DNA of 64,000 bases from Bacilli bacterium (GTDB lineage Bacteria > Bacillota_I > Bacilli_A > RF39 > UBA660): assembly GCA_028691955.1 (NCBI GenBank), contig JAQUYH010000001.1, positions 1 through 64,000 on the forward strand, written 5' to 3'. Every line of letters starts with the position of its first letter. Position 1 is the stretch's first letter. Made by a program: the position numbers and the translations under genes. This document shows positions 1 through 64,000 of this stretch, one piece after another. Below the pieces are notes generated by a model, which did no database searches, was not told where the DNA came from, and worked only from the letters and a program-made list of their open reading frames with translations.

Positions 1-176
1 TTAGTATAGTGTTTATTTAATGAAAGCCTTTGGGTAATTATACATTAATTTACATTAGTGATATAATTTTTACATTATTTTGTAATTTTCATGTTATAAT
101 TATCTTGCGTTTGATAATAGAACTTCTTCTATATTTGTTATTAAAAGGTTTGACTAATTTAAATAATTAGTCTTTT
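1..176. other. Left-edge non-coding region with TACATTA repeats
   Basis: No gene is visible. The heptamer TACATTA occurs three times as direct copies (41-47, 51-57, 71-77), which could be arm-type integrase or repressor sites. An extended -10 (TG plus TATAAT at 95-100) faces right and is followed about 50 bases later by an intrinsic terminator at 152-178, so a transcript of about 70 nt is possible. Confidence 0.35.
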
Positions 177-178
177 TT
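152..178 (+). terminator. Intrinsic terminator
   Basis: GACTAATT pairs with AATTAGTC around a 5-base loop, followed by six T. It faces right, away from any visible gene apart from the possible short transcript starting near 106, and overlaps the stop of the leftward DUF2188 gene. Confidence 0.6.
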
Positions 179-410
179 AATGTTTCATGTCTTTTGGTGG
201 ATGTGGGTCATTACCATATGAATTCTTATCCCTTATTTTTCCGTTAGTACCATGTATAACAAGTTCTGACTGTTGGTTTATAGCAATGCCTTTACCATAA
301 TTAATTGCTTCTTTTTGTGTTTCAAATAATTTAGTTGCTTTGCTATTACCAGCACCTTTTACCTGCCAATTACCATTACCATTTGGAGTAACATGTTGAT
401 TTTTACCCAT
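177..410 (-). CDS. DUF2188 family protein
   Basis: A small 77-residue protein matching the DUF2188 pattern: an N-terminal NQHVTP..NG.W.VKG.GNSKA stretch, a middle TQKEAI segment, then QQSELVIHG and a C-terminal DKNSYGNDP.PP tail. Length fits the family. The ATG at 410 has a strong GGAGGTGA ribosome site. Its molecular function is not established; these proteins are common on plasmids, phages and integrative elements, which fits its place beside the integrase gene. It points the same way as int but lies 106 bases beyond its stop, so it probably has its own or a shared leftward promoter. Confidence 0.85.
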   Translation of the reverse strand: MGKNQHVTPNGNGNWQVKGAGNSKATKLFETQKEAINYGKGIAINQQSELVIHGTNGKIRDKNSYGNDPHPPKDMKH

Positions 411-515
411 AATATCACCTCCAATCTTTTTAATCTAAAGAAGAGGTTACTATTATTTAGGCTTTCATCAATATTCTACTTTATAAATGCTAAAAAGTCA
501 AACATGAGTTCGATA

Positions 516-1649
516 TTAACTATTTAATAACTGTTCCATCTTATTAGTTACTTCGTTTTGTAAAGCAATTGATACATGACTATAAATTATGTCTGTTGTA
601 TTGCTACTACTATGTCCTAATCTTTTACTGATAACTTTCATTGGAACTCCTAAAGCAATTTGTAAAGAAGCTGATGTGTGTCTTAATGAATGGAAATTTA
701 TTTTAGGTAAGTCATACTTATCAATTATATTTCCTAAAATATGTCTTGGCGTACAAGTGTGCATATATGAGCCTTCTTCAGAAGTAAATACTTTTTTGCA
801 ACCTAACCATTTTGTGCCAAGCTGGTTTTTTAAAAAATCTTGTTGTTTTTTAAATTCTTTTAATAAATCCAAAGTTTTTTCCATTAAAGTTACAGGTCTA
901 ATAGAACTATTGTTTTTTGGTTTATCTTTTTCCTTAATTCCACCCTTAATGGCATAAACAACTTTATTTATATTGATATAACCCATGTCAAAATTTATAT
1001 CTTCCCATTCCAATCCAAGTATTTCGCCAACACGAGCTCCGCTATCAATTGCTAGTCTAATTAATACTTGATATTTTAATGGTTCGTTTTCTAATACTTC
1101 TAATAGTTTTTTAGTTTTTTCTACATTGTAATATTTAGATTCCTTTTTTTCTTTTATAGGTCTATCAATTGCTTCATTTGGATTATCGCTTATTATTTTC
1201 CATCTTTTTGCTTTGTTAAGTATAGCACCAATTAAAACATAATAATGTAATATAGTATTTTCAGTTAATTTTTTAGGAACTCTTTTTTTTCTTAATTTAT
1301 TATAGAAATCTTCCAACACTAACGGATTTAAATTTGCTAATTTTCTTTTCCCAAAATCTTCATTTATAACCTCTAGCATTTTTTCATAACCTATATAAGT
1401 TGTAGGGGATAGATGTTTAACATGTTTTTCCATATATATTTTACTCAATTCTTCAAAAGTGATTTTAGTATAATCAATATCGTTAAGAACTTGGTTTTTA
1501 TACTTTTGAATCATTTCATTTTCTTTATTTTTAGCCTGTCTTTCAGTACCTTTAAAAGTTTTATACTGTCTTATTTTTTTACCTTTATTATTGTACCCAA
1601 TAAAGGCTTCAATCATATATTTGTTTTTATCAATTAATTTAACACTCAT
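516..1649 (-). CDS. int: Tyrosine recombinase / integrase
   Basis: A 377-residue site-specific recombinase that would integrate and excise the element. The N-terminal 55 residues resemble the AP2-like arm-binding domain of Tn916-type integrases; a SAM-like core-binding domain follows (about 65-155); the catalytic domain (about 175-377) shows R in SGARVGEIL, the HSLRH box, H in LGHSS and the tyrosine in IIYSHV, so all key residues are present. Start ATG at 1649 is preceded by GGAGA. It lies downstream of the leftward XRE gene with a 115-base gap containing hairpins. The target appears to be tRNA-Lys(CTT), judging from the remnant at 8879-8923. Confidence 0.95.
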   Translation of the reverse strand: MSVKLIDKNKYMIEAFIGYNNKGKKIRQYKTFKGTERQAKNKENEMIQKYKNQVLNDIDYTKITFEELSKIYMEKHVKHLSPTTYIGYEKMLEVINEDFGKRKLANLNPLVLEDFYNKLRKKRVPKKLTENTILHYYVLIGAILNKAKRWKIISDNPNEAIDRPIKEKKESKYYNVEKTKKLLEVLENEPLKYQVLIRLAIDSGARVGEILGLEWEDINFDMGYININKVVYAIKGGIKEKDKPKNNSSIRPVTLMEKTLDLLKEFKKQQDFLKNQLGTKWLGCKKVFTSEEGSYMHTCTPRHILGNIIDKYDLPKINFHSLRHTSASLQIALGVPMKVISKRLGHSSSNTTDIIYSHVSIALQNEVTNKMEQLLNS

Positions 1650-1703
1650 TTTATTTTTTCTCCATTTCTTCTATTTATTTAAATAATTTGATATAATGGA
1701 GTT

Positions 1704-1766
1704 ACACAAGGGCTGACTAAGTTTTTGTGTAACTCTCTCTCTTGTTAGTAGCAAGGGAGTTTTTTT
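1704..1766 (+). ncRNA. Possible small RNA antisense to the repressor-int transcript
   Basis: A rightward TATAAT at 1692-1697 is followed by an 11-bp inverted repeat (GAGTTACACAA at 1699-1709 and TTGTGTAACTC at 1725-1735) and a second hairpin with a T-run ending at 1766. If the promoter works the product is about 60 nt and lies opposite the leftward XRE-int mRNA. The same DNA could instead form a structured int leader. Confidence 0.3.
1737..1766 (+). terminator. Intrinsic terminator
   Basis: CTCTCTTG pairs with CAAGGGAG (one G-T pair), followed by seven T. It faces right and overlaps the stop codon of the leftward XRE gene. Confidence 0.6.
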
Positions 1767-2556
1767 ATTCATACATGGAATTTGCAGCTTTTATTGCTTG
1801 TTCCATTTCTTCACTATAGTATTCTTCAAAATCATGTTGACTTTGTTCAAATAATTTCATTTCAATTTTATTCGCTTTTGCGTTTGTCATTTTTGCAACT
1901 TCCTCAGAATTTCTAATATCACTTGCTATTTTTTCAAATGCTTTTGCAATTTTAAAGTTGTATAATTCTAGATTGGGTACATACAAAGTTTCATCATTTA
2001 AATATTCTTTTGTTGTAGTACTTAGATACGGATTATCTTTACTAGTATAAGATAAATAATCACCAATTAGATATAATATTTTTAAGTCACAGCCTAACAA
2101 TTGATTTACTGCAAATAATACAATATTAGGCCGACTTTCATCATAACCCCATTCAGTAGCATAATTATGTATTCTTTTTAGGTTTGCGATTGCTTTATCT
2201 TCTAATCCGTATTCTTTACCTAAAGAATAATCAACAAAATATTTATTGTCACTAGTACCTAACAAATATTCAAGTGAAACACCAAAATATTTACTTATTT
2301 TAATTAATTGTAAATGTTCTGGTGTTTTTGCGTAGTATGAATTAAGTGCAGGGTCACTAACACCAATTGCTTTTGCAATATCTCTTTCAAGTAGTTTTTC
2401 TCCTTTTAATTTTGCTTTCTCTTTGGCTTCAATAACTAAGCCTTTAAATCTTTTAGAAAAAATATTATTTAGATTTTTTTTCTTTGCCAATAATTCTAGC
2501 TGCTTTTTAGATAATTCCTTTTTCTCTTTTTCTATAAGCTCCTTTTCATTTTTCAT
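1765..2556 (-). CDS. XRE-family repressor with N-terminal coiled coil
   Basis: A 263-residue DNA-binding protein. Residues 1-30 are Lys/Glu-rich and predict a coiled coil; about 35-105 form an XRE helix-turn-helix (ERDIAKAIGVSDPALNSY, then ISKYFGVSLEYLLG); the C-terminal half is unassigned and could mediate dimerisation or inducer sensing. The ATG at 2556 follows AGGAGG. It is divergent from the excisionase-like gene, with repeated TGTCGA motifs between, and runs toward int. By analogy with phage and island repressors it probably keeps the element quiescent; the inducer is unknown. Confidence 0.85.
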   Translation of the reverse strand: MKNEKELIEKEKKELSKKQLELLAKKKNLNNIFSKRFKGLVIEAKEKAKLKGEKLLERDIAKAIGVSDPALNSYYAKTPEHLQLIKISKYFGVSLEYLLGTSDNKYFVDYSLGKEYGLEDKAIANLKRIHNYATEWGYDESRPNIVLFAVNQLLGCDLKILYLIGDYLSYTSKDNPYLSTTTKEYLNDETLYVPNLELYNFKIAKAFEKIASDIRNSEEVAKMTNAKANKIEMKLFEQSQHDFEEYYSEEMEQAIKAANSMYE

Positions 2557-2802
2557 GATTTTTCCTCCTAACGACAGAACTGTAACACTTCAAAAATTAT
2601 TTGTCGAGGGATTTGTTAAATTTTTTTCAAAAAATTAATTAATCGTTTATTTGGGCAACACCTAAAACTAATGATTGTTAAATAAAATCAAGAAAATGAA
2701 AAACTTCCTCGACATAAAGAATGTTTTAGTGATAGTATCTGTCTGTCGACGAAAATGTATCATTTGGATACAAACAAAATTAAAGAATTGGAGGTGTTGA
2801 TT
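2557..2802. promoter_or_regulatory. Divergent control region with TGTCGA operator-like repeats
   Basis: Between the repressor and xis there are four CGACA/TGTCG motifs: CGACAG at 2572-2577, TGTCGAGG at 2602-2609, its exact inverse CCTCGACA at 2707-2714, and TGTCGACG at 2744-2751. This spacing suits a repressor acting on both divergent promoters. The 13-mer TTTTAGTGATAGT at 2724-2736 recurs at 3031-3043 upstream of the replication-type gene. Confidence 0.55.
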
Positions 2803-2988
2803 TTGATTAGAAATGTTTTTAATGTTAAGGAAACTGCTACATATTTACATAGTAGTGAATCACATATAAGAAACTTGGTTAGAAAAAATGTAATACCATA
2901 TTTTAGATTAGGTAATAAAATAATGTTTGACAAAAGTATTATTGATGACTGGCTAACTCATGGTGGAAGTAAGCCCGAGTATACATAA
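2803..2988 (+). CDS. Excisionase-like helix-turn-helix protein
   Basis: A small winged-helix DNA-binding protein of the excisionase/MerR-like helix_turn_helix_17 type: VKETATYLHSSESHIRNLV followed by VIPYFRLGNKIMF and a D-W segment. An in-frame ATG lies at 2755, but the only good ribosome site, GGAGGTG at 2789-2795, sits eight bases before TTG 2803, so I prefer that start (62 codons). It is divergent from the repressor and first in the rightward operon, the usual place for Xis or AlpA-like activators of integrative elements. Likely role: directing excision or activating element genes (inference). Confidence 0.8.
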   Translation: MIRNVFNVKETATYLHSSESHIRNLVRKNVIPYFRLGNKIMFDKSIIDDWLTHGGSKPEYT

Positions 2989-3132
2989 TCTATTAGTTTA
3001 GTTTTTATTAGTATTTATAACATTAAGTATTTTTAGTGATAGTCGGTTAAATTATTTTTGCTATTTGACTAAAAAAAATAATCTGGACTGCACTTAAAAA
3101 AATTATCCATAGAAGAGAGAAGGAGAAAAATC

Positions 3133-3711
3133 ATGGAAAACAAAAAAGAAAACATAAAACTTACACCTGAAGAGGGGAGTAATTTAATAGAAAAACAAAT
3201 AAATCAAAAACATTATATGTTTTGGAAATACAATTATGAGAAATATAATGAGAATTGGAATTATGATTTGAAAGAATTTAAAAAAGTAGACAAGAGTTTT
3301 GGAAATAAAAATCCAAGAAAACTTTCAAATTACGAGCAATTTGCTGGTGATTGTCATAGACTGGTTGTTCCAAAGACATTTATTCAAGCATTTGATGACC
3401 CAGAAATCGCTATATTACTTGCTGAGTATGCTAGATATAGTATGACATTACCAGTAAATAAATATGGCTTTTATAGTATTGCATATAGTACAATTGAAAA
3501 GGATATTAGATTATCTGAATATAAGCAAAGAAAAATATCAAATTATTTAGCACAAAGAGGCTATATTGATATTAAAAGTTACAATTATGTAAATAGTAAT
3601 GTTGAATATATAAGATTCTATCGATTTAATGATGATTTTACATTAAAAAAATTAAAAGAGTACCGAGAAAAATCTTTTGTTGAAACACCATATATTGATA
3701 AACAAGATTAA
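3133..3711 (+). CDS. Putative replication-initiator-like winged-helix protein
   Basis: I do not recognise a named family. The 192-residue protein has a charged N-terminal tail (1-60), then a segment (about 85-165) reading like a winged helix: AILLAEYARYSM, STIEKDIRLSEYKQRKISNYL, then a beta wing SYNYVNSNVEYIRFYRF. Such domains occur in phage and plasmid replication initiators and DnaD-like proteins. The ribosome site is GAAGGAG. It follows the xis-like gene by 144 bases that contain a copy of the 13-base repeat in the control region. In related islands this position holds rep genes. It could instead be a transcription regulator. Confidence 0.5.
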   Translation: MENKKENIKLTPEEGSNLIEKQINQKHYMFWKYNYEKYNENWNYDLKEFKKVDKSFGNKNPRKLSNYEQFAGDCHRLVVPKTFIQAFDDPEIAILLAEYARYSMTLPVNKYGFYSIAYSTIEKDIRLSEYKQRKISNYLAQRGYIDIKSYNYVNSNVEYIRFYRFNDDFTLKKLKEYREKSFVETPYIDKQD

Positions 3712-3860
3712 TTACAGCAATCAGATCCAATTAATTTAATATTATATTGGTCATATTAGAATTTAAAGTAAAACAGAGTAATTACAGTGCTTCAATAAAA
3801 AAGCGTGCACAGAATTGACCAGAATCGTGTTTTTTGCACTAAAATAATTTGAGTGATAGA

Positions 3861-3919
3861 AGAAAGTTATTAATTAAAGTAAATCCCAGACAATTTTAAT
3901 TTATATAACTTTCTTTTTT
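3861..3919 (+). terminator. Intrinsic terminator with long stem
   Basis: AGAAAGTTAT plus a TAATTAAA extension pairs with TTTAATTTA and ATAACTTTCT, followed by a T-run. It could end the xis/rep-like transcript. The 3712-3860 stretch before it holds no gene I can see. Confidence 0.6.
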
Positions 3920-3924
3920 ACTTA

Positions 3925-4227
3925 TTATAATTCGATAATTGCAGTAATTAAATTTTCATATATATTATAATCTGTTGCTAATAGAAGTAAATATTTATTT
4001 TTGTATGGTCTTAAATAAAAGTATAATAAATTATTTTGCTTAATTACGCAGATGTTATATATATGATGATTGTATTTAATTCTATGTTTATTATCATGCA
4101 GCCATATAGTGATTCCGATATCTGAATATCTTTTTGCTTGATATATAACGTAGTTTTTTAAAGTATTGTATAAATAGTTTGCACAATCAACATCAATTGT
4201 ATAACTATCATTAGGCACGCCTATCAT
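3925..4227 (-). CDS. Hypothetical protein
   Basis: A 100-residue Tyr/Asn-rich protein, not recognised. It has no signal peptide or clear membrane segment; the pattern of alternating hydrophobic residues (IGITIWLHD, HIYNICVI, LLYFYLRP, YLLLLATD) suggests a small mixed alpha/beta fold. The ribosome site before the ATG at 4227 is weak (AGAGAG, spacing about 10). It lies just upstream, in transcription order, of nothing else on its strand until the terminator region, and follows the small XRE gene at 4314-4553 on the same strand, so the two may be co-transcribed as a regulator plus partner. Whether it is truly translated is uncertain. Confidence 0.45.
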   Translation of the reverse strand: MIGVPNDSYTIDVDCANYLYNTLKNYVIYQAKRYSDIGITIWLHDNKHRIKYNHHIYNICVIKQNNLLYFYLRPYKNKYLLLLATDYNIYENLITAIIEL

Positions 4228-4313
4228 ATAAAATCAACTCTCTTTCAGAGCAGATTATATAGGAAGTTTTAAAGTTTGTACAGACAGTTATAGAAATAAA
4301 AAAAAGAAAACAA

Positions 4314-4553
4314 TTAATCGTTTTCTTCAAAGAACTTTTTAATATCAATGTCTAGTGCCTCAGATATACGGGCTAATACTTCTATACTAAAAGATTTTTT
4401 TCTTTTTAAACTTTCTATTTCTGCAAGATAGTCATTTGATATTTCAGCAAGTTCAGATAGTGTCTTCTGAGTATAACCTTTTTCGGTACGGTATTTTTTA
4501 ATGTTTTTTCTTATAATATCATAATAATAGTTACCACTGTGTTTAAGTGCCAT
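4314..4553 (-). CDS. Small XRE-family transcriptional regulator
   Basis: A single helix-turn-helix protein of 79 residues: IRKNIKKYRTEKGYTQKTL, then SELAEISNDYLAEIES and ALDIDIKKFFEE, covering the entire chain. An in-frame TTG exists at 4562, but AGGAG sits nine bases before ATG 4553, which I take as the start. It is divergent from the membrane protein gene at 4677 and upstream of the small hypothetical gene at 3925-4227. It is distinct from the larger repressor at 1765-2556, so the element carries two XRE proteins; this one probably controls its immediate neighbours (inference). Confidence 0.85.
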   Translation of the reverse strand: MALKHSGNYYYDIIRKNIKKYRTEKGYTQKTLSELAEISNDYLAEIESLKRKKSFSIEVLARISEALDIDIKKFFEEND

Positions 4554-4676
4554 AAGTACCAACTCCTATTACTATTGTCTAATATTTTTAAAGTTAAGTA
4601 ACTGGGCTTATAGCACTGGACAAAAAACATGCAATAATATATAATTGTTGTAGTGCTTAAAGTACTATTAGGGGTG

Positions 4677-5684
4677 ATGTTTATAAAAAGAATTAAAGAT
4701 AATATTTTTGCAATTTTTGGTATTGCTATTTTAATACTACTAATTGCAACTAAAATACCATTTTTTAAGATTCAACCTGATATTGGTTATAGTCTAGGTT
4801 TGTTATTGTCAATGGCAATAAATATTTCAAAAGCATTTATTATTATCATTACTTTACAAATATTAATAGTATTATTGTTAGTTACTATATTTTCTAAGAT
4901 AGGTGCAAAAATAGTAAGTATTTTATCAATGTTAATTTCATTAGGTTTAATTAATGTATTAGTATTTATTAATTTTTCTAATACAATCGATTACGTAAGT
5001 AGTTATGGGTTTTGGTTATCATTGCTAGCATTTATACTTATTGGTATAAATTATTTTATAAATTTTAGTGATGTGGTTAAGTGTAAGATTAATAATAGTT
5101 TAAAGGAGAAAAAAGAAATGAAAGACATTCTATTTAATAGTCCAAAAAAATTGGTAGCGTTCTCATTTGTTGCAACGATTATTTCAGCTATATGTAGTAT
5201 TTTAGTAATACTGTTTAGCGGAGCGATTGTTGAAATGTCTTATATTATAGTTCTTCTAGTAGTAAACGGTTTTATTGGTTATTTTATTTATTTCTATTAT
5301 TTAAAATATAGAATGGGAAAGTTTAATATTAAATCTTTAAATATAATGATTTTCGTACAATCTTGTATAACCTTTATTTATAAACTATTGGATTTAGATT
5401 ATTTATTTTTACCACTATTATTTATATTAATATATTATTTCATTATATTTTTTAGTAAAAAAGTAAAGTCGATTAAGTCATTAACTTATTTATATAGAAT
5501 TATTCTTATAACATATATGATAGTTTTAGTTTATAATGTTTCAATACAATTAATAAACTATCATTATGGTTATACTTTTGTAAATATTATAAGTACAATC
5601 GCAATGTTATATATGATACCAATAATAAGATATATGTATTTATATGGTAAAAGCATTATAGAAAGGAGAATGAAAAGTGAATAA
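4677..5684 (+). CDS. Multi-pass membrane protein, unknown function
   Basis: About 335 residues with roughly nine to ten hydrophobic segments spread over the whole length and a short cytoplasmic linker near residues 140-155 (NSLKEKKEMKD). No catalytic or transport motif is recognised. The start is uncertain: GTG 4653 lacks a ribosome site, ATG 4677 is very close to AGGGG, and the usual AGGTGAT-to-start spacing of this genome would place the start on an ATA at 4683. It overlaps the next gene by eight bases, so the two membrane proteins are coupled. It is divergent from a small XRE gene and forms accessory cargo of the element. Confidence 0.65.
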   Translation: MFIKRIKDNIFAIFGIAILILLIATKIPFFKIQPDIGYSLGLLLSMAINISKAFIIIITLQILIVLLLVTIFSKIGAKIVSILSMLISLGLINVLVFINFSNTIDYVSSYGFWLSLLAFILIGINYFINFSDVVKCKINNSLKEKKEMKDILFNSPKKLVAFSFVATIISAICSILVILFSGAIVEMSYIIVLLVVNGFIGYFIYFYYLKYRMGKFNIKSLNIMIFVQSCITFIYKLLDLDYLFLPLLFILIYYFIIFFSKKVKSIKSLTYLYRIILITYMIVLVYNVSIQLINYHYGYTFVNIISTIAMLYMIPIIRYMYLYGKSIIERRMKSE

Positions 5685-6012
5685 TGATTTTTTCGAAGGA
5701 CTAGAACAGAAAGAAGAAAATAAACCAATGACTGACAAAGAAGTAGAAGACATGGCAAAGGCATTAAGTGGTACTTTTAATAATTATCAAGTTGATAAAA
5801 AAAACATATATCAAATAGTATCAATTATATTAATAATTTTAGGTGTAATAGTTAGTTTTATATTAAGTGTTAATACTGATTCACCAAGTGCGTTGATAAT
5901 AGGTATTGCTGTATCATTTGTAAGTGGTTTATTCATGTATGGCTTTGGTGAAATAATAAGACAATTAAAAATTGCAAATACTCAATTGAGTTTAATTAAA
6001 AAGAAAAAATAA
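5677..6012 (+). CDS. Small membrane protein with two TM segments
   Basis: 111 residues: an acidic/charged N-terminus (1-30), a polar linker, then two hydrophobic segments (about 47-67 and 72-92, the latter with GIAVSFVSGLFMYGFGE) and a short basic tail ending KKKK. Starts at GTG 5677 after AAAGGAG and overlaps the previous gene by eight bases, so it is translationally coupled to the large membrane protein. A strong terminator follows at 6042-6076, closing this two-gene operon. Function is unknown; two-gene membrane modules on mobile elements are sometimes superinfection-exclusion or toxin-type, but nothing in the sequence shows this. Confidence 0.7.
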   Translation: MNNDFFEGLEQKEENKPMTDKEVEDMAKALSGTFNNYQVDKKNIYQIVSIILIILGVIVSFILSVNTDSPSALIIGIAVSFVSGLFMYGFGEIIRQLKIANTQLSLIKKKK

Positions 6013-6041
6013 ATATTTTGTTTTAAAAAGCAACTAATTTT

Positions 6042-6076
6042 AAAAAGTTTTATACATATTGTATAGGACTTTTTTT
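6042..6076 (+). terminator. Intrinsic terminator
   Basis: AAAAAGTTTTATAC pairs with GTATAGGACTTTTT through two G-T pairs, with an ATATT loop and a T-run. It ends the two-gene membrane operon. Confidence 0.85.
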
Positions 6077-6230
6077 GTTGTCTAAAATGTCATGCTTTTT
6101 CATCAATTTGTTAGTAATTTCAAGGGATTATTGCAAAAATAGTACAATTTTAATGTTGTGCTAATCTTCTGTAACAAGTGTGCGGTAATAAATGTGCTAG
6201 TTAATTAAATATACCATTTTATGTAAAAAC

Positions 6231-6261
6231 AACACTATATGTATTTAAATAGTGTTATAAT
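6231..6261 (+). promoter_or_regulatory. Promoter with palindromic operator upstream of the ParB-like/MTase pair
   Basis: AACACTAT (6231-6238) and ATAGTGTT (6249-6256) form a perfect 8-bp inverted repeat with a 10-base spacer, abutting TATAAT at 6256-6261. The palindrome covers where the -35 should be, so a dimeric repressor could block it. The 6077-6230 stretch before it holds no gene. Confidence 0.5.
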
Positions 6262-6301
6262 GAAAAAGAAGTATTACTTGTAAATGTTAGGAGTTGGGAA
6301 A

Positions 6302-7759
6302 ATGGAAAAATATGAGAAATTGGCTATATCTGATTTAGTTTTATGGAAAGACAATGCTCGATACTCAAAAACTTTGGATTCAGAAGAAGATTGTTTAAAA
6401 GAATTATTTGGAAATAAAACTATGAATCAAAAACAAAAAGTTTTACTAAATGATTTGTTCTTAGAATCGAAAATTATTGAAAACTGCATTATATATAAAG
6501 AAGAAATAAATGAAAATGAGTTTCAATATATAGTACTTGACGGGAATAGGCGAATTTCACTTTTTAAAGTATTAAATTATCCAGATTTAGTCAAAAAATA
6601 TGGATTGGATTTTGTTAAATTAAATAGTATTAATGAAAAAATTAGAACCGTTGATTGTAAGATATATGATGATATAAATGAAGCGTATAAGCACGTTGAA
6701 CTTAGGCATTTAGATGAGCAGAATGGAAAAGGTACGGTAAAGTGGGCATCAGAAAATAAAGATAGAATGCTAATAATCCAGGGTAAAGAAGTGGACTCAA
6801 TAGGATATAAAATTATGAAATTTTACGAGTCTACAAACAAACCAGAATTTAGTGAAGTCAAGGCAAAAATAAAAGATAAATCAACTTTAGATAGGATTTT
6901 TGGATTTAAAAATGTGTTTAATGGTATTTTTGGTTTAAAAAGTAAATATGATTATGATTTATATAATCCAGAACATCAAATCAAAATTAATGATATTTTA
7001 AAAAAATTTTATTCCTCAGGTGGAAAAGTCAATTTAGTTTATACTGCTGATTCAACAAAAAAACTACTAGAAGATGTTGAATCTTTGCCTATAGATTCAA
7101 ATCAGATGTCATTAGATATAGCAAATAAAGATAATGATGATAGTAAAAATTTTGTTCCAGAAGTTAATGATTCAAAGAATAATTTTTCCACAAAGAAACA
7201 TAACAAATACACTATAAAAGGAGTAATTTTGTTTGATTGGAGAAGCAGGGGAATAGATTCAAATAATGATTTACTTAATTACTATTTGAAAGAATTAGTT
7301 GATATAGAAAAATTATCAGATTTTGACCAAGCCTTTATTTTAGATATTGCCCCATATTTTTACAGATTATTATTGGATATAAGCATTTCTGATTTGACTT
7401 CACATATTCTAGGAGGATCTGCAGATAGATTTTTAGTACCAAGTTTTAATAAAGAACCATTTAATACTACTTCATCATCTGTTTCGTGTGTTAATCATAA
7501 TAAAATAAGTAGTATAATCAGTATTTATGATAACTTAAGAAAAAATGAAGATAAAAAAACTTTTGAAGAATATAAGAAAGAGTTAAAAAAATATAATTTT
7601 ACTTCAAAGAACGAAACAGCTGTTACAAAATTTGTTCAAGACTTAAATGATGTTATTCACGGTAGTAGTAAAACGTTATCTCCAGAGACTATAGCAAAAT
7701 ATGATAAGATTACTATTATTTTAATTCAATCAATTTATCATTTTATAAAGTTAAAATAG
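6302..7759 (+). CDS. ParB/Srx-like domain protein, putative defence or DNA-modification partner
   Basis: A 485-residue protein. The N-terminal part (about 1-130) resembles the ParB/sulfiredoxin-like fold: a LAISDLVLWKDNAR opening and VLDGNRRISLFKVL near residues 77-90, matching the DGNRR box of ParB-like nucleases/NTPases. The central region (about 130-285) is unassigned and ends in a polar linker. The C-terminal region (about 300-485) is helical and ends in an LNDVIHG motif (about 447) like the LN..VH element I associate with C-terminal domains of stand-alone ParB-like proteins. ATG 6302 follows AGGAG. The adenine methyltransferase gene follows by 57 bases. A role in phage defence with that enzyme is inference. 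Confidence 0.65.
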   Translation: MEKYEKLAISDLVLWKDNARYSKTLDSEEDCLKELFGNKTMNQKQKVLLNDLFLESKIIENCIIYKEEINENEFQYIVLDGNRRISLFKVLNYPDLVKKYGLDFVKLNSINEKIRTVDCKIYDDINEAYKHVELRHLDEQNGKGTVKWASENKDRMLIIQGKEVDSIGYKIMKFYESTNKPEFSEVKAKIKDKSTLDRIFGFKNVFNGIFGLKSKYDYDLYNPEHQIKINDILKKFYSSGGKVNLVYTADSTKKLLEDVESLPIDSNQMSLDIANKDNDDSKNFVPEVNDSKNNFSTKKHNKYTIKGVILFDWRSRGIDSNNDLLNYYLKELVDIEKLSDFDQAFILDIAPYFYRLLLDISISDLTSHILGGSADRFLVPSFNKEPFNTTSSSVSCVNHNKISSIISIYDNLRKNEDKKTFEEYKKELKKYNFTSKNETAVTKFVQDLNDVIHGSSKTLSPETIAKYDKITIILIQSIYHFIKLK

Positions 7760-7816
7760 GTATGGCCAAATATAGAGAAAAGTGATATAATTTATTTACA
7801 ATAAAGGAGGCTTTTT

Positions 7817-8635
7817 ATGAATGCTTATTCACCGTTAAGATATCCTGGTGGAAAAGGGCAAGTATATGATACAGTCGTAGCAATATTAGAAGATAATCAT
7901 TTGTCAAATTGTACTTACATTGAGCCTTTTGCAGGTGGTGCTGGAATAGCAATAAGATTGTTATTTGAAAACAAAGTAAAAAGAGTAATTATAAATGATA
8001 TTGATAAATCAATATATTCAGTTTGGTATGCTATTTTATATAATACTGATGAATTTATAAAAATGATAGAAGAAACGCCCATTACTATTAATGAATGGTA
8101 TAAACAAAAGGATATTCAGAATAAAAAAGATAGTGTTTCTATTTTAGAATTAGGATTTTCAACTTTCTTTCTTAATAGAACCAATCGCTCTGGAATAATA
8201 AAGGCTGGTGTAATTGGTGGAAAATCTCAAAATGGAAACTATAAAATAAATTGTCGATTTAATAAAGAAAAATTAATTGAATTGATTAGAAAAATTGCTA
8301 AATATAAAAATAAAATTAAAATATACAATGATGATGCTAAAAAGTTAATGTCACGATATAGGAATAAAGAAAAACAATTATTTTTTATTGACCCACCATA
8401 TTTTGAAAAAGGTAAAAATTTATATACTAATTTCTTTAATGAAAAAGACCATGAAATACTTTCTTTATTCATTAAAAAGAATTTATATAATCAAAGATTA
8501 TTAATTAGTTATGATAATTGTCCTCAAATTGAGAAATTATACAAGGGCTTTAAATCAGAAATATTTTTATTAAATTATAGTGTTCAAAATAAAAAAAAGG
8601 GTGAAGAGATATTTTTTAAAAAAAATTTGATTTAG
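7817..8635 (+). CDS. DNA adenine-N6 methyltransferase, D12 (Dam-like) class
   Basis: A 272-residue enzyme that transfers methyl from SAM to adenine N6. Class features in order: SPLRYPGGKG (residues 5-14), FAGGAG SAM-binding motif I (about 37-43), NDID acidic turn, FFLNRTNRSG and the catalytic DPPY (about 192-195). Length is normal for Dam-type enzymes. The ribosome site AAAGGAGG is strong, and a TATAAT-like box at about 7785 may give it a second promoter. The target sequence is unknown. No recognisable restriction endonuclease lies beside it; its only neighbour is the ParB-like gene, with which it probably forms a functional pair. It is the last gene before the att site. Confidence 0.9.
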   Translation: MNAYSPLRYPGGKGQVYDTVVAILEDNHLSNCTYIEPFAGGAGIAIRLLFENKVKRVIINDIDKSIYSVWYAILYNTDEFIKMIEETPITINEWYKQKDIQNKKDSVSILELGFSTFFLNRTNRSGIIKAGVIGGKSQNGNYKINCRFNKEKLIELIRKIAKYKNKIKIYNDDAKKLMSRYRNKEKQLFFIDPPYFEKGKNLYTNFFNEKDHEILSLFIKKNLYNQRLLISYDNCPQIEKLYKGFKSEIFLLNYSVQNKKKGEEIFFKKNLI

Positions 8636-8878
8636 ATTTTAATGTTTAAAGTGGGTGGACATTTATCTACTTTAAGCCTTTTAGCAATTGTAAATAATTA
8701 ATTATGAAATTATAGCCCCTCAGTATAAAAAATATTAAACAGTCGGACAGTCAGTCGGACAAATATATATCAAAAATTAATAACAGATAATATTCTGTAT
8801 CATTGCTATTATAGAAAAATGTTAGAATATATTAGTATTTAGTAATTTATAATAAAGCATAATTAATAACTTTTAAAA
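8636..8878. other. Non-coding right end of the element
   Basis: No gene is visible. A hairpin at about 8645-8674 (TTAAAGTGGGT with ATCTACTTTAA, two G-T pairs) lacks a good T-run and may be a weak terminator for the methyltransferase. Direct repeats lie at 8740-8761. The rest is featureless AT-rich sequence leading to the tRNA remnant. Confidence 0.5.
8740..8761. repeat. Two direct copies of CAGTCGGACA near the att site
   Basis: The 10-mer occurs at 8740-8749 and 8752-8761, a 12-base period, about 120 bases inside the right att site. GC content is higher than the surroundings. Likely binding sites for the integrase arm domain or Xis; inference only. Confidence 0.6.
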
Positions 8879-8923
8879 CTCTTAATCAGTGGGTCTGCGG
8901 TTCAAGCCCGCAAGGGGACACCA
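8879..8923 (+). other. att site: 3' half of tRNA-Lys(CTT)
   Basis: The sequence matches a tRNA from the anticodon loop onward: loop CTCTTAA (8879-8885, anticodon CTT), stem strand TCAGT, variable loop GGGTC, T-arm TGCGG/TTCAAGC/CCGCA (8896-8912), acceptor strand AGGGGAC, discriminator A and CCA (8921-8923). Upstream bases cannot form the D-arm, the acceptor 5' strand or the anticodon stem partner, so the gene is cut in the anticodon loop. This is the expected product of tyrosine-recombinase insertion in a tRNA gene. Confidence 0.85.
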
Positions 8924-8934
8924 TATAGTATATA

Positions 8935-8958
8935 AAATTGTAGAAATACAATTTTTTT
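8935..8958 (+). terminator. Intrinsic terminator of the original tRNA-Lys
   Basis: AAATTGTA pairs with TACAATTT around GAAA, followed by T residues, 12 bases after the tRNA CCA. It marks old chromosomal sequence right of the att site. Confidence 0.8.
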
Positions 8959-9001
8959 AATACCTAAATAAAATATGTTATAATTTAATTAGGTGATAAG
9001 T

Positions 9002-9748
9002 ATGGATTTTAAAGATAAGATTGCGTTAGTAACAGGCGGAACATCTGGGATAGGTAAAAAAATAGCAGAAGAATTATTAAAGCAAGGATCAAAAGTAATA
9101 ATTAATTATGGTCATGATGACATTCAAGCACAAAAAACAAAGCAGGAATTAGATAATTATAAAAACAATATAGTTTTAATAAAAGCTGATTTATCAAATT
9201 TAGAAGAAGTAAAATTAATGTTTGAAGAAGTAAAGAATAAATATGGTAAATTGGATTATTTAGTGAATAATGCTGGAACCAATGTTGACAGTTATATAGA
9301 AAATTTTAACATTGAAGACTGGAATAAGGTTTTAAATGTCAACTTAACAGGCAAGTTCCTTTGCACAAAATACGCAATACCGTTATTAAAAAAATCAAAA
9401 AGTGCGGCTATAGTTAATATTGCCTCTAGGCTAGGAACAAGGCCATGTAAAGAAGCAAGTGCTTATTGCGTTGCAGAATCAGGTATTATTAATTTTACTA
9501 AATGTAGTGCATTAGAATTAAGTGAACAAGGTATAAGAGTTAATACTGTAAGCCCAGGGCTTACAATAACGCCACTATCATTAAATGGATGGACTGAAAA
9601 AGAAATAGAAGAAACAAAAAATAGTAATCCACTTAAAAGATTAGGTGAAACTATAGATATAGCAAATGCAGTATTATTTCTTTTATCAGATGATGCAAGT
9701 TATATAACTGGTCAAAATATTAATGTTAATAGAGGGGGTCTTCTATGA
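9002..9748 (+). CDS. SDR-family oxidoreductase (FabG-like) lacking the catalytic lysine
   Basis: A 248-residue Rossmann-fold short-chain dehydrogenase. TGGTSGIG (about 11-18) binds NAD(P)H, VNNAG follows, and INVNRGG closes the chain as in FabG (GQ.I.VDGG). The active-site Ser (IAS) and Tyr155 are present, but the YxxxK motif reads YCVAE: the catalytic Lys is Glu159 (GAA). ATG 9002 follows AGGTGAT and an extended -10 (GTTATAAT). It overlaps the next SDR gene by four bases. Either a pseudoenzyme partner of the second SDR, as in heteromeric ketoacyl reductases, or a divergent or mutated enzyme. Confidence 0.85.
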   Translation: MDFKDKIALVTGGTSGIGKKIAEELLKQGSKVIINYGHDDIQAQKTKQELDNYKNNIVLIKADLSNLEEVKLMFEEVKNKYGKLDYLVNNAGTNVDSYIENFNIEDWNKVLNVNLTGKFLCTKYAIPLLKKSKSAAIVNIASRLGTRPCKEASAYCVAESGIINFTKCSALELSEQGIRVNTVSPGLTITPLSLNGWTEKEIEETKNSNPLKRLGETIDIANAVLFLLSDDASYITGQNINVNRGGLL

Positions 9749-10482
9749 ACAAAGTAGTATTAATCACTGGTGCTTCTAGAGGTATAGGAGCTAGAATAGC
9801 CGAAATTTTTGCGAAAAATGAATTTAGTGTTGTTATCAATTATAATAGTTCACAAAAAGAAGCAAAAAATATAGAAAAAAAGTTAAAAGAAAAATATAAT
9901 GCTAATATACTAATAATAAAAGCTGATATATCTAAAGAGATAGAAGTAAAAAATATGATAGATCAAACTATAAGAAGATTTGGAAGAATTGATGTATTAG
10001 TAAACAATGCTGGTGTGGCGATTGATAAAGACTTCCAAGATAGAACTATTACAGATTTTCAAAACACGTTTGAAGTTAATGTATATGGTACTTTTTTAGT
10101 TAGTAAATATGTCTCTACTCATATGTTAAAACAGAAAAAAGGAAAAATAATAAACATTAGCTCAACTAACGGAATAGATACACTTTACCCAACTAGCATT
10201 GATTATGATGCTTCAAAATCTGCTGTTATATCTTTAACAAAGAATATGGCATTAGAATTTGCTCCATATATTAATGTAAACGCAGTAGCCCCGGGTTGGG
10301 TAAATACCGATATGAATAAAAAATTACCAAAAGATTTTTTAGATTTAGAAAAAGAGAATATTTTATTAAAAAGGTTTGCAAAATTAGAAGAAATAGCCAA
10401 AGCGGTATTTTTTCTTGCCAACGAAAAATCTGGCTATATCAATGGTGAAATTGTTAGAGTCGACGGTGGGATGCTATTATAA
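9745..10482 (+). CDS. SDR-family oxidoreductase, FabG-like
   Basis: A 245-residue classical SDR with all signature residues: TGASRGIG (7-14) cofactor loop, NNAG near 88, active-site Ser in ISSTNG and YDASK (Tyr154, Lys158), and a C-terminal IVRVDGGMLL typical of 3-oxoacyl-ACP reductases. Probably an NAD(P)H-dependent ketone or aldehyde reductase; the substrate cannot be read from sequence. It overlaps the upstream SDR gene (ATGA), so the two are made together in similar amounts. No fatty-acid synthesis genes lie nearby, so a housekeeping FabG role is uncertain. Confidence 0.9.
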   Translation: MNKVVLITGASRGIGARIAEIFAKNEFSVVINYNSSQKEAKNIEKKLKEKYNANILIIKADISKEIEVKNMIDQTIRRFGRIDVLVNNAGVAIDKDFQDRTITDFQNTFEVNVYGTFLVSKYVSTHMLKQKKGKIINISSTNGIDTLYPTSIDYDASKSAVISLTKNMALEFAPYINVNAVAPGWVNTDMNKKLPKDFLDLEKENILLKRFAKLEEIAKAVFFLANEKSGYINGEIVRVDGGMLL

Positions 10483-10604
10483 AATTATTAGTTTTTAATC
10501 TATTTTAAGGAAAGTAGTGCATATTTATTGATATATAAAAATTTAATTAGATTATTTTTCAGGGTTTGATTCCACAATATGTTATAATTTAAATAGGTGA
10601 TAAA

Positions 10605-11059
10605 ATGCAAATTCTTTTTAGATTTTTTATGTATTCAGTTATGGGATTAAGTATGGAAACAATTTTTTCTGTAATAGGAATAAAATATACATTGGGATAT
10701 GAGGTTGAAAGAAGAGTCCCCAAAAAGTACTTGGAGGGGTTTGTAAGTTTATACATGATTCCTATACATGGATTTGGAATTCTATTAGCATATGAACCAA
10801 TTTTAAAAATAGTAGAATATTATCCACTTGTCGCTAGGTTTTTAATTTGGGGAATTTTATTTTGTATTGCGGAATTTATAGTAGGATTTTTATTTGAAAA
10901 ATTTTTCGGTTTTTTCCATGGGATTGGTACAAAAAATCAAAATATAAGATTTTTGGCAAATCGTATAGCTTATGGACATATATACCAATATGGGGGTTAT
11001 ATGGAATATTATTGGAGTCTTTTGTAAGACTGGTTATTAATTTATCACAATATATATAA
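10605..11059 (+). pseudogene. Frameshifted membrane protein, putative ABC-transporter type IV / CmpB-like family
   Basis: The first frame gives 140 residues (stop at 11027) with three or four TM segments. After FEKFFGFF it degenerates, while the +1-shifted frame from 10916 continues sensibly: PWDWYKKSKY, then YSLWTYIPIWGLYGILLE and a final hydrophobic segment to a TAA at 11057-11059. One extra T in the T-run at 10910-10915 would restore a protein of about 151 residues. The WD-Y...IPIWG...G pattern resembles PF06541 putative ABC transporter permeases. It has an extended -10 and AGGTGAT. It may be a real lesion, a sequencing error or a slippage site. Confidence 0.7.
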
Positions 11060-11091
11060 AAAATATTAGCAAAACAAGTAAAGGTGAAAGT

Positions 11092-11487
11092 ATGAATCAT
11101 ATAAAAATGTACATAATAGCATTAATTATATTTCTAATTTTGGATGGAATTTGGTTATTGCTTATTTCTAAAAATTTATATAGTAAAGAAATAGGACACT
11201 TAATGGCAGATAATGCAAACATATTTGTCGCATTAATTTTTTATTTAGTTTTTCTAGTAGGTTTAGTATACTTTGTTATTAGCCCAGGAATAGAATCGGG
11301 AAACGTATTAAAATTAATAACAGGAGCAATACTATTTGGTTTTGTAACCTATGCAACTTATGATCTAACAAATTTAGCAACACTAAAAGCTTGGCCAATT
11401 AAAATAACTATAATTGATTTAATATGGGGAACATTTTTATCAACTGCTGTTTCATATTTAACATATATTATTTATAAAATAATATAA
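11092..11487 (+). CDS. DUF2177 family membrane protein
   Basis: A 131-residue integral membrane protein with four hydrophobic segments. It carries the DUF2177 hallmarks: LDGIWL in TM1, a middle GAILFGFVTYATYDLTNLATLK motif region, WP, and a D..WG motif in the last segment (LIWGTFLS). The family's function is unknown. Ribosome site AAAGGTGAAAG precedes ATG 11092. It sits 16 bases upstream of the queuosine-salvage gene and probably shares its transcript; nothing else links the two. Confidence 0.85.
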   Translation: MNHIKMYIIALIIFLILDGIWLLLISKNLYSKEIGHLMADNANIFVALIFYLVFLVGLVYFVISPGIESGNVLKLITGAILFGFVTYATYDLTNLATLKAWPIKITIIDLIWGTFLSTAVSYLTYIIYKII

Positions 11488-11503
11488 CTATAAGGAGGAA
11501 ACT

Positions 11504-12478
11504 ATGAGTTTACATAAAATATTACCATCAACAAAATATGTTATGGAAAATGCTAAAAACGTAACAATAAATTATAAAAAAATTGATTCATTTTTTGAAA
11601 ACTTTACAAAACAAGAAATACATCATTGGTTAGAATTATCACCAATAGATTTAAATAGCTTTACAAAAGAAGAAAAAATAAAATTCTTTATATTAATGGA
11701 TTCAATAAATTTTTCTTTCTGGGGAAACCCTAAATGGGAATATTATTATCAAAATAAAACATATAGTGGATCATCAGCCATGGTTATAGCTTTATTTGTT
11801 GCTGTAACAAATAATAAAGAATTATTGACAAGTAATAAATTAAAATCATTAAAAATAACTAATTTAAAAGAAATCTTCTTAAAAGATAAACAAGGTATAT
11901 ATATTCCTATGATAGAAGAAAGGCTTCAAAATATGAAAAATGTTGGAGAAGGATTTCTTACAATAGAAACAAAATATAAAAAAGATATATCAGTTATTAT
12001 AGATAATATGAAAGATGAAGAAGAACTATTTAAATTTATTAGTAAATACTTTAAATCATTTATTAATGATTTTGCAAAATACAAAGGTAAAAATATTTAT
12101 TTCTATAAAAGACTTCAATTATTAATTAACGATATAAATGAAGGAGCGTACAACAATAAAAAATTCAAATTAAACAAATTAACCGTTTTTGCTGATTACA
12201 AAATACCACAATTAATGAGAGCTTTAGATTTTATAAGCTATAGTTATAAATTATCAAAAATAGTAGATTCAACAGAAGAAATCAAAAAGAATAGTTATTT
12301 AGAAATAGAAATAAGAGCTAGCATTATTCAAGTTACTGATTATATAGTAAAGCAATTGAAAAAACAAAATATAGAAGTAAATTCTGCATATTTAGATAGC
12401 TATATGTTTAATACTATTAAAACATCAAAAGATTTAATAACTAAACCTCATCACCAAGTAAGAACAACTAACTATTAA
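11504..12478 (+). CDS. Queuosine-5'-phosphate N-glycosylase (Qng1 / DUF2419 family)
   Basis: A 324-residue protein of the DUF2419 family that releases queuine from queuosine 5'-monophosphate so it can be reused in tRNA. Family features are visible: DSINFSFWG near residue 65, SGSSAM, the YFYKRLQLLINDI segment about 200, then LTVFADYKIPQ near 225-236, and the C-terminal PHHQVRTTNY. The strong AAGGAGG precedes ATG 11504. In bacteria it normally works with queuine uptake (QueT/YhhQ-type) and Tgt; neither is in the window. It ends at a clear bidirectional terminator. Confidence 0.85.
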   Translation: MSLHKILPSTKYVMENAKNVTINYKKIDSFFENFTKQEIHHWLELSPIDLNSFTKEEKIKFFILMDSINFSFWGNPKWEYYYQNKTYSGSSAMVIALFVAVTNNKELLTSNKLKSLKITNLKEIFLKDKQGIYIPMIEERLQNMKNVGEGFLTIETKYKKDISVIIDNMKDEEELFKFISKYFKSFINDFAKYKGKNIYFYKRLQLLINDINEGAYNNKKFKLNKLTVFADYKIPQLMRALDFISYSYKLSKIVDSTEEIKKNSYLEIEIRASIIQVTDYIVKQLKKQNIEVNSAYLDSYMFNTIKTSKDLITKPHHQVRTTNY

Positions 12479-12512
12479 AAAAGAGATTATATTTAATTTT
12501 ATAATCTCTTTT
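12479..12512. terminator. Bidirectional intrinsic terminator
   Basis: AAAAGAGATTATA pairs with TATAATCTCTTTT. It serves the rightward Qng1 gene and the leftward PHP gene, which converge here. Confidence 0.85.
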
Positions 12513-13398
12513 AATTTAAATTATTTAAAATATTATCTACTTCTATATTGCTTAATTTCAAAAATCCTAGTAAACCAATTTCAGGGTGAACTTTATCCTT
12601 ATTATGAAAATCAGATCCAACAGTAGTAAATAGGTTAAGTTCCTTAGCAATTTTTCTCCATTTTTCAGTATCATCTATTTCTTCATTGTTTCTATTTACA
12701 TAAATATAATTTGCTTCAATTCCATCAGCTTTTATCTCTTTTATTATAGAAATAATTTCTTCATCGCTTAATTCGTCTTCATAAGTATAAGCCATTGGAT
12801 GAGCCAATACGACTTTTCCTTTTGCTTGTCTTATTATATTAGCCGCCTCAATTGGAGATAAAGATTTTTTTTCTACGAAGCATTTTTTACCCTCAATTAA
12901 AATAGACTCAATAAATTCTCCTTTGGTAGGAATATGATTAAATTCCTTTAATAGTAATTCCTTATTTTTAATATTATTTAAGACGTCTAAAGCAATATGA
13001 GCTTTAGTCACAATTTCTATATTTTCTAGTTCACTAGTATTTAAATCATATCCTATTTCTTTGAGCTTTTTTGAAACTTTATATAAATAATCTCGTCTTA
13101 TATTCTTAATGGAATTTAATTTTTGTCTTAATTCATCATTGCTTATATCAACATTGTATCCAAGAATATGTATTCCACATCTATTAGCTTTAGTAGAAAT
13201 TTCAACAGCAGGAATTATTTTAATATTTTTTGAATCAGCATATTCAAAAAGATCATCATTATACGCATCAATAGTGTCATGATCACTTATTGCTATAACG
13301 CCGACTTTTTTATTATAGGCTTCATCAATTATCTCTCTTGGAGATAATTCTCCGTCAGAACAATTAGTATGAATGTGTAAATCTATTATATTTGCCAT
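12511..13398 (-). CDS. PHP-domain phosphoesterase (RNase AM / TrpH-like)
   Basis: A 295-residue metal-dependent phosphoesterase. The N-terminal PHP motifs are intact: DLHIHTNCSDG (residues 6-16), ISDHDTIDAY (about 38-47), an E in PAVEIS, then VLAHPMAY and GSDFH near the C-terminus, which together bind the catalytic metal cluster. Closest in form to YciV/TrpH, which removes 3',5'-bisphosphate nucleotides and trims 5' ends of rRNA. It overlaps the upstream unknown gene by 13 bases, so both are one operon. Assignment to RNase AM rather than another PHP enzyme is tentative. Confidence 0.88.
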   Translation of the reverse strand: MANIIDLHIHTNCSDGELSPREIIDEAYNKKVGVIAISDHDTIDAYNDDLFEYADSKNIKIIPAVEISTKANRCGIHILGYNVDISNDELRQKLNSIKNIRRDYLYKVSKKLKEIGYDLNTSELENIEIVTKAHIALDVLNNIKNKELLLKEFNHIPTKGEFIESILIEGKKCFVEKKSLSPIEAANIIRQAKGKVVLAHPMAYTYEDELSDEEIISIIKEIKADGIEANYIYVNRNNEEIDDTEKWRKIAKELNLFTTVGSDFHNKDKVHPEIGLLGFLKLSNIEVDNILNNLN

Positions 13399-14354
13399 GA
13401 TTTTATCCTTTCTTCAAATGTTTTTTTGAGTTGCAAAGTTTTGTGTCTGTCTTTTACAGATTTAGGGCCAGAAGCAATTAAAATATCATATAATTCCTCA
13501 AAAGTATAACCATTAGCAATATAAGCTCTTGTTTCTTGCAATAAATAATTCAAATCATCATTAAAATTGAATTCTGTTAGACTTGATAAAAAATCATGTA
13601 CAAAATTGTACGCAGTATCGTCATGTTGCCATACCTTTCTATATGATAAAGGATGTATTGGTAAATATGGAATCTCTCCATAATCCAAAGCGCGTTTAAA
13701 TTCATAAGGAATTTTTTCTATTAATAATGCAAGATTAGAATAACTAATTATATGTGCATCAAGCGGCAAATTATATTTGGGCATTAATCCGGTTTTTAAA
13801 CTTCGAGCAATTTCCCATAATTCCTCAATAGTTTTAACTGGATCTATATCAGATGGTAAAAGTCTATATTTTTGAAATAATGATATAAGAATAGCAGCTG
13901 CAGACTCACAATAGTTATCATCACAAACTAGCCACATATCAATATCTGGTAATCTATTTAAAAGCTTTCTTGGCTTTAGTTCATCGTCAATGTTGGGACA
14001 TGTCTTGCAAATTTGTTTCAAATCTGGCATATGGCCATAATTTCTTGTAAGGCATTCTAAGCAAGGCCAAAAAACATGCTCGGAATCATTTACGGATTTA
14101 ATAAGTGCATTATTATATCTTATTTGCTCAGCAATAATAGGAAGTTTCCCATTTAAACCTTTTTGTAGAGCATAAAAAGGATATCCTGTACCAAAAGTTC
14201 CACAATTTCCGTCTACTTGTCTTGCAATATAATTATATAATTCAATATTTTGAATTACATATTCTCTTTTCAAATCTCCATTGCACCTTTCGTAAGCATT
14301 TGAAGTTCGTGCAACTCTTTTTCCTATCGTAATTGAACACCTATCATTGCTCAT
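13386..14354 (-). CDS. Unknown protein with paired CxxC motifs
   Basis: A 322-residue soluble protein I do not recognise. It has CLEC (about 97) and CKTC (about 117), spaced like a zinc ribbon, with two further Cys near residues 6 and 23 and a C in NGNCG. A PDIDMWLVCDD segment follows (about 137-147), reminiscent of acidic active-site strands in nucleotidyltransferases but too little to assign. The C-terminal third is helical with a basic KSVKDRHKTLQLKK stretch. ATG 14354 follows AAGGGGA; a leftward TATAAT lies just upstream, divergent from the YgjV-GNAT promoter. Its 3' end overlaps the PHP gene. Confidence 0.65.
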   Translation of the reverse strand: MSNDRCSITIGKRVARTSNAYERCNGDLKREYVIQNIELYNYIARQVDGNCGTFGTGYPFYALQKGLNGKLPIIAEQIRYNNALIKSVNDSEHVFWPCLECLTRNYGHMPDLKQICKTCPNIDDELKPRKLLNRLPDIDMWLVCDDNYCESAAAILISLFQKYRLLPSDIDPVKTIEELWEIARSLKTGLMPKYNLPLDAHIISYSNLALLIEKIPYEFKRALDYGEIPYLPIHPLSYRKVWQHDDTAYNFVHDFLSSLTEFNFNDDLNYLLQETRAYIANGYTFEELYDILIASGPKSVKDRHKTLQLKKTFEERIKSWQI

Positions 14355-14442
14355 AAAAACATCCCCTTAAAATATAAAGACATTATAACATAAATGAAAA
14401 AAAATAAAAACAATATGTTATAATCAAATTAAAGGTGATTAT

Positions 14443-15738
14443 ATGAATCTAATAGCCCAAATACTAGCTCTACTTGGAATATTAACAAATATAGTTGGAA
14501 TACAACTAAAGAAAAAAAATAACATTTTAATAGCTTTTATGTTAGCTAACTTCCTATTTGCTTTATGTTTTGCTTTACTTAATGCTTATAGTGGAGCTTT
14601 AATATGTATGATTGCAGCTATTCAAACATTAGTAAAATACTACTTCGACAAAAAAGATAAAGTATTTCCAAAATACTTAACAGCTACATATATAGTAATA
14701 TCTATAATATCAGGACTTCTAACATATAAAACAGTTATAGATATATTACCAGTAATCTGTTCAATATTATACACAATGTCTATCATTCAAGAAAAAGAAT
14801 CAACATTAAGATTTATTACTTTATTTAACGTAATACTATGGACTATATATGACTTTGCAGTAGGAGCATACACTGCTGGAATTAATGACATATTTTTGAC
14901 TAGTTCTACTTTGATTGCTATTTATAGATATGACATAATAGATAAAATTAAATTAAAAAAATTACTAAAAAAACTAGAAACATTTACTATAGAATCTAAT
15001 ATAGGCTTTTTAACAACAGAGATAGAAGATTTAGGATATGCTAAATTTGTTTATAGTGAAACAATAGAAGACAGTATTTGGAATTTTATAACCAACCTAA
15101 ACTTTAAAAATAAAAAAGATTTTGAATTAAAATGGGAAAAATTAAGAAAAATAATGATTGACAAAAATAGAAAGCCAACTTTGTATGTCCTACCAACACA
15201 TAATAAAAAACATTTTCCAAAATACATGCAGATAGAATCTAATGAAATATGGTTAGTACTTGATGACTTCACAAACATAGACAATATAAAAGATGCAAAA
15301 ATCGAGGTTAGCATAGACTCTAATCCAAAAGTAATTGATTTTGCCAATGCATTTATGGATTGCTATAATGAGAAAAGTAGCACAGATCCATATGGAGAGA
15401 TACCAGAATACTACAAAACAGCCATTATTAATTCCAAAGAAAATACAAACTATAAAAGAACCCTATATATAGCTTATTATAAAGAAGAAGCTATAGCTAC
15501 AGCTTTAACAATAGAAAAAGATGATATAGCTCTAATAGGCTTTGTAGGAACAATTCCAAAGTATAGAAGAAAAGGTGTTTGTAATAAATTAATGAAAAAA
15601 GTATTAAAAGATTTAAATAATAAACAAATTAAATACGCATATTTGCAAACAGAAAAAGGGTATATACCAGAAAGTTTATATAAAAAAATAGGCTTTAAAG
15701 AAGTAGGAACAGCTATTATTTTAGTAGAGCAAGATTAA
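14443..15738 (+). CDS. YgjV-type membrane domain fused to GNAT acetyltransferase
   Basis: A 431-residue fusion. Residues 1-165 form five or six TM helices of the YgjV inner-membrane family (opening LIAQILALLGILTNIVG, later YDFAVGAYTAG). Residues 200-431 resemble a two-part GNAT region; the acetyl-CoA loop is clear at about 368-385 (GTIPKYRRKGVCNKLM), with YLQTEKGY..ESLYKKIGFKEVG at the end. Presumably acetylates a small molecule or peptide at the inner membrane face; the substrate is unknown. Extended -10 GTTATAAT and AGGTGAT precede ATG 14443. A stand-alone YgjV paralogue lies at 18760-19254. Confidence 0.85.
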   Translation: MNLIAQILALLGILTNIVGIQLKKKNNILIAFMLANFLFALCFALLNAYSGALICMIAAIQTLVKYYFDKKDKVFPKYLTATYIVISIISGLLTYKTVIDILPVICSILYTMSIIQEKESTLRFITLFNVILWTIYDFAVGAYTAGINDIFLTSSTLIAIYRYDIIDKIKLKKLLKKLETFTIESNIGFLTTEIEDLGYAKFVYSETIEDSIWNFITNLNFKNKKDFELKWEKLRKIMIDKNRKPTLYVLPTHNKKHFPKYMQIESNEIWLVLDDFTNIDNIKDAKIEVSIDSNPKVIDFANAFMDCYNEKSSTDPYGEIPEYYKTAIINSKENTNYKRTLYIAYYKEEAIATALTIEKDDIALIGFVGTIPKYRRKGVCNKLMKKVLKDLNNKQIKYAYLQTEKGYIPESLYKKIGFKEVGTAIILVEQD

Positions 15739-15755
15739 AAACATTAGGGGGTTAC

Positions 15756-16367
15756 ATGCTAGAATTTAAAAAGACAGAAATAAAAAGCGAAGAAAATACA
15801 TACTATACATTTACATTTACAACATTAGAAGGATCTTTTCAAATTATATTTAGTGGTAATCTAGACTTATATTGGAGATGCTTGGACAGAATCGAATCAG
15901 ATCAAGAAAGTATTCAATATACAATAACAAAAGAAAATTATCCTATATATTTATTATTTGAAGAATTATATGAAAGAGTAAGAGACTATAATATATTTAA
16001 TAGTAAAAAATTAAATGAAAATCTTAAAAAAAGAGATAAACGTAATTCACAAAGACTTTTTCAAGATGGAGTAATTGAGTATCACTGTGATGATTACGAT
16101 TATGATGAAAGCGATATGTTCAAAATAAAACCAACAGAAGAGGGTTTTGCAATTATTTTTGAAAAAGGAAATAGAGCAAAAGAATATAAAAGGTCATGCG
16201 CTATAAGAATACGTAATAGTGGCAGTAGATATAATAACTTTAATATTATATTTATGGAAGTGTATAAAAAATTAAAAGAGTACTTTAAAGAAGACCATCA
16301 AATAACCATAGATGAAATAATGTGGCAAAAAAGGTATGGTACACGAAACAGTAAATTTCCAAAATAA
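15756..16367 (+). CDS. Hypothetical protein
   Basis: A 203-residue soluble protein of no family I recognise. N-terminal half is beta-rich (YYTFTFTTLEGSFQIIFSG), a helical segment with FEELYERVRDYNIF follows, then a charged stretch and an acidic patch (HCDDYDYDES near 110-120), and a C-terminal region with IRIRNSGSRYNNFNIIF and a helix MEVYKKLKEYF. GGGGG precedes the ATG, 18 bases after the YgjV-GNAT stop, so it is probably co-transcribed with it. Confidence 0.6.
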   Translation: MLEFKKTEIKSEENTYYTFTFTTLEGSFQIIFSGNLDLYWRCLDRIESDQESIQYTITKENYPIYLLFEELYERVRDYNIFNSKKLNENLKKRDKRNSQRLFQDGVIEYHCDDYDYDESDMFKIKPTEEGFAIIFEKGNRAKEYKRSCAIRIRNSGSRYNNFNIIFMEVYKKLKEYFKEDHQITIDEIMWQKRYGTRNSKFPK

Positions 16368-16406
16368 AATTAATATGCTATAATAAATTTGAAAGTAGGA
16401 GGATTT

Positions 16407-17114
16407 ATGAATAAGAAAAACATAACCAAATTAGTTATAGGAATTGTTTTACTATTAATATTATTTGTAGTAGGTTACATACTTTTAACACCCAAAGGAG
16501 ATAATAATACCAACCAAGTAACAGAAAATGATAACGAAAGAGTTGTTTCAAAAGAATTTAATTTTGCAATTGATAGTATGAGGTATCTTCAAATAGTATC
16601 AGATATTGTTTTATCAGAACCTTTAAAAACAACTGAACAAATGGATATAAATATTAAAGCATATGATAAAAACAATACTTTGCTTCACCAATATACAGCA
16701 AGTACAAAATACTATAATATTGATGATGAGACAGAAATACACATGGCATATGACGATAATATAAATACAGACCTTACAAACGTAGATCACTTAGTAACAG
16801 AAATAAGTATAAATAATAAAACAGTTGAATCAAAATACGATTATGAATTTGTTGTGAATAATAATCCAGAAGTAGTATATACAGTCGCACTATATAGAGT
16901 TGATATGGGCTTAGATGATTTCTTTTACGATAACAGTGGCATAGCTACCGTTTTATACGAAGATGGTGAAATGCTTATAGAAAGAATATCCTATTTAGAC
17001 TCCATCAATTTTATTGGTGTAGCATATACTAATGACTTCAGCACCAATACTAATGGCTCAGCGCTAAAAACAATATCAGTTTATCCAATAGGCAGTACTT
17101 TAGAGATGAACTAA
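16407..17114 (+). CDS. Membrane-anchored extracellular protein, unknown
   Basis: About 235 residues. One N-terminal hydrophobic segment (residues 7-26, KLVIGIVLLLILFVVGYILL) would anchor it; there is no lipobox Cys. The remainder is polar, acidic and beta-strand-rich (Thr/Asp/Asn), consistent with an exported domain. ATG 16407 is chosen because TAGGAGG lies just before it; an earlier in-frame TTG at 16389 lies inside the promoter-proximal leader. An extended -10 (TGCTATAAT) ends at 16385. It precedes the alpha/beta hydrolase gene by ten bases and is probably in one operon with it. Confidence 0.65.
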   Translation: MNKKNITKLVIGIVLLLILFVVGYILLTPKGDNNTNQVTENDNERVVSKEFNFAIDSMRYLQIVSDIVLSEPLKTTEQMDINIKAYDKNNTLLHQYTASTKYYNIDDETEIHMAYDDNINTDLTNVDHLVTEISINNKTVESKYDYEFVVNNNPEVVYTVALYRVDMGLDDFFYDNSGIATVLYEDGEMLIERISYLDSINFIGVAYTNDFSTNTNGSALKTISVYPIGSTLEMN

Positions 17115-17124
17115 AGGAGGAAAC

Positions 17125-18000
17125 ATGAAACAAAAGTTAATAAAATTAATAACAAGCGATAATATTGAATTAGCTGGCATATTATATGAACCGGAAGAAA
17201 AAACAAATACTATTATTATTCATGTGCACGGTTTAGCAGGAAATTTTTATGAAAATAGTTTCATAGATTATCAAGCTAAGGCGTACACAGAAGCCGGAAT
17301 ATCCTATTTAGTAATGAATAATAGAGGGAATGGTTACTTTACAGATTTAATAAAAAAAGAAAATAATCAAGTAACATATGTAGAAGGTGGCGCAGCCTTT
17401 GAAACAATGAATGGTTCGATAAAAGACATCGATACATCAGTTAACTACACAGAGTCTTTAGGCTACACGGACATCATATTGCAAGGCCACAGTTTTGGAT
17501 GCAACAAAGTAGCTTACTACTATGGTAACAAACCAAATAAAAAGATAAGTAAAATTATTTTATTAGCTCCTTGTGATATGGTAGGACTTAGAATAAAAGA
17601 ATTGGGAAAAGAATACAGCGAATATGTAGTAAAAGCCAAAGAATTAATTAGCATAGAACAAGATAAAGCACTACTAAACTACCCTGACTTTCCGCCATTT
17701 GACGTATCTGCTAAAACATTCATAGATATTTATACATGGGATTGTCCTAATGATATATTTAGATATAGAGATTTAGAATTTATTAGTCCCATTTTAAGCA
17801 ATATCAAAATACCTGTTTTAATTCAAATAGGTAATAATGATGAATACTCATTAAGTACTGATAAAAATATAATAACTAGATATTTAGAAAAAAATATAGA
17901 AAATAGCCGTATTATTTACATTAAAGATACAAACCATGGATATATAGGGAAAGAACAAGAAATGAGTGAGAACTGTGTATCTTATATCAAAAATAACTAA
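17125..18000 (+). CDS. Alpha/beta hydrolase
   Basis: A 291-residue serine hydrolase. It shows an oxyanion region HVHGLAGNFYEN (about 32-43), nucleophile elbow GHSFG (about 119-123), an acid in GNNDEYS (about 236) and a catalytic His in DTNHGY (near 271). It resembles esterase/DUF1749-type hydrolases acting on small esters. Substrate is not evident. AAAGGAGG precedes ATG 17125. It is the last gene before an intrinsic terminator and follows the membrane-anchored protein gene closely. Confidence 0.85.
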   Translation: MKQKLIKLITSDNIELAGILYEPEEKTNTIIIHVHGLAGNFYENSFIDYQAKAYTEAGISYLVMNNRGNGYFTDLIKKENNQVTYVEGGAAFETMNGSIKDIDTSVNYTESLGYTDIILQGHSFGCNKVAYYYGNKPNKKISKIILLAPCDMVGLRIKELGKEYSEYVVKAKELISIEQDKALLNYPDFPPFDVSAKTFIDIYTWDCPNDIFRYRDLEFISPILSNIKIPVLIQIGNNDEYSLSTDKNIITRYLEKNIENSRIIYIKDTNHGYIGKEQEMSENCVSYIKNN

Positions 18001-18026
18001 AAGATTTACAATAAATCTTTTTTTTA
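17999..18026 (+). terminator. Intrinsic terminator
   Basis: AAAAGATTT pairs with AAATCTTTT, loop ACAAT, long T-run; ends the hydrolase transcript. Confidence 0.85.
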
Positions 18027-18061
18027 TACAATTTAATGTTATAATAAAATAGTGATGATAA

Positions 18062-18460
18062 ATGAAAGTATTAACACTCTTTGAACCTTATGCAACTTTA
18101 ATAAAAGAAAAAACAAAATATATAGAAACAAGAAGTTGGAAAACATTTTACCGTGGTGAACTTTATATTCATGTTAGTAAAAAGCATTTGTCAAAAATTG
18201 AAGAAGAAAGATATAAAGAAATTTTAAAACTAATAAAAGACAAAAATTTTAAATATGGTTATATTATAGCAAAGTGTAACTTAGTAGATTGTGTAATTAT
18301 GGATGATGAATTTTTAAAAAAAATCAAAAATAGTAATCAAGAAAAATTTGGCATATATGCAAAAGGAAGATATGCATGGATTTTAGAAAATATTGAGCCA
18401 CTAGATAAAACAATAGAAGTAAAAGGGAAGTTAGGGATATGGAATTATGAGAGTATTTGA
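18062..18460 (+). CDS. ASCH-domain protein
   Basis: A 132-residue protein that is a single ASCH domain: LTLFEPYATLIKEKTKYIETRSW at the start (only the pattern F.P.A.LI..G.K..E.RSW matters), YRGELYIHVSK, a central helix, then WILENIEPL and a final GKLGIWNY. ASCH domains share the PUA-like fold and bind RNA or act on modified nucleosides (N4-acetylcytidine amidohydrolase YqfB is one). Which role applies here is not visible. The promoter is GTTATAAT a few bases upstream. It overlaps the next gene by 14 bases. Confidence 0.85.
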   Translation: MKVLTLFEPYATLIKEKTKYIETRSWKTFYRGELYIHVSKKHLSKIEEERYKEILKLIKDKNFKYGYIIAKCNLVDCVIMDDEFLKKIKNSNQEKFGIYAKGRYAWILENIEPLDKTIEVKGKLGIWNYESI

Positions 18461-18752
18461 TAAAACAGTTATTTTTGGAGCTATAATAATTTTATTAATA
18501 ATTTTAGTTACAGATGGAATGTATATAAATAAATATCTTTTTTCAAATCGATTAGTATGCACTTCAGCAGCTGGAGACATTACCATATATTATAATGAAA
18601 ATGAGATAATTTACTATACATCAACTGGTGTCATAACATACAACATAGAAAGCCAAAATAGCTATGCTAAAAAAATAGGTATTACGGCATATATAGATAA
18701 TTTTGAAACATGGTATCAAGATACCATGAATGGAACATGTAAAAGAAAATAG
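18447..18752 (+). CDS. Small membrane-anchored hypothetical protein
   Basis: 101 residues: one N-terminal hydrophobic segment (about 8-24, VIFGAIIILLIILVTDG) and a polar extracellular-type domain with two Cys (about 38 and 98, C-terminal NGTCKRK) that could form a disulfide. Not recognised. It overlaps the ASCH gene by 14 bases and the ribosome site of the YgjV gene lies in its last codons, so the three genes form one operon. Confidence 0.6.
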   Translation: MRVFDKTVIFGAIIILLIILVTDGMYINKYLFSNRLVCTSAAGDITIYYNENEIIYYTSTGVITYNIESQNSYAKKIGITAYIDNFETWYQDTMNGTCKRK

Positions 18753-18759
18753 GTGGATT

Positions 18760-19254
18760 ATGAATATAGCAGCAGAAGTTCTAGGTGTTTTTGGAACTAT
18801 CAGTAATATAACAGCTTTTAAATCAAAGAAGAAGTCACAAATATTAATAGCTTTATTCTTAACAAACATTATATTTGGAATTAGTTTATTCATACTAAAA
18901 AGTTACAGTGGTTCAATAATTAGTTTCATTTTATCTGTTCAAACAATAATTAGCTATCAATATGAAGATAAGACACCCCCATATATACTAATAATTATAT
19001 TTATTGTTTTACCACTCATAGTATCAATTATTTTTTATAACAGCTATATTGATATAGTGCCTATTGTTTGTTCATTAATCTACACTTTAAGCATAATGCA
19101 AAATAAAAGGGTAAACATTTTAAAAACAATGCTTTTATATATAATATGTTGGGCTATTTATAACTTTTCGGTTGGTTTTTACTCAGCTTTTGTAAACAAT
19201 ATAATAATACTAATATTTAATATAAATGAAATAATAAAACTAAAAGATAATTAA
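18760..19254 (+). CDS. YgjV-family inner-membrane protein
   Basis: A 165-residue multi-pass protein of the YgjV family (PF10688): AAEVLGVFGTISNITAF opening, a SGSIISFILSVQT helix, then IVPIVCSLIYTLSIMQN and WAIYNFSVGFYSAF, with five or six TM helices. It is a paralogue of the N-terminal half of the fusion protein at 14443-15738, which carries the same motifs in the same order. ATG 18760 follows AGGTGG; an earlier ATG at 18730 lacks a site. Function of the family is unknown. Ends at an intrinsic terminator. Confidence 0.8.
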   Translation: MNIAAEVLGVFGTISNITAFKSKKKSQILIALFLTNIIFGISLFILKSYSGSIISFILSVQTIISYQYEDKTPPYILIIIFIVLPLIVSIIFYNSYIDIVPIVCSLIYTLSIMQNKRVNILKTMLLYIICWAIYNFSVGFYSAFVNNIIILIFNINEIIKLKDN

Positions 19255-19268
19255 ATTATCTTTTTTTT
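19242..19268 (+). terminator. Intrinsic terminator
   Basis: AAAAGATAA pairs with TTATCTTTT followed by T residues; overlaps the stop of the YgjV gene. Confidence 0.85.
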
Positions 19269-19344
19269 GTACACAGAATGTATAGTCAAAAATGAAATGA
19301 TAAAAAATTATAAAATTATGTTAAAATAATAATAGGTGATATTT

Positions 19345-20409
19345 ATGATTGGGAAAACAGAAAAACAAAAAAAATTAGTATTAATAATATTAGGAGCATT
19401 AGTATTAATCTTTCTAGGTGCTGGCATATATACACTAACAAAACAAAATAAAACAGATGAAACCTCTGGAGAACAAGAAGTAACAAATGATGATGAAGAA
19501 GAACAAACAGAAGAGGATAATACAATAAAAATAGTTGATTTAAATTCAAATAGTAGACCAATTGCTGTTATGATAAATAACCATAACGAAGCAAGACCAT
19601 ACCAGTCTGGTATAATGGATGCTTATCTAGTATATGAAATGCAAGTAGAAGCAGGCATAACTAGATTAATGGCAGTATTTAAAGATAAAGATACAACAAG
19701 AATAGGATCAGTAAGAAGTGCTAGACATACATATCTAGATTATGTTATGGAAAACGATGCTATATACGTTCATTATGGCTGGAGCTATGTAGCAGAAGCA
19801 CAAGTTCCTCAACTAGGAATAAACAACATAAATGGATTATATGATAACTACTTTTGGAGAGATTCAAGTCTACCTGTAGCTTATGAGCATACAGCATTTA
19901 CCAGCATGGCTAAAATAAAAGAAGCCATAGCTAATAAAGGATATAGAAATACAACAGAAAAAGATACTTTACTTAATTATGTGGCAAGTGAAGTAGACCT
20001 ATCAGCTAACGAAAAAGGGGTTGCTGCAAACACTGTTACCCTAACGTTCTCAAGCGCAACACAAACAATGTTTAAGTATGATTCAACTAATCAAAACTAT
20101 CAAAGATATGTTAATGGAAAAATTACCTATGATTATTTATACAATAAAGTTGTAACATTTAAAAACATTATAGCAATTAAAGTAAATAATTGGACGATGA
20201 GTAATACAACTCTTCAAGACTTTGATAACCTTGGAGAAGGGGATGGATACTATATAACAGATGGATACTCAACACCTATAAAATGGTACAAAGAAAGTAG
20301 ATCATCACAAACAGTTTATAAAGATCTATCTGGCAACGAAATAGAAGTAAATGATGGAAATACATATATTGGTATTATCCCATTAAGTAACAGTTTTGCA
20401 ATAAATTAA
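19345..20409 (+). CDS. DUF3048 domain protein (YerB-like), membrane-anchored
   Basis: About 354 residues. A single N-terminal TM segment (about 9-27) is followed by a Thr/Glu-rich linker and the DUF3048 domain: RPIAVMINNHNEARPQSG-type opening (about 70), VYEMQVEAGITRLMAVF, IGSVRSARHTYLDY, and the C-terminal DUF3048_C part with WYKESRSSQTVY and ending PLSNSF. B. subtilis YerB is the reference member; it is a putative lipoprotein of unknown function. Here there is no lipobox Cys. ATG 19345 follows AGGTGAT; a TG-extended -10 (TTAAAAT) lies upstream. It is monocistronic with its own terminator. Confidence 0.88.
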   Translation: MIGKTEKQKKLVLIILGALVLIFLGAGIYTLTKQNKTDETSGEQEVTNDDEEEQTEEDNTIKIVDLNSNSRPIAVMINNHNEARPYQSGIMDAYLVYEMQVEAGITRLMAVFKDKDTTRIGSVRSARHTYLDYVMENDAIYVHYGWSYVAEAQVPQLGINNINGLYDNYFWRDSSLPVAYEHTAFTSMAKIKEAIANKGYRNTTEKDTLLNYVASEVDLSANEKGVAANTVTLTFSSATQTMFKYDSTNQNYQRYVNGKITYDYLYNKVVTFKNIIAIKVNNWTMSNTTLQDFDNLGEGDGYYITDGYSTPIKWYKESRSSQTVYKDLSGNEIEVNDGNTYIGIIPLSNSFAIN

Positions 20410-20431
20410 AGAAAATATTAAAAAAGTATAG

Positions 20432-20479
20432 AATAATTTCCAAAAGTATGATATAAATATTACTGGAAATTATTTTTTT
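20432..20479 (+). terminator. Intrinsic terminator
   Basis: AATAATTTCCA pairs with TGGAAATTATT over a 21-base loop, then a T-run; ends the DUF3048 gene. Confidence 0.75.
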
Positions 20480-20523
20480 AATGTTTAAATTAGTAAAAAA
20501 CGGCAAAAAACTTAAAAAAAGTA

Positions 20524-20552
20524 TTGTCAAAAAAATAAAAATAATATATACT
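20524..20552 (+). promoter_or_regulatory. Promoter of the tRNA-Ile/Asn/Glu cluster
   Basis: TTGTCA at 20524-20529, a 17-base spacer, and TATACT at 20547-20552, 24 bases before tRNA-Ile. This is a full -35/-10 housekeeping promoter. Confidence 0.8.
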
Positions 20553-20575
20553 AATATAGTCATTAAGGAATAAAT

Positions 20576-20652
<77 letters not shown>

Positions 20653-20665
20653 TTTATAATGATTT

Positions 20666-20742
20666 GCCTCAATAGCTCAGTCGGTTAGAGCACTTGACTG
20701 TTAATCAAGGGGTCGTAGGTTCGAGTCCTACTTGGGGCGCCA
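20666..20742 (+). tRNA. tRNA-Asn(GTT)
   Basis: Complete 77-base cloverleaf: acceptor GCCTCAA/TTGGGGC, D-arm AGCTCAGTCGGTTAGAGC, anticodon loop CTGTTAA with GTT, T-arm GTAGGTTCGAGTCCTAC, discriminator G and encoded CCA. Confidence 0.97.
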
Positions 20743-20750
20743 TTTTTTTT

Positions 20751-20827
20751 GGCCAGTTGGTGAAGTGGCTTAACACACTGCCCTTTCACGGCAGCATTCA
20801 TGGGTCCGAATCCCATACTGGTCACCA
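20751..20827 (+). tRNA. tRNA-Glu(TTC)
   Basis: Complete 77-base cloverleaf: acceptor GGCCAGT/ACTGGTC, anticodon stem CTGCC/GGCAG with loop CTTTCAC (TTC), T-arm with GGTCCGAATCC and encoded CCA. Last of the cluster. Confidence 0.97.
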
Positions 20828-20837
20828 GATATAAAAC

Positions 20838-20862
20838 AAAACCACTATTAAGTGGTTTTTTA
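20838..20862 (+). terminator. Intrinsic terminator of the tRNA cluster
   Basis: AAAACCACT pairs with AGTGGTTTT around ATTA, followed by T residues, ten bases after tRNA-Glu. Confidence 0.9.
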
Positions 20863-20931
20863 ATTTTCAAAATTACTATAAATCTGTACTTTTTATATAA
20901 AATTATGTTAAAATGTTAAATAGGTGATAAC

Positions 20932-21456
20932 ATGGAAAAATACGTGCCAGATATATATCAAAAAAGCATATACACTATAGATTATGATAAATTGTTGAAT
21001 AGAGGAATTAAGTGCTTGTTATTTGACTTAGATAACACAATAGTTCCTGTTAATATAAAAGTACCCAATAAAAAAGTAAGAGACTTATTTTTCAATTTAA
21101 AAGAAAAAGGATTTACAGTAATAATATTTTCAAACGCACCCAAAATAAGACTTAAGCCTTTTAAAGAAGAACTAGAAGTTGATTGTTGTGCTCATGCTAG
21201 AAAGCCTAGAAAGAAGAAATTTTTAAAGGTAATAAATGAATATAACTTTTCAGTAGATGAAATAGCCATTATAGGTGATCAACTATTTAGTGACATATTG
21301 GGTGGAAATAGAATAGGTATAACAACCATTTTAATTAACCCAATAAGTAAATATGATGATATATTTACAAGATTAGTAAAAAGAAAAATGGAAGTAAGCA
21401 TGTTTAAAAAATTAAGAGATGCCGGCTTATTTACAAAGGGGAAATATTATGACTAA
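20932..21456 (+). CDS. yqeG: YqeG family HAD-IIIA phosphatase
   Basis: A 174-residue HAD-superfamily protein. Motif I is DLDNTIVP (about 33-40), motif II the Ser/Asn in IFSNAP, motif III Lys in ARKPRKKKF, and motif IV GDQLFSDILGG (about 118-128), matching YqeG. Its substrate is not firmly known; in Bacillota it is always beside yqeH. TG-extended -10 and AGGTGAT precede the ATG. The yqeH start lies eight bases before its stop, so the pair is coupled. Confidence 0.92.
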   Translation: MEKYVPDIYQKSIYTIDYDKLLNRGIKCLLFDLDNTIVPVNIKVPNKKVRDLFFNLKEKGFTVIIFSNAPKIRLKPFKEELEVDCCAHARKPRKKKFLKVINEYNFSVDEIAIIGDQLFSDILGGNRIGITTILINPISKYDDIFTRLVKRKMEVSMFKKLRDAGLFTKGKYYD

Positions 21457-22426
21457 GTGTAATGGTTGTGGAAGTGTACTACAAGATATTGATGAAAACA
21501 AAGTAGGATATACAAAAGATTTAAAGAACAATTTATGTCAAAGATGCTTTAGAATTGCAAATTATAATGATTATAAAATTGTACCTAAAAACAATGAAGA
21601 ATTTATCAAAATATTAGAAAATATCAATAAAACAAAATCTTTAGTCTTATTAGTAGTAGATTTATTAAACATTAGTAAAACACTAGATTTAATAAATAAA
21701 CATATATCAAATGATATTATCTTAGTACTCTCTAAAAGAGATTTACTACCTAAAGACATTAATGAAGAAAAATTCTTGAATTATCTAAATATTAAATGCA
21801 TTGACAAAATAATAGTAAGTAGCAAAACAAACTATAATATGGATAAGTTAATGGAAATGATTGAAAAATATCAGACAAATAAAGGTGTTTATGTTGTCGG
21901 AATAACAAATGCTGGGAAATCATCACTAATAAACAAAATAATTTATAATTATTCAACTTTAAATAGATTTATAACAACTAGCAACTTACCTTCGACAACT
22001 CTCGATACAATAGATATTGAAATAAATGATAAACTAACATTGATAGATACTCCTGGTATAATTGATGATGGGAATATAATAAATTTTATAAAGCCAGAAA
22101 TGATTAAAGAAATTATTCCAAGAAGTAAAATCAAACCAATTACATACCAAGCTAAGAGCCTTCAAAGTATTATAATAGAAGATATGCTAAGAATAGATAC
22201 ATTTAACACGAATATAACTCTTTTTATGTCTAACAGCTTAAAAATAGAAAGAAAATATAAGAATACAGATAAATTAAAAGAACTAAAAAAGCATATCATT
22301 GATGTTAAAGCTGGGTCAGATGTTGTAGTAACAGGATTATGTTTTATTAAAGTAGCTATTTCAACAAAAATGGTCATATATGCTAAAGACGGGATAGATA
22401 TATATATAAGGAAAAGCCTTATTTAA
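21449..22426 (+). CDS. yqeH: Ribosome biogenesis GTPase YqeH
   Basis: A circularly permuted GTPase (325 residues) needed for 30S subunit assembly. The N-terminal treble-clef zinc site (CNGCG and CQRC) is intact; G4-type SKRDLL (about 94), G5 SSK, then the P-loop GITNAGKSS (about 150-158), G2 region TTSNLPSTTLD and G3 DTPG follow, in the permuted order G4-G5-G1-G2-G3. ATG 21449 follows AAAGGGG and overlaps yqeG. In Bacillus the operon continues with aroE and yhbY; here it ends after yqeH. Confidence 0.93.
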   Translation: MTKCNGCGSVLQDIDENKVGYTKDLKNNLCQRCFRIANYNDYKIVPKNNEEFIKILENINKTKSLVLLVVDLLNISKTLDLINKHISNDIILVLSKRDLLPKDINEEKFLNYLNIKCIDKIIVSSKTNYNMDKLMEMIEKYQTNKGVYVVGITNAGKSSLINKIIYNYSTLNRFITTSNLPSTTLDTIDIEINDKLTLIDTPGIIDDGNIINFIKPEMIKEIIPRSKIKPITYQAKSLQSIIIEDMLRIDTFNTNITLFMSNSLKIERKYKNTDKLKELKKHIIDVKAGSDVVVTGLCFIKVAISTKMVIYAKDGIDIYIRKSLI

Positions 22427-22501
22427 TAAGTATAATAGTACTAAAAATAAGCGATTAAAAAATAAAGATTATATAATTTAAAAATTAATATATATTAGTA
22501 A

Positions 22502-22528
22502 AAAAGGATTACAAGCTTAATCCTTTTA
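22502..22528 (+). terminator. Probable intrinsic terminator of yqeGH
   Basis: AAAAGGATTA pairs with TAATCCTTTT around CAAGCT; the downstream T-run is short. The 22427-22501 gap before it shows nothing else. Confidence 0.65.
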
Positions 22529-22555
22529 AAATAAAATAAAAAAACAAATAAATGT

Positions 22556-22584
22556 TTGACATCAAACCCATATTATGCTAAAAT
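22556..22584 (+). promoter_or_regulatory. Promoter of rplU-prp-rpmA
   Basis: TTGACA at 22556-22561, a 17-base spacer and TAAAAT at 22579-22584 with an extended TGC before it: one of the strongest promoters in the window. Confidence 0.85.
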
Positions 22585-22590
22585 TATTTA

Positions 22591-22678
22591 CTGTGTAGAT
22601 CTCCATCTACAACCGCACAGAAAAGGTTTAAAACAGATGTTACCTCAATGGCGAGTCTAAGAATTTAAGGAGGTATTT
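22591..22678 (+). promoter_or_regulatory. L21 ribosomal-protein leader
   Basis: The 5' UTR of rplU has the L21-leader layout: a first hairpin (GTAGAT with ATCTAC at 22594-22610), then ACCGCACAG, then GGCGAGTCTAAG before AGGAGG. In Bacillota this conserved RNA element gives feedback control of rplU-prp-rpmA. Assigned by position and motif resemblance only. Confidence 0.7.
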
Positions 22679-22981
22679 ATGAAAGCAGTTATCGAAACTG
22701 GTGGTAAACAATACTATGTTGAAGAAGGAACAGAACTTTACATTGAAAAAGTTGATGCTGAAGTAGGAAAAACATTTAAAATTGATCATGTATTAATGTT
22801 AAATGGAATTTCAGGCAAACCATATTTAAATAATGTTGAAGTTACAGCAGAAGTTTTAAAACATGGAAAAGCTAAAAAAATAAAAGTGTTTAAATATGTT
22901 CAAAAGAACAATTACCACAAGACTCAAGGTCATCGTCAACCATATACAAAAGTAGTTATCAAAAAAATAGTAGAGAAATAG
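22679..22981 (+). CDS. rplU: 50S ribosomal protein L21
   Basis: A 100-residue 23S rRNA-binding protein, normal length. It shows [17 protein letters not shown] at the N-terminus, the central VLMLNG segment and the C-terminal [16 protein letters not shown]-type L21 signature. AAGGAGG precedes the ATG. First gene of rplU-prp-rpmA, headed by the L21 leader. Confidence 0.98.
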
Positions 22982-22982
22982 T

Positions 22983-23285
22983 ATGACGACAATAAATGTA
23001 AAAAAAGGAAAACACATAAAAGAAATAGAAATGACCGGTCATGCAAATTTTGCAGATTTTGGTAAAGACATTGTATGTGCAGCAATAAGCAGTATAGTAA
23101 CAACAACTATTAATGCTATAATTCGAATAGATGATTCTTCAATAAAGTATACTGTCAATGATGGCTATATAAAAATAGAAATATTAAAAAATAATGAAAT
23201 TATAAATATTTTAATTGAAAATATGTTAGAAGAATTAAAAAGTATTCAAGATAAATATAAAAAAAATATAAAAATAAATATATAA
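22983..23285 (+). CDS. prp: Ribosomal-processing cysteine protease Prp
   Basis: A 100-residue cysteine protease that trims the N-terminal extension of L27 in Bacillota. The catalytic pair is visible: His20 in [12 protein letters not shown] and Cys32 in DIVCAAISS. It begins one base after the rplU stop, lies between rplU and rpmA as in Staphylococcus and Bacillus, and the following L27 carries the matching cleavage sequence, so the protease and substrate are both present. Confidence 0.95.
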
Positions 23286-23299
23286 AGGGAGGTGTTCTC

Positions 23300-23590
23300 A
23301 TGAGATTATTAGAATTAAATATCCAACTTTTTGCTCATAAAAAAGGTCAAGGTTCTACTAAAAATGGTCGTGATTCAAAGCCAAAAATGTTAGGAGCTAA
23401 AGCCGGTGATGGAGAAGTAGTAAGTGGTGGATCAATACTATATCGTCAAAGAGGAACAAAAATCTATCCTGGAAAGAATGCAGGAATAGGAAAAGATGAT
23501 ACAGTCTATGCAAAAATTACAGGTATTGTAAAATTTGAAAGACTCGGAAAAAACAAAAAACAAGTAAGTATTTATCCTGAAAGCAACTAA
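23300..23590 (+). CDS. rpmA: 50S ribosomal protein L27 with Prp-cleaved extension
   Basis: A 96-residue L27. The N-terminal extension [12 protein letters not shown] is followed by [14 protein letters not shown], the true mature start; cleavage after Ala12 by Prp is the known pattern in Bacillota, exposing the tail that reaches the peptidyl-transferase centre. [15 protein letters not shown] and [10 protein letters not shown] are L27 signatures. GGGAGGTG precedes the ATG and an intrinsic terminator follows the stop. Confidence 0.98.
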
Positions 23591-23605
23591 AATTAGTTGC
23601 TTTTT
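23582..23605 (+). terminator. Intrinsic terminator of rplU-prp-rpmA
   Basis: AGCAACTAA pairs with TTAGTTGCT around AA, followed by a T-run; overlaps the rpmA stop. Confidence 0.9.
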
Positions 23606-23677
23606 ATTTTGAAAAAAAATTTGTGTATATATTAAATTTATGATATATTATTATTGTAGTAAAGTAAGGAGACAATT

Positions 23678-25420
23678 ATGAAGAAGGGTTTTACTTTAAT
23701 TGAACTTTTGGCAGTCATAGTTATACTTGCAGTAATATCTATTATTACAGCTCCAATTATTCTTGATGTTATAGGAAAAAGCCATACAGGTGCATATAAA
23801 GCCACCACATATGGCTTAATTGATGGAGCAAATTATTACAATATTAATCACGAAATTGATAATGATGGAAAAACATTTGAAATAGAAAATGGCTCTTTTG
23901 TAGGAGACGCTTTACCTGTTGACGGAAAATTACCGGATAGTGCTTCTGTAGCATTAAATGATGAAGGTCAAGTAGAAGTGTTTGCCATATATGACAATAA
24001 ATGCGTTTATAAAGAATATGATCAGGTAGAAGTTACTTTAGTTGATAATGCATTAACCTGCACTGCTATGAGCTTGTTAAGTGGAGCAACTAACTATATT
24101 ACAACAAACAGTTTAACTGAAGCAGAATTTGTAATTACAGATAACTCTTTTGTAGGAGATAGCTATAATGCTGTTGGTGATTTACCAGATAATGCTGTTA
24201 TAATGATTGATAATCAAAATGTTAGTGAATGGATAATAGATGATAATGAATACTTCTATCAAACATTTGCCAATGATACATTAACAGAAACGGAAGATGC
24301 CACAGAATTTGTTACATATGAACTAATAGATGGTGCTTCTTATTACGTTATATCAAACGACTTAGAAGGAACAGAAACAAGTTTTACTATAACAAATAGC
24401 TCTTTTGTAGGAGAATCATATGATACGGTTGGAACTCTACCTGATACAGCTGACATAGTTGTCAATGAATTAGAAGAAGTAGCAATACACGCTATATATA
24501 GTGATCAGTGTGTTTACAAAGACTATACTGATAGCACATTAACTTATAGTGATGATTTAAGTGCATGTCAAACAGAAGTGGCCATTGTTCCATTAGATAC
24601 AGCACCAGAGTCTTGTTTTCAAATGAGTGGAACAACAATTGTTGGATACTATACCTATGAAGGAAATAATAGTAGCAACCCACTTTGCCCAGATAATTTT
24701 GCAATACCAGCAACAGTGGATGGCGTCACAGTCACAGCTATTGGCGGAAGTGCCTTTACAGGAGACAGTATAACAGATGTTCAAATACCAGAGGGAATCG
24801 TTGATATTGCTGCTTGGTCATTCTCTAGTAGTGGACTAGAAAGTGTCACTATCCCAAGTACAGTTACAAGTATAGGGTATGCTGCCTTCTATACCAATAG
24901 TATAGATAGTGTGTACATAGAAAACGGTGTAACAACTATTGGAGACTATGCCTTTGCTAGTAATGCACTAACAGATATAGATTTGCCTGATAGTGTAACA
25001 AGCATTGGAGAATGCTCATTTCAAAATAATTCTATAACTTTATTAGAAATTCCAAGTAGTTTAACAACAATAAATAATTATGCTTTTTATGGAAATAGTA
25101 TAGAAACATTAGTAATACCAGAAGGTGTTACGACAATAGGTGCAGCAGCTTTTTACAACAATCCAATTACAAGCTTAACTTTATCAAGTACAGTAACAAC
25201 AATAGGAGATTGGGCTTTTCAATATGCGCATATGACAACCGTTTCAATTCCAAGCAGTGTAACTTCCCTTGGAGGATGGTCATTCGGGCAGGAAGCAGCA
25301 ACATATCCGTGGAGTTCAGTTACAATACATGGAGATGGAACCAATTCTTCACACAGGTTTGATGGAGTCCTAGCTTCAGTAGGTTGGGAAGGCGTAACCA
25401 TTAATTACATAACAGATTAA
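23678..25420 (+). CDS. Prepilin-type protein with three repeats and BspA-like leucine-rich repeats
   Basis: A 580-residue chimera. Residues 1-35 are a class III signal with KKGFTLIELL and a hydrophobic helix, so prepilin peptidase would cut before Phe4. Then come three repeats of about 80-90 residues (about 45-125, 131-210, 211-297), each with a G.A.YY/NY start, SFVG(D/E), a LPD.A motif, then acidic strands. Residues 310-580 hold LRR_5 (BspA-type) repeats: AIGGSAFTGDSITDVQIP, TSIGYAAFY, TTIGDYAFA, and so on. Such LRRs are surface adhesins. AAGGAG precedes the ATG. A second prepilin gene follows 18 bases later. A pilus-tip or surface adhesin role is inference. Confidence 0.85.
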   Translation: MKKGFTLIELLAVIVILAVISIITAPIILDVIGKSHTGAYKATTYGLIDGANYYNINHEIDNDGKTFEIENGSFVGDALPVDGKLPDSASVALNDEGQVEVFAIYDNKCVYKEYDQVEVTLVDNALTCTAMSLLSGATNYITTNSLTEAEFVITDNSFVGDSYNAVGDLPDNAVIMIDNQNVSEWIIDDNEYFYQTFANDTLTETEDATEFVTYELIDGASYYVISNDLEGTETSFTITNSSFVGESYDTVGTLPDTADIVVNELEEVAIHAIYSDQCVYKDYTDSTLTYSDDLSACQTEVAIVPLDTAPESCFQMSGTTIVGYYTYEGNNSSNPLCPDNFAIPATVDGVTVTAIGGSAFTGDSITDVQIPEGIVDIAAWSFSSSGLESVTIPSTVTSIGYAAFYTNSIDSVYIENGVTTIGDYAFASNALTDIDLPDSVTSIGECSFQNNSITLLEIPSSLTTINNYAFYGNSIETLVIPEGVTTIGAAAFYNNPITSLTLSSTVTTIGDWAFQYAHMTTVSIPSSVTSLGGWSFGQEAATYPWSSVTIHGDGTNSSHRFDGVLASVGWEGVTINYITD

Positions 25421-25438
25421 CAAGGGAGTAGATATAAT

Positions 25439-25801
25439 ATGAGAAAAGGTTTTACATTAGTCGAATTACTAGGAGTTTTAGTTTTAATAGCTATGATTTC
25501 CTTATTAGTAGCCCCAAAAATAACCGAACTTTTTGAAAAAAAACAAGAAGAAGCAAGTGATGCAACTAAAGAAATATTATATGCAGCAGCTAGAGAATAC
25601 ATTTCTTCTAACCAGTCCTTATTTAATACAGGAAACTCATATTATTGTATTACCTTAAATGATTTAGTAAATGATGGTCAGTTAGTAAATCCTGTTATAG
25701 ATATAACTTCTGGTTCACATTTATCACTTACAACCAATATAGAAGTAACTATAGAAAACAGTCAATATCATTTTGAATATAATACAGTAAGATGTCAATA
25801 A
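25439..25801 (+). CDS. Prepilin-like protein (type II secretion/competence pilin type)
   Basis: A 120-residue pilin-like protein: RKGFTLVELLGVLVLIAM with cleavage expected before Phe4 and Glu at +5, then a long hydrophobic helix (to about 32), a helical KKQEEASDATKEILYAAAREYI segment and a short C-terminal beta domain with Cys near 69 and at the penultimate position (VRCQ), perhaps a disulfide. Shares the signal with the upstream chimera and lies in the same operon. No assembly ATPase, inner-membrane platform or prepilin peptidase gene is in the window, so assembly must rely on genes elsewhere. Confidence 0.85.
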   Translation: MRKGFTLVELLGVLVLIAMISLLVAPKITELFEKKQEEASDATKEILYAAAREYISSNQSLFNTGNSYYCITLNDLVNDGQLVNPVIDITSGSHLSLTTNIEVTIENSQYHFEYNTVRCQ

Positions 25802-25826
25802 AAGAGGCCTTTAAGCCTCTTTTTTA
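25801..25826. terminator. Bidirectional intrinsic terminator
   Basis: AAAGAGGC pairs with GCCTCTTT around CTTTAA; T-runs on both strands serve the pilin operon and the convergent radical SAM gene. Confidence 0.9.
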
Positions 25827-26749
25827 TATCTTATTCCCTGATAACTATCTCTTTTTTTCATTTCTTTATCAATAGAATTTAAAACATCAAACTTTCTTAC
25901 TAGCCAAGTTGGTTCAACCAAATCATCAATTTTAGGATCTGCAGTAATCCTATTAATAACAATATCATCTTTAATATATTCCAATTGGTCACAAACAATA
26001 TCAACATATTCATCTTTGCTTAAAACTTTAAATCCAGCTTCATTATATAAGCGTTCCAATTCAGTATTTTTAATTATATGTAACATATGAATCTTTAGAC
26101 CTTGAATATCCAACCCATTTAAATGTTTAACAGTATTAATCATATCTTCTTTTGTTTCATAAGGTAAACCATTAATAATATGAACAACAACATTGATATT
26201 TCTTTTTCTTAGCTCATTAATACATTTATCAAAGCATTTAACATCGTGGCATCTATTAATAAGCTTTAAAGTATCCTCATTAATTGATTGTAAACCAATT
26301 TCAACAGTTAAATAAGTTTTTTTACTTAATTCTTCTAAATAATTATAACATTCCTTACTTATACAATCTGGCCTTGTAGCAATAGATAACCCAACAACAT
26401 TATCAAGATTCAAAATACTCTCATATTTTTCTTTTAAAACAGAAAGTGGAGCATAAGTATTACTTCTGGCTTGAAAGTAACCAATATATTTACTATTAGG
26501 CCATTTGTGATTAATAACCTCTTTAACTTTATTAAATTGCTTTACTAAATCATCATTAACATCACCAGCATATTCACCACTACCTGTTTCTGAACAATAA
26601 ATGCACCCTCTACTAGATAAACTTCCATCAAAATTAGGGCAGCTAAAACCAGCATTTAAACTAACCTTAAAAACTTTAGAATTAAATTTATGCTTATAAA
26701 AATAATCTAAAGTATAATATCTCTTATTTGAATCACTATATTTATACAT
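25811..26749 (-). CDS. Radical SAM protein, TIGR01212 (YtqA) family
   Basis: A 312-residue radical SAM enzyme. The cluster motif here is the family's extended form, CPNFDGSLSSRGCIYC (about residues 33-48), with SETGSGEY after. It continues with YFQARSNTYAP, an ATRPDCI segment, VEIGLQS, VVHIINGLPYET and HMLHIIKNT, as in YtqA/YhcC proteins. Its reaction is not firmly known; relatives act in nucleic-acid or lipid modification. Monocistronic with a leftward TATAAT (about 26767). The 26750-26905 gap holds only its promoter and that of the divergent transporter. Confidence 0.9.
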   Translation of the reverse strand: MYKYSDSNKRYYTLDYFYKHKFNSKVFKVSLNAGFSCPNFDGSLSSRGCIYCSETGSGEYAGDVNDDLVKQFNKVKEVINHKWPNSKYIGYFQARSNTYAPLSVLKEKYESILNLDNVVGLSIATRPDCISKECYNYLEELSKKTYLTVEIGLQSINEDTLKLINRCHDVKCFDKCINELRKRNINVVVHIINGLPYETKEDMINTVKHLNGLDIQGLKIHMLHIIKNTELERLYNEAGFKVLSKDEYVDIVCDQLEYIKDDIVINRITADPKIDDLVEPTWLVRKFDVLNSIDKEMKKRDSYQGIRYKKEA

Positions 26750-26905
26750 AAAATCACCTTAAAAATTATAACATAATTCCATAAAAAAGTAATAATATGT
26801 AAGGCAAATGCAAAAAATATGTGAAAATGGTGTGAATTATTAAAAAAATAAAAATATATAAAGCTTTTTTTTTAGAATGTGCTATAATTTAAAAGGAGGT
26901 AGAAT

Positions 26906-28318
26906 ATGAAAAAGAAATATAGTTTATTGATGACAATTATGATTGCATTCTTATTAGTTGTTGTACTTTCTTGGATTATTCCAGGCGGAGCATTTAGTTC
27001 TGGAGTATATGCCAAAGGAGACGTAACACCATTAGGTTTGGGAGACCTTACAAAAGTTCCACTATGGACTTTCAGCACTATTTTCCAGTTTTCACTAATA
27101 TTCTTAGTAATAGGTGGGTTTTATGGGGTGCTTAACAAAACTGGAGTATATAAAGAATTAGTAGAAAAAACAGTAAAGAAATTTAAAAAAAATTCAAAAA
27201 TATTCTTAATTATTACTGTTGCCTCACTAGCTATTATATCTTCAGTAATGGGTGGAAACACATATTTATTTATACTAGTTCCATTTTTAACAACAGTTTT
27301 GTTAAAATTAGGATATGGTAAAAAAGCATCAATTCTAGCTACAGTAGGTTCATTGTTTGTAGGAACAATTGGAGCTACATACGCCTTTGATGTTAATGGA
27401 TATGTAAATTACTATTTAGGACAAGAAGTAAACGCATTTGTTTGGTATAAAATTATATTATTAGTTTTATCATCAGCATTACTTATAATGTTCTTAATTA
27501 AATGGGCTCCAAAAGAAGAAAAAGCAAAAGAAGAAGAAATTCCTTTGTTAGTAGAAGAAAAAGGAAAAGCTAAAAAAAGTTTTGTACCACTAGTTGTAAT
27601 TACCGTTATTGGCATTATTATGGCATTAGTAGGAACATTCAGCTGGTCAGATATGTATGGAACTGATTTATTTACTAATTTACATTCTGGTATAACAGAA
27701 TTTACAATTTTTGGATATCCAATTTTAGCCAATATCATGGGAACAATATATGCTATTGGTAATTGGTCAACACAAGATGTAAATGTTATATTAATTGTTT
27801 GCTCACTTTTAATTGGTTGGATTTATAGTATTAAATTCAAAGACTTACTAGATTCATTCTTAGAAGGTGCAAAAGAAATGTTGCCAGTATTCCTTTATGC
27901 TACTCTAACTAATATAGTTATTGTAATATTAATGAATAGCTCAACTGGAAACTTCATCAACTACACAATTATAAATTACTTATATGGATTATCTGATAGC
28001 TTTAATGCTTTAATTCATGGCTTAGTTGTTGGCGTTGATAGTTTCTTTGTAAACTTCTTCCCATATATGTCATCAGATGTACTAAATATTACAACATATT
28101 TTTATACAGATGCTACTACATATCCAGTAATTGGGTTAATCACACAAGCTGTTTATGGTTTAGTAATGTATGTATTCCCAACAAGTTTATTACTAGTTGC
28201 TGGACTTGCATATCAAAAAGTATCTTATAAAGAATGGTTAAAATACATTTGGAAATATTTACTATATCTATTAGCTATAATAGTTGCAATCGTTATCATA
28301 GCTTTATCATTTATTTAA
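26906..28318 (+). CDS. YfcC-family (DcuC-type) transporter
   Basis: A 470-residue membrane carrier with about twelve TM segments. Features of the YfcC/C4-dicarboxylate anaerobic carrier family: WIIPGGAFSSG near residue 25, GGFYGVLNKTG (about 70), VMGGNTYLFILVPF (about 112), a central charged loop (AKEEEIPLLVEEKGKAKK, about 205-220), and a C-terminal half-repeat with SSTGNF and FFPYMSSDVLN. Members move dicarboxylates or amino acids such as arginine/ornithine; the substrate is not readable here. Extended -10 (TGCTATAAT) and AAGGAGGT precede it; a terminator follows. Monocistronic. Confidence 0.82.
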   Translation: MKKKYSLLMTIMIAFLLVVVLSWIIPGGAFSSGVYAKGDVTPLGLGDLTKVPLWTFSTIFQFSLIFLVIGGFYGVLNKTGVYKELVEKTVKKFKKNSKIFLIITVASLAIISSVMGGNTYLFILVPFLTTVLLKLGYGKKASILATVGSLFVGTIGATYAFDVNGYVNYYLGQEVNAFVWYKIILLVLSSALLIMFLIKWAPKEEKAKEEEIPLLVEEKGKAKKSFVPLVVITVIGIIMALVGTFSWSDMYGTDLFTNLHSGITEFTIFGYPILANIMGTIYAIGNWSTQDVNVILIVCSLLIGWIYSIKFKDLLDSFLEGAKEMLPVFLYATLTNIVIVILMNSSTGNFINYTIINYLYGLSDSFNALIHGLVVGVDSFFVNFFPYMSSDVLNITTYFYTDATTYPVIGLITQAVYGLVMYVFPTSLLLVAGLAYQKVSYKEWLKYIWKYLLYLLAIIVAIVIIALSFI

Positions 28319-28327
28319 ATTATATTA

Positions 28328-28357
28328 AACACATAAGAAAATCTTGTGTGTTTTTTT
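28328..28357 (+). terminator. Intrinsic terminator
   Basis: AACACATAAGA pairs with TCTTGTGTGTT (one T-G pair), loop AAA, then T-run; ends the YfcC-like gene. Confidence 0.85.
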
Positions 28358-28398
28358 GTTCTAAATTTTCGTATAAAAAAAGTAGAATAAATCTAATT

Positions 28399-28768
28399 TT
28401 AACCAACAAACAAAAATCCTTTTCTTCCACCAGCAAGATAATAACGAATTAATTCTTCTAAATTACCATATTCGCTATAACTATTACCTAAAACTATTTT
28501 ACCATCGTCCGTTTCAGCTAAAAGTGTAATAAAGTGATTTTGCCAAGCATATTTAGTTTCACCATTAGTTCCACCTGTAACTAGTGCAATGACCGGTTTT
28601 CCCTGTCTTAAATGTTCTCTTACTTTAGCAGCCAAAGCGGCAACTTTACTTTCATCCTTATCATTAGAGTTATAATAATATGGACCACTATATGATATAC
28701 CAACAGAATCTAATGCACCTTTTATACCATTAAATGTTCTAAATTTAACTAGAGTAGCTCCAACTTTA
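28399..28768 (-). pseudogene. C-terminal C39-like peptidase part of a broken gene
   Basis: Frame-shifted continuation of the Ig-like gene to its right. Read from about 28765 it gives VGATLVKFRTFNGIKGALDS..., then SYSGPYYYN, SDKDESKV-like and LRQGKPVIALVTGG, AWQNHFITLLAE, GKIVLGNSYSEYG and GGRKGFLFVG. GKPVIA plus HFITL and the Asn after are the conserved half of C39-like cysteine peptidase domains (catalytic His and Asn/Asp). The nucleophile Cys half is not seen, so an internal deletion may accompany the frameshift. A shorter open frame with an internal ATG covers 28399-28635. Probably non-functional. Confidence 0.65.
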
Positions 28769-29288
28769 TATTAATAGTAGCTATATCTGCTTTAACCCCC
28801 GTTATATACCCATTATCAACGGTCAAAACAGACTCATCACTACTAGACCAAATCAAATTCTTCATATTAGCATTTTCTGGATATAGAGTAGTCTTAATCA
28901 AATATTTTTCTCCAACACCAATATTAATGCTCTCACCATCTACTTCAATACCAGTAATAGAAGTTTCGATATTACTGACTTGTAGTTTTACAATTTCACT
29001 TTTATATTTATTGCTTACAATTATTTTGGTAGAGCCTTCTTTCAAAGTAGTAATATTACCATACTTATCAATAGTAGCAATACTTTTATCTTCAATTTCA
29101 TATTTTAAATTTTCCTTTTTAGGATAAGCCAAAGCTTTAAAACTATAAATTGTATTTTCGCTTAATACTAAGTTATCTACTTCGGTAAGAATAATGTTTC
29201 CAGAGGTGTCAGTTATTTTCAGGTATGTAAGTATACTAATAATAAGTATAACTGATATAGTGGCAAATATTATAACTTTTTTATTCAT
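28749..29288 (-). pseudogene. N-terminal part of a broken secreted Ig-like (Big_2) protein
   Basis: One N-terminal TM segment (KVIIFATISVILIISILTYL) followed by two Big_2-type Ig-like domains: the first contains YSFKALAYPKK and GNITTLKEGSTKIIV, the second has GVGEKYLIKTTLYPENA, WSSSDESVLTVD and GYITGVKADIATINI. The frame then runs out at a TAG (28749), while the next frame carries on into a C39-like peptidase region; one missing A in the run at 28764-28766 (T on the plus strand), or a deletion there, explains it. ATG 29288 follows AGGAG. The intact gene probably made a cell-surface protein with a peptidase-like domain. Confidence 0.7.
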
Positions 29289-29374
29289 ATCAAAACTCCT
29301 ATTTTTAATAATTATAACACGAAAAATTATATTAATTAAACCTTTATCCATGATATAATTAAATAGTGATGAGA

Positions 29375-30004
29375 ATGAATATAAATGATGTATATTATGA
29401 AATAGAGATAGTAAGAAAAAACAATAAAAACACTTACATTAGAGTAAAAGACAATAAAATAATTGTAACAACCAATTACTTTGTTAGTCAAAATAGAATC
29501 AATAAAATGATCCAAGAAAACAAACAAATAATATATAAGATGGTGTTAAGTAATAGTAAAAGAAAAGAAAGACAAGACAAATTTTACTATTTAGGAAATG
29601 TTTATGATATAATTAAAGTGAATACATTAAAAATAATAGATATAGATTATCAAAATAATCGTATATATACTAATACAGATATCTTCTTAGATAAATGGTT
29701 AAAATCGCAAATAAAAATTATCTTTGAAGAAAGATTAAAAGCAAAATATAGCCAGTTTGAAGAAAAAATACCTTATCCAAGTTTACGCATTAGAAAAATG
29801 AAAACTAGATGGGGTGTTTGTAGCAAAAAGAAAATTGTTACTTTAAATAGTGATTTAATAAAATATAGTTTAGATGAAATAGACTATGTTATTGTTCATG
29901 AATTAAGCCACTTTATCTACTTTAATCATTCAAAAGACTTTTGGAATTTAGTTAGCAAATATTGCCCAAAATATAAAGAATATCGAAAAAACTTAAAAAA
30001 TTGA
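29375..30004 (+). CDS. YgjP-like metallopeptidase (DUF45, WLM/SprT-like)
   Basis: About 209 residues. The zinc motif HELSHFIYFNHS (His-Glu-x-x-His, with a third ligand His later) is near residue 170 and is preceded by the family's MKTRWGVCSKKKIVTLNSDL-type segment (only RWG..S......N..L matters). YgjP proteins are putative zinc peptidases of unknown substrate. Starts at GTG 29366 or ATG 29375 are possible; the ATG fits the spacing used at other short-leader genes here. The stop touches the next gene's leader, so M23 hydrolase is co-transcribed. Confidence 0.88.
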   Translation: MNINDVYYEIEIVRKNNKNTYIRVKDNKIIVTTNYFVSQNRINKMIQENKQIIYKMVLSNSKRKERQDKFYYLGNVYDIIKVNTLKIIDIDYQNNRIYTNTDIFLDKWLKSQIKIIFEERLKAKYSQFEEKIPYPSLRIRKMKTRWGVCSKKKIVTLNSDLIKYSLDEIDYVIVHELSHFIYFNHSKDFWNLVSKYCPKYKEYRKNLKN

Positions 30005-30012
30005 GGTGTTAT

Positions 30013-31227
30013 ATGAAAAAATATATATCAGCATTTATAATTATAGCTCTTATAATTACATTGCCAAGTTCTAGTACAGTTAGAGCTACTACTTTAGGCG
30101 ATTTAAAAAAAGAATTAGCAGAATTAGAAGCTAGTTATCAAGCAAAAGAAGAGCAACAACAATTAACTCAACAACAAATTAACGATACATATGCAGCCAT
30201 AGATGAAACAAATAGACAAATAAATGAAATTGATACAGAAAGAACAAAATTAACTGAAGAAATAAAACAATTAAATATAGAAATAGCTTCAAAAGAGGAA
30301 GAAATAAAACAAATTATTAATTTCGTTCAAGTATCAAGTGGAGAGTCAGCATACTTAGAATATGCTTTTGGAGCTCAAAGCTTTACTGATTTTATTTATA
30401 GAGTATCTGTTTCAGAACAATTGACAACGCATAATGATGAATTAATAAATGAATATAATGATTTAATCGATCAAAATAATCAAAAAAAAATAGAGCTAAA
30501 TGAAAAAGAAATAGCTTTAAATACAAATCAATTAGAATTAAATAAGAAATTGCAATCATTAGGTAATAGTTTAAATGATGTTTTAGATTTAAAAGTTTCT
30601 GTTGAAGATGAAATCAAAATGCAACAAGAAGCAATTAAAACATACGAAAGTATGGGCTGCAGCGATGATGAAGATATTAAAACTTGTGGTTTAAAATATT
30701 TGCCAGAAGCAACTGAATTTTATCGCCCTATAGTAAATGGTTATTTAACAAGCGAGTTTGGAAATAGATGTTTCGTTTTAAACGGTAGTTGGTATTGCGA
30801 TTTTCACTATGGAGTTGACTTAAGTACTAGTGAATACCACACTAACGTATATGCAGCTGCACCTGGAGTCGTTGCCGGAATCGTATATCATGGTTCTTGT
30901 GGAGGGAATCAAATATTTATCAATCATAAAATCGGCAATGACACTTACACAACGCATTATGCACACTTATATTCAGTAAATGTCAAAGTAGGAGATGTTG
31001 TTACAACTAATACTGTTATTGGTATAATGGGAGGAATTCCATCTGAAACAACGTGGGATGCATGTTCAACAGGACAACATTTACATTTTAGTATTTCCAA
31101 GGGATTATATATGAAAGATTATTATTCATGGACCACATTTATTTCTAATCAGCTAAACCCAAGAAACTATGTTAATTTACCTAGTGGATTATATAATTCA
31201 TTTAGCGGTAGAACAATAGAATATTAG
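30013..31227 (+). CDS. Secreted M23-family murein hydrolase with coiled coil (EnvC-like)
   Basis: About 404 residues: signal peptide (1-26, hydrophobic with cleavage near VRA), a long coiled coil rich in Gln/Glu/Lys (about 30-215), and a C-terminal LytM domain (about 240-400). Zinc-site motifs are present: HYGVDLS (His and Asp), HYAHL and HLHFSI. Full LytM residues suggest an active glycyl-type or cross-link endopeptidase rather than a dead EnvC-type activator. Several Cys around the active site (NRCF, WYCDF, GSCGG, DACSTG) are unusual and may form disulfides. ATG 30013 follows GAGGTG. Cell separation or wall turnover is its likely role. Confidence 0.88.
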   Translation: MKKYISAFIIIALIITLPSSSTVRATTLGDLKKELAELEASYQAKEEQQQLTQQQINDTYAAIDETNRQINEIDTERTKLTEEIKQLNIEIASKEEEIKQIINFVQVSSGESAYLEYAFGAQSFTDFIYRVSVSEQLTTHNDELINEYNDLIDQNNQKKIELNEKEIALNTNQLELNKKLQSLGNSLNDVLDLKVSVEDEIKMQQEAIKTYESMGCSDDEDIKTCGLKYLPEATEFYRPIVNGYLTSEFGNRCFVLNGSWYCDFHYGVDLSTSEYHTNVYAAAPGVVAGIVYHGSCGGNQIFINHKIGNDTYTTHYAHLYSVNVKVGDVVTTNTVIGIMGGIPSETTWDACSTGQHLHFSISKGLYMKDYYSWTTFISNQLNPRNYVNLPSGLYNSFSGRTIEY

Positions 31228-31237
31228 GAGTAAGTTT

Positions 31238-32257
31238 ATGAAAGATAAAATAGGATACATTATAGGAACGCTATTACTAGTAGCGTTCTTTGTATGGATG
31301 GCACTAGATTATAACCAAAGAATAAATTCTATTCAAGAGTTTAGTAAAAATATGTTTTATATGGATACATACATAAGCGTCAAAATTTATACAAAAGACA
31401 AAGTCAAAGCCAAAGAGGCACTTGACTCTATTGATAAAATTTATGAAACATACAACAATTTAACGGATAGATATAATTCATATGATGGAACAAACAATAT
31501 ATATAAAATAAACAACAATACTTTAACAGACGAAAAACTTACTATTGATGAAAAACTATATGATCTTATTTTTTATGGAATAGACATGTATGAAGAAACT
31601 AACGGTTTAATAAATATAAATCTAGGCCATGTTATTGATGTATGGAAAAGTTATCGTGAAAGTGAATCTGGTGTTCCAACGTATGAAGAACTAAAAAATA
31701 GTGGTAGTATAGATATAAATGATATTCAATTATTAGACAATAATCAAATATTAAATAATCATCCTTGCATTGATTTAGGATCAATTGCTAAAGGATACAC
31801 GAATCAAATAGTAGCTGACTATTTAAAAAGTATTGGACTTAATTCATTCTTAATAAATGCTGGTGGTAGTGTTGTAGTAGGAGAACATTATGCCAACGAT
31901 ACATATAAAATTGGAATAGAAACACCAACAAGTGAAGGCGGAGTATATGATGTTGTGTCATTTAATAATAAGTCTTTAACGACTAGCGGAAATTATCAAA
32001 GATATTATATATACGATAAAGTACTATATCACCACATAATAGATCCAAACACATTGTTTCCTCCAAACTATTTTAGAAGTGTAAGTGTTATAACTAATAA
32101 TGCCGCACTAGGCGATATGCTATCTACTACTTTATTTTTAATGACTATAGAGGACGGTAAAACTTATTTAAAAGAAAACTATCCTGATGTTGAAGCTGTT
32201 TGGTATACTAATGATGATGAAATAGAAAGAACGGAAGGCTTTAGTAATTATGAATAA
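31238..32257 (+). CDS. apbE: FAD:protein FMN transferase (ApbE family)
   Basis: A 339-residue exported flavin transferase that attaches FMN to Thr/Ser of target proteins using FAD. N-terminal TM anchor (about 6-22), then MDTYISVKIYT, the long helix region, DLGSIAKGYTNQIVADYL (about 180), NAGGSVVVG near 207, and HHIIDPNT with SVSVITNNAALGDMLSTTLF at the end, all classic ApbE features. AGGAG precedes the ATG. It overlaps the NusG-II gene by eight bases and forms one operon with it and the Gx transporter gene, which suggests it flavinylates an extracytoplasmic electron carrier. Confidence 0.93.
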   Translation: MKDKIGYIIGTLLLVAFFVWMALDYNQRINSIQEFSKNMFYMDTYISVKIYTKDKVKAKEALDSIDKIYETYNNLTDRYNSYDGTNNIYKINNNTLTDEKLTIDEKLYDLIFYGIDMYEETNGLININLGHVIDVWKSYRESESGVPTYEELKNSGSIDINDIQLLDNNQILNNHPCIDLGSIAKGYTNQIVADYLKSIGLNSFLINAGGSVVVGEHYANDTYKIGIETPTSEGGVYDVVSFNNKSLTTSGNYQRYYIYDKVLYHHIIDPNTLFPPNYFRSVSVITNNAALGDMLSTTLFLMTIEDGKTYLKENYPDVEAVWYTNDDEIERTEGFSNYE

Positions 32258-32606
32258 AAATGATTTGAAAATAATCTTTTTTATTATAATTACTGCCATT
32301 ATGTCGATAGTTTTAATTAATTTAAATGATGAAACAGGCCAAATAGCTCATATATATTATATGAATAAAGAAGTAAAAACTATTGACTTAAGTATAAACA
32401 ATACATACACCGTGCTAGGATATAATGGTGAAGTAAAAATAGAAGTAAAAGATAGAAAAATTAGAGTAATAGAAGAAAATAGTCCACTTCACTTGTGTTC
32501 AAAACAAGGATATATTTTTAAATCAACAGAGACCATAATATGCTTACCCAATAAAATAGTTATAAAAATAACAGATGGTAATGAACTAGATGGAGTAGTG
32601 GGATAA
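32250..32606 (+). CDS. NusG domain II protein (EetA-like)
   Basis: A 118-residue protein: one N-terminal TM helix (about 8-24), then a NusG_II beta domain: YYMNKEVKTIDLS, TYTVLGYNGEVKIEVKD, and the CSKQGYI..PETIICLPNKIVIKI-type end with two Cys (about 82 and 97). In Listeria-type flavin electron transfer loci a protein of this class (EetA) neighbours a Gx-family membrane protein (EetB). It overlaps apbE and abuts the next gene by one base, so all three are coupled. The family is also found in Rnf-linked operons. Confidence 0.85.
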   Translation: MNKNDLKIIFFIIITAIMSIVLINLNDETGQIAHIYYMNKEVKTIDLSINNTYTVLGYNGEVKIEVKDRKIRVIEENSPLHLCSKQGYIFKSTETIICLPNKIVIKITDGNELDGVVG

Positions 32607-33103
32607 TGGATATAAAAAAAATAGTAAGACTTGCTATGTTTTTATCTTTAGCTATTGTCCTTAGCATTCTAGAAAGTTTTATCCCAATTTTTAATGGAAT
32701 GATTCCAGGACTAAAATTAGGACTGGCCAATATTGTTATTTTAGTTATACTTTATTTATATGGTTTTAAAGACGCTATATATATAAGCATACTTAGAGTC
32801 ATAATGGTAGGAATGCTTAGAACAGGACTTTTCAGCATCACTTTCTTCTTTAGTTTTAGCGGGGCTATTTTAAGCATTATAATGATGACCATATTTAAAA
32901 AAATATCATTATTTTCAGTAGTAGGAGTTAGCATTATAGGATCAATATTTCATTCAATTGGGCAAGTAATTATTGCTATATTCTTATTAAATACCCCAAA
33001 TATGATATATTATTTACCATATTTATTGCTTTTTGCCATTCCTTCTGGAATTATAACAGGACTAATTAGTAAAGAACTAATAAATCGCATGAAAGATAGT
33101 TAA
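32606..33103 (+). CDS. Gx transporter family protein (EetB-like, heptaprenyl diphosphate synthase component I family)
   Basis: A 165-residue protein with five or six TM helices: LAIVLSILESFIP, GLKLGLANIVILVILYLYG (motif GLKLGLAN), FRVGMLRTGLFS-type segment and a C-terminal LLFAIPSGIITGL. Matches PF07456, named after heptaprenyl diphosphate synthase component I but now often called Gx transporter. Beside NusG-II and ApbE this fits EetB of flavin-based extracellular electron transfer, which may help route quinone electrons or handle flavin; a transport or isoprenoid role is the alternative. Last gene of the operon, with an intrinsic terminator. Confidence 0.82.
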   Translation: MDIKKIVRLAMFLSLAIVLSILESFIPIFNGMIPGLKLGLANIVILVILYLYGFKDAIYISILRVIMVGMLRTGLFSITFFFSFSGAILSIIMMTIFKKISLFSVVGVSIIGSIFHSIGQVIIAIFLLNTPNMIYYLPYLLLFAIPSGIITGLISKELINRMKDS

Positions 33104-33119
33104 AAAACTATCTTTTTTT
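33092..33119 (+). terminator. Intrinsic terminator
   Basis: AAAGATAGT pairs with ACTATCTTT around TAAAAA, followed by T-run; closes the apbE operon. Confidence 0.9.
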
Positions 33120-33190
33120 ATGCCATTTTACACTTTAAAATAAAAAATGTCTTTACAAAAAATAATATTAATAGTAGAATAATGGTAGAC

Positions 33191-33220
33191 AGTGGCAATT
33201 AGTGGTGAAAAGTGGTGATT
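33191..33220 (+). promoter_or_regulatory. MraZ box (three AGTGG repeats)
   Basis: AGTGG occurs at 33191, 33201 and 33211, exactly ten bases apart, directly before the mraZ start. MraZ is known to bind such repeats and repress its own operon. The third repeat doubles as the region of the ribosome site, so binding could also affect translation-start access on DNA readout. Confidence 0.85.
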
Positions 33221-33222
33221 TT

Positions 33223-33654
33223 ATGTTTATGGGGGAATATCATCAAAAGATTGATGATAAAGGCAGAATTATTGTTCCATCAAAATTAAGATATGATTTA
33301 GGGGAAACCTTCATTGTAACTAGAGGATTAGATAACTGTTTATTCATTTATCCAAAAGAAGAATGGAATAATATTGTAAGTAAATATAAAGAATTACCAA
33401 ACACAAAAGATGCTAGAAATTTCATGCGTTTCTTCTTATCTGGAGCAAACACTTGTGAGTTTGATAAGCAAGGAAGAATTAATATATCCGCACCACTAAT
33501 CAAATATGCATCATTAGATAAAGACTGTATCATCATAGGAGTTAATGAAAGACTAGAAATCTGGAGTAAAGATTTATGGGGAAAATTTATTGAAGAAAAT
33601 GAAGAAAATTTATCTGATATTGCAGATAATTTATTCAAGGTAAACTTAGGATAA
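33223..33654 (+). CDS. mraZ: Transcriptional regulator MraZ
   Basis: A 143-residue AbrB-like double-domain regulator of the division and cell-wall (dcw) cluster. MFMGEYHQKIDDKGRIIVPSK at the start and CEFDKQGRINISAPL in the second half show the two DxxGR repeats. ATG 33223 gives the standard MFMGEY N-terminus. It overlaps rsmH by one base. The three AGTGG repeats just upstream are its expected operator, so it most likely represses its own operon (mraZ-rsmH-ftsL-PBP). Confidence 0.97.
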   Translation: MFMGEYHQKIDDKGRIIVPSKLRYDLGETFIVTRGLDNCLFIYPKEEWNNIVSKYKELPNTKDARNFMRFFLSGANTCEFDKQGRINISAPLIKYASLDKDCIIIGVNERLEIWSKDLWGKFIEENEENLSDIADNLFKVNLG

Positions 33655-34556
33655 TGCATATAAGCGTTTTACTAAATGAAGCCATAGAATATCTAAATTT
33701 AAAAGACTCTAGTACAGTAGTTGATATGACATTAGGTTATGGTGGCCACAGCAGTCTAATTTTAAAAGAGATTAAGAAGGGGTTCTTATTCGCCTTTGAT
33801 CAAGATGAAGAAGCTATAAAAGCAAGTGAAGTAAAATTAAAAAAAATAGGTAACAATTATAAAATAATCAAATCCAATTTTGTGAAAATAAAAAATTATG
33901 TAAAGCAAGCTGATGCCATACTTTATGATCTTGGTGTATCTAGCCCACAATTAGACGAAAAAGAAAGAGGATTTAGTTTTCATCAAGATTATGAATTAGA
34001 TATGAGAATGGATAAAAGCAATCCTCTAACAGCAAAAATAATTGCAAATGAGTATCCATATGAAAAATTAATAAAAATATTTAGAGAATATGGCGAAGAA
34101 AAATATGCAAGTAGTATAGCAAAAAAGATAGTAGAAGAAAGAAAAACAAAAGAAATTAATACCACACTAGAACTAGTTGATATTATATCCAGTTCTGTAC
34201 CATTTAAGTATAAGCGTGAGCATCATCCGGCAAGAAAAGTATTTCAAGCCATAAGGATAGAAGTAAATGATGAATTAAATGTGTTTGAGAAATCTTTAAA
34301 AGATGCTTTAGATGTATTAAATGTAGGTGGCAGAGTATGTGTTATTACATTTCATTCACTAGAAGACAGAATATGTAAAAAGATATTTAAAGAATATTCT
34401 GAAATTGATAATAATTTAAAAAAATTACCTATAATTCCGGAAGACAAAATGCCATCATTTAAATTAATAACTAAATTAACTCCTTCAAAAGAGGAGATAG
34501 AACAAAACCCAAGAAGTAGAAGTGCAACACTAAGAGTTATTGAAAAAATAAAATAG
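33654..34556 (+). CDS. rsmH: 16S rRNA (cytosine(1402)-N4)-methyltransferase RsmH
   Basis: A 300-residue SAM methyltransferase that modifies C1402 in the 30S P-site. HISVLLNEAIEYL opening, VVDMTLGYGGHS (SAM motif, about 23-34), DQDEEAI, ILYDLGVSSPQLD (about 96-108), GFSFHQDYELDMRMD and the C-terminal CVITFHSLEDRI and RSRSATLRVIEK are all present. Second gene of the dcw cluster, overlapping mraZ by one base. Confidence 0.98.
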   Translation: MHISVLLNEAIEYLNLKDSSTVVDMTLGYGGHSSLILKEIKKGFLFAFDQDEEAIKASEVKLKKIGNNYKIIKSNFVKIKNYVKQADAILYDLGVSSPQLDEKERGFSFHQDYELDMRMDKSNPLTAKIIANEYPYEKLIKIFREYGEEKYASSIAKKIVEERKTKEINTTLELVDIISSSVPFKYKREHHPARKVFQAIRIEVNDELNVFEKSLKDALDVLNVGGRVCVITFHSLEDRICKKIFKEYSEIDNNLKKLPIIPEDKMPSFKLITKLTPSKEEIEQNPRSRSATLRVIEKIK

Positions 34557-34564
34557 GAGAATCT

Positions 34565-34861
34565 ATGAAAAGACCTAAGAAAAGAAAACTAAAACTGCTT
34601 AAGATTGAAAAATTACTTTATGCAACGGCTGGATTATGTATGATCGGCATAGTTTTATTAAGGGTTTTTTTTGGCGCTAATATTGGTAATTTAAAATTAG
34701 AGATAGAAAAGCTTAATTTAGAACTAACAAATCAAAACAAAAAAAATGAAAGTTTGGTAATGAAAGTTAATGAACTTACTTCATTTGATAATGTTAAAGA
34801 TGTTGTCAAAGACCTTGGATTAGCGTATAATAAAGATAATATTATAATTGTAGACGACTAA
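34565..34861 (+). CDS. FtsL-like cell-division protein
   Basis: A 98-residue bitopic protein: a basic cytoplasmic tail (KRPKKRKLKLLK), one TM helix (about 19-36), then a heptad-patterned coiled coil (KLEIEKLNLELTNQNKKNES) and a short C-terminal segment VVKDLGLAYNKDNI typical of FtsL/DivIC proteins. Located between rsmH and the PBP gene, the exact position of ftsL in Bacillota dcw clusters. It would bridge the division PBP and other divisome proteins. Sequence conservation in this family is low, so the name rests on topology and position. Confidence 0.85.
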   Translation: MKRPKKRKLKLLKIEKLLYATAGLCMIGIVLLRVFFGANIGNLKLEIEKLNLELTNQNKKNESLVMKVNELTSFDNVKDVVKDLGLAYNKDNIIIVDD

Positions 34862-34869
34862 GAGGTGAT

Positions 34870-37044
34870 ATGATGAATAAAAATAATCGTTGGAAGTTTC
34901 CTAAGGTTGTTTTTGCTATATTCTTAGTTGTTTTTTTGTGCCTTTATTTACAATATGCTTATTTAGCTTTATCTCCTAGCATATATGGAATTAATATGGA
35001 TTCCTTCGCTGCTCAAAGAAGTACATTTTCGACAGTATTAAGTGCCAAAAGAGGGAACATTTACGACATAGATAGCAATATATTAGCTACAAATATAAGT
35101 TCATATACTGTTATTGCTTATTTAGATCCAAATAGAAGCAATAAATCAACTACGCTACTTCATGTTGTTGATAAAGAATTCACTGCTAAATCTTTAGCTC
35201 CTATCTTAAATATGGAAGAAGACTATATCTTAGAATTACTTAATAGAGATGTTAAACAAGTAGAATTAGGCCCTGGTGGTAGAGGAATAACAGAGTTAAC
35301 CAAAGAAGCAATTGAAAACTTGAATTTACCAGGAATTGATTTTATAGAATCACAAAAAAGATATTACCCAAATGGTAATTTTGCTTCATACATTATTGGT
35401 TATGCTAGAACAGTAGAAGTTGATACAAATGGGGATGATGTAGAAGATTCAGAAGAAATCGAAGGAGAACTTGGTATTGAATCAAAATATGATGAAATGC
35501 TAAGGGGAACTGACGGGTATATTTCATATCAAAAGGATCGTTTTGGTTATAAAATACCAGATACTAAAGAAGAAAAAGTAGATGCTGTAAATGGTGATGA
35601 TATATATTTAACACTTGACTCAAATATTCAAAGATTTACGGAAAGTGCTGTAAAAGAAGCAACAGAAGAATATGATCCAGAGTGGATGTTTATTATGGTA
35701 ATGGATGCTAAAACAGGTGATATATTAGCTTCATCATCATCTCCATCATTTGATCCAAATATTAGAGACATTACAAATTATGAAAATCCATTATCTTCTT
35801 ATGTATATGAACCAGGTTCAGTTATGAAGACATATACTTACATGTGTGCTATTGAAAAAGGAACTTATGTTGGAAGTCAAACCTTTTTATCAGGCTCTAT
35901 TGTAGTAGATAATGAAGGCAGTGTAATAAGTGATTGGAATCCTTCAGGCTGGGGAATGCTAACATATGACCAAGGATATGCATATTCATCCAATGTTGGT
36001 ATAACTAATATTTTAAAAAACTTTATTGATAAAAATGATTTAAGAGACTGCTTAGATAGTTATGGATTTGGTAAACAAACGGGAGTCGAACTGGCAAGAG
36101 AATTAACTGGAAGCATTGAATTTAATTACCCAGTAGAAATAGCGGCAGCCGGCTTTGGTCAAGGAATTACTATAACTCCAATTCAACAATTACAAGCACT
36201 TACTATCATAGCTAATGACGGAATAATGTTAAAACCACATATCATATCTAAAATAGTAGATCCAAATACTGGTGAAATATTATATGAATCATCTAGAGAA
36301 GAATTAGGACAAATAGTTAGTAAGGCTACTACTGATAAAATAAAAGAATTAATGGATGATGCAGTTAACGCCAGTTGGGCGCCAACTAGTGCTGCTTCCT
36401 TTAAAATTGATGGCTTAAATGTAATAGGCAAATCAGGAACCGCTCAAATATTTAATAATATTACAAACTCATATGAAGCAGGAGCTAATGATTATGTATT
36501 TTCTTTTGCTGGAATGTTTCCAGGAGATAATCCAGATATAATAATATATGCCGCTATGAAAAAACCCACACATTCTACGGCAATCGGTATTATTAAAGCT
36601 ACTAAATCAGTCATGGAAAATGTAGGAAAATATTTACAATTAACAGATGATAGCGAAAATGATTTAGAAGAAATAACACTTACGTCTTATATAAATAAAG
36701 ACATTTCTATATTAGATGATTTAAAAGATACTTTAAATGTTGTAGTGATTGGTGATGGGCAAAGAATCATAAATCAGTATCCATCTAGTGGTAAAGTTTT
36801 ATTAGAAGGAGAAAAATTATTTATTATTACTAATGCATCAACCACTATTATGCCAAACTTAAAAGGATATTCTGAAAGTGATGCTAAAGTGTTACTTGGA
36901 CTATTAGATATAGACTACACAATAGAAGGATATGGATATGTAACTTCACAGTCTATATCTTCCGGCCAAATAGTAGACGGAGTTGTTAATCTCGTTTTAG
37001 AAAATAAATCTTATATTGAAGAAGAAAGTGAGGAAGAATCGTGA
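34870..37044 (+). CDS. Division penicillin-binding protein (class B PBP2/SpoVD type) with PASTA domains
   Basis: A 724-residue peptidoglycan transpeptidase. N-terminal TM anchor (about 12-30), RGNIYD.....LATN pedestal start, PBP dimer domain (about 55-220), transpeptidase domain with SVMK (about 317), SSN (about 372) and KSGTAQ (about 520), and two C-terminal PASTA-like domains (about 600-715; ISILDDLKDTLNVVVI and MPNLKGYSESDAKVLLG). The second ATG (34873) has better spacing from GAGGTGAT. Cross-links septal wall; PASTA parts bind muropeptides as in PBP2x. Follows ftsL by eight bases; overlaps the next gene by four. Confidence 0.95.
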   Translation: MMNKNNRWKFPKVVFAIFLVVFLCLYLQYAYLALSPSIYGINMDSFAAQRSTFSTVLSAKRGNIYDIDSNILATNISSYTVIAYLDPNRSNKSTTLLHVVDKEFTAKSLAPILNMEEDYILELLNRDVKQVELGPGGRGITELTKEAIENLNLPGIDFIESQKRYYPNGNFASYIIGYARTVEVDTNGDDVEDSEEIEGELGIESKYDEMLRGTDGYISYQKDRFGYKIPDTKEEKVDAVNGDDIYLTLDSNIQRFTESAVKEATEEYDPEWMFIMVMDAKTGDILASSSSPSFDPNIRDITNYENPLSSYVYEPGSVMKTYTYMCAIEKGTYVGSQTFLSGSIVVDNEGSVISDWNPSGWGMLTYDQGYAYSSNVGITNILKNFIDKNDLRDCLDSYGFGKQTGVELARELTGSIEFNYPVEIAAAGFGQGITITPIQQLQALTIIANDGIMLKPHIISKIVDPNTGEILYESSREELGQIVSKATTDKIKELMDDAVNASWAPTSAASFKIDGLNVIGKSGTAQIFNNITNSYEAGANDYVFSFAGMFPGDNPDIIIYAAMKKPTHSTAIGIIKATKSVMENVGKYLQLTDDSENDLEEITLTSYINKDISILDDLKDTLNVVVIGDGQRIINQYPSSGKVLLEGEKLFIITNASTTIMPNLKGYSESDAKVLLGLLDIDYTIEGYGYVTSQSISSGQIVDGVVNLVLENKSYIEEESEEES

Positions 37045-37412
37045 AAAAGTGGATGATTATTACAATAATAGTAGTTTATACGGTTTTATTTGGGCTTATT
37101 ATTTTCTATTATTATAAAGATACAAAAAGCAAAAACCTTCTTGAAGCCAAAGTAGAAGAATTAGAGCCTATGCTAAATAGTTATTATGAAAATAGTTATG
37201 ATAGTGAAGATTTAGGTAAACTATTTTTATTCCCAGGTGAAACTAATTTAGAGTTTGATGATGATGGTATAATGAGTGGTGAAGCTTTTATTTATGAAGA
37301 TGGAACTATTGAAATAGCTCTATATGATGGAAAGTTCTGTGCTTATAAAAAAGATACTTTAGAAATTACTAGAACTGACATTAGTAATTGTGTTGTAAAT
37401 AAGACTAATTAA
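37041..37412 (+). CDS. Hypothetical membrane-anchored protein
   Basis: 123 residues: one N-terminal TM helix (about 4-24, IITIIVVYTVLFGLIIFYYY), a charged helix, then a small beta domain with DGIMSGEAFIYEDGTIEIALYDGKFCAYKK (Gly/Asp turns; a Cys pair near 106 and 119). I recognise no family. It overlaps the PBP gene by four bases and a terminator follows, so it is the last gene of the mraZ operon. In many Bacillota mraY would come next; here it does not. A division or wall-linked role is plausible only by position. Confidence 0.6.
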   Translation: MKKWMIITIIVVYTVLFGLIIFYYYKDTKSKNLLEAKVEELEPMLNSYYENSYDSEDLGKLFLFPGETNLEFDDDGIMSGEAFIYEDGTIEIALYDGKFCAYKKDTLEITRTDISNCVVNKTN

Positions 37413-37423
37413 ATAGTCTTTTT
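37401..37423 (+). terminator. Intrinsic terminator of the mraZ operon
   Basis: AAGACTA pairs with TAGTCTT around ATTAAA, followed by T residues; overlaps the last stop codon. Confidence 0.85.
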
Positions 37424-37426
37424 ATA

Positions 37427-37456
37427 TTGACAAATAATGCTATTTTTGTTATCATT
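37427..37456 (+). promoter_or_regulatory. Promoter of tRNA-His
   Basis: TTGACA at 37427-37432 and TATCAT at 37451-37456 with an 18-base spacer, 11 bases before the tRNA. It starts directly after the previous terminator. Confidence 0.75.
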
Positions 37457-37467
37457 TAGTAGTTGTG

Positions 37468-37543
37468 GCGGATATGGTGAAGTGGTTAACACGGTGGATT
37501 GTGGTTCCATTATTCGTGGGTTCGATCCCCACTATTCGTCCCA
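37468..37543 (+). tRNA. tRNA-His(GTG)
   Basis: A 76-base cloverleaf with the extra G-1 (37468) facing discriminator C73 (37540), the tRNA-His identity pair. Acceptor GCGGATA/TATTCGT (two G-T pairs), anticodon GTG in the loop TTGTGGT, T-arm GTGGG/TTCGATC/CCCAC, encoded CCA at 37541-37543. Monocistronic with its own promoter and terminator. Confidence 0.95.
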
Positions 37544-37552
37544 GTTGTAATT

Positions 37553-37587
37553 AACGAACTTTCAATATTGAGGTTCGTTTTCTTTTT
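37553..37587 (+). terminator. Intrinsic terminator of tRNA-His
   Basis: AACGAAC pairs with GTTCGTT over a 13-base loop, followed by TTCTTTTT. Confidence 0.8.
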
Positions 37588-37622
37588 ATAGAAAATAGTA
37601 TATAATTGGAATAGGTGATTAT

Positions 37623-38273
37623 ATGAGCAAAAAGTATCTGTTTAGTGGTGGGGATCTTTTTACTGAAGAACAAATTAAGGTTTTAAGACAGGATCTTAAA
37701 GGAAAAAGTAATTTGGTATCTATAGGTGCTAAAAGAGAATACGAAAAAAATGATAAGTATTTTTATGGAACAATAGACACTAATAGTGTAGAAAAACAGT
37801 TCTCTTTTAGTGACTTGAACCAGTTTAGTTTGATAGATGGAAGAACACCAAGAAAAGAAGGGTTAGAATTACTAGAAAAAGCTGATATTATATATCTTCA
37901 AGGCGGAGATCCTTTTGCTCAATTAGACTATATTAGAAATAATAATTACGATAAGTTTCTAAAAGACTATAAAGGCATAATTATAGGTTTCAGCGCAGGT
38001 AGTATGAATTTGAGTAAAATCTCCTTCTATTCAAAAGATGAAGATTATCCGGAAACTTGTTTCTATGAAGGATTAGGATTAGTTAATATAACAATAGATC
38101 CACATTTTGATATTACAGACAATAGTAGAATAAATGAACTAAAAGAATGTTCATTAAAAAAAGAAATAATAGGATTGCCAGATAATTCATTAATTATAGT
38201 AGATGAAAATGATAATATTATTGAGTACGGTGCAAATTACAAGTATAGTAATGGAGCACTGCGAGATAAATAG
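37623..38273 (+). CDS. Peptidase S51 (Type 1 glutamine amidotransferase-like) family protein
   Basis: A 216-residue PepE-like protein. YLQGGDPFAQLDYI (about 92-105) matches the family's GGxxF/D motif, IIGFSAGSMNL (about 119-129) holds the nucleophile Ser, and ITIDPHFD (about 156-163) contains the expected His; these form the Ser-His-Glu/Asp site of dipeptidase E and cyanophycinase relatives. Substrate likely a short peptide with N-terminal Asp, unproven. Extended -10-like TATAAT, AGGTGAT and ATG are closely spaced. The gap 38274-38381 after it holds only an AGCGAT/ATCGCT inverted repeat. Confidence 0.88.
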   Translation: MSKKYLFSGGDLFTEEQIKVLRQDLKGKSNLVSIGAKREYEKNDKYFYGTIDTNSVEKQFSFSDLNQFSLIDGRTPRKEGLELLEKADIIYLQGGDPFAQLDYIRNNNYDKFLKDYKGIIIGFSAGSMNLSKISFYSKDEDYPETCFYEGLGLVNITIDPHFDITDNSRINELKECSLKKEIIGLPDNSLIIVDENDNIIEYGANYKYSNGALRDK

Positions 38274-38381
38274 TATATCTTTAAAAAAGAGCGATAATAT
38301 AAAATGTTTAAATTAAAAGTTTCAATCTTGCCTACCAATCGCTTAAAATGTAATAGATTAAGTTTTCAATAAGGAGGATTT

Positions 38382-38855
38382 ATGGAAGCAAAAATAACAA
38401 ATTATGAATCAAAATATGCACAATCCATTTCTGATATTATTACAAGAAATTTATTAGAAATAAATAGTAAAGATTATGGAATAAAAGCGATGAAGGAACA
38501 TGCTTTAAATTTCACACCAAAAAAAATAGAGGAATACTCTCAAACTGGAAAAATATTTGTTGCATTAATTGAAGAAAAAGTCGTAGGAACATTAAGAGTT
38601 GATAAATATTGGTATGGTAATGAATATGATTACGTTTTTCTTACTATTTTTGTATTACCAGAAATTCATAGAATGGGTATTGGTAAAAAATTAATAGAAG
38701 AGGGAGAAAAATATGTGAAAAATATGAATGGAAAAAGCATAAAAATTCCCGCTTCAGTATATGGTCATGAATTTTACATAAAAATGGGATATAAAGATAT
38801 AAATGGAAATATACCTGATGAAGATAATTGCATCTGGATGAATAAAAACATTTAA
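38382..38855 (+). CDS. GNAT-family N-acetyltransferase
   Basis: A 157-residue single GNAT domain. The acetyl-CoA pyrophosphate loop is at about 104-112 (HRMGIGKKL, the R/QxxGxG/A motif), preceded by the beta4 strand FLTIFVLPEI. C-terminal SVYGHEFYIKMGYKD fits the last strand and helix. Substrate unknown. AAGGAGG precedes the ATG. The downstream sequence holds a HAD pseudogene. Confidence 0.9.
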   Translation: MEAKITNYESKYAQSISDIITRNLLEINSKDYGIKAMKEHALNFTPKKIEEYSQTGKIFVALIEEKVVGTLRVDKYWYGNEYDYVFLTIFVLPEIHRMGIGKKLIEEGEKYVKNMNGKSIKIPASVYGHEFYIKMGYKDINGNIPDEDNCIWMNKNI

Positions 38856-38902
38856 TATTTAATAATAAATATGCAGTAATTTAATCAATTAAAAAAGAAA
38901 TA

Positions 38903-39301
38903 ATGAAAATTAGTGAAGAAATGGAATTAAAAGGGAACTGTGTTTTAACTCCAATCTATCCAACAAAGCTTGTTATTGATTTAGAAAGTTTAGAATTATG
39001 TAGAGAAATATCTGAATTTATAAATACTAACTTTTGTGAGGTAAAACCATATGCTATTTTTGCCGGTAACAAATATAATCTTGTTGAAGTCATTTCCAAA
39101 AGGACAGATAAAGACAAAGCAATAGAAGAACTATTAACCAAAGAGAATCCTGATGAAATATATACTATAGGTGATGGTCTAACGATTTAGAAATGATAAA
39201 AAAATACCATGGTTATGGTATGACTAATTCAGAAAAGTGCATAATAGAAATTGCGAGTAAGTTATATGATAATGTATACGAATTAATAAAAGAACTTATT
39301 T
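38903..39301 (+). pseudogene. Broken HAD-superfamily (Cof-like) hydrolase
   Basis: The open frame 38903-39190 encodes the cap and motif IV region of a Cof-type hydrolase, ending ...DEIYTIGDG then LTI and a stop. In the next frame the protein continues as NDLEMIKKYHGYGMTN and a helix to a TAG at 39299-39301; adding one base after GGT (about 39178) restores the GDGxNDLEMI motif. The N-terminal DxDGT nucleophile half is absent: only 47 bases separate the frame from the GNAT gene. Start ATG 38903 has no good ribosome site. A 5'-truncated, frameshifted remnant. Confidence 0.75.
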
Positions 39302-39778
39302 AGTCTTATATTTTAATAATAAATTAATTATTTCATCTTTAGGTTTAAAAAACCCTCTTTTTAAAACACTAATCTGCTTACGATTAAAAAACAGTTTAAT
39401 CGGAAAAATCTCATCTAAATCATACTTAATTTTTTGTTTTTCAAGGTAACTACACATAAAAATTTTGCAAGCAATATTTTTGTTAGTACATGTTCCGTTT
39501 ATTAAGTGTTTACAAAGACCAACTCTAAATTGATAGCAACATCCATTTTCAATATGAACTGATTTTCCAAGTCTATTCGCAATACATCTTCCATTTTGAA
39601 AATCACAATAATTATGAATTTTCATATCGCTATCTATATAATCACAAATATAATCAAAAATTAAACTATATTGTTTTTTTATATCATCTTCAGCAATAAT
39701 TTTATTGATTTTTGAAGCAAATAATTTTTCATCTAAACCATAATTTTTAAAAGAACTAATATCTATAACTTTTCCCAT
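39296..39778 (-). CDS. Cysteine-rich hypothetical protein
   Basis: A 160-residue soluble protein. The centre (about 58-110) has many Cys: NYCDFQNGRC, NGCCYQFRVGLC, INGTC, IACKIFMC, so eight to nine Cys in 52 residues, suggesting bound metal (zinc or an iron-sulfur cluster) rather than disulfides in this cytosolic protein. It starts with VIDISSFKNYGLDEKL and ends in a basic helical tail. I do not recognise a characterised family. ATG 39778 follows GGTGAG. It converges on the HAD remnant and overlaps its end by six bases. Confidence 0.7.
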   Translation of the reverse strand: MGKVIDISSFKNYGLDEKLFASKINKIIAEDDIKKQYSLIFDYICDYIDSDMKIHNYCDFQNGRCIANRLGKSVHIENGCCYQFRVGLCKHLINGTCTNKNIACKIFMCSYLEKQKIKYDLDEIFPIKLFFNRKQISVLKRGFFKPKDEIINLLLKYKTK

Positions 39779-39890
39779 TTATACTCACCATTTAAATTTT
39801 AGCACAACTTGTTGATAAAATAGCCATAATAAGCCTTTAAAATTTTAAAATTATATTGTATAATACTTCTCTATAGAAAAAGGGGATATC

Positions 39891-40421
39891 ATGACAAAAT
39901 TAGAATTATATCAACAATCAACAATTATAAATAGTCCTAAACTTATAAAAGCAAACAACGCTTTTATTTTAGATGATGGAAGCTTTTACCTTGCTAAAGG
40001 GTATACTGGCGGTAATTTCATTAAGCAAATAGAAAGCTCGTCACTAATGATTTTAAGAGAATTAGTTGGGTATGATATAAAAAGAAATGAAGTTGCTGAT
40101 TATTTTAATAAATTGGGGATAAATTATAGAAAAGTAATAACTTCTGGTAATCCATATTTTTATTATCTTAAACAAATCTTAGTTGACTATTATGGATATG
40201 CTCTTTTTGCTAGAAGAGAAGACAATTTTGAGTATATAAAAGAGCAAAGATTTTCTGATTGTTCAGCAACACCAAATCCAGCCAAGTTTAATAAAAAAGT
40301 GAAAAAGAAACAATTAGAAACATTAAAACTATTAATTCAATTAAATGATAGTGATCCTTTGTGTATAAAACCAGAGTGTACAATAAAAGAAGAAGTTGTA
40401 AAAGGCAGATTATTTATTTAA
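39891..40421 (+). CDS. Hypothetical protein
   Basis: A 176-residue soluble protein, not recognised. N-terminal part (FILDDGSFYLAKGYTGGNFIKQIE) reads as beta strands with a helix; the middle has LRELVGYDIKRNEVADYFNKLGI; the C-terminal part includes a basic NKKVKKKQLETLKLLIQL and two Cys (DPLCIKPECTI). Its TATAAT lies about 30 bases upstream and AAGGGG precedes the ATG. It is followed by the deaminase gene after 36 bases with its own promoter, so it is probably monocistronic. Confidence 0.6.
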   Translation: MTKLELYQQSTIINSPKLIKANNAFILDDGSFYLAKGYTGGNFIKQIESSSLMILRELVGYDIKRNEVADYFNKLGINYRKVITSGNPYFYYLKQILVDYYGYALFARREDNFEYIKEQRFSDCSATPNPAKFNKKVKKKQLETLKLLIQLNDSDPLCIKPECTIKEEVVKGRLFI

Positions 40422-40457
40422 TTTATTTTTTATTGTATAATAATAATAGGTGATAAT

Positions 40458-40913
40458 ATGAATAAAGATATAGAGTATATTAAAAGAGCTATAAACCTTT
40501 CTAAAAAAGGCACTTATCCATATGGAGCTGTAATTGTAAAAGATAATATTGTTATCGCAGAAGCCTATAGCGGAGAAGGAGATAATTTAGATCCAACGAA
40601 TCATGCTGAAACACTAGCCGTTAGAAAAGCATGTAAAAACATAGGAAGTAGTGATTTAAAAGGAGCTACAATATATTCTTCATGTGAACCTTGTTTTATG
40701 TGTTTCGGAACCATATGGTGGGCTAACATTTCCAAAATAGTTTATGCCGCCAATATAGAAGAAAGTAATAAAGTATTAAATACACCAATAGATATAGGCG
40801 TAGAAGAACTAAACAATAAAACCGGCAATTGTATTAAAATTACGGGTGGTATTTTAGAAGAAGAATCAGTTAAAGTTATGGAAGAATGGTTAAAAAATAA
40901 GGAGAAAATATGA
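40458..40913 (+). CDS. Nucleoside/guanine deaminase (CDA superfamily)
   Basis: A 151-residue zinc deaminase. Motifs: NHAETLAVRKAC (His-Ala-Glu catalytic site, about 51-62) and SCEPCFMCFGTIWWANISKIVYA with the PCxxC zinc ligands (about 79-101). This matches guanine deaminase GuaD of Bacillus more than tRNA adenosine deaminase TadA, since PxxxGAV is followed by the SGEGDNLDPTNHAE segment. TATAAT and AGGTGAT sit immediately upstream. Overlaps the HD hydrolase gene by four bases. Confidence 0.88.
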   Translation: MNKDIEYIKRAINLSKKGTYPYGAVIVKDNIVIAEAYSGEGDNLDPTNHAETLAVRKACKNIGSSDLKGATIYSSCEPCFMCFGTIWWANISKIVYAANIEESNKVLNTPIDIGVEELNNKTGNCIKITGGILEEESVKVMEEWLKNKEKI

Positions 40914-41689
40914 TAGATTTTAATTATGCCAAAAAAGCATTTAAAGACTATTTGAAGAATTATGATTTAAGTATAGGAATGATTAAACTTAAAGTTACTC
41001 ATACATATGGAGTCGTATCATTAAGTGAGTATATTGCTCGTGATTTAAATTTATGTGAAGAAGATATAGAACTAGCAAAATTAATTGCTTTACTGCACGA
41101 TATTGGAAGATTTGAACAAGCTAGGCAGTATGGAGATTACATAGACTATAAAACTGTTGATCATGCTGATTTAGGAGTAAAAATATTATTTGATGATAAC
41201 TTAATCAGAAAATTTATAAAAGACAATAAATACGATAATATAATATTAAAAGCAATAAAGAATCATAATCGATTAGCTATTGAAGATTTATTAAACGAAA
41301 AAGAATTACTTCATGCTAAAATAATAAGAGATGCCGATAAGGCTGACAACTTTAGAGTAAAAACCACTGAAAAAATAGAAAATATTTGTAATTTAAACAT
41401 AAAAGAAATGGAAAATAGTGAAATAACAGATAAGATATATAATGATTTCATGAATAGTAAAGTTATAATTACAAAAGACAGAAAAACAGGAATTGACTTT
41501 TGGATTTCTTATATAGCATTTATATTTGATTTTAACTATAAATCTGGCTTAAAATATGTCAGTAATAAAAATTATATAAATATAATGGTTGATAGAATTA
41601 ATTATAATAACCCAGTGACTAAAGAAAAAATGGAAATAATTAGAAACCATGCACTTAATTATATAAAAATGAAACTTGAAGAAAAATAA
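40910..41689 (+). CDS. HD-domain phosphohydrolase
   Basis: A 259-residue protein with an HD domain: His in KVTHTYGVVSLSEYIA (about 30-45), HDIGRFEQARQYG (about 64-76, metal-binding His-Asp), a Lys/His further on in KNHNRLAI and RDADKADNFRV (about 144-154). These proteins usually hydrolyse nucleotides or phosphorylated metabolites. It overlaps the deaminase gene by four bases, so both may act in purine salvage; this link is inference. Confidence 0.88.
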   Translation: MIDFNYAKKAFKDYLKNYDLSIGMIKLKVTHTYGVVSLSEYIARDLNLCEEDIELAKLIALLHDIGRFEQARQYGDYIDYKTVDHADLGVKILFDDNLIRKFIKDNKYDNIILKAIKNHNRLAIEDLLNEKELLHAKIIRDADKADNFRVKTTEKIENICNLNIKEMENSEITDKIYNDFMNSKVIITKDRKTGIDFWISYIAFIFDFNYKSGLKYVSNKNYINIMVDRINYNNPVTKEKMEIIRNHALNYIKMKLEEK

Positions 41690-41714
41690 GTGCTATAATA
41701 ACTAAGGAGGAAAC

Positions 41715-41975
41715 ATGGAAAAAGAAGATGTCTATAGAAGGGCAGTAAATAAATTTGAGGGAGCTTTAACTGACTCAATTATAAAACCAGAAAATGTTTT
41801 AACAGACGAAGAAAAAATAGCTTTATTAAATGGCGTAATGTCAGGGAAATATAAAGATTTGCCGCCAGAAGAAAGACAGGCATTAATAGAAGCAATAATA
41901 ACAGATAGATATTTAAATCCTGAAGAAATAGATCAAGTGATAGAGGAACCAGACAGATTTGGACCAAGAAAGTAA
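41715..41975 (+). CDS. Small acidic hypothetical protein
   Basis: 86 residues, strongly acidic and helical: EDVYRRAVNKFEGAL, then LTDEEKIALLNGVMSGKYKDLPPEERQALIEAI, and a tail with NPEEIDQVIEE. No membrane segment, Cys or catalytic motif. Not recognised. AAGGAGG precedes the ATG, an extended -10 (TGCTATAAT) overlaps the end of the HD gene, and a terminator follows its stop, so it can be transcribed alone. Confidence 0.65.
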   Translation: MEKEDVYRRAVNKFEGALTDSIIKPENVLTDEEKIALLNGVMSGKYKDLPPEERQALIEAIITDRYLNPEEIDQVIEEPDRFGPRK

Positions 41976-41999
41976 AACTAGTTTATGCTAGTTTTTTTT
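41974..41999 (+). terminator. Intrinsic terminator
   Basis: AAAACTAG pairs with CTAGTTTT around TTTATG, long T-run; overlaps the stop of the small acidic gene. Confidence 0.9.
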
Positions 42000-42025
42000 G
42001 TTATAATATATGAAGAGGTGATTCT

Positions 42026-42544
42026 ATGACAAATGAAGAATTAATAAAAACACTAAAAAAAAGATTCTTAAATAATATGCATAGACATAATGATATTACT
42101 TGGGTTGAAATAACAACAAAATTAAACGATATAATAATTAAATCCCTTAAATTTATGGAAGAGACAAAAGGAGAACCAGACATATTAAAATATAATAATG
42201 AACTATTCTTTTTTGATTTTTCCAAAGAAACGCCAGATAGAAAAAGTTTATGCTACGATGATGAAGCACTAGATTCTAGAAAAAGTTTTAAGCCAGTAGG
42301 CAGTGCACTAACACTTGCCAAACAAAACAATATTGAATTATTAAGTGAAGAAGAATACTACTTTTTACAATCAGTAGAAAAAGTAGATTTAAAAACATCA
42401 AGTTGGATAAAAACAGATAATAATATTAGAAAATTAGGAGGAGCCTTGTTTGCAGATAGAAGATTTGATAGAACCTTTATTTACCACAACACAGCCGAAT
42501 CATATTATTCAAATAGAGGCTTTAGAGGAAAAATAAAGATATGA
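42026..42544 (+). CDS. DUF4256 family protein
   Basis: A 172-residue protein matching DUF4256 along its length: ELIKTLKKRFLNNMHRH start, METKGEPD-like segment (about 50), FDFSKETPDRKSLCYDDEAL (the SLCYD.EAL.SR.. box near 70-85), then ELLSEEEYYFLQ, KTSSWIKT, RKLGGALFADRR and YHNTAESYYSNRGFRG at the end. Function is unknown. GAGGTGAT precedes the ATG and the -10 TATAAT lies only about ten bases further up. It overlaps the WYL regulator gene by four bases, so the two are one unit. Confidence 0.9.
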   Translation: MTNEELIKTLKKRFLNNMHRHNDITWVEITTKLNDIIIKSLKFMEETKGEPDILKYNNELFFFDFSKETPDRKSLCYDDEALDSRKSFKPVGSALTLAKQNNIELLSEEEYYFLQSVEKVDLKTSSWIKTDNNIRKLGGALFADRRFDRTFIYHNTAESYYSNRGFRGKIKI

Positions 42545-43119
42545 GCAAACTATCCAACACACTAATTATGCTAGAATTACTTATGCAGTCTAGAAAGTAT
42601 TCTGTAAATGAACTTGCTACCATTCTAGAAGTAACACCTAGAATGGTAAGAATATATAAAGAAGATTTAGAAAAAGCCGGAATCTATATCGATACTATAA
42701 TGGGTCCAAACGGAGGATATATTCTAAATCAAAATATTAAATTACCAATTAGAAATATAACACAAAAAGACATCAATTTATTGAAAAAAATTCAAAACAA
42801 ATTAAAAGATAAAGAACAAATTAATTTATTAATAAAAAAGTTAGAAGCAATTAATAATACAAAACAAAGATTAAACAAAGAAAAAAACTCAAATACCTAC
42901 AATATAGTTTCTAAAGCAATAAAACATAAACTAAAACTCAAAATTAAGTATTATTCTTTTAACAAAGGAGATAATATAAGAATAATTGACCCTATTCAAT
43001 TATTTCTATTTCAAGACGGATGGTATGTAGTTGCCTTTTGTGAACTTAGAAATGATATAAGGCACTTTGAACTCAAAAGAATTAAAGAAATTGAATTATT
43101 AAATAAAACATACGAGTAG
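42541..43119 (+). CDS. WYL-domain transcriptional regulator (YafY-like)
   Basis: A 192-residue regulator. Residues 3-60 form a DeoR-type winged helix (MLELLMQSRKYSVNELATIL, VTPRMVRIYKEDLEKAG, GPNGGYIL). Residues 115-190 are the WYL domain: LKIKYYSF, IDPIQLFLFQDGWYVVAFCEL (WYV replaces WYL), RHFELKRI. WYL domains bind ligands such as oligonucleotides and control stress or defence genes. It is coupled to the DUF4256 gene and likely regulates that operon. Shorter than the common 300-residue form, lacking the C-terminal extension. Confidence 0.88.
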   Translation: MSKLSNTLIMLELLMQSRKYSVNELATILEVTPRMVRIYKEDLEKAGIYIDTIMGPNGGYILNQNIKLPIRNITQKDINLLKKIQNKLKDKEQINLLIKKLEAINNTKQRLNKEKNSNTYNIVSKAIKHKLKLKIKYYSFNKGDNIRIIDPIQLFLFQDGWYVVAFCELRNDIRHFELKRIKEIELLNKTYE

Positions 43120-43164
43120 ACCATATATTACCTTTATTATTACTAATATGATAGTGGAGGTAAT

Positions 43165-43740
43165 ATGAAAGAAATAATATTTGTAACAGGAAATGAAGGT
43201 AAAAAGAAATCTGCTTTAAAACATTTATCAAACGTTTCATTAACTTATGAAGACTATGGTTTTATTGAGCCGGATATTAATGATATAGAATTAATTGCAA
43301 GAGAAAAAGTATTATATGCATATGAGAAAAGTAAAAAGCCATGCATTGCTCTTGATGCCGGATTTTATATACCAGCTTTTCCAGGAAAATCTAACTTTCC
43401 AGGAGCTTTTCCAAAAAGAGAATTATTAGATAAAATAGGGATAGATGGTCTATTAGAAATAATGAAAAAAGTAGAAGATAGATCATGCTACTTTAAAGAA
43501 TGCTTAGCATACTATGACGGAAATGAGGTAAGATACTTTTATGGAATAAGTAGTGGAACTATCAGCAGAGAAATAAAAGGAACAGATAGTAATCAAAAGT
43601 GGTCAGATTTATGGTATATTTTTATACCAAAGTACTATGAAAAAACCATGGCAGAAATGACAGAAGAAGAAAGAGCAAACAGAAAAGGAAATAGTTCAGC
43701 TCTCCAAAACTTTAGTAAATGGTTAGAAAGTCAAAATTGA
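43165..43740 (+). CDS. RdgB/HAM1-family non-canonical purine NTP pyrophosphatase-like protein
   Basis: A 191-residue protein of the Ham1 fold, which hydrolyses ITP/XTP to keep deaminated purines out of nucleic acids. FVTGNEGKKKSALKHL at the start (TGN..K), ALDAGFYIPAFPGKSNFPGAF (the D-x-G and PG.. segment, about 70-90), GIDGLLEIMKK and a final RANRKGNSSALQNF (the HR-like A/F..M..E.K..SHR region is changed). The TGN helix lacks the usual Glu after K and the SHR end is NSS, so substrate range may differ. AGGAGG-like site (GGAGGT) precedes ATG. Confidence 0.78.
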   Translation: MKEIIFVTGNEGKKKSALKHLSNVSLTYEDYGFIEPDINDIELIAREKVLYAYEKSKKPCIALDAGFYIPAFPGKSNFPGAFPKRELLDKIGIDGLLEIMKKVEDRSCYFKECLAYYDGNEVRYFYGISSGTISREIKGTDSNQKWSDLWYIFIPKYYEKTMAEMTEEERANRKGNSSALQNFSKWLESQN

Positions 43741-43783
43741 CAGAACACCAAAACTATAGTATATTAATCATAGGAGGTAATAT

Positions 43784-44143
43784 ATGAATTTATTTAGTAA
43801 AGAAAAGGAAATTATTTTCAAAATAACAAATGCTATATTACTTATTTGGTTAGTTGCAGCAATAGTAATATTCTTCAGTACAGTTATTAACTTAGTAGTA
43901 AAAGAGCCTGGTAGAAGCTATACGTATGAAGAATATAAAGAATTATATTGTGAAACTGATTACTACAAAGAAATGACAGCAGTAGAATTAGAAAACAACT
44001 GTGAGCTACAATATAATGACTCAGAATATAACAGTGAATATGATGATTATTACAAAATGATAGGCATGTACACATCACTAGCCAATATTGTTATAGTAGG
44101 CGGAGTCATGTTCTTACTTAATAAAAAGAAAAAAGAAAAATAA
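43784..44143 (+). CDS. Small membrane protein with two TM segments
   Basis: 119 residues: a first TM helix (about 11-35, AILLIWLVAAIVIFFSTVINLVV), an acidic, Tyr-rich outside loop (about 40-88) with two Cys (YCETDYY and NNCELQY, possibly a disulfide), a second TM helix (about 94-110) and a basic KKKKEK tail. Not recognised. AGGAGGT precedes the ATG; a terminator follows. Its neighbour downstream is the ABC transporter, on a separate promoter. Confidence 0.65.
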   Translation: MNLFSKEKEIIFKITNAILLIWLVAAIVIFFSTVINLVVKEPGRSYTYEEYKELYCETDYYKEMTAVELENNCELQYNDSEYNSEYDDYYKMIGMYTSLANIVIVGGVMFLLNKKKKEK

Positions 44144-44144
44144 C

Positions 44145-44179
44145 AAAAATAGCTAATTTATTTAGCTATTTTTCTTTTT
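44145..44179 (+). terminator. Intrinsic terminator
   Basis: AAAAATAGCTAA pairs with TTAGCTATTTTT around TTTAT, followed by CTTTTT. Confidence 0.9.
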
Positions 44180-44235
44180 ACCTTTCTTTTTTTCTAATAA
44201 TAAACTATAATATTAAAGTACAAAAAGGAGGCAAA

Positions 44236-46491
44236 ATGTTAGAAATAAAAAATATAAATAAAACATATACTACAGGAGAGTTTAAACAACTAGCCTTAGA
44301 TAACATAAATATAAAATTTAGAAAGAATGAATTTGTTTCCATATTAGGACCAAGCGGATCAGGCAAAACCACCTTATTAAACATAACAAGCGGTTTGGAC
44401 AAATATGATAGTGGAGACTTAATTATAAATAATAAATCGACAAAGAACTTTAAAGATGTTGATTGGGATGCATACAGAAATAATTGTATTGGTTTTGTTT
44501 TTCAAAATTATAATTTAATAAGTCATATTAGTATTTTAAACAACGTCGAAATGGGTTTGACTTTAAGTGGAGCATCACCTTCTAAAAGAAGAAAGAAAGC
44601 ATTAGAAGTTCTAGAAAAAGTTGGCTTAATAGATCATATTCATAAAAAACCAAGTCAACTATCTGGGGGCCAAATGCAAAGAGTAGCTATAGCTCGTGCT
44701 TTAGCTAACAATCCAGAAATTATTTTAGCCGATGAACCTACCGGAGCATTAGACACCCATACAAGTGAACAAATAATGAATCTCATCAAAGAAATGTCAA
44801 AAGATAAATTAGTTATAATGGTAACTCATAATAAAGATATTGCTTTAAAATACTCAACTAGAATTATTGAATTAAAAGATGGTAGAGTAGAAAATGATTC
44901 AAATCCATATAATGAAGAAGAAAATAATTTAATATATAAAATAAGAAAAACTGCTATGTCTTTTAAAACAGCTTTATCATTATCATTTAACAATATTAAA
45001 ACCAAAAAAGGAAGAACATTACTTACAGCTTTTGCTTCAAGTATTGGTATAATTGGAATATCAGTTGTATTATCTTTATCAAATGGCTTTGATAAACAAA
45101 TAAGTAAGTTTGAGACAGATACATTATCTTCATATCCAATTACAGTATCCAAACAAGTAATTAGCTTTAATAGAAATAATGATGAAGAAGTAGAAGTCAC
45201 TGACCAAATAATTCCTTATAATTCTTCAAATACAAGTAATCATATTAATGAAATAACAGAAGAATATTTAAACTATTTAAACAATCTAGATAAAGATTTA
45301 ATAAGTGGGATAGTATATAATAGATCAACAAATATTAACTTACTTTCCAAAGTAAACAATGCCATAACACTTGTTTCATCATCAAAAATGAATATGGAAA
45401 GTTTACCAACAAGTAGTGATTATACGACCTATTTTGAAAGTAATTATGAACTATTATATGGAAATATGCCGTCAAGCAAAGAAGACGTAATACTATTATT
45501 AAATGAAAATAATCAAGTGGACACTTATATATTAAGTTCATTTGGGATAACTTCACAAGACAATGTAGAATATAGTGAAATTATAAATAAAACATTAATG
45601 ATTTCTATGAATGATGATTATTATATTGAAAGTAATGGTTTATATTCAGTAAACCCGGATTTATCCAAAGTATACAATAATTCCAATAATATAATGATTA
45701 AAATAGTTGGAGTTGCTAAGGTAAATAGTGAAAATAATACTATGGGCTATTCTTCAGTTGGCGGTATATTATATCAAAATGAACTTTTAGAATACATAAT
45801 AAGCCAAAATAAAGATTCAAAAGTAGTAGAAGCTCAAAGAAAAGCTAATTACAATATTTTAACTAAAGAAATAATAACCGACGATAATATCAAAAACACT
45901 TTACTATCTTATTTAGGAGCTAGTGATATTCCAACATTATTAAGTATATATCCAATTGACTTCGAAGCAAAAGAAGAAATAACTTCATATTTAGATGAAT
46001 ATAATAATGATAAAGAAGAAGAAAATAAAATAGTCTACAATGATTTGGCAAAAATATTTGCAGAAACTTCAAGCAGTATAATGGACGGAATAACCTACGT
46101 TCTAATAGCTTTTAGTGCAATCAGTTTAGTGGTATCCGGAATAATGATATCCATAATAACTTATATTTCAGTTTTAGAAAGAACAAAAGAAATCGGTATT
46201 TTAAGAAGCCTGGGAGCTAGGAAAAAGGATATATCAAGAGTATTTAATGCTGAAACCTTCATTATAGGCCTAACTTCTGGCGTAATAGGAATTACAACAG
46301 CCTATATCTTAACTATACCAATTAATATAATTTTAAAAAATCTAACAACACTATCAAATGTTGCCCAGTTAAAACCAATTCACGCTTTAACAATGGTTAT
46401 AATAAGCATTTCAATAACACTTCTAGGGGGATTTATTCCAGCTAGAATGGCAAGTAAGAAAGACCCTGTCGAGGCTTTAAGAACAGAGTAA
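44236..46491 (+). CDS. MacB-like ABC transporter, fused ATPase and permease
   Basis: A 751-residue single-chain half-transporter. ATPase domain (1-225): GPSGSGKTT Walker A (about 39-47), LSGGQMQRVAIARAL signature (about 141-155), ILADEPTGA Walker B. Permease domain: TM1 at about 265-285 (TLLTAFASSIGIIGISVVL), a large extracytoplasmic domain (about 290-610) and three C-terminal TM helices (about 620-740) with the FtsX-like RTKEIGILRSLGARKKDI motif and a terminal KDPVEALR. This is the MacB/FtsX class that moves peptides, antibiotics or lipoproteins by mechanotransmission. AAAGGAGG precedes the ATG. No response regulator or periplasmic partner is nearby. Confidence 0.92.
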   Translation: MLEIKNINKTYTTGEFKQLALDNINIKFRKNEFVSILGPSGSGKTTLLNITSGLDKYDSGDLIINNKSTKNFKDVDWDAYRNNCIGFVFQNYNLISHISILNNVEMGLTLSGASPSKRRKKALEVLEKVGLIDHIHKKPSQLSGGQMQRVAIARALANNPEIILADEPTGALDTHTSEQIMNLIKEMSKDKLVIMVTHNKDIALKYSTRIIELKDGRVENDSNPYNEEENNLIYKIRKTAMSFKTALSLSFNNIKTKKGRTLLTAFASSIGIIGISVVLSLSNGFDKQISKFETDTLSSYPITVSKQVISFNRNNDEEVEVTDQIIPYNSSNTSNHINEITEEYLNYLNNLDKDLISGIVYNRSTNINLLSKVNNAITLVSSSKMNMESLPTSSDYTTYFESNYELLYGNMPSSKEDVILLLNENNQVDTYILSSFGITSQDNVEYSEIINKTLMISMNDDYYIESNGLYSVNPDLSKVYNNSNNIMIKIVGVAKVNSENNTMGYSSVGGILYQNELLEYIISQNKDSKVVEAQRKANYNILTKEIITDDNIKNTLLSYLGASDIPTLLSIYPIDFEAKEEITSYLDEYNNDKEEENKIVYNDLAKIFAETSSSIMDGITYVLIAFSAISLVVSGIMISIITYISVLERTKEIGILRSLGARKKDISRVFNAETFIIGLTSGVIGITTAYILTIPINIILKNLTTLSNVAQLKPIHALTMVIISISITLLGGFIPARMASKKDPVEALRTE

Positions 46492-46510
46492 TCTTAAGGA
46501 GATATATATA

Positions 46511-47134
46511 ATGGAAAAAGAATTGCTGGGGTTTATTTTAGCAAACACAAAAGCCAAAGATGATTCTAAACAAATAAAACAATTAAAGGATATAGAAGAA
46601 TTCTTAAATCAAGCAGAAAGTGACAGGAAAGAATTAATTATAAAATCTTTTTATTTATTTAGCAAGTTTAAAATAAAAAATTATATTTTTAAATCTATTA
46701 TAGGAGCTACTACTTGTCAAAATTTAGTTTTAGCCTTAATTTTGCTACCTGATGAAATTAATGTCGAAGACATAAAAAGAAACAAGTATAAAGAATTATT
46801 TGACACTGTTTTATCACTTGATGATGAATCCTGTATTGGACTTATAGCTGCTATAGATTATCTTGATTCTTTAAACCGGGACTCTACTAATAGAATAAGT
46901 CAAATAATAAGATTTATTAAAAAAAATGATAGTTTACAACCTTATAGTAGTATGTACGTTTCATCAAATCTAACTCCTTTAGATAAAATAAAACAGCAAA
47001 TAAGAAATAAATTTGGTAATCAAGAAATGTTAGAAACATTGCCAAATGATATTAACGTAAAATGCTTGTCTCTACCTGAACTACACAAATACCAATTTAT
47101 TGTTAACATAGCAAATAAGAAAGGTAATAGGTGA
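46511..47134 (+). CDS. Hypothetical protein
   Basis: A 207-residue soluble, helix-rich protein I do not recognise. N-terminal KQIKQLKDIEEFLNQAESDRKE suggests a helix pair; the centre (LVLALILLPDEINVEDIKR, SIGLIAAIDYLDSLNRDS-like) alternates helices; the C-terminus has LPELHKYQFIVNIANKK. Only three Cys, no metal motif. AAGGAGA precedes the ATG, 19 bases after the ABC transporter stop, and its end overlaps the leader of the flavin reductase gene, so the three genes are probably one operon. Confidence 0.6.
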   Translation: MEKELLGFILANTKAKDDSKQIKQLKDIEEFLNQAESDRKELIIKSFYLFSKFKIKNYIFKSIIGATTCQNLVLALILLPDEINVEDIKRNKYKELFDTVLSLDDESCIGLIAAIDYLDSLNRDSTNRISQIIRFIKKNDSLQPYSSMYVSSNLTPLDKIKQQIRNKFGNQEMLETLPNDINVKCLSLPELHKYQFIVNIANKKGNR

Positions 47135-47139
47135 AATTT

Positions 47140-47667
47140 ATGAAAAAAATAATTGCTATTTCAGGAAGCTTTAGAATCAACTCATACAACGCTGCCACAC
47201 TAAAATATATTATAGAAAAATACAAAGAAAACATTAATATTAAACATCTAGATATTTCTACAATTCCAATGTTTTGTGAAGACTTAGAATATAATATTCC
47301 AAGCGAAGTAAAAAAAGCAATAGAAGAAATATCAGAATGTGAAGGAATAATTATATCCACACCAGAATATAATCAAACTATTCCTCCTGTTTTGAAGAAT
47401 CTTTTAGACTGGCTATCAAGACAAGATGGACTATTAAATGAAAAATCTGTTGCTATAATAAGTGCGTCGCCTAGTTTTATAGGTGGAGCAAGAGCTCAAG
47501 TTGAACTAAAAAAATTGTGTTTTGTTCTTGGTATGAAAATATTTAACAAAAAACAGTTATATATTTCTAATGCATCAAATAAGTTTGATGATAAAAACAA
47601 CTTAATTGATAAAGAAACAAAAGATAGTATAAAAAAATTCATAGATGAATATCTAAAAAGCATATAA
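47140..47667 (+). CDS. NADPH-dependent FMN reductase family protein
   Basis: A 175-residue flavodoxin-fold enzyme: IIAISGSFRINSYNAATL binds the FMN phosphate (SGS.R..S), LDISTIPMFCEDLE follows, STPEYNQTIPPVLKNLLDWLSR (PEYN....P..LKNAIDW box, about 68-90) contacts the isoalloxazine, and SASPSFIGGARAQVELKKL completes the fold. It would reduce FMN, quinones or azo compounds with NAD(P)H. ATG 47140 follows AGGTGA; an earlier GTG (47131) is inside that site. Ends at a terminator. Confidence 0.9.
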   Translation: MKKIIAISGSFRINSYNAATLKYIIEKYKENINIKHLDISTIPMFCEDLEYNIPSEVKKAIEEISECEGIIISTPEYNQTIPPVLKNLLDWLSRQDGLLNEKSVAIISASPSFIGGARAQVELKKLCFVLGMKIFNKKQLYISNASNKFDDKNNLIDKETKDSIKKFIDEYLKSI

Positions 47668-47693
47668 GACTTATAAAAAGTCTTTTTGTTTTA
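47666..47693 (+). terminator. Intrinsic terminator
   Basis: AAGACT pairs with AGTCTT around TATAAAA, followed by a T-rich run. Confidence 0.8.
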
Positions 47694-47733
47694 AAAAAAT
47701 ATTATATATGTTAAAATATAAATAGGTGATAAT

Positions 47734-50307
47734 ATGGAAAAAATAATATTAGTAGATGGTAATAACTTACTTTTTAGAAGTTATTATGCAACCGCATATA
47801 ACGGCAATTTTATGAAAAATAGTAAAGGATTTCCAACAAATGCTTTATTTGGATTTACCAACATGATGAATAAAATAATATTAGAGGAAAAACCAACACA
47901 CATCATAGTTGCTTTTGATAAAGGAAAAACATTTAGACATGAAATGTTTGATAATTATAAAGCCGAAAGAATTGAAATGCCTAATGAATTAAGATTACAA
48001 TTCCCAATAGCTAAAGAATTATTAGATGCTATGGGTATAAAATGGTATGAGATAGAAAACTATGAAGCAGATGACATCATAGGAACTTTTGCTAAATACT
48101 GTGATTTAGAGCCTGGATTCATCGGAACTATTATTAGTAGTGATAAAGATCTATTACAATTAATATCCAAAGATGTCGATATAAAACTACTTAAATCCAA
48201 AGACTATATTAGATATAACGAAGAATCCTTTCAAAAAGAATATGGCATATTACCCATCAATATAATTGATTTAAAAGCTCTTATGGGTGATCCATCAGAT
48301 AATATTCCAGGAGTAAAAGGAATAGGAGAAAAAACCGCCCTTAAATTATTACAAGAATATAAAACATTAGATGGCGTATATGAAAACATTAATAATATAA
48401 AAGGAGCCTTAAAAGATAAATTAATTAATGATAAAGATAATGCTTACTTTAGTTACAAATTAGCAACTATAGTAAAAGATGTACCTATGACAATTAACAT
48501 AAAAGATATTGTTTATAGTGGTAATAAATCAAATAAATTAAATCAAATATATGAAAATTTAGAATTTTATTCCTTTTTAAAAAAAGAGGAAATAATTCCA
48601 AAAAAAGAAAATAAATACGTAATTATAAACGATATAAAAGACATAAATATAAAAGGGGAATGTGCCATATATTTAGAAATATTAGGAACTAATTATCACA
48701 CAGCTCCTATTTTAGGATTAGGCGTATATAATGAAGATGTGTCTTATTACATTCCTTTCTCAGTAATTAAAGACAATCCTGAATTTTTAATAAAAAACAT
48801 AAAATATACCTATGATTTAAAGAAAATACAAGTAGCCTTTAAAAACAATAATATTAAATTAGAAAACGTTACCTTTGACACAATGATTGCGGCATACTTA
48901 CTAGATTATAATGTAAAAGAAGACATAGCTTACTTAGCTAACATGTTTGAGTATGATATACCATTTTATGAAACTGTTTATGGTAAAACTAGATTAATCA
49001 CTCCTGACTTGGATGTAATAGCCTATAATACAACCCTAAAAGCTAAATTTATATATGAAAGTAAAAAACTATTTGAAGAAAAAATAAAAAAAGAAAAAAT
49101 TGAAAGTTTATTTTATGATATGGAAATGCCTCTAGCTTTAGTTTTAGCTAAGATGGAATTAAACGGAGTAAATGTTAATGTTAATGCTCTTGATGAATTA
49201 GGTGAAGAACTAAAAATAAAAACAAATTTACTAACTAGAACAATATATAATGAAGCGGGAATGGAATTTAATATATCAAGCCCTAAACAATTAGGAGAAG
49301 TCTTATTTGATAAGTTAAACTTAAGAACCTTTAAAGGAAAATCATCTACCAATATAGATATTTTAAGTAAATTAAAAGGAAAGCATCCAATAATAGATCA
49401 TGTTATTGAATATAGATTAGTTACTAAACTATATTCAACATATGTAGAAGGTCTTAAAAACAATATTTTAAAAGATGGTAAAATTCATACTATCTACACT
49501 CAAACATTAACTAGAACAGGAAGGCTATCATCAATTGAACCTAATTTACAAAATATTCCTGTTAGAAGTGATTTAGGTAGACTAATTAGAAAAGCCTTTA
49601 TTCCAAGCAATAATTCTTTAATATTAAGTGGCGATTATTCTCAGATAGAACTTAGAGTACTAGCTCATATGTCTAAAGTAGATTCACTAATAGAAGCGTT
49701 TAAACATAATATTGATATTCACACTAAAACAGCTAGCGATTTGTTTAAAATAGATATAGACGAAGTCAGCCCAAATCAAAGAAGAATGGCAAAAGCTGTT
49801 AATTTTGGCATCATTTATGGAATAAGTGAGTATGGACTAGCTGAAAATACCGGTTTAACAAACAAAGAAGCTAAAGAATTTATCGAAAACTATTTAAAAA
49901 TTTATCCCGGTGTGAAAGAATACATGGATAAAACAATCAAAGATGCCTATGACGATTGCATTATTAAAACACTTTATGGAAGAAGTAGAAGAATAGATGA
50001 ATTATCTAGTACTAACTATATGATTAGAAAACAAGGAGAGCGTATCGCACTAAATACACCAATTCAAGGTACAAGTGCTGATATTATTAAAATGGCTATG
50101 GTTAAAGTAGATAAAATGCTGACTGAGAAAAATCTAAAAGCTAAAATGATTCTTCAGGTGCACGATGAACTTGTTTTTGATGTACCAAAAGAAGAGTTAA
50201 ATGTTTTAATAAAAGAAGTAACAAATATTATGGAAAATATTGTTAAATTAGAAGTACCTTTAAAAATAGATATTAACTACGGAAATAATTGGTACGAGGC
50301 CAAATAA
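47734..50307 (+). CDS. polA: DNA polymerase I
   Basis: An 857-residue family A polymerase for Okazaki-fragment processing and repair. 5'-3' exonuclease domain (1-290: VDGNNLLFRSY, IVAFDKG, YEADDIIGTFA, GDPSDNIPGVKGIGEKTA). The middle domain (about 300-440) keeps the fold, but the D-x-E of proofreading reads as AIYLEI without the first Asp, so 3'-5' exonuclease activity is probably lost, as in many Bacillota. Polymerase domain: DYSQIELRVLAH (about 632), KAVNFGIIYGISEYGL O-helix and QVHDELVFDV. Extended -10 and AGGTGAT upstream; monocistronic. Confidence 0.97.
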   Translation: MEKIILVDGNNLLFRSYYATAYNGNFMKNSKGFPTNALFGFTNMMNKIILEEKPTHIIVAFDKGKTFRHEMFDNYKAERIEMPNELRLQFPIAKELLDAMGIKWYEIENYEADDIIGTFAKYCDLEPGFIGTIISSDKDLLQLISKDVDIKLLKSKDYIRYNEESFQKEYGILPINIIDLKALMGDPSDNIPGVKGIGEKTALKLLQEYKTLDGVYENINNIKGALKDKLINDKDNAYFSYKLATIVKDVPMTINIKDIVYSGNKSNKLNQIYENLEFYSFLKKEEIIPKKENKYVIINDIKDINIKGECAIYLEILGTNYHTAPILGLGVYNEDVSYYIPFSVIKDNPEFLIKNIKYTYDLKKIQVAFKNNNIKLENVTFDTMIAAYLLDYNVKEDIAYLANMFEYDIPFYETVYGKTRLITPDLDVIAYNTTLKAKFIYESKKLFEEKIKKEKIESLFYDMEMPLALVLAKMELNGVNVNVNALDELGEELKIKTNLLTRTIYNEAGMEFNISSPKQLGEVLFDKLNLRTFKGKSSTNIDILSKLKGKHPIIDHVIEYRLVTKLYSTYVEGLKNNILKDGKIHTIYTQTLTRTGRLSSIEPNLQNIPVRSDLGRLIRKAFIPSNNSLILSGDYSQIELRVLAHMSKVDSLIEAFKHNIDIHTKTASDLFKIDIDEVSPNQRRMAKAVNFGIIYGISEYGLAENTGLTNKEAKEFIENYLKIYPGVKEYMDKTIKDAYDDCIIKTLYGRSRRIDELSSTNYMIRKQGERIALNTPIQGTSADIIKMAMVKVDKMLTEKNLKAKMILQVHDELVFDVPKEELNVLIKEVTNIMENIVKLEVPLKIDINYGNNWYEAK

Positions 50308-50372
50308 TATTAAATAAATCATTGATTATATACTTGATTTAATGTATAATTTTTAGTAGAAAAGAGGAATAT

Positions 50373-51551
50373 ATGAAAATATTATCAGTAAACGCAGGCA
50401 GTTCTTCTTTAAAATTTCAACTTTTTGAAATGCCAGAAGAAGAAGTATTAATATCAGGAAACTTTGAAAGAATTGGAATTGATGGAAGTTTTTATACCAT
50501 TAAATTAGATGGAGATAAAATAAAAAAAGAGATTAATTTACCAGATCATAAAGTAGCCTTTGAGATATTAGTTAAAGAACTAATAGATAACAAAATAGTT
50601 TCATCATTAGAAGAAATTAAAGGAATTGGACATAGAGTAGTACAAGGCGGATCATATTTCGATAAAACTGAAATAGTAACAGAAGATATTATATCTAAAA
50701 TAGATGAATTATCAGCTTTAGCGCCCCTTCATAACCCAGCAGCTATCGTTGGTATAAAAGCAGCTCATGAAGTGTTTAAAAACGCTGTCAACACAGTAGT
50801 TTTTGATACAGCTTTTCACCAAACAATGGAAGAAGAAGTATATTTATACGCTCTTCCATATGAGTGGGCAAAAGATTATAAAATAAGAAGATATGGAGCT
50901 CATGGAACAAGTCACAAATATATAGCTGACAGAATGAATGAAATATTAGGAAAAACTGACACAAAACTAATTACTTGCCATATAGGAAATGGTGCTAGTA
51001 TAAGTGCTGTCAAAAATGGAATTTGTATCAACACATCTATGGGTCTTACACCAAACGCTGGCTTAATTATGGGTAGTCGCTGTGGAGATATCGATGCAAC
51101 TATAGTTCCTTATATCATGGATAAACTAAAACTATCAACCAAAGAAATAGATAATATTTTAAATAAACAAAGCGGTCTACTTGGAATAAGTGGAGTTAGC
51201 TCTGATTCAAGAGATATAGAAGAAGGAATTAGTAAAGGAAACGACAGATGCATTTTAGCAAGAAAAATGTATGTTAGAAGAATAATTGACTACATTGCTA
51301 AATATTATGTTGAGCTAGGTGGATGCGATGCTATTATATTCACAGCTGGTGTTGGAGAAAATTCTAAAGAAACTAGAAAAGCAGTGATTGATGGCTTAGA
51401 AGTGTTAGGAATAAAAATAGATGAGGAAAGAAACAAAGTAAGAGGCGAAGAAGTTAAAATAAGTAGTGATGACTCTAAAGTATTAGTTTATGTTATTCCT
51501 ACAAATGAAGAATTAATGATAGCTCGAGATACATACAATTTAGCTAAATAG
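50373..51551 (+). CDS. ackA: Acetate kinase
   Basis: A 392-residue enzyme making ATP and acetate from acetyl phosphate. VNAGSSSLKFQLF (about 5-17), GHRVVQGG (about 88), VVFDTAFHQTM (catalytic Asp, about 145), RRYGAHGTSHKYI, CHIGNGAS (about 204), MGLTPNAGL and FTAGVGENS near 323 are all in place. GAGGAA precedes the ATG. No pta is adjacent; it is followed by nrnA after 14 bases and probably co-transcribed with it. It indicates fermentative acetate production. Confidence 0.97.
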   Translation: MKILSVNAGSSSLKFQLFEMPEEEVLISGNFERIGIDGSFYTIKLDGDKIKKEINLPDHKVAFEILVKELIDNKIVSSLEEIKGIGHRVVQGGSYFDKTEIVTEDIISKIDELSALAPLHNPAAIVGIKAAHEVFKNAVNTVVFDTAFHQTMEEEVYLYALPYEWAKDYKIRRYGAHGTSHKYIADRMNEILGKTDTKLITCHIGNGASISAVKNGICINTSMGLTPNAGLIMGSRCGDIDATIVPYIMDKLKLSTKEIDNILNKQSGLLGISGVSSDSRDIEEGISKGNDRCILARKMYVRRIIDYIAKYYVELGGCDAIIFTAGVGENSKETRKAVIDGLEVLGIKIDEERNKVRGEEVKISSDDSKVLVYVIPTNEELMIARDTYNLAK

Positions 51552-51565
51552 AAAGCAGTGATGAT

Positions 51566-52537
51566 ATGCTAAAAAACATATACAAAGACATTTATAAAAC
51601 AATAAAAAAATATAATAGAATAGTTATAGCTCGTCATATAGGAGCAGATCCTGATGCCTTAGCTAGCCAAATAGCTTTAAGAGATACCATCTTAAATACT
51701 TTCCCTAAAAAAGAAGTATATGCTGTAGGATACCCAGCCAGCAAATTTAAATTTTTAGGAATATTAGATAAGTTTAGTGAAGAATTATATGAAAACTCAT
51801 TATTAATTGTTTTAGACACACCGGACATAAAAAGAATTGACAATGTTGATTACTCAAGATTTAAGCAAATCATCAAAATTGACCATCATCCTTTAGTAGA
51901 TCAGTATGCTAATATAGAATGGATTGATGATAAAGCATCATCTACTAGTCAAATGATAATAGAATTAATGTTTAATTCAAAACTTAAAATAACCAAAGAA
52001 GCTGCTGAAAAATTATATATTGGAGTAGTATCTGATACTAATAGGTTTTTATTTAGCTATACATCTTCTAAAACATTTGAGTTAATATCAAAATTAATTA
52101 AAAAAACCAACATAGATGTTTCATCACTATATGAAGCCCTATATTTAAGACCAATTAAAGAAGTTAAATTTGAAGGTTACATTGCTAACAACATGATTGT
52201 TTCTGAAAATGGATTTGCTTATATTATGATAACAGAAGAGATATTAAGTGAATTTAATGTCGATTCAGCCACTGCAGGAAATGTTGTTAATAATTTTAAT
52301 TATATTGATGAAGTTATCTGCTGGGCCGTATTCTCTATAGATAAAAATAATGACATAATAAGATGTTCAATAAGATCAAGAGGCCCTATAATAAATGAAG
52401 TAGCTAGTCATTATAACGGTGGTGGTCATATATATGCAAGTGGGGTTCGTATTAAAGATGAAGCTGATGTTCAAAAACTAATTGTCGAACTTGATGAAGC
52501 CTGCAGCATATATAAAACAACCAATGAAAAGACATAG
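51566..52537 (+). CDS. nrnA: Bifunctional oligoribonuclease/PAP phosphatase NrnA
   Basis: A 323-residue DHH-DHHA1 phosphoesterase that degrades nano-RNA and 3',5'-pAp. RHIGADPDALASQIAL (motif I, about 23-38), VLDTPDIKR (motif II), IDHHPL (motif III, DHH, about 109-114), a further D in VVSDTNRF, and C-terminal DHHA1 with IRCSIRSRG, NEVASHYNGGGH (GGGH at about 286-296). GTGATGAT provides a modest ribosome site. Follows ackA closely; the 6S RNA gene lies 76 bases after its stop. Confidence 0.95.
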   Translation: MLKNIYKDIYKTIKKYNRIVIARHIGADPDALASQIALRDTILNTFPKKEVYAVGYPASKFKFLGILDKFSEELYENSLLIVLDTPDIKRIDNVDYSRFKQIIKIDHHPLVDQYANIEWIDDKASSTSQMIIELMFNSKLKITKEAAEKLYIGVVSDTNRFLFSYTSSKTFELISKLIKKTNIDVSSLYEALYLRPIKEVKFEGYIANNMIVSENGFAYIMITEEILSEFNVDSATAGNVVNNFNYIDEVICWAVFSIDKNNDIIRCSIRSRGPIINEVASHYNGGGHIYASGVRIKDEADVQKLIVELDEACSIYKTTNEKT

Positions 52538-52578
52538 ATAAATAATTATGTAAAATTATGTAATCGATGCCTAATTTA

Positions 52579-52607
52579 TTGATAAAAAGGCAAACATATG
52601 ATAGAAT
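52579..52607 (+). promoter_or_regulatory. Promoter of 6S RNA
   Basis: TTGATA at 52579-52584, exactly 17 bases, then TAGAAT at 52602-52607; the predicted start at about 52614 coincides with the 5' edge of the long 6S-type stem. Confidence 0.75.
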
Positions 52608-52613
52608 ATAATT

Positions 52614-52785
52614 ATCTAAAGGTAGATGGCTCGTTATGAAAAATCTACACTTATGATATATTGGGAATTTGATTTATAAATGGTGTTGAAAGCCCACAAA
52701 GTCTAGTGGGAATCCTAAAGTTTATAATAATGTACCCACCTGGAAACAGGGTTTTATCGTAGAGCGTTACTTTTAGATGTTAATT
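52614..52785 (+). ncRNA. ssrS: 6S RNA
   Basis: A long hairpin-shaped RNA of about 170 nt that would bind sigma-A RNA polymerase. ATCTAAAGGTA...GGCTC at the 5' end pairs with GAGCGTTACTTTTAGAT at the 3' end (52765-52779), giving the closing stem. Inside are smaller stems, among them GCCCAC with GTGGGAA-type pairing (52692-52713) and a 3' ACCCACCTGGAAACAGGGT segment like conserved 6S sequence. It has its own promoter and terminator and lies beside tcdA, where Bacillus subtilis bsrA also lies next to yrvM (tcdA). Identified by structure and context, not by covariance search. Confidence 0.7.
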
Positions 52786-52792
52786 GAAAAAG

Positions 52793-52822
52793 AATAGTAC
52801 AATACGTACTATTTTTTCTTTT
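52793..52822 (+). terminator. Intrinsic terminator of 6S RNA
   Basis: AATAGTAC pairs with GTACTATT around AATAC, followed by TTTTCTTTT. Confidence 0.9.
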
Positions 52823-52869
52823 GATTGTAAATTATTTAAATATAAGTTATAATCAATGTGGTGGTCAAT

Positions 52870-53562
52870 ATGGAAGAGTGGCAAAGATTAGAATTAGTAA
52901 TAAAAAAGGAAAATATTGATAAAATTAAAAATAAAAAAATACTAGTTATTGGCCTAGGTGGAGTAGGAAGTTATGTTGTAGAATCTTTAGTAAGGTGCGG
53001 TATAGAAAATATCACAATAGTGGATAATGATATTATTGATATAACAAATATTAATAGGCAATTATTAGCTCTTCATTCAACTATTAAAAGAAAAAAAGTA
53101 GATGTTTGTGAAGAAAGAATTTTGGATATTAATCCTAACTGTAGAGTAACTAAAATAGATACTTTTATTACAAAAGACAACATAGATCTTTTATTTAAAA
53201 CTAAAATAGATTACATAATAGATGCGTGCGATTTTATGGAAACAAAAAAAGAACTAATAAAATATAGTATAAAAAATAAGATTAACTTAATTAGTTCTAT
53301 GGGAACAGGCAATAAATTAGACCCAACTAAGTTAGAAATAGTAGATTTAAGAAAAACAGCATATGATCCAATTGCTAAAATATTAAGAAGAATGTTAAAA
53401 GAAGAAAAAATCAAAGAAAAAGTTATGGTTGTTTGTAGTTCTGAGATTCCATTAAAAACAGAAAGCAAAATAATTGGTTCAGTATCCTTTGTAACAAGTG
53501 TGGCTGGACTTTTATGTACAAGCTATGTAATAAATCATATAATAGGTGAAAATAATGATTGA
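52870..53562 (+). CDS. tcdA: tRNA threonylcarbamoyladenosine dehydratase TcdA
   Basis: About 230 residues of the ThiF/E1 fold: VIGLGGVGSYVVESLVRCGI nucleotide loop (VGGVGS is the key part), TIVDNDIIDITNINRQ (DxxxxxxxNxxRQ ATP site) and IDACDFMETK; ends with VTSVAGLLCTSYVI. The enzyme cyclises t6A37 of tRNA to ct6A. The Cys-rich late part (VVCSSE) fits YgdL/YrvM. ATG 52870 has GTGGTGG; TATAAT lies just upstream. Next to 6S RNA as in Bacillus. It overlaps the next gene's leader. Confidence 0.92.
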   Translation: MEEWQRLELVIKKENIDKIKNKKILVIGLGGVGSYVVESLVRCGIENITIVDNDIIDITNINRQLLALHSTIKRKKVDVCEERILDINPNCRVTKIDTFITKDNIDLLFKTKIDYIIDACDFMETKKELIKYSIKNKINLISSMGTGNKLDPTKLEIVDLRKTAYDPIAKILRRMLKEEKIKEKVMVVCSSEIPLKTESKIIGSVSFVTSVAGLLCTSYVINHIIGENND

Positions 53563-54073
53563 AGAATTAAAAAGAATTCTAAAAAATATTAGTGGTAGAG
53601 TAGTTGCTCTTGGTTTTAGGACCGAAAAGTTTGAAAAGATTTTAACCGTTAATACCAATATAACTTCTTTTGATACATTAAACGAAATAAGTAAAAAAGA
53701 AAACAAAATTTTTGGGAAGAAAAAAAAGTTAAGTATCGATAAACTAAGAAAAAAATATGGCAAAAAAAATATTGATGTTGTCATTATTAATTCTGATGCG
53801 ATGACAAAATATATAAGTTACATAATAAAAGAAACGATATATATTGGTAAAAAAGATTTATACATATATGGAAATAAAGAAAACAATTATGAATTTTTAA
53901 AAAAGTATAAAAGATACAAAATAATTACGGAAGAAATGGGCTATAAAGACAATAGTATAATTAAATTAGATATCTCAAAATCTAAAGTTAATAGAGTAAA
54001 AGAAAAAATATATTTAGTAATTGATTTTTTTGATAAAATATTAGAGATGATTAGAGAATTACTTACATATTAA
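53555..54073 (+). CDS. Hypothetical protein
   Basis: A 172-residue, highly basic protein (many Lys). It reads as a small Rossmann-like fold: GRVVALGFRTEKFEKIL at the start, NTNITSFDTL, a lysine-rich linker (KKENKIFGKKKKLSIDKLRKKYG), then DVVIINSDAMTKYISYIIKE, DLYIYGNKEN and a C-terminal helical LVIDFFDKILEMIREL. The G.V..LG and D..I-N-type strands resemble SAM-dependent methyltransferases but the motifs are incomplete. ATG 53555 follows AGGTGA and overlaps the end of tcdA by eight bases, so they are coupled. Confidence 0.6.
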   Translation: MIEELKRILKNISGRVVALGFRTEKFEKILTVNTNITSFDTLNEISKKENKIFGKKKKLSIDKLRKKYGKKNIDVVIINSDAMTKYISYIIKETIYIGKKDLYIYGNKENNYEFLKKYKRYKIITEEMGYKDNSIIKLDISKSKVNRVKEKIYLVIDFFDKILEMIRELLTY

Positions 54074-54097
54074 AAGAGCTTGCTAAAGCCCTTTTTT
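54072..54097. terminator. Bidirectional intrinsic terminator
   Basis: AAAAGAGCTT pairs with AAGCCCTTTT (one mismatch) around GCTA; serves the tcdA operon and the convergent tmcAL gene. Confidence 0.8.
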
Positions 54098-55198
54098 AAT
54101 TACTATTTTTTCATATTCTCTTTTAACAATCTGCTTTTGTTCATCAAAAGAAAGTATAGATATATAAGCATAAGTACTACGAATTTCAATATTTAAATTT
54201 TTAAAGTCCTTATATTTTGTTAATAGAGGAATATCAACATCTTTTTTAATTCTTTTTAAATAGTTCTGCCCCTTACCATTAAAACCTAATATTCTTATAT
54301 ATTCTGTTTTTAAATTCTTAGCTTCTTCTTTAGTAAAACTACATAATATATGAACAAGCATTCTTTTAATTTTATTATATGAATATCTTTTGGTCTTAAC
54401 TTTTAATATAAAATCATCTAATGCTTCACACTCTAAAATGTACTTTTTAAGTCTATATTCAATTCCTTCATCAACTGTTTGATATTTACTAACGTCATCA
54501 GTCAAAATCTTGTATTTTATTATATTAAAATAATTTTCTAAAAATATAGGATTAATTTTTTCCTTAACACCGTTTGGAATAAAACAATTAATCTCTTTCT
54601 TTTCTCTTATTGCTTTTCTAATAGCGCTTGCACTACAAATCTCTTTTAAATCAGTAGAATGATAATCATTAGTTCTTTTAATACAAATAGGCTTAATCTT
54701 ACTATTTAGTCTATTAATTTGTTTAATATAAGCAACACCTAGTATGTCATTAGGAGAATCTAGTGTAATACCAGTATCTTCTTCTATAGCTTTAGCTATA
54801 CTTTTAGGATAACTTAATCCCAAATCTAAATATGATTTAATATTATCAGTGTCCGCATCAGCTATTTTCTTTAAAATTTCAATCTCATCAATTTCACTTC
54901 CAAAAACAATACTATCAACCTTTAAATAATTTAATATTTCAATAGCTCCTTTAGCAAATAAATCAGCGCTTTGACTAGCAAAAACAAAAGGTAGTTCAAC
55001 AACCAAATCCACTCCATACATTAGAGACAACTCTGTTCTATCCCATTTGTTAATAAAAGAAACATCACCTCTTTGGCAAAAATAAGAGTTTATTACTAAA
55101 ACTATTTCATCATTTGGAAACATTTCTTTTGCTTTATTTAAATGATACAAATGACCATTATGAAAAGGATTATATTCACATATTATACCAACAGCCAT
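54083..55198 (-). CDS. tmcAL: tRNA(Met) cytidine acetate ligase TmcAL
   Basis: A 371-residue nucleotidyltransferase-type enzyme (formerly YlbM) that uses acetate and ATP to make N4-acetylcytidine at C34 of elongator tRNA-Met. ICEYNPFHNGHLYHLNKA (HxGH class motif, about 6-23), VINSYFCQRGDVSFI, WDRTELSLMYGVDLVVELP and FASQSADLFAKGAI are all diagnostic. Acetate kinase and acetate metabolism (ackA) are encoded in the same window. Leftward, monocistronic, with GGAGG before ATG 55198. Confidence 0.93.
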   Translation of the reverse strand: MAVGIICEYNPFHNGHLYHLNKAKEMFPNDEIVLVINSYFCQRGDVSFINKWDRTELSLMYGVDLVVELPFVFASQSADLFAKGAIEILNYLKVDSIVFGSEIDEIEILKKIADADTDNIKSYLDLGLSYPKSIAKAIEEDTGITLDSPNDILGVAYIKQINRLNSKIKPICIKRTNDYHSTDLKEICSASAIRKAIREKKEINCFIPNGVKEKINPIFLENYFNIIKYKILTDDVSKYQTVDEGIEYRLKKYILECEALDDFILKVKTKRYSYNKIKRMLVHILCSFTKEEAKNLKTEYIRILGFNGKGQNYLKRIKKDVDIPLLTKYKDFKNLNIEIRSTYAYISILSFDEQKQIVKREYEKIVIKKGL

Positions 55199-55295
55199 AT
55201 ATGCCTCCTAACTAATCTATATTTTAACAAACATTATCAATATTGACAATAAAAGCCTAAAAATATATAATTATAAGCATAAGGAAGTGTGACAT

Positions 55296-55724
55296 ATGGA
55301 TAGTTCTACAAAAAGAGAAATAATACTAGAAAACTATCAAAATCCTACAAATAAAGGATTAATAGAAGATGAAACATATCAAAAAGCTAATATGAATAAC
55401 GAAAGCTGTATAGATGATATCAATTTAATGGTAAAAATAGAAAATAATATTATTAAAGATATCAGGTTTGATGGAGAAGCATGTGCGATATCAACGAGTT
55501 CTACTTCAATAATGATTAATACATTAATTGGTAAAACAGTAGAAGAAGCAAAAGAAATTTATAAGAATTTTACTAACATGATAGATGAAAAAGAGTATAA
55601 CTCTGACTTATTAGAAGAAGCTATAGTATATGATGATATATATAAGCAGCCAAGTCGTAAAAAGTGTGCTTTACTACCTTGGTGGGCATTAGACAAAATA
55701 TTAGGAGAAAACAATGGGAAATGA
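55296..55724 (+). CDS. SufU-like iron-sulfur cluster scaffold / cysteine desulfurase partner
   Basis: A 142-residue IscU/SufU-fold protein: ENYQNPTNKG (about 12-21), Cys38 in NNESCIDD with the following Asp, Cys63 in GEACAISTSSTSIM, and Cys near 128 in PSRKKCALLPWWAL. These three Cys and Asp bind zinc in SufU, which relays sulfur from SufS. AGGAAG precedes the ATG. No sufCDSB genes are in the window; the partner gene here is the small unknown gene that overlaps its end by 11 bases. Classification as SufU rather than IscU rests on the short insertion before the last Cys. Confidence 0.9.
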   Translation: MDSSTKREIILENYQNPTNKGLIEDETYQKANMNNESCIDDINLMVKIENNIIKDIRFDGEACAISTSSTSIMINTLIGKTVEEAKEIYKNFTNMIDEKEYNSDLLEEAIVYDDIYKQPSRKKCALLPWWALDKILGENNGK

Positions 55725-56046
55725 TATATATGTAGCAACTTTAGCTCAAATAGTTTATACTAATGGAAAACCAACCAAAATAAGTGAAATTCGTACAGGT
55801 CGAACTAAAAAAATTTGCTGTTTAAAAAAAGAAGATGGAACAGTAGTAGACTTAAAAAGCCTTGATACCCATTTAATACTTACAGATGAAACTTGTCAAA
55901 ATATAAACTGTGATGAATATTTTGTTGTAAAAATGTCACCAATAGATTATTCAATATTAAAGCCTCTTGATTGGCTTAAGATATTATTGCAAAAAAGAAA
56001 AGCCATAAGAGAATACAATGCTGCTAATTACGTACGCAAATCATAG
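55714..56046 (+). CDS. Hypothetical protein linked to the SufU-like gene
   Basis: 110 residues: beta-rich N-terminal part (VATLAQIVYTNGKPTKISEIRTGRTKKICCLKKEDG; short CC pair near 35), a middle LDTHLILTDETCQNINCDEYFVV with two more Cys, and a C-terminal helix with LDWLKILLQKRKAIREY. The four Cys may bind metal or a cluster. I do not recognise the family. GGAGAA precedes the ATG, which overlaps the SufU-like gene by 11 bases, so the two are translated together and may cooperate in cluster assembly (inference). Confidence 0.6.
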   Translation: MGNDIYVATLAQIVYTNGKPTKISEIRTGRTKKICCLKKEDGTVVDLKSLDTHLILTDETCQNINCDEYFVVKMSPIDYSILKPLDWLKILLQKRKAIREYNAANYVRKS

Positions 56047-56063
56047 TAAATACTATGATTTTT
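56038..56063 (+). terminator. Intrinsic terminator
   Basis: AAATCATAGTA pairs with TACTATGATTT around AA, followed by T residues. Confidence 0.9.
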
Positions 56064-56120
56064 CATTTTATAATTGCTTATTGAATAATTATAATGTATA
56101 ATTATTAAGAGATGATATTA

Positions 56121-57143
56121 ATGAAAAACATATATGCAATAACACTTAATCAACTAGAAGAATACTTTAACAGTAATAGTGAAAAAAAGTTTAAAGCTTC
56201 TCAAGTTTTTGATTGGTTATATAAAAAAAGAGTAACAACTTTTGAAGAAATGACTAATTTAAAAAAAGAACTAATTAATGAGTTAAAAGAAACTTTTAAT
56301 ATATATAAACTAGAAATAATAGATAAAAGAATAGACGAAGATGTTGTTAAATATTTATTTAGACTAAAAGATAATAATAAAATAGAAGCTGTTTTAATGA
56401 AACATAATTATGGCAATAGCTTATGTGTTTCAACACAAGTTGGATGCAATATGGGCTGTGCTTTTTGTGAAAGTGGAAGACTAAAAAAAGTAAGAAACTT
56501 AGAAGTAGATGAAATGGTTTTACAAATACTTCAAATAGAAGGAGATTTAAATATAAGAATAAGCCATGTTGTATTAATGGGAATAGGGGAACCATTTGAC
56601 AATTATGACAACGTTATATCATTTATTGATATCATTAACTCGAATAAAGGCATAGATTTAGGATCAAGACATATAACAATATCAACTTGCGGAATTATAC
56701 CTAAAATAAAAGAATTTATAAATAATGGTAAACAAGTTAATTTAGCAATAAGCCTGCACGCACCTAATGATGAACTTAGAAATAAAATAATGCCCATAAA
56801 TAAAATTTACAATTTAAAAGAATTAATACAAGTAATAAAAGAATACATTACTAAAACAAATAGAAGAGTGACTTTTGAATATATTATGTTAAAAAATATT
56901 AATGATAGTGAGAAGGAAGCATTAGAACTATCCAAACTTTTAAAAGGAATTAACTGCTATGTCAATTTAATACCGTACAATGAAACGAGTCACATTGAAT
57001 TTAAAAAAAGTAGTATGGATACAATATTAAAATTTTACGATATTTTGAAAAAAAATAATATTAATGTCACAATTAGAAGAGAATTCGGATCAAATGTAAA
57101 AGCAGCTTGCGGACAACTAAGATCTCTTTATGAGGAGGAATAA
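56121..57143 (+). CDS. rlmN: 23S rRNA (A2503-C2)/tRNA (A37-C2) methyltransferase RlmN
   Basis: A 340-residue radical SAM methyltransferase. The cluster motif CNMGCAFC (about 109-116) lies after VCVSTQVG, with GIGEPFDNYD (about 157), HITISTCGI, LAISLHAPND, and the catalytic Cys near the C-terminus in KAACGQL. TmRNA-like N-terminal QVFDWLYKKR is the usual Elp3-adjacent segment. ATG 56121 is preferred to ATG 56112 because GAGATGAT precedes it at normal distance. First gene of rlmN-prpC-prkC-rsgA-rpe. Confidence 0.95.
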   Translation: MKNIYAITLNQLEEYFNSNSEKKFKASQVFDWLYKKRVTTFEEMTNLKKELINELKETFNIYKLEIIDKRIDEDVVKYLFRLKDNNKIEAVLMKHNYGNSLCVSTQVGCNMGCAFCESGRLKKVRNLEVDEMVLQILQIEGDLNIRISHVVLMGIGEPFDNYDNVISFIDIINSNKGIDLGSRHITISTCGIIPKIKEFINNGKQVNLAISLHAPNDELRNKIMPINKIYNLKELIQVIKEYITKTNRRVTFEYIMLKNINDSEKEALELSKLLKGINCYVNLIPYNETSHIEFKKSSMDTILKFYDILKKNNINVTIRREFGSNVKAACGQLRSLYEEE

Positions 57144-57144
57144 T

Positions 57145-57891
57145 ATGGAAAGTTTTTTTATAACAGATCCTGGTATAGTAAGAGACCATAATGAAGATAG
57201 TGTTACTGTAACTAAAAACCTAAATGGCGAATATTTATTAGCAGTAGCTGATGGAATGGGTGGTCATAGAGGTGGAGAAATAGCTTCAACAATAGCTATA
57301 ACTCATATAGAAGAATCATTTAAAAAAATAAATAAACTTGGAAATAAAGAACAAGCAATAGAATTCATTAAAAACATAGTTAGTGAATCAAATTTGTTAA
57401 TATATGAATATACCAAAATTCACCCTGAAAGTACTGGAATGGGAACAACAATTGTTCTTTCAGTAGTAACAAAAGAATACTTATTATTTGGAAATATTGG
57501 AGATAGTTCAGGATATGTATTTAAAAACAAAAAAATGCATAAAATTACAACTGATCATACATTAGTAAATTTACTAGTTAAATCAGGAGAATTAACACCA
57601 GAAGAAGCTCAAAACCATCCAAGAAAAAATGTTTTAATGAAAGCTCTAGGCGCTAGTGAAACAGTTGAAATGGATGTATTTGATGTAGAAACAGATGTAG
57701 AAGGGGTCTTTCTTTGTAGTGACGGACTTACAAACATGTTAACTGAAGAGCAAATAGCACGAGTTTTAGAAGAAAAATTATCAATAGAAGAAAAATTAAA
57801 GAAACTAATATGTAAAAGCAATAATCGTGGTGGATTAGATAATATTGCCATTGCTTACCTAATAAAGGATGGTGAAAAACATGATAGCTAA
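57145..57891 (+). CDS. prpC: PP2C-family Ser/Thr phosphatase PrpC/Stp
   Basis: A 248-residue metal-dependent phosphatase that opposes PrkC. Motifs: SFFITDPGIVRDHNEDS (R/NED, about 3-17), LAVADGMGGHRGGEIAS (DGMGGH, about 33-48), GTTIVLSVV, GNIGDSSGYVF (about 114), and FLCSDGLTNML with a final DNIAIAYLI. All metal-binding Asp are present. ATG 57145 follows GAGGAGG right at the rlmN end. Its 3' end overlaps prkC by 11 bases, as expected for a kinase-phosphatase pair. Confidence 0.95.
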   Translation: MESFFITDPGIVRDHNEDSVTVTKNLNGEYLLAVADGMGGHRGGEIASTIAITHIEESFKKINKLGNKEQAIEFIKNIVSESNLLIYEYTKIHPESTGMGTTIVLSVVTKEYLLFGNIGDSSGYVFKNKKMHKITTDHTLVNLLVKSGELTPEEAQNHPRKNVLMKALGASETVEMDVFDVETDVEGVFLCSDGLTNMLTEEQIARVLEEKLSIEEKLKKLICKSNNRGGLDNIAIAYLIKDGEKHDS

Positions 57892-59563
57892 AGGTCAAAA
57901 AATAAATGATAGATATGAAATAGTTAGATTAATAGGTGAAGGCGGTATGGCTAATGTTTATTTAGCCCTAGATACTATCTTGAATAGATATGTAGCTGTT
58001 AAAATATTAAGAGGTGATCTAGCTAATGATGAAAAATTTGTAAGAAGATTTCAAAGAGAAGCTATATCAGCTAGTTCTTTAACACACCCAAACATTGTAG
58101 AGATATATGATGTTGGAGTAGATGATGGACAATATTTTATAGTCATGGAATTTATTGAAGGAAAAACCTTAAAAAGCTTAATAAAAAAAAGAGGAGCTTT
58201 ATCTATTCCAGAAGTAATAGACATAATGCTGCAATTAACATCAGCTTTAGCTTGTGCTCATAATAGTTATATTATTCATCGTGATATTAAACCACAAAAT
58301 GTTTTAATACTAGAGGATGGTAGAGTAAAAATAACTGACTTTGGTATTGCTATGGCGCTTAATAAAGAAGAAGCTACGCAAACAAATTCGGTAATGGGAT
58401 CCGTTCACTACTTACCTCCAGAACAAGCAAATGGTAGTGGTTCAACTATTAAAAGTGATATTTATTCATTAGGAATTTTAATGTATGAATTATTAACTGG
58501 ACATGTTCCTTTTAGAGGTGATAATGCTGTAGAAATTGCCATTAAGCAAATGAAAGAACCAATTCCTAGTATTTGCAAAGAAAATTCGGACATTCCGCAA
58601 AGTATTGAAAATATTATTTTAAGAGCAACAGCCAAAAATCCTAAAAACAGATATGACAGTGTTAATGAAATGTATGAAGATGTTAAAAAAAGTTTAGACC
58701 CAGAAAATATAAACCAAGCACGAATAGTTTATAGTTATCCAGAACATGAACTAGAGGCTACAAAAGAATTGAAAGATTTAAAAGAGGAAATAGTGAAAGC
58801 TGATATAAAAGAAAAAAAGAAGAAACGTTCTAAATTGAATTTAGCCCTTATTATATCTGGGTCATTATTTATGGTACTTTTGACCATAGCCGGCATATCA
58901 ATTATTTTCTATCCTATGTTTACGAAAGTAGCAGAGGTTGAAATACCAGATGTTTCAGGAAAAAGTTTAGTAGAAGCAGAAACAATATTAAAAGATGCTG
59001 GTTTTTCTGTAAACACTGAAACAGAAGAAAAAAATGACAATGAAATAGAGGAAGGACTAGTTATCGGAACAAGTCCAATAGTTGGAAGAACAGTAAAAAA
59101 AGGAACAGAAATAACTTTAGTAGTTTCTATTGGAGAAAAAGGATTTACTTTAGATGATTTTACCGGTAAAAATTATTATGAGGTAGAAGCAAATTTGAAA
59201 GCTGAAGGAATGTATGTTATCACTGAAAAACAAGAAGTCGATGACAACACAACAGCCGAAGAAAACATCATAATTAGCCAAAATCCAGTGGCTGGAACAA
59301 GAGTTAGTGAAGGAGATACCATAACTTTATATATTCCTGATATTATTACAGAATATCCTGACTTTACTGATGGAACATGGACAATAGGTGATATTGAAAC
59401 ATTCTGTGCAACATATGATATAACTTTAACTACAGATTATGAAATAACAGATACATATACTGATGGTGCCATAATTAGTCAAAGTAGAGCAGCAGGTAGC
59501 AAGGTAATGCCAACGACTCTAAGAATAGTTGTCGCACAAACTCCAGCTGAGGAAGAAGAATGA
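57881..59563 (+). CDS. prkC: PASTA-domain Ser/Thr kinase PrkC/Stk
   Basis: A 560-residue membrane kinase. Kinase domain (about 8-270): LIGEGGMANVYLA P-loop, VAVKIL, HRDIKPQNVLI catalytic loop, DFGIAMA and a PPEQANG activation-loop end. TM helix at about 323-345. Outside are three PASTA domains (about 350-555; VEIPDVSGKSLVEAET, FTLDDFTGKNYYEVEA, EYPDFTDGTWTIGDIETF), which sense muropeptides or lipid II. Ends acidic (EEEE). ATG 57881 follows AAGGATGG. Together with prpC it regulates wall synthesis and growth. Confidence 0.96.
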   Translation: MIAKGQKINDRYEIVRLIGEGGMANVYLALDTILNRYVAVKILRGDLANDEKFVRRFQREAISASSLTHPNIVEIYDVGVDDGQYFIVMEFIEGKTLKSLIKKRGALSIPEVIDIMLQLTSALACAHNSYIIHRDIKPQNVLILEDGRVKITDFGIAMALNKEEATQTNSVMGSVHYLPPEQANGSGSTIKSDIYSLGILMYELLTGHVPFRGDNAVEIAIKQMKEPIPSICKENSDIPQSIENIILRATAKNPKNRYDSVNEMYEDVKKSLDPENINQARIVYSYPEHELEATKELKDLKEEIVKADIKEKKKKRSKLNLALIISGSLFMVLLTIAGISIIFYPMFTKVAEVEIPDVSGKSLVEAETILKDAGFSVNTETEEKNDNEIEEGLVIGTSPIVGRTVKKGTEITLVVSIGEKGFTLDDFTGKNYYEVEANLKAEGMYVITEKQEVDDNTTAEENIIISQNPVAGTRVSEGDTITLYIPDIITEYPDFTDGTWTIGDIETFCATYDITLTTDYEITDTYTDGAIISQSRAAGSKVMPTTLRIVVAQTPAEEEE

Positions 59564-60387
59564 AAGGTTTAATAGTAAAAAACATTAGTAATGATTATAC
59601 TGTTTTAGCTAACAACAATTTATATGTTTGCAAATCAAGAGGAAAATTAAGAATAGAACAAATAACCCCATTAGTAGGAGACATAGTTGACTTTGATGAG
59701 AATAATAATTACATATTATCAATATATAAAAGAAAAAATAGTTTAGTTAGACCACCCGTTGCTAATATAGATCAAGTCTTAATTGTTACAAGTTGTAAAG
59801 ATCCTGATTTTAGTTCAAATTTATTAGACAAATTATTGGTGATTATTGAATATAACAAAATTAAGCCAGTAATTTGTTTTACTAAATTAGATTTGTTAAA
59901 AACAAATGAAATAAATAGAATTTCAAATATAATGAATTATTATAAAAGTATTGGATATGATGTTTACGATAATAATAACTTGGATTTATTAAAGGCAATA
60001 TTTAAAAATAAAATTACTGTTTTTACTGGTCAAAGTGGAGCTGGTAAGTCAACATTATTAAACAAATTAGATAAGAATTTAAATCTAAAGACAGATCAAA
60101 TATCACATGCTTTAGGTAGAGGAAAACATACAACTAGGCATGTCGAATTATTAAAAGTAATGGATGGTTTGATAGCTGATACACCAGGATTTTCAGCCAT
60201 ATCATTAAATGATATGAGCAAAGAAGATATTAGAGACAACTTTATTGAATTTAATAATTATAAGGATAAATGTGAGTATAGAGATTGTATGCATATACAT
60301 GAAGAAAACTGCAATATTAGAAACAATATAAGCGTTTTGAGTTCAAGATATGAAAATTATATAAAATTTATAGAAGAAAAAGGGTGA
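59560..60387 (+). CDS. rsgA: Ribosome small-subunit-dependent GTPase RsgA
   Basis: A 275-residue circularly permuted GTPase acting late in 30S maturation. N-terminal OB fold, FTKLDLL (G4-type, about 107-113), P-loop GQSGAGKSTLLNKL (about 160-173), GRGKHTTRHVEL G2 region, DTPGF G3, and a C-terminal zinc site CEYRDCMHIHEENC (about 230-243). Overlaps prkC by four bases. Its place after prkC matches Bacillus (cpgA). Confidence 0.96.
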   Translation: MKGLIVKNISNDYTVLANNNLYVCKSRGKLRIEQITPLVGDIVDFDENNNYILSIYKRKNSLVRPPVANIDQVLIVTSCKDPDFSSNLLDKLLVIIEYNKIKPVICFTKLDLLKTNEINRISNIMNYYKSIGYDVYDNNNLDLLKAIFKNKITVFTGQSGAGKSTLLNKLDKNLNLKTDQISHALGRGKHTTRHVELLKVMDGLIADTPGFSAISLNDMSKEDIRDNFIEFNNYKDKCEYRDCMHIHEENCNIRNNISVLSSRYENYIKFIEEKG

Positions 60388-60390
60388 TTT

Positions 60391-61023
60391 ATGAAAATAT
60401 CAGCATCTATTTTAGGTATGAAAGATGACTTTGAAGAGCATGTAAAAAAACTATCTGAAACAGACATTGATTATATCCATTTAGACATTATGGATGGAAT
60501 ATTTGTCAAAGAAAAAACATGGACGAAAGAAAATATATGTTTTACAAAATACTTAAATAAACCATTAGATGTACACCTTATGGTTAAGGATGTTTATAGC
60601 TATATTGACGCCTTTTCATTGTTAAATCCTGAATTTATCACATTCCACTATGAAGCTAGTAATGATGTTGATTCAGTAATAGATTATATAAAAACCAAGA
60701 ACACAAAAATTGGTATTTCAATTAATCCTGATACAAAAGTTGAAAACTTATTACCATATCTAAAATACATAGATTTGGTTCTTGTTATGTCAGTAATTCC
60801 AGGTAAAGGTGGGCAGATTTTTCAAAACAAATCAATAAACAAAATAAAAGAGTTAAAAGAAATTAAAAAGCAAAATAAATATAAATATTTAATTGAAATT
60901 GATGGCGGTATAAATGATCAAAACATTAAATCAACAGGAGCTGATATAGCAGTAGTAGGAAGCTTTATAACAGAAAGCACCAATTATCAGAACCAAATAG
61001 ATAAATTAAGAAAAAATAGTTAG
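60391..61023 (+). CDS. rpe: Ribulose-phosphate 3-epimerase
   Basis: A 210-residue TIM-barrel enzyme interconverting ribulose-5-P and xylulose-5-P. ISASILGMKDDF, IHLDIMDGIFVKEKTW (metal-binding His-Asp pair, about 32-39), DVHLMV (about 63-68), a His in TFHYEAS, LVMSVIPGKGGQIFQ (about 131-145) and EIDGGIN near 169 are in place. Starts three bases after rsgA and ends the conserved five-gene operon; murC follows by 11 bases. Confidence 0.93.
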   Translation: MKISASILGMKDDFEEHVKKLSETDIDYIHLDIMDGIFVKEKTWTKENICFTKYLNKPLDVHLMVKDVYSYIDAFSLLNPEFITFHYEASNDVDSVIDYIKTKNTKIGISINPDTKVENLLPYLKYIDLVLVMSVIPGKGGQIFQNKSINKIKELKEIKKQNKYKYLIEIDGGINDQNIKSTGADIAVVGSFITESTNYQNQIDKLRKNS

Positions 61024-61034
61024 GAAGGGACTTT

Positions 61035-62360
61035 ATGAAATATTATCTTATAGGAATAAAAGGGGCAGGTATGAGTTCATTAGCATTATTTTTAGATGAC
61101 TTGGGCTATGAAGTTATTGGCTATGATGACGCTAAAGAACATAGATTTACAGAAGATAGTCTGAAAGAAAGAAACATAGAAATTTATACAGATCCTAATC
61201 AATTCGAACTAACAAACGATATAGTTGTAGTAAGAAGTCCAGCCATAAGAGATAACCATCCAGAACTGCAAAGAGTTTTTAATTTAGGACTTAAAAATTA
61301 TCAGTATCAAGAAATGTTAGGAAAACTATCAACAAAATTTGATACTATAGGTGTTGCAGGATGCCATGGCAAAACAACAACATCTTCTATGTTAGGTCAT
61401 ATTTTTTCTAATATATCTGGTTGCAATTACATAATAGGGGATGGCCATGGTCATGCTGACAAAGAAAGTAAACGATTAGTTTTAGAGTCATGTGAATACC
61501 GTAGGCATTTCTTAAATTATGATATTAAATATGCTATTATAACCAATATTGAAATGGACCACACAGATTATTACAAAAATATGCAAGATATGTTGGATGC
61601 CTATCAGTCATTTGCCAATAATGCTAGTAAAATGGTTATTGCTTGTGGAAGTGATTCTTATACAAGATATTTAGAAGTAGATAAGCCAATATTTTATTAT
61701 GGAATAGATGATGATAACGATATAGTGGCTAAAGATGTAGAATATAGAAGTGATGGAACAAGTTTTGACGTCTTTATAGAAGACAATTACTATGGTCATT
61801 TTGATGTTCCATTATTTGGAAAACACATGCTTTTAAATGCTTTAGCAGCTATCGCAATATGTTATTATGAAAGATTAGATGCGAAAGAAGTGGCTAAACA
61901 TTTAAAAACATTTAAAGGAGCTTCTAGAAGGTTTAAAGAAACTATTATTGGAAATAACGTGATAGTTGATGATTACGCTCATCATCCAACAGAAGTAAAA
62001 GTAACTATAAAAGCTGCTAAACAAAAATATCCTGATAAAAAAATAATTGCTGTTTTTAAACCACATACATACTCTAGAGTAAAAGAGTTTCAAGATGATT
62101 TTGCTGATAGCTTAAAGATAGCAGATTATGCATACGTAATGGATATAAATCACGATAGAGAGCTACCCGAAGAATACCCTGGTATAACTCCATATACAAT
62201 CATAGATAAACTTAAAAATGCTGATTATATAAATGAAGAACAAGTAGATAAATTATTAAAATATGATAACTCAGTTATACTATTTATGAGCAGCAAAGAA
62301 ATATATATATTAGAAGAATTATATATAAAAAGATTAAAAGAAAAATTAAATATAGTATAA
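61035..62360 (+). CDS. murC: UDP-N-acetylmuramate--L-alanine ligase
   Basis: A 441-residue Mur ligase adding L-Ala to UDP-MurNAc. YLIGIKGAGMSSLALFL (N-terminal nucleotide-like loop), VRSPAIRDNHPEL, GVAGCHGKTTTSSML P-loop (about 107-121), CEYRRHFLNY, ITNIEMDHTDYY, GASRRFKE and VDDYAHHPTEVK (about 312-323), then FKPHTYSR. The order is that of MurC. AGGAAGG precedes the ATG. It directly follows rpe and is separate from the rest of the dcw genes; a terminator ends it. Confidence 0.96.
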   Translation: MKYYLIGIKGAGMSSLALFLDDLGYEVIGYDDAKEHRFTEDSLKERNIEIYTDPNQFELTNDIVVVRSPAIRDNHPELQRVFNLGLKNYQYQEMLGKLSTKFDTIGVAGCHGKTTTSSMLGHIFSNISGCNYIIGDGHGHADKESKRLVLESCEYRRHFLNYDIKYAIITNIEMDHTDYYKNMQDMLDAYQSFANNASKMVIACGSDSYTRYLEVDKPIFYYGIDDDNDIVAKDVEYRSDGTSFDVFIEDNYYGHFDVPLFGKHMLLNALAAIAICYYERLDAKEVAKHLKTFKGASRRFKETIIGNNVIVDDYAHHPTEVKVTIKAAKQKYPDKKIIAVFKPHTYSRVKEFQDDFADSLKIADYAYVMDINHDRELPEEYPGITPYTIIDKLKNADYINEEQVDKLLKYDNSVILFMSSKEIYILEELYIKRLKEKLNIV

Positions 62361-62373
62361 TTATCAAACAGAT

Positions 62374-62397
62374 AAAGACTAAATAAATAGTCTTTTT
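62374..62397 (+). terminator. Intrinsic terminator
   Basis: AAAGACTA pairs with TAGTCTTT around AATAAA, followed by T-rich sequence; closes the rlmN-murC gene run. Confidence 0.9.
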
Positions 62398-62477
62398 AAT
62401 TTTACAAAAAATAGGAGGTATGATATACTCAGTTTGGATTATTTATTAAAGAATGACAACATATTAGAAAGGATTTT

Positions 62478-63536
62478 ATGAAAATAGCAGTTCTAATACC
62501 GTCTTTAAATCCTGATGAAAAGTTAATAAATTACGTTCAAAAACTAATAGAAACGGGCTTTGAAAAGATTATCATTGTTAATGATGGCAGTAATTCAGAT
62601 TATGACAAAATATTTAATCAATTAAAAGAATATCCAGAATGCATTGTATTAAAACATGATATAAACCAAGGCAAAGGAAGAGCGCTTAAAACAGGATTTA
62701 ATTATTATTTAAATACCCTAACTGATTATCAAGGATTAGTAACAGCAGATAGTGATGGTCAACATAGTCCAGAAGATACAATGAAAGTTGCTCAAAATTT
62801 ATTGGAAAATAATAATTGTTTAATACTAGGTTCTAGAGATTTTAAAGGAAAAGACGTTCCTTTTAAAAGTAGAAATGGCAATAAAATAACAACTTCTGTT
62901 TTTAAAATGCTATATGGAAAATATATTGGAGACACACAAACCGGATTAAGAGGCTTAACAAACAACCAAGTTTCTTTCTGCACAACTATAAATGGTGAAC
63001 GATTTGAATATGAAACAAATATGTTAATTGCTTGCGTTAAAAATAAAGTAGAAATAAAAGAAATTCCAATAGACACAATTTACTTAAATAATAATGAAAC
63101 ATCTCATTTTAACCCAATAAAAGATTCCATTAAAATATATAAAGCAATGTTTTCAGAATTTTTACGTTTTACTTTCTCTGGAATAACATCTTTTATAATA
63201 GATATACTTATATTTAGTATATTAGCTAATATTTTTTTCATTAATATTGATGCAGTATCATCAATTATTATGGCTACTATATTTGCTAGAATAATATCAT
63301 CATTGATTAATTTCTTTTTAAATAAAACAGTTGTTTTTAATAGTAAACAAAGTAAAAGAAAATTAATTATAAAATATTATATATTATGCATTATACAAAT
63401 GCTTTCATCCGCACTATTAGTCTCAATTTTATTCACATTAACACCTTTAAGTAAAGTAGTGTGTAAAATAATTATTGATTCAATTCTTTTCTTAGTAAGT
63501 TATAGAATTCAAAGTCATTACATTTTTAAAAAATAA
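62478..63536 (+). CDS. Family 2 glycosyltransferase fused to GtrA domain
   Basis: A 352-residue protein. Residues 1-215 are a GT-A glycosyltransferase: LIPSLNPDEKLINYV, IIVNDGSNSDYDKI (about 33-46), NQGKGRALKTGFNYYL and TADSDGQHSP (DxD-type DSD, about 91-100). Residues 225-350 form a GtrA-type domain with four TM helices (ending in a LFLVSYRIQSHYIFKK segment). Such fusions make or flip undecaprenyl-phosphate-linked sugars used on teichoic acids or other envelope glycans. AAAGGA precedes the ATG. Monocistronic with a terminator. Confidence 0.93.
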   Translation: MKIAVLIPSLNPDEKLINYVQKLIETGFEKIIIVNDGSNSDYDKIFNQLKEYPECIVLKHDINQGKGRALKTGFNYYLNTLTDYQGLVTADSDGQHSPEDTMKVAQNLLENNNCLILGSRDFKGKDVPFKSRNGNKITTSVFKMLYGKYIGDTQTGLRGLTNNQVSFCTTINGERFEYETNMLIACVKNKVEIKEIPIDTIYLNNNETSHFNPIKDSIKIYKAMFSEFLRFTFSGITSFIIDILIFSILANIFFINIDAVSSIIMATIFARIISSLINFFLNKTVVFNSKQSKRKLIIKYYILCIIQMLSSALLVSILFTLTPLSKVVCKIIIDSILFLVSYRIQSHYIFKK

Positions 63537-63562
63537 AGGATACATTTTATATCCTTTTTTTG
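63535..63562 (+). terminator. Intrinsic terminator
   Basis: AAAGGATA pairs with TATCCTTT around CATTTTA, followed by seven T. Confidence 0.9.
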
Positions 63563-63617
63563 TTTAACTTTACAAATTAATAGATATCTATGATATAATA
63601 ATTCTGGAGTTGATAAT

Positions 63618-64000
63618 ATGAAAGTTATTATTAGTGCAGGTGGGACTGGAGGACATATTTACCCAGCCCTAGCTATTGTAAATAAAATAAAAGAAAAAAA
63701 TCCTTCCAGCACTTTCTTATATATAGGAACACATAATCGCATGGAAAAAGACATCGTTCCAAACCACAATATTCCATTTAAATCAATTAAAGTATATGGC
63801 TTTTATAGAAAACATATATTCAAGAATTTTAAAACAATTTATTTTTTAATAATTAGTTATTTTAAATGCCGTAAAATTATAAAAAAATTTAACCCCGATA
63901 TAGTAATAGGGGTAGGAGGCTATGTAACCGCTCCTGTTATTTTAGCTGCTTCAAAATTAAAATATAAAACTATAATTCACGAGCAAAATAGTATACCAGG
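63618..64000 (+). CDS. murG: UDP-GlcNAc:lipid I N-acetylglucosaminyltransferase MurG (5' part)
   Basis: The first 127 codons of murG; the gene continues past the window end. VIISAGGTGGHIYPALAI (residues 3-20) is the MurG G-loop, followed by a YIGTHNRMEKDIVP segment and VIGVGGYVTAPVILAA with IIHEQNSIPG at the edge, matching the GGY.S.P...A and HEQN motifs. It makes lipid II on the cytoplasmic membrane face. TATAAT and GGAGTTGAT lie just upstream. Confidence 0.96.
   Translation, partial: MKVIISAGGTGGHIYPALAIVNKIKEKNPSSTFLYIGTHNRMEKDIVPNHNIPFKSIKVYGFYRKHIFKNFKTIYFLIISYFKCRKIIKKFNPDIVIGVGGYVTAPVILAASKLKYKTIIHEQNSIP

Follow-up and report, generated by a model that had tools for sequence, protein, structure and literature searches.

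A divergent PD-λ-5 gene pair in a tRNA-Lys(CTT) element and apparent partner exchange around its methyltransferase clade

Two neighbouring genes, here called A and B, in the window (the whole 64,000-nucleotide stretch of DNA that was analysed) are, as judged from their sequences, a divergent copy of PD-λ-5, a described two-gene anti-phage system that joins a ParB-fold protein to a DNA adenine methyltransferase. In the reading that we favour, with a probability of roughly 0.6, this copy is carried in a ~10 kb tRNA-Lys(CTT) element, B would mark DNA as self, and A would both sense and act. The pair is ordinary in kind; the part worth following is the apparent exchange of partners around the methyltransferase clade to which B belongs.

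The gene pair and its PADLOC matches

Gene A occupies positions 6302–7759 of the forward strand (last codon ending at 7756, stop codon to 7759) and encodes 485 residues. An in-frame ATG at 6284, upstream of this start, would give a protein of 491 residues; the ATG at 6302 has an AGGAG-type site immediately 5′ of it, in agreement with the 485-residue length given in the first-pass annotation. After a spacing of 57 bp, gene B (7817–8635, same strand) encodes a 272-residue D12-class N6-adenine DNA methyltransferase (PF02086, 6.7e-24) in which the motifs EPFAGG and DPPY are both intact, as expected from the earlier claim that all catalytic motifs are present. When compared with PADLOC, A matched 19 PD-Lambda-5_A models, namely PDLC03998 as the best (5.7e-33, covering only residues 7–299) and 18 others, and B matched the PD-Lambda-5_B model PDLC04018 at 4.4e-114 over residues 2–269 of 272. 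The initial guess that the two genes form a defence pair was right, as both match PD-Lambda-5, albeit not new, because PD-λ-5 has been known since 2022.

PD-λ-5 was obtained as a two-gene system by functional selection in E. coli, for which λvir was used, and was termed a compacted RM+Abi system by its authors (Vassallo et al. 2022, PMC9519451). In E. coli it changed plaquing or plaque size for all but one of ten phages, with the strongest effect on T-even phages, and only the E. coli system has been shown to protect against phage (PMC9519451). No mechanistic study of PD-λ-5 was found in the open-access literature. For the A–B pair in the present host an anti-phage function is predicted, which pairing and fold alone do not establish.

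Upstream of A, an inverted repeat of the form AACACTAT-N10-ATAGTGTT (palindrome AACACTATATGTATTTAAATAGTGTT, positions 6231–6256, 0.01 expected by chance) abuts a perfect TATAAT at 6256–6261, for which no −35 element was found. The palindrome reported at the −10 is real and does touch TATAAT, but its operator role, and with it the tight control that had been suggested, is unproven; the repeat is possibly an operator or an AT-rich hairpin. A second, similar inverted repeat is found at the element's opposite end (L264:2041–2066), so that the element carries two copies of this ACACTAT...ATAGTGT type.

The element in tRNA-Lys(CTT)

The right attachment site (8878–8923, forward strand) adjoins the A–B pair and corresponds to the 3′ half of tRNA-Lys(CTT), which starts in the anticodon loop and reaches as far as CCA. 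Its first 19 bp (8878–8896) form a repeat, ACTCTTAATCAGTGGGTCT, that is common to the right and left sites. Relatives carry an intact tRNA-Lys(CTT) gene, and in the same genome an intact copy is located near the end of contig C25, the final 127 bases of which are identical, on comparison by eye, to positions 1–127 of the window. Given this identical overlap, the window is most likely the continuation of C25, a join that is drawn from the overlap and not from reads. With C25 joined to the window and ACTCTTAATCAGTGGGTCT shared, the element would measure ~10 kb, and both of its ends would fall within the tRNA-Lys(CTT) anticodon loop. The features of a tRNA-inserted tyrosine-integrase element, i.e. 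an integrase and attL/attR direct repeats in the tRNA, are present, and the first-pass annotation was borne out both in locating the pair at an att end and in describing it as two-gene defence cargo at the right end of an element. The tmRNA was ruled out as integration site because the tmRNA of this genome has a different end. A search of relatives for an empty site, anchored on the SDR gene downstream, found no tRNA next to that gene.

The gene order runs from a DUF4238 gene just inside the left end, by the intact tRNA-Lys (L264:963–1964, G000:C25; 2.4e-19), through DUF2188, a tyrosine integrase in the left part of the element (516–1649, reverse strand; PF00589, 3.2e-25), HTH proteins, a RepO-like ORF and two membrane-type ORFs to A and B. 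The HTH proteins include a repressor-like protein (1765–2556, reverse strand; weak HTH_3 match, 8.7e-4) and an HTH_17 excisionase-like protein (2755–2988, forward strand; PF12728, 2.4e-10). Within window positions 4314–6012, an HTH gene on the reverse strand is divergent from two membrane-type ORFs (4653–5684 and 5677–6012), the second of which displays only marginal similarity to KwaA and SLATT_1; this stretch may be a further cargo module.

Fold of protein A and its pairing with B

Protein A gave no Pfam match and no meaningful NCBIfam or PDB sequence match, and a single-sequence search matched 1 plasmid but nothing among viral contigs or phage records. Since this search found almost nothing, homologues were sought by profile-based scans. 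In the 71 sequences compared, the GNRR (residues 81–84) of the ParB box VLDGNRR (78–84) is invariant; near the C-terminus, H453 of the motif LNDVIH (448–453) is kept in 68/71, and R355, which sits on a helix separate from the H453 motif, in 65/71. The approximate layout of A comprises a ParB/Srx domain (residues ~1–140), a helical middle, a low-confidence linker (~260–310) and a helical HEPN-like domain (~310–485). In the AlphaFold2 model (pLDDT 67.5 overall) most N-terminal blocks reached 75–93, and Foldseek against the PDB returned ParB, Noc and KorB (best E 2.5e-4), followed by sulfiredoxin, with probabilities up to 1.00. At the level of the predicted model, a ParB/sulfiredoxin fold is confirmed for the N-terminal region. 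The ParB/Srx-like label, the DGNRR box and the C-terminal LN..IH motif, all noted initially from the sequence, were recovered in this analysis.

The window protein's own model was poor at the C-terminus, and this domain was consequently modelled on the homologue L068 (from 70 sequences; pLDDT 96, all helical) and transferred to A via an alignment at ~20% identity. The top three of its best PDB matches were HEPN toxins, all non-significant (E 1.1–2.0, probability 0.33–0.38, TM 0.40–0.48); a BFVD fold search gave no significant match, and Pfam matches to HEPN_RiboL-PSP, Csm6 HEPN and DUF4145 were confined to single members and all weak. The canonical HEPN catalytic R-x4-6-H is absent, with L-[NQHC]-x-x-x-H found instead in most members. 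Thus, despite the conserved R355 and H453, the HEPN-like label for this predicted domain is reasonable but unproven. A has no Pfam nuclease match, so there is no separate recognisable restriction endonuclease as in type II restriction-modification; the earlier remark that a recognisable restriction enzyme is missing holds by motif, but the partner A bears a predicted effector domain.

Scanning from A, a clade B methyltransferase was found within 500 bp in 76 of 80 A homologue loci; three of the four loci without B (L208, L227 and L248) end at a contig edge, and the sole uncut exception, L245, is a weak match. Scanning from B yielded 39 viral contigs with a clade member, 24 of them with an adjacent A homologue, L081 among these carrying an ATPase as well, and 14 with an AAA_15/AAA_21 ATPase instead of A, and L093 ends at a contig edge; A or an AAA ATPase was found beside clade B in 38/39 viral loci as compared to 0/41 more distant Dam-like loci. 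The two scans have some contigs in common and contain near-copies, and are therefore not fully independent samples. A search of 392 genomes of the phylum gave 8 B-clade matches at E < 1e-70, the next-best being 2e-23; five of the eight have an adjacent A (PDLC03998 search), one a partial A (L044), L040 has an ATPase instead of A, and L042 is without a visible partner. The last (G295:C1:1015–1848), with no A or ATPase in the sequence examined, is the only clear lone B. Pairing of A with B is nearly obligate, A usually being the first gene. In one genome (G076, loci L014/L043) the A homologue is broken by an in-frame stop, with its C-terminal part a separate small ORF, and is either decayed or truly split.

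These counts bear on the suggestion that A is a plasmid-type partition protein next to an unrelated methyltransferase. The ParB fold would be in keeping with such a role, as would a weak RepB match (0.008) in one A homologue. However, no ParA was found among the Pfam-scanned element ORFs, the ParA-binding motif [LFI]G[KR]G[LFI] is absent from translated A, and the near-obligate methyltransferase neighbour contradicts it, which leaves this reading very improbable. Neither of the two outcomes that the first-pass annotation had named as speaking against a defence pair, rare co-occurrence and a partition protein with a ParA partner, was observed.

Partner exchange, mode of action and related systems

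The methyltransferase clade pairs with either A or an AAA_15/AAA_21 ATPase and appears to have switched partners repeatedly. In a tree of 52 rows, built by a quick method with SH-aLRT support only, the partner label has to change eight to nine times on the best tree, and the starred branches alone force at least 3 (ParB label) or at least 2 (ATPase label). The clearest case is provided by the A-bearing locus L087 and the ATPase loci L083 and L088: their methyltransferases are 77–82% identical, and the DNA similarity of L087 to L083 or L088 is limited to the methyltransferase gene. Methyltransferases from ATPase pairs match PADLOC PD-Lambda-5_B (2.6e-122, 5.8e-124) as strongly as those from A pairs. 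ATPase–methyltransferase loci were located at L265:1930–4579, L266:1924–4636 and L147:1693–4346, as well as in the viral loci L070, L072, L074–L077, L080, L083, L088, L089, L095, L096, L100 and L102; pairs of this kind are found next to an integrase or inside an integrating conjugative element, and one of them is present in 85/5426 complete E. coli genomes. A viral contig (L081:1241–5394, also L174) carries three genes in the order ATPase, A, B. No named pair of a methyltransferase and an OLD-ATPase was found in the open-access literature, subscription papers and preprints lying outside the search.

Partner switching points to a module that marks self and can take different effectors. The odds seem about even that PD-λ-5 belongs, as a single branch, to a modular family whose one m6A methyltransferase clade marks self and whose two unrelated effectors, A and the AAA_15/AAA_21 ATPase, swap, occasionally both being present. 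If so, the ATPase version would be a second defence system, missed by the PADLOC PD-Lambda-5_A models.

In the favoured reading, B would methylate adenine at a specific DNA motif, by which resident DNA would be marked as self. A would be both sensor and effector; its ParB/Srx domain would bind nucleotide and DNA, as the fold and the conserved GNRR suggest, and A would read DNA without B's mark or sense the loss of B, after which the HEPN-like domain would halt growth of the infected cell or destroy nucleic acid. B's mark is proposed as the shared signal because effectors exchange around one methyltransferase clade. The main rival, though an unlikely one, is a PrrC-like guard arrangement, in which B keeps A inactive in a complex and the HEPN-like domain of A, once released by phage anti-restriction proteins, DNA mimics or B shutdown, kills the cell. 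The RM+Abi label given to PD-λ-5 by its authors would fit, as would the rarity of A lacking B (a single uncut locus), and the PrrC analogy has been drawn for HEPN in R-M systems (PMC3710099); against this, A usually precedes B, and partner exchange would require B to bind two unrelated folds.

Less likely again is a modification-dependent effector, with A recognising B-methylated DNA, or with B modifying incoming phage DNA that A attacks. ParB folds do occur in the modification-dependent GmrSD (ParB + HNH) and in the modification system DndB, and PD-λ-5 protects best against T-even phages, which carry modified DNA. However, the host chromosome would be B-methylated too, and A would therefore have to rely on some further cue to leave the host unharmed; moreover, protection is broad, the selection used λvir, and service of the same B clade to a second, unrelated partner fits marking of self better. 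The first-pass description of the system as modification-dependent is retained as one of three readings, whereas the RM+Abi label implies that methylation marks self. The wider survey offers a handle on which half of PD-λ-5 takes the self/non-self decision: if one methyltransferase clade serves two unrelated effectors, exchange of effectors between natural pairs would reveal whether both respond to methylation state as a shared signal.

Compared with known systems, B resembles the D12/Dam methyltransferases (TIGR00571, E. coli Dam 2g1p) in its D12 family, catalytic motifs and PF02086, but scores 75.6 bits with the Dam model TIGR00571, under the cut-off of 114.9 bits, and falls in a clade of its own that is linked with a partner gene. 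HEPN–ParB fusions were listed in 2013, when it was also noted that HEPN is fused only to restriction-side subunits and that HEPN, ParB nuclease and methylase form an operon (Anantharaman et al., PMC3710099). Like the Saro_3948-type fusions and the MAE_28990 HEPN neighbourhood (ParB nuclease, DNA methylase; PMC3710099), A combines a ParB fold and a HEPN-like domain beside a methylase; unlike the fusions it lacks the canonical R-x4-6-H, the likeness being one of architecture. The ATPase that replaces A belongs to the broad AAA_15–AAA_21 class of OLD-like, AriA and PtuA ATPases (PARIS, Septu, Gabija), with weak matches to many systems and no specific model, and is absent from the window. The likeness to PD-λ-5 itself lies in the PADLOC matches of both proteins, their adjacency on one strand with a short gap, and the mobile-element context. 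In contrast to that system, the present A is divergent, with the best model spanning only part of it and ~20% identity to most viral homologues, and its host is a ~1 Mb AT-rich bacterium, no proteobacterium; a known defence system is now placed in a little-studied small-genome lineage.
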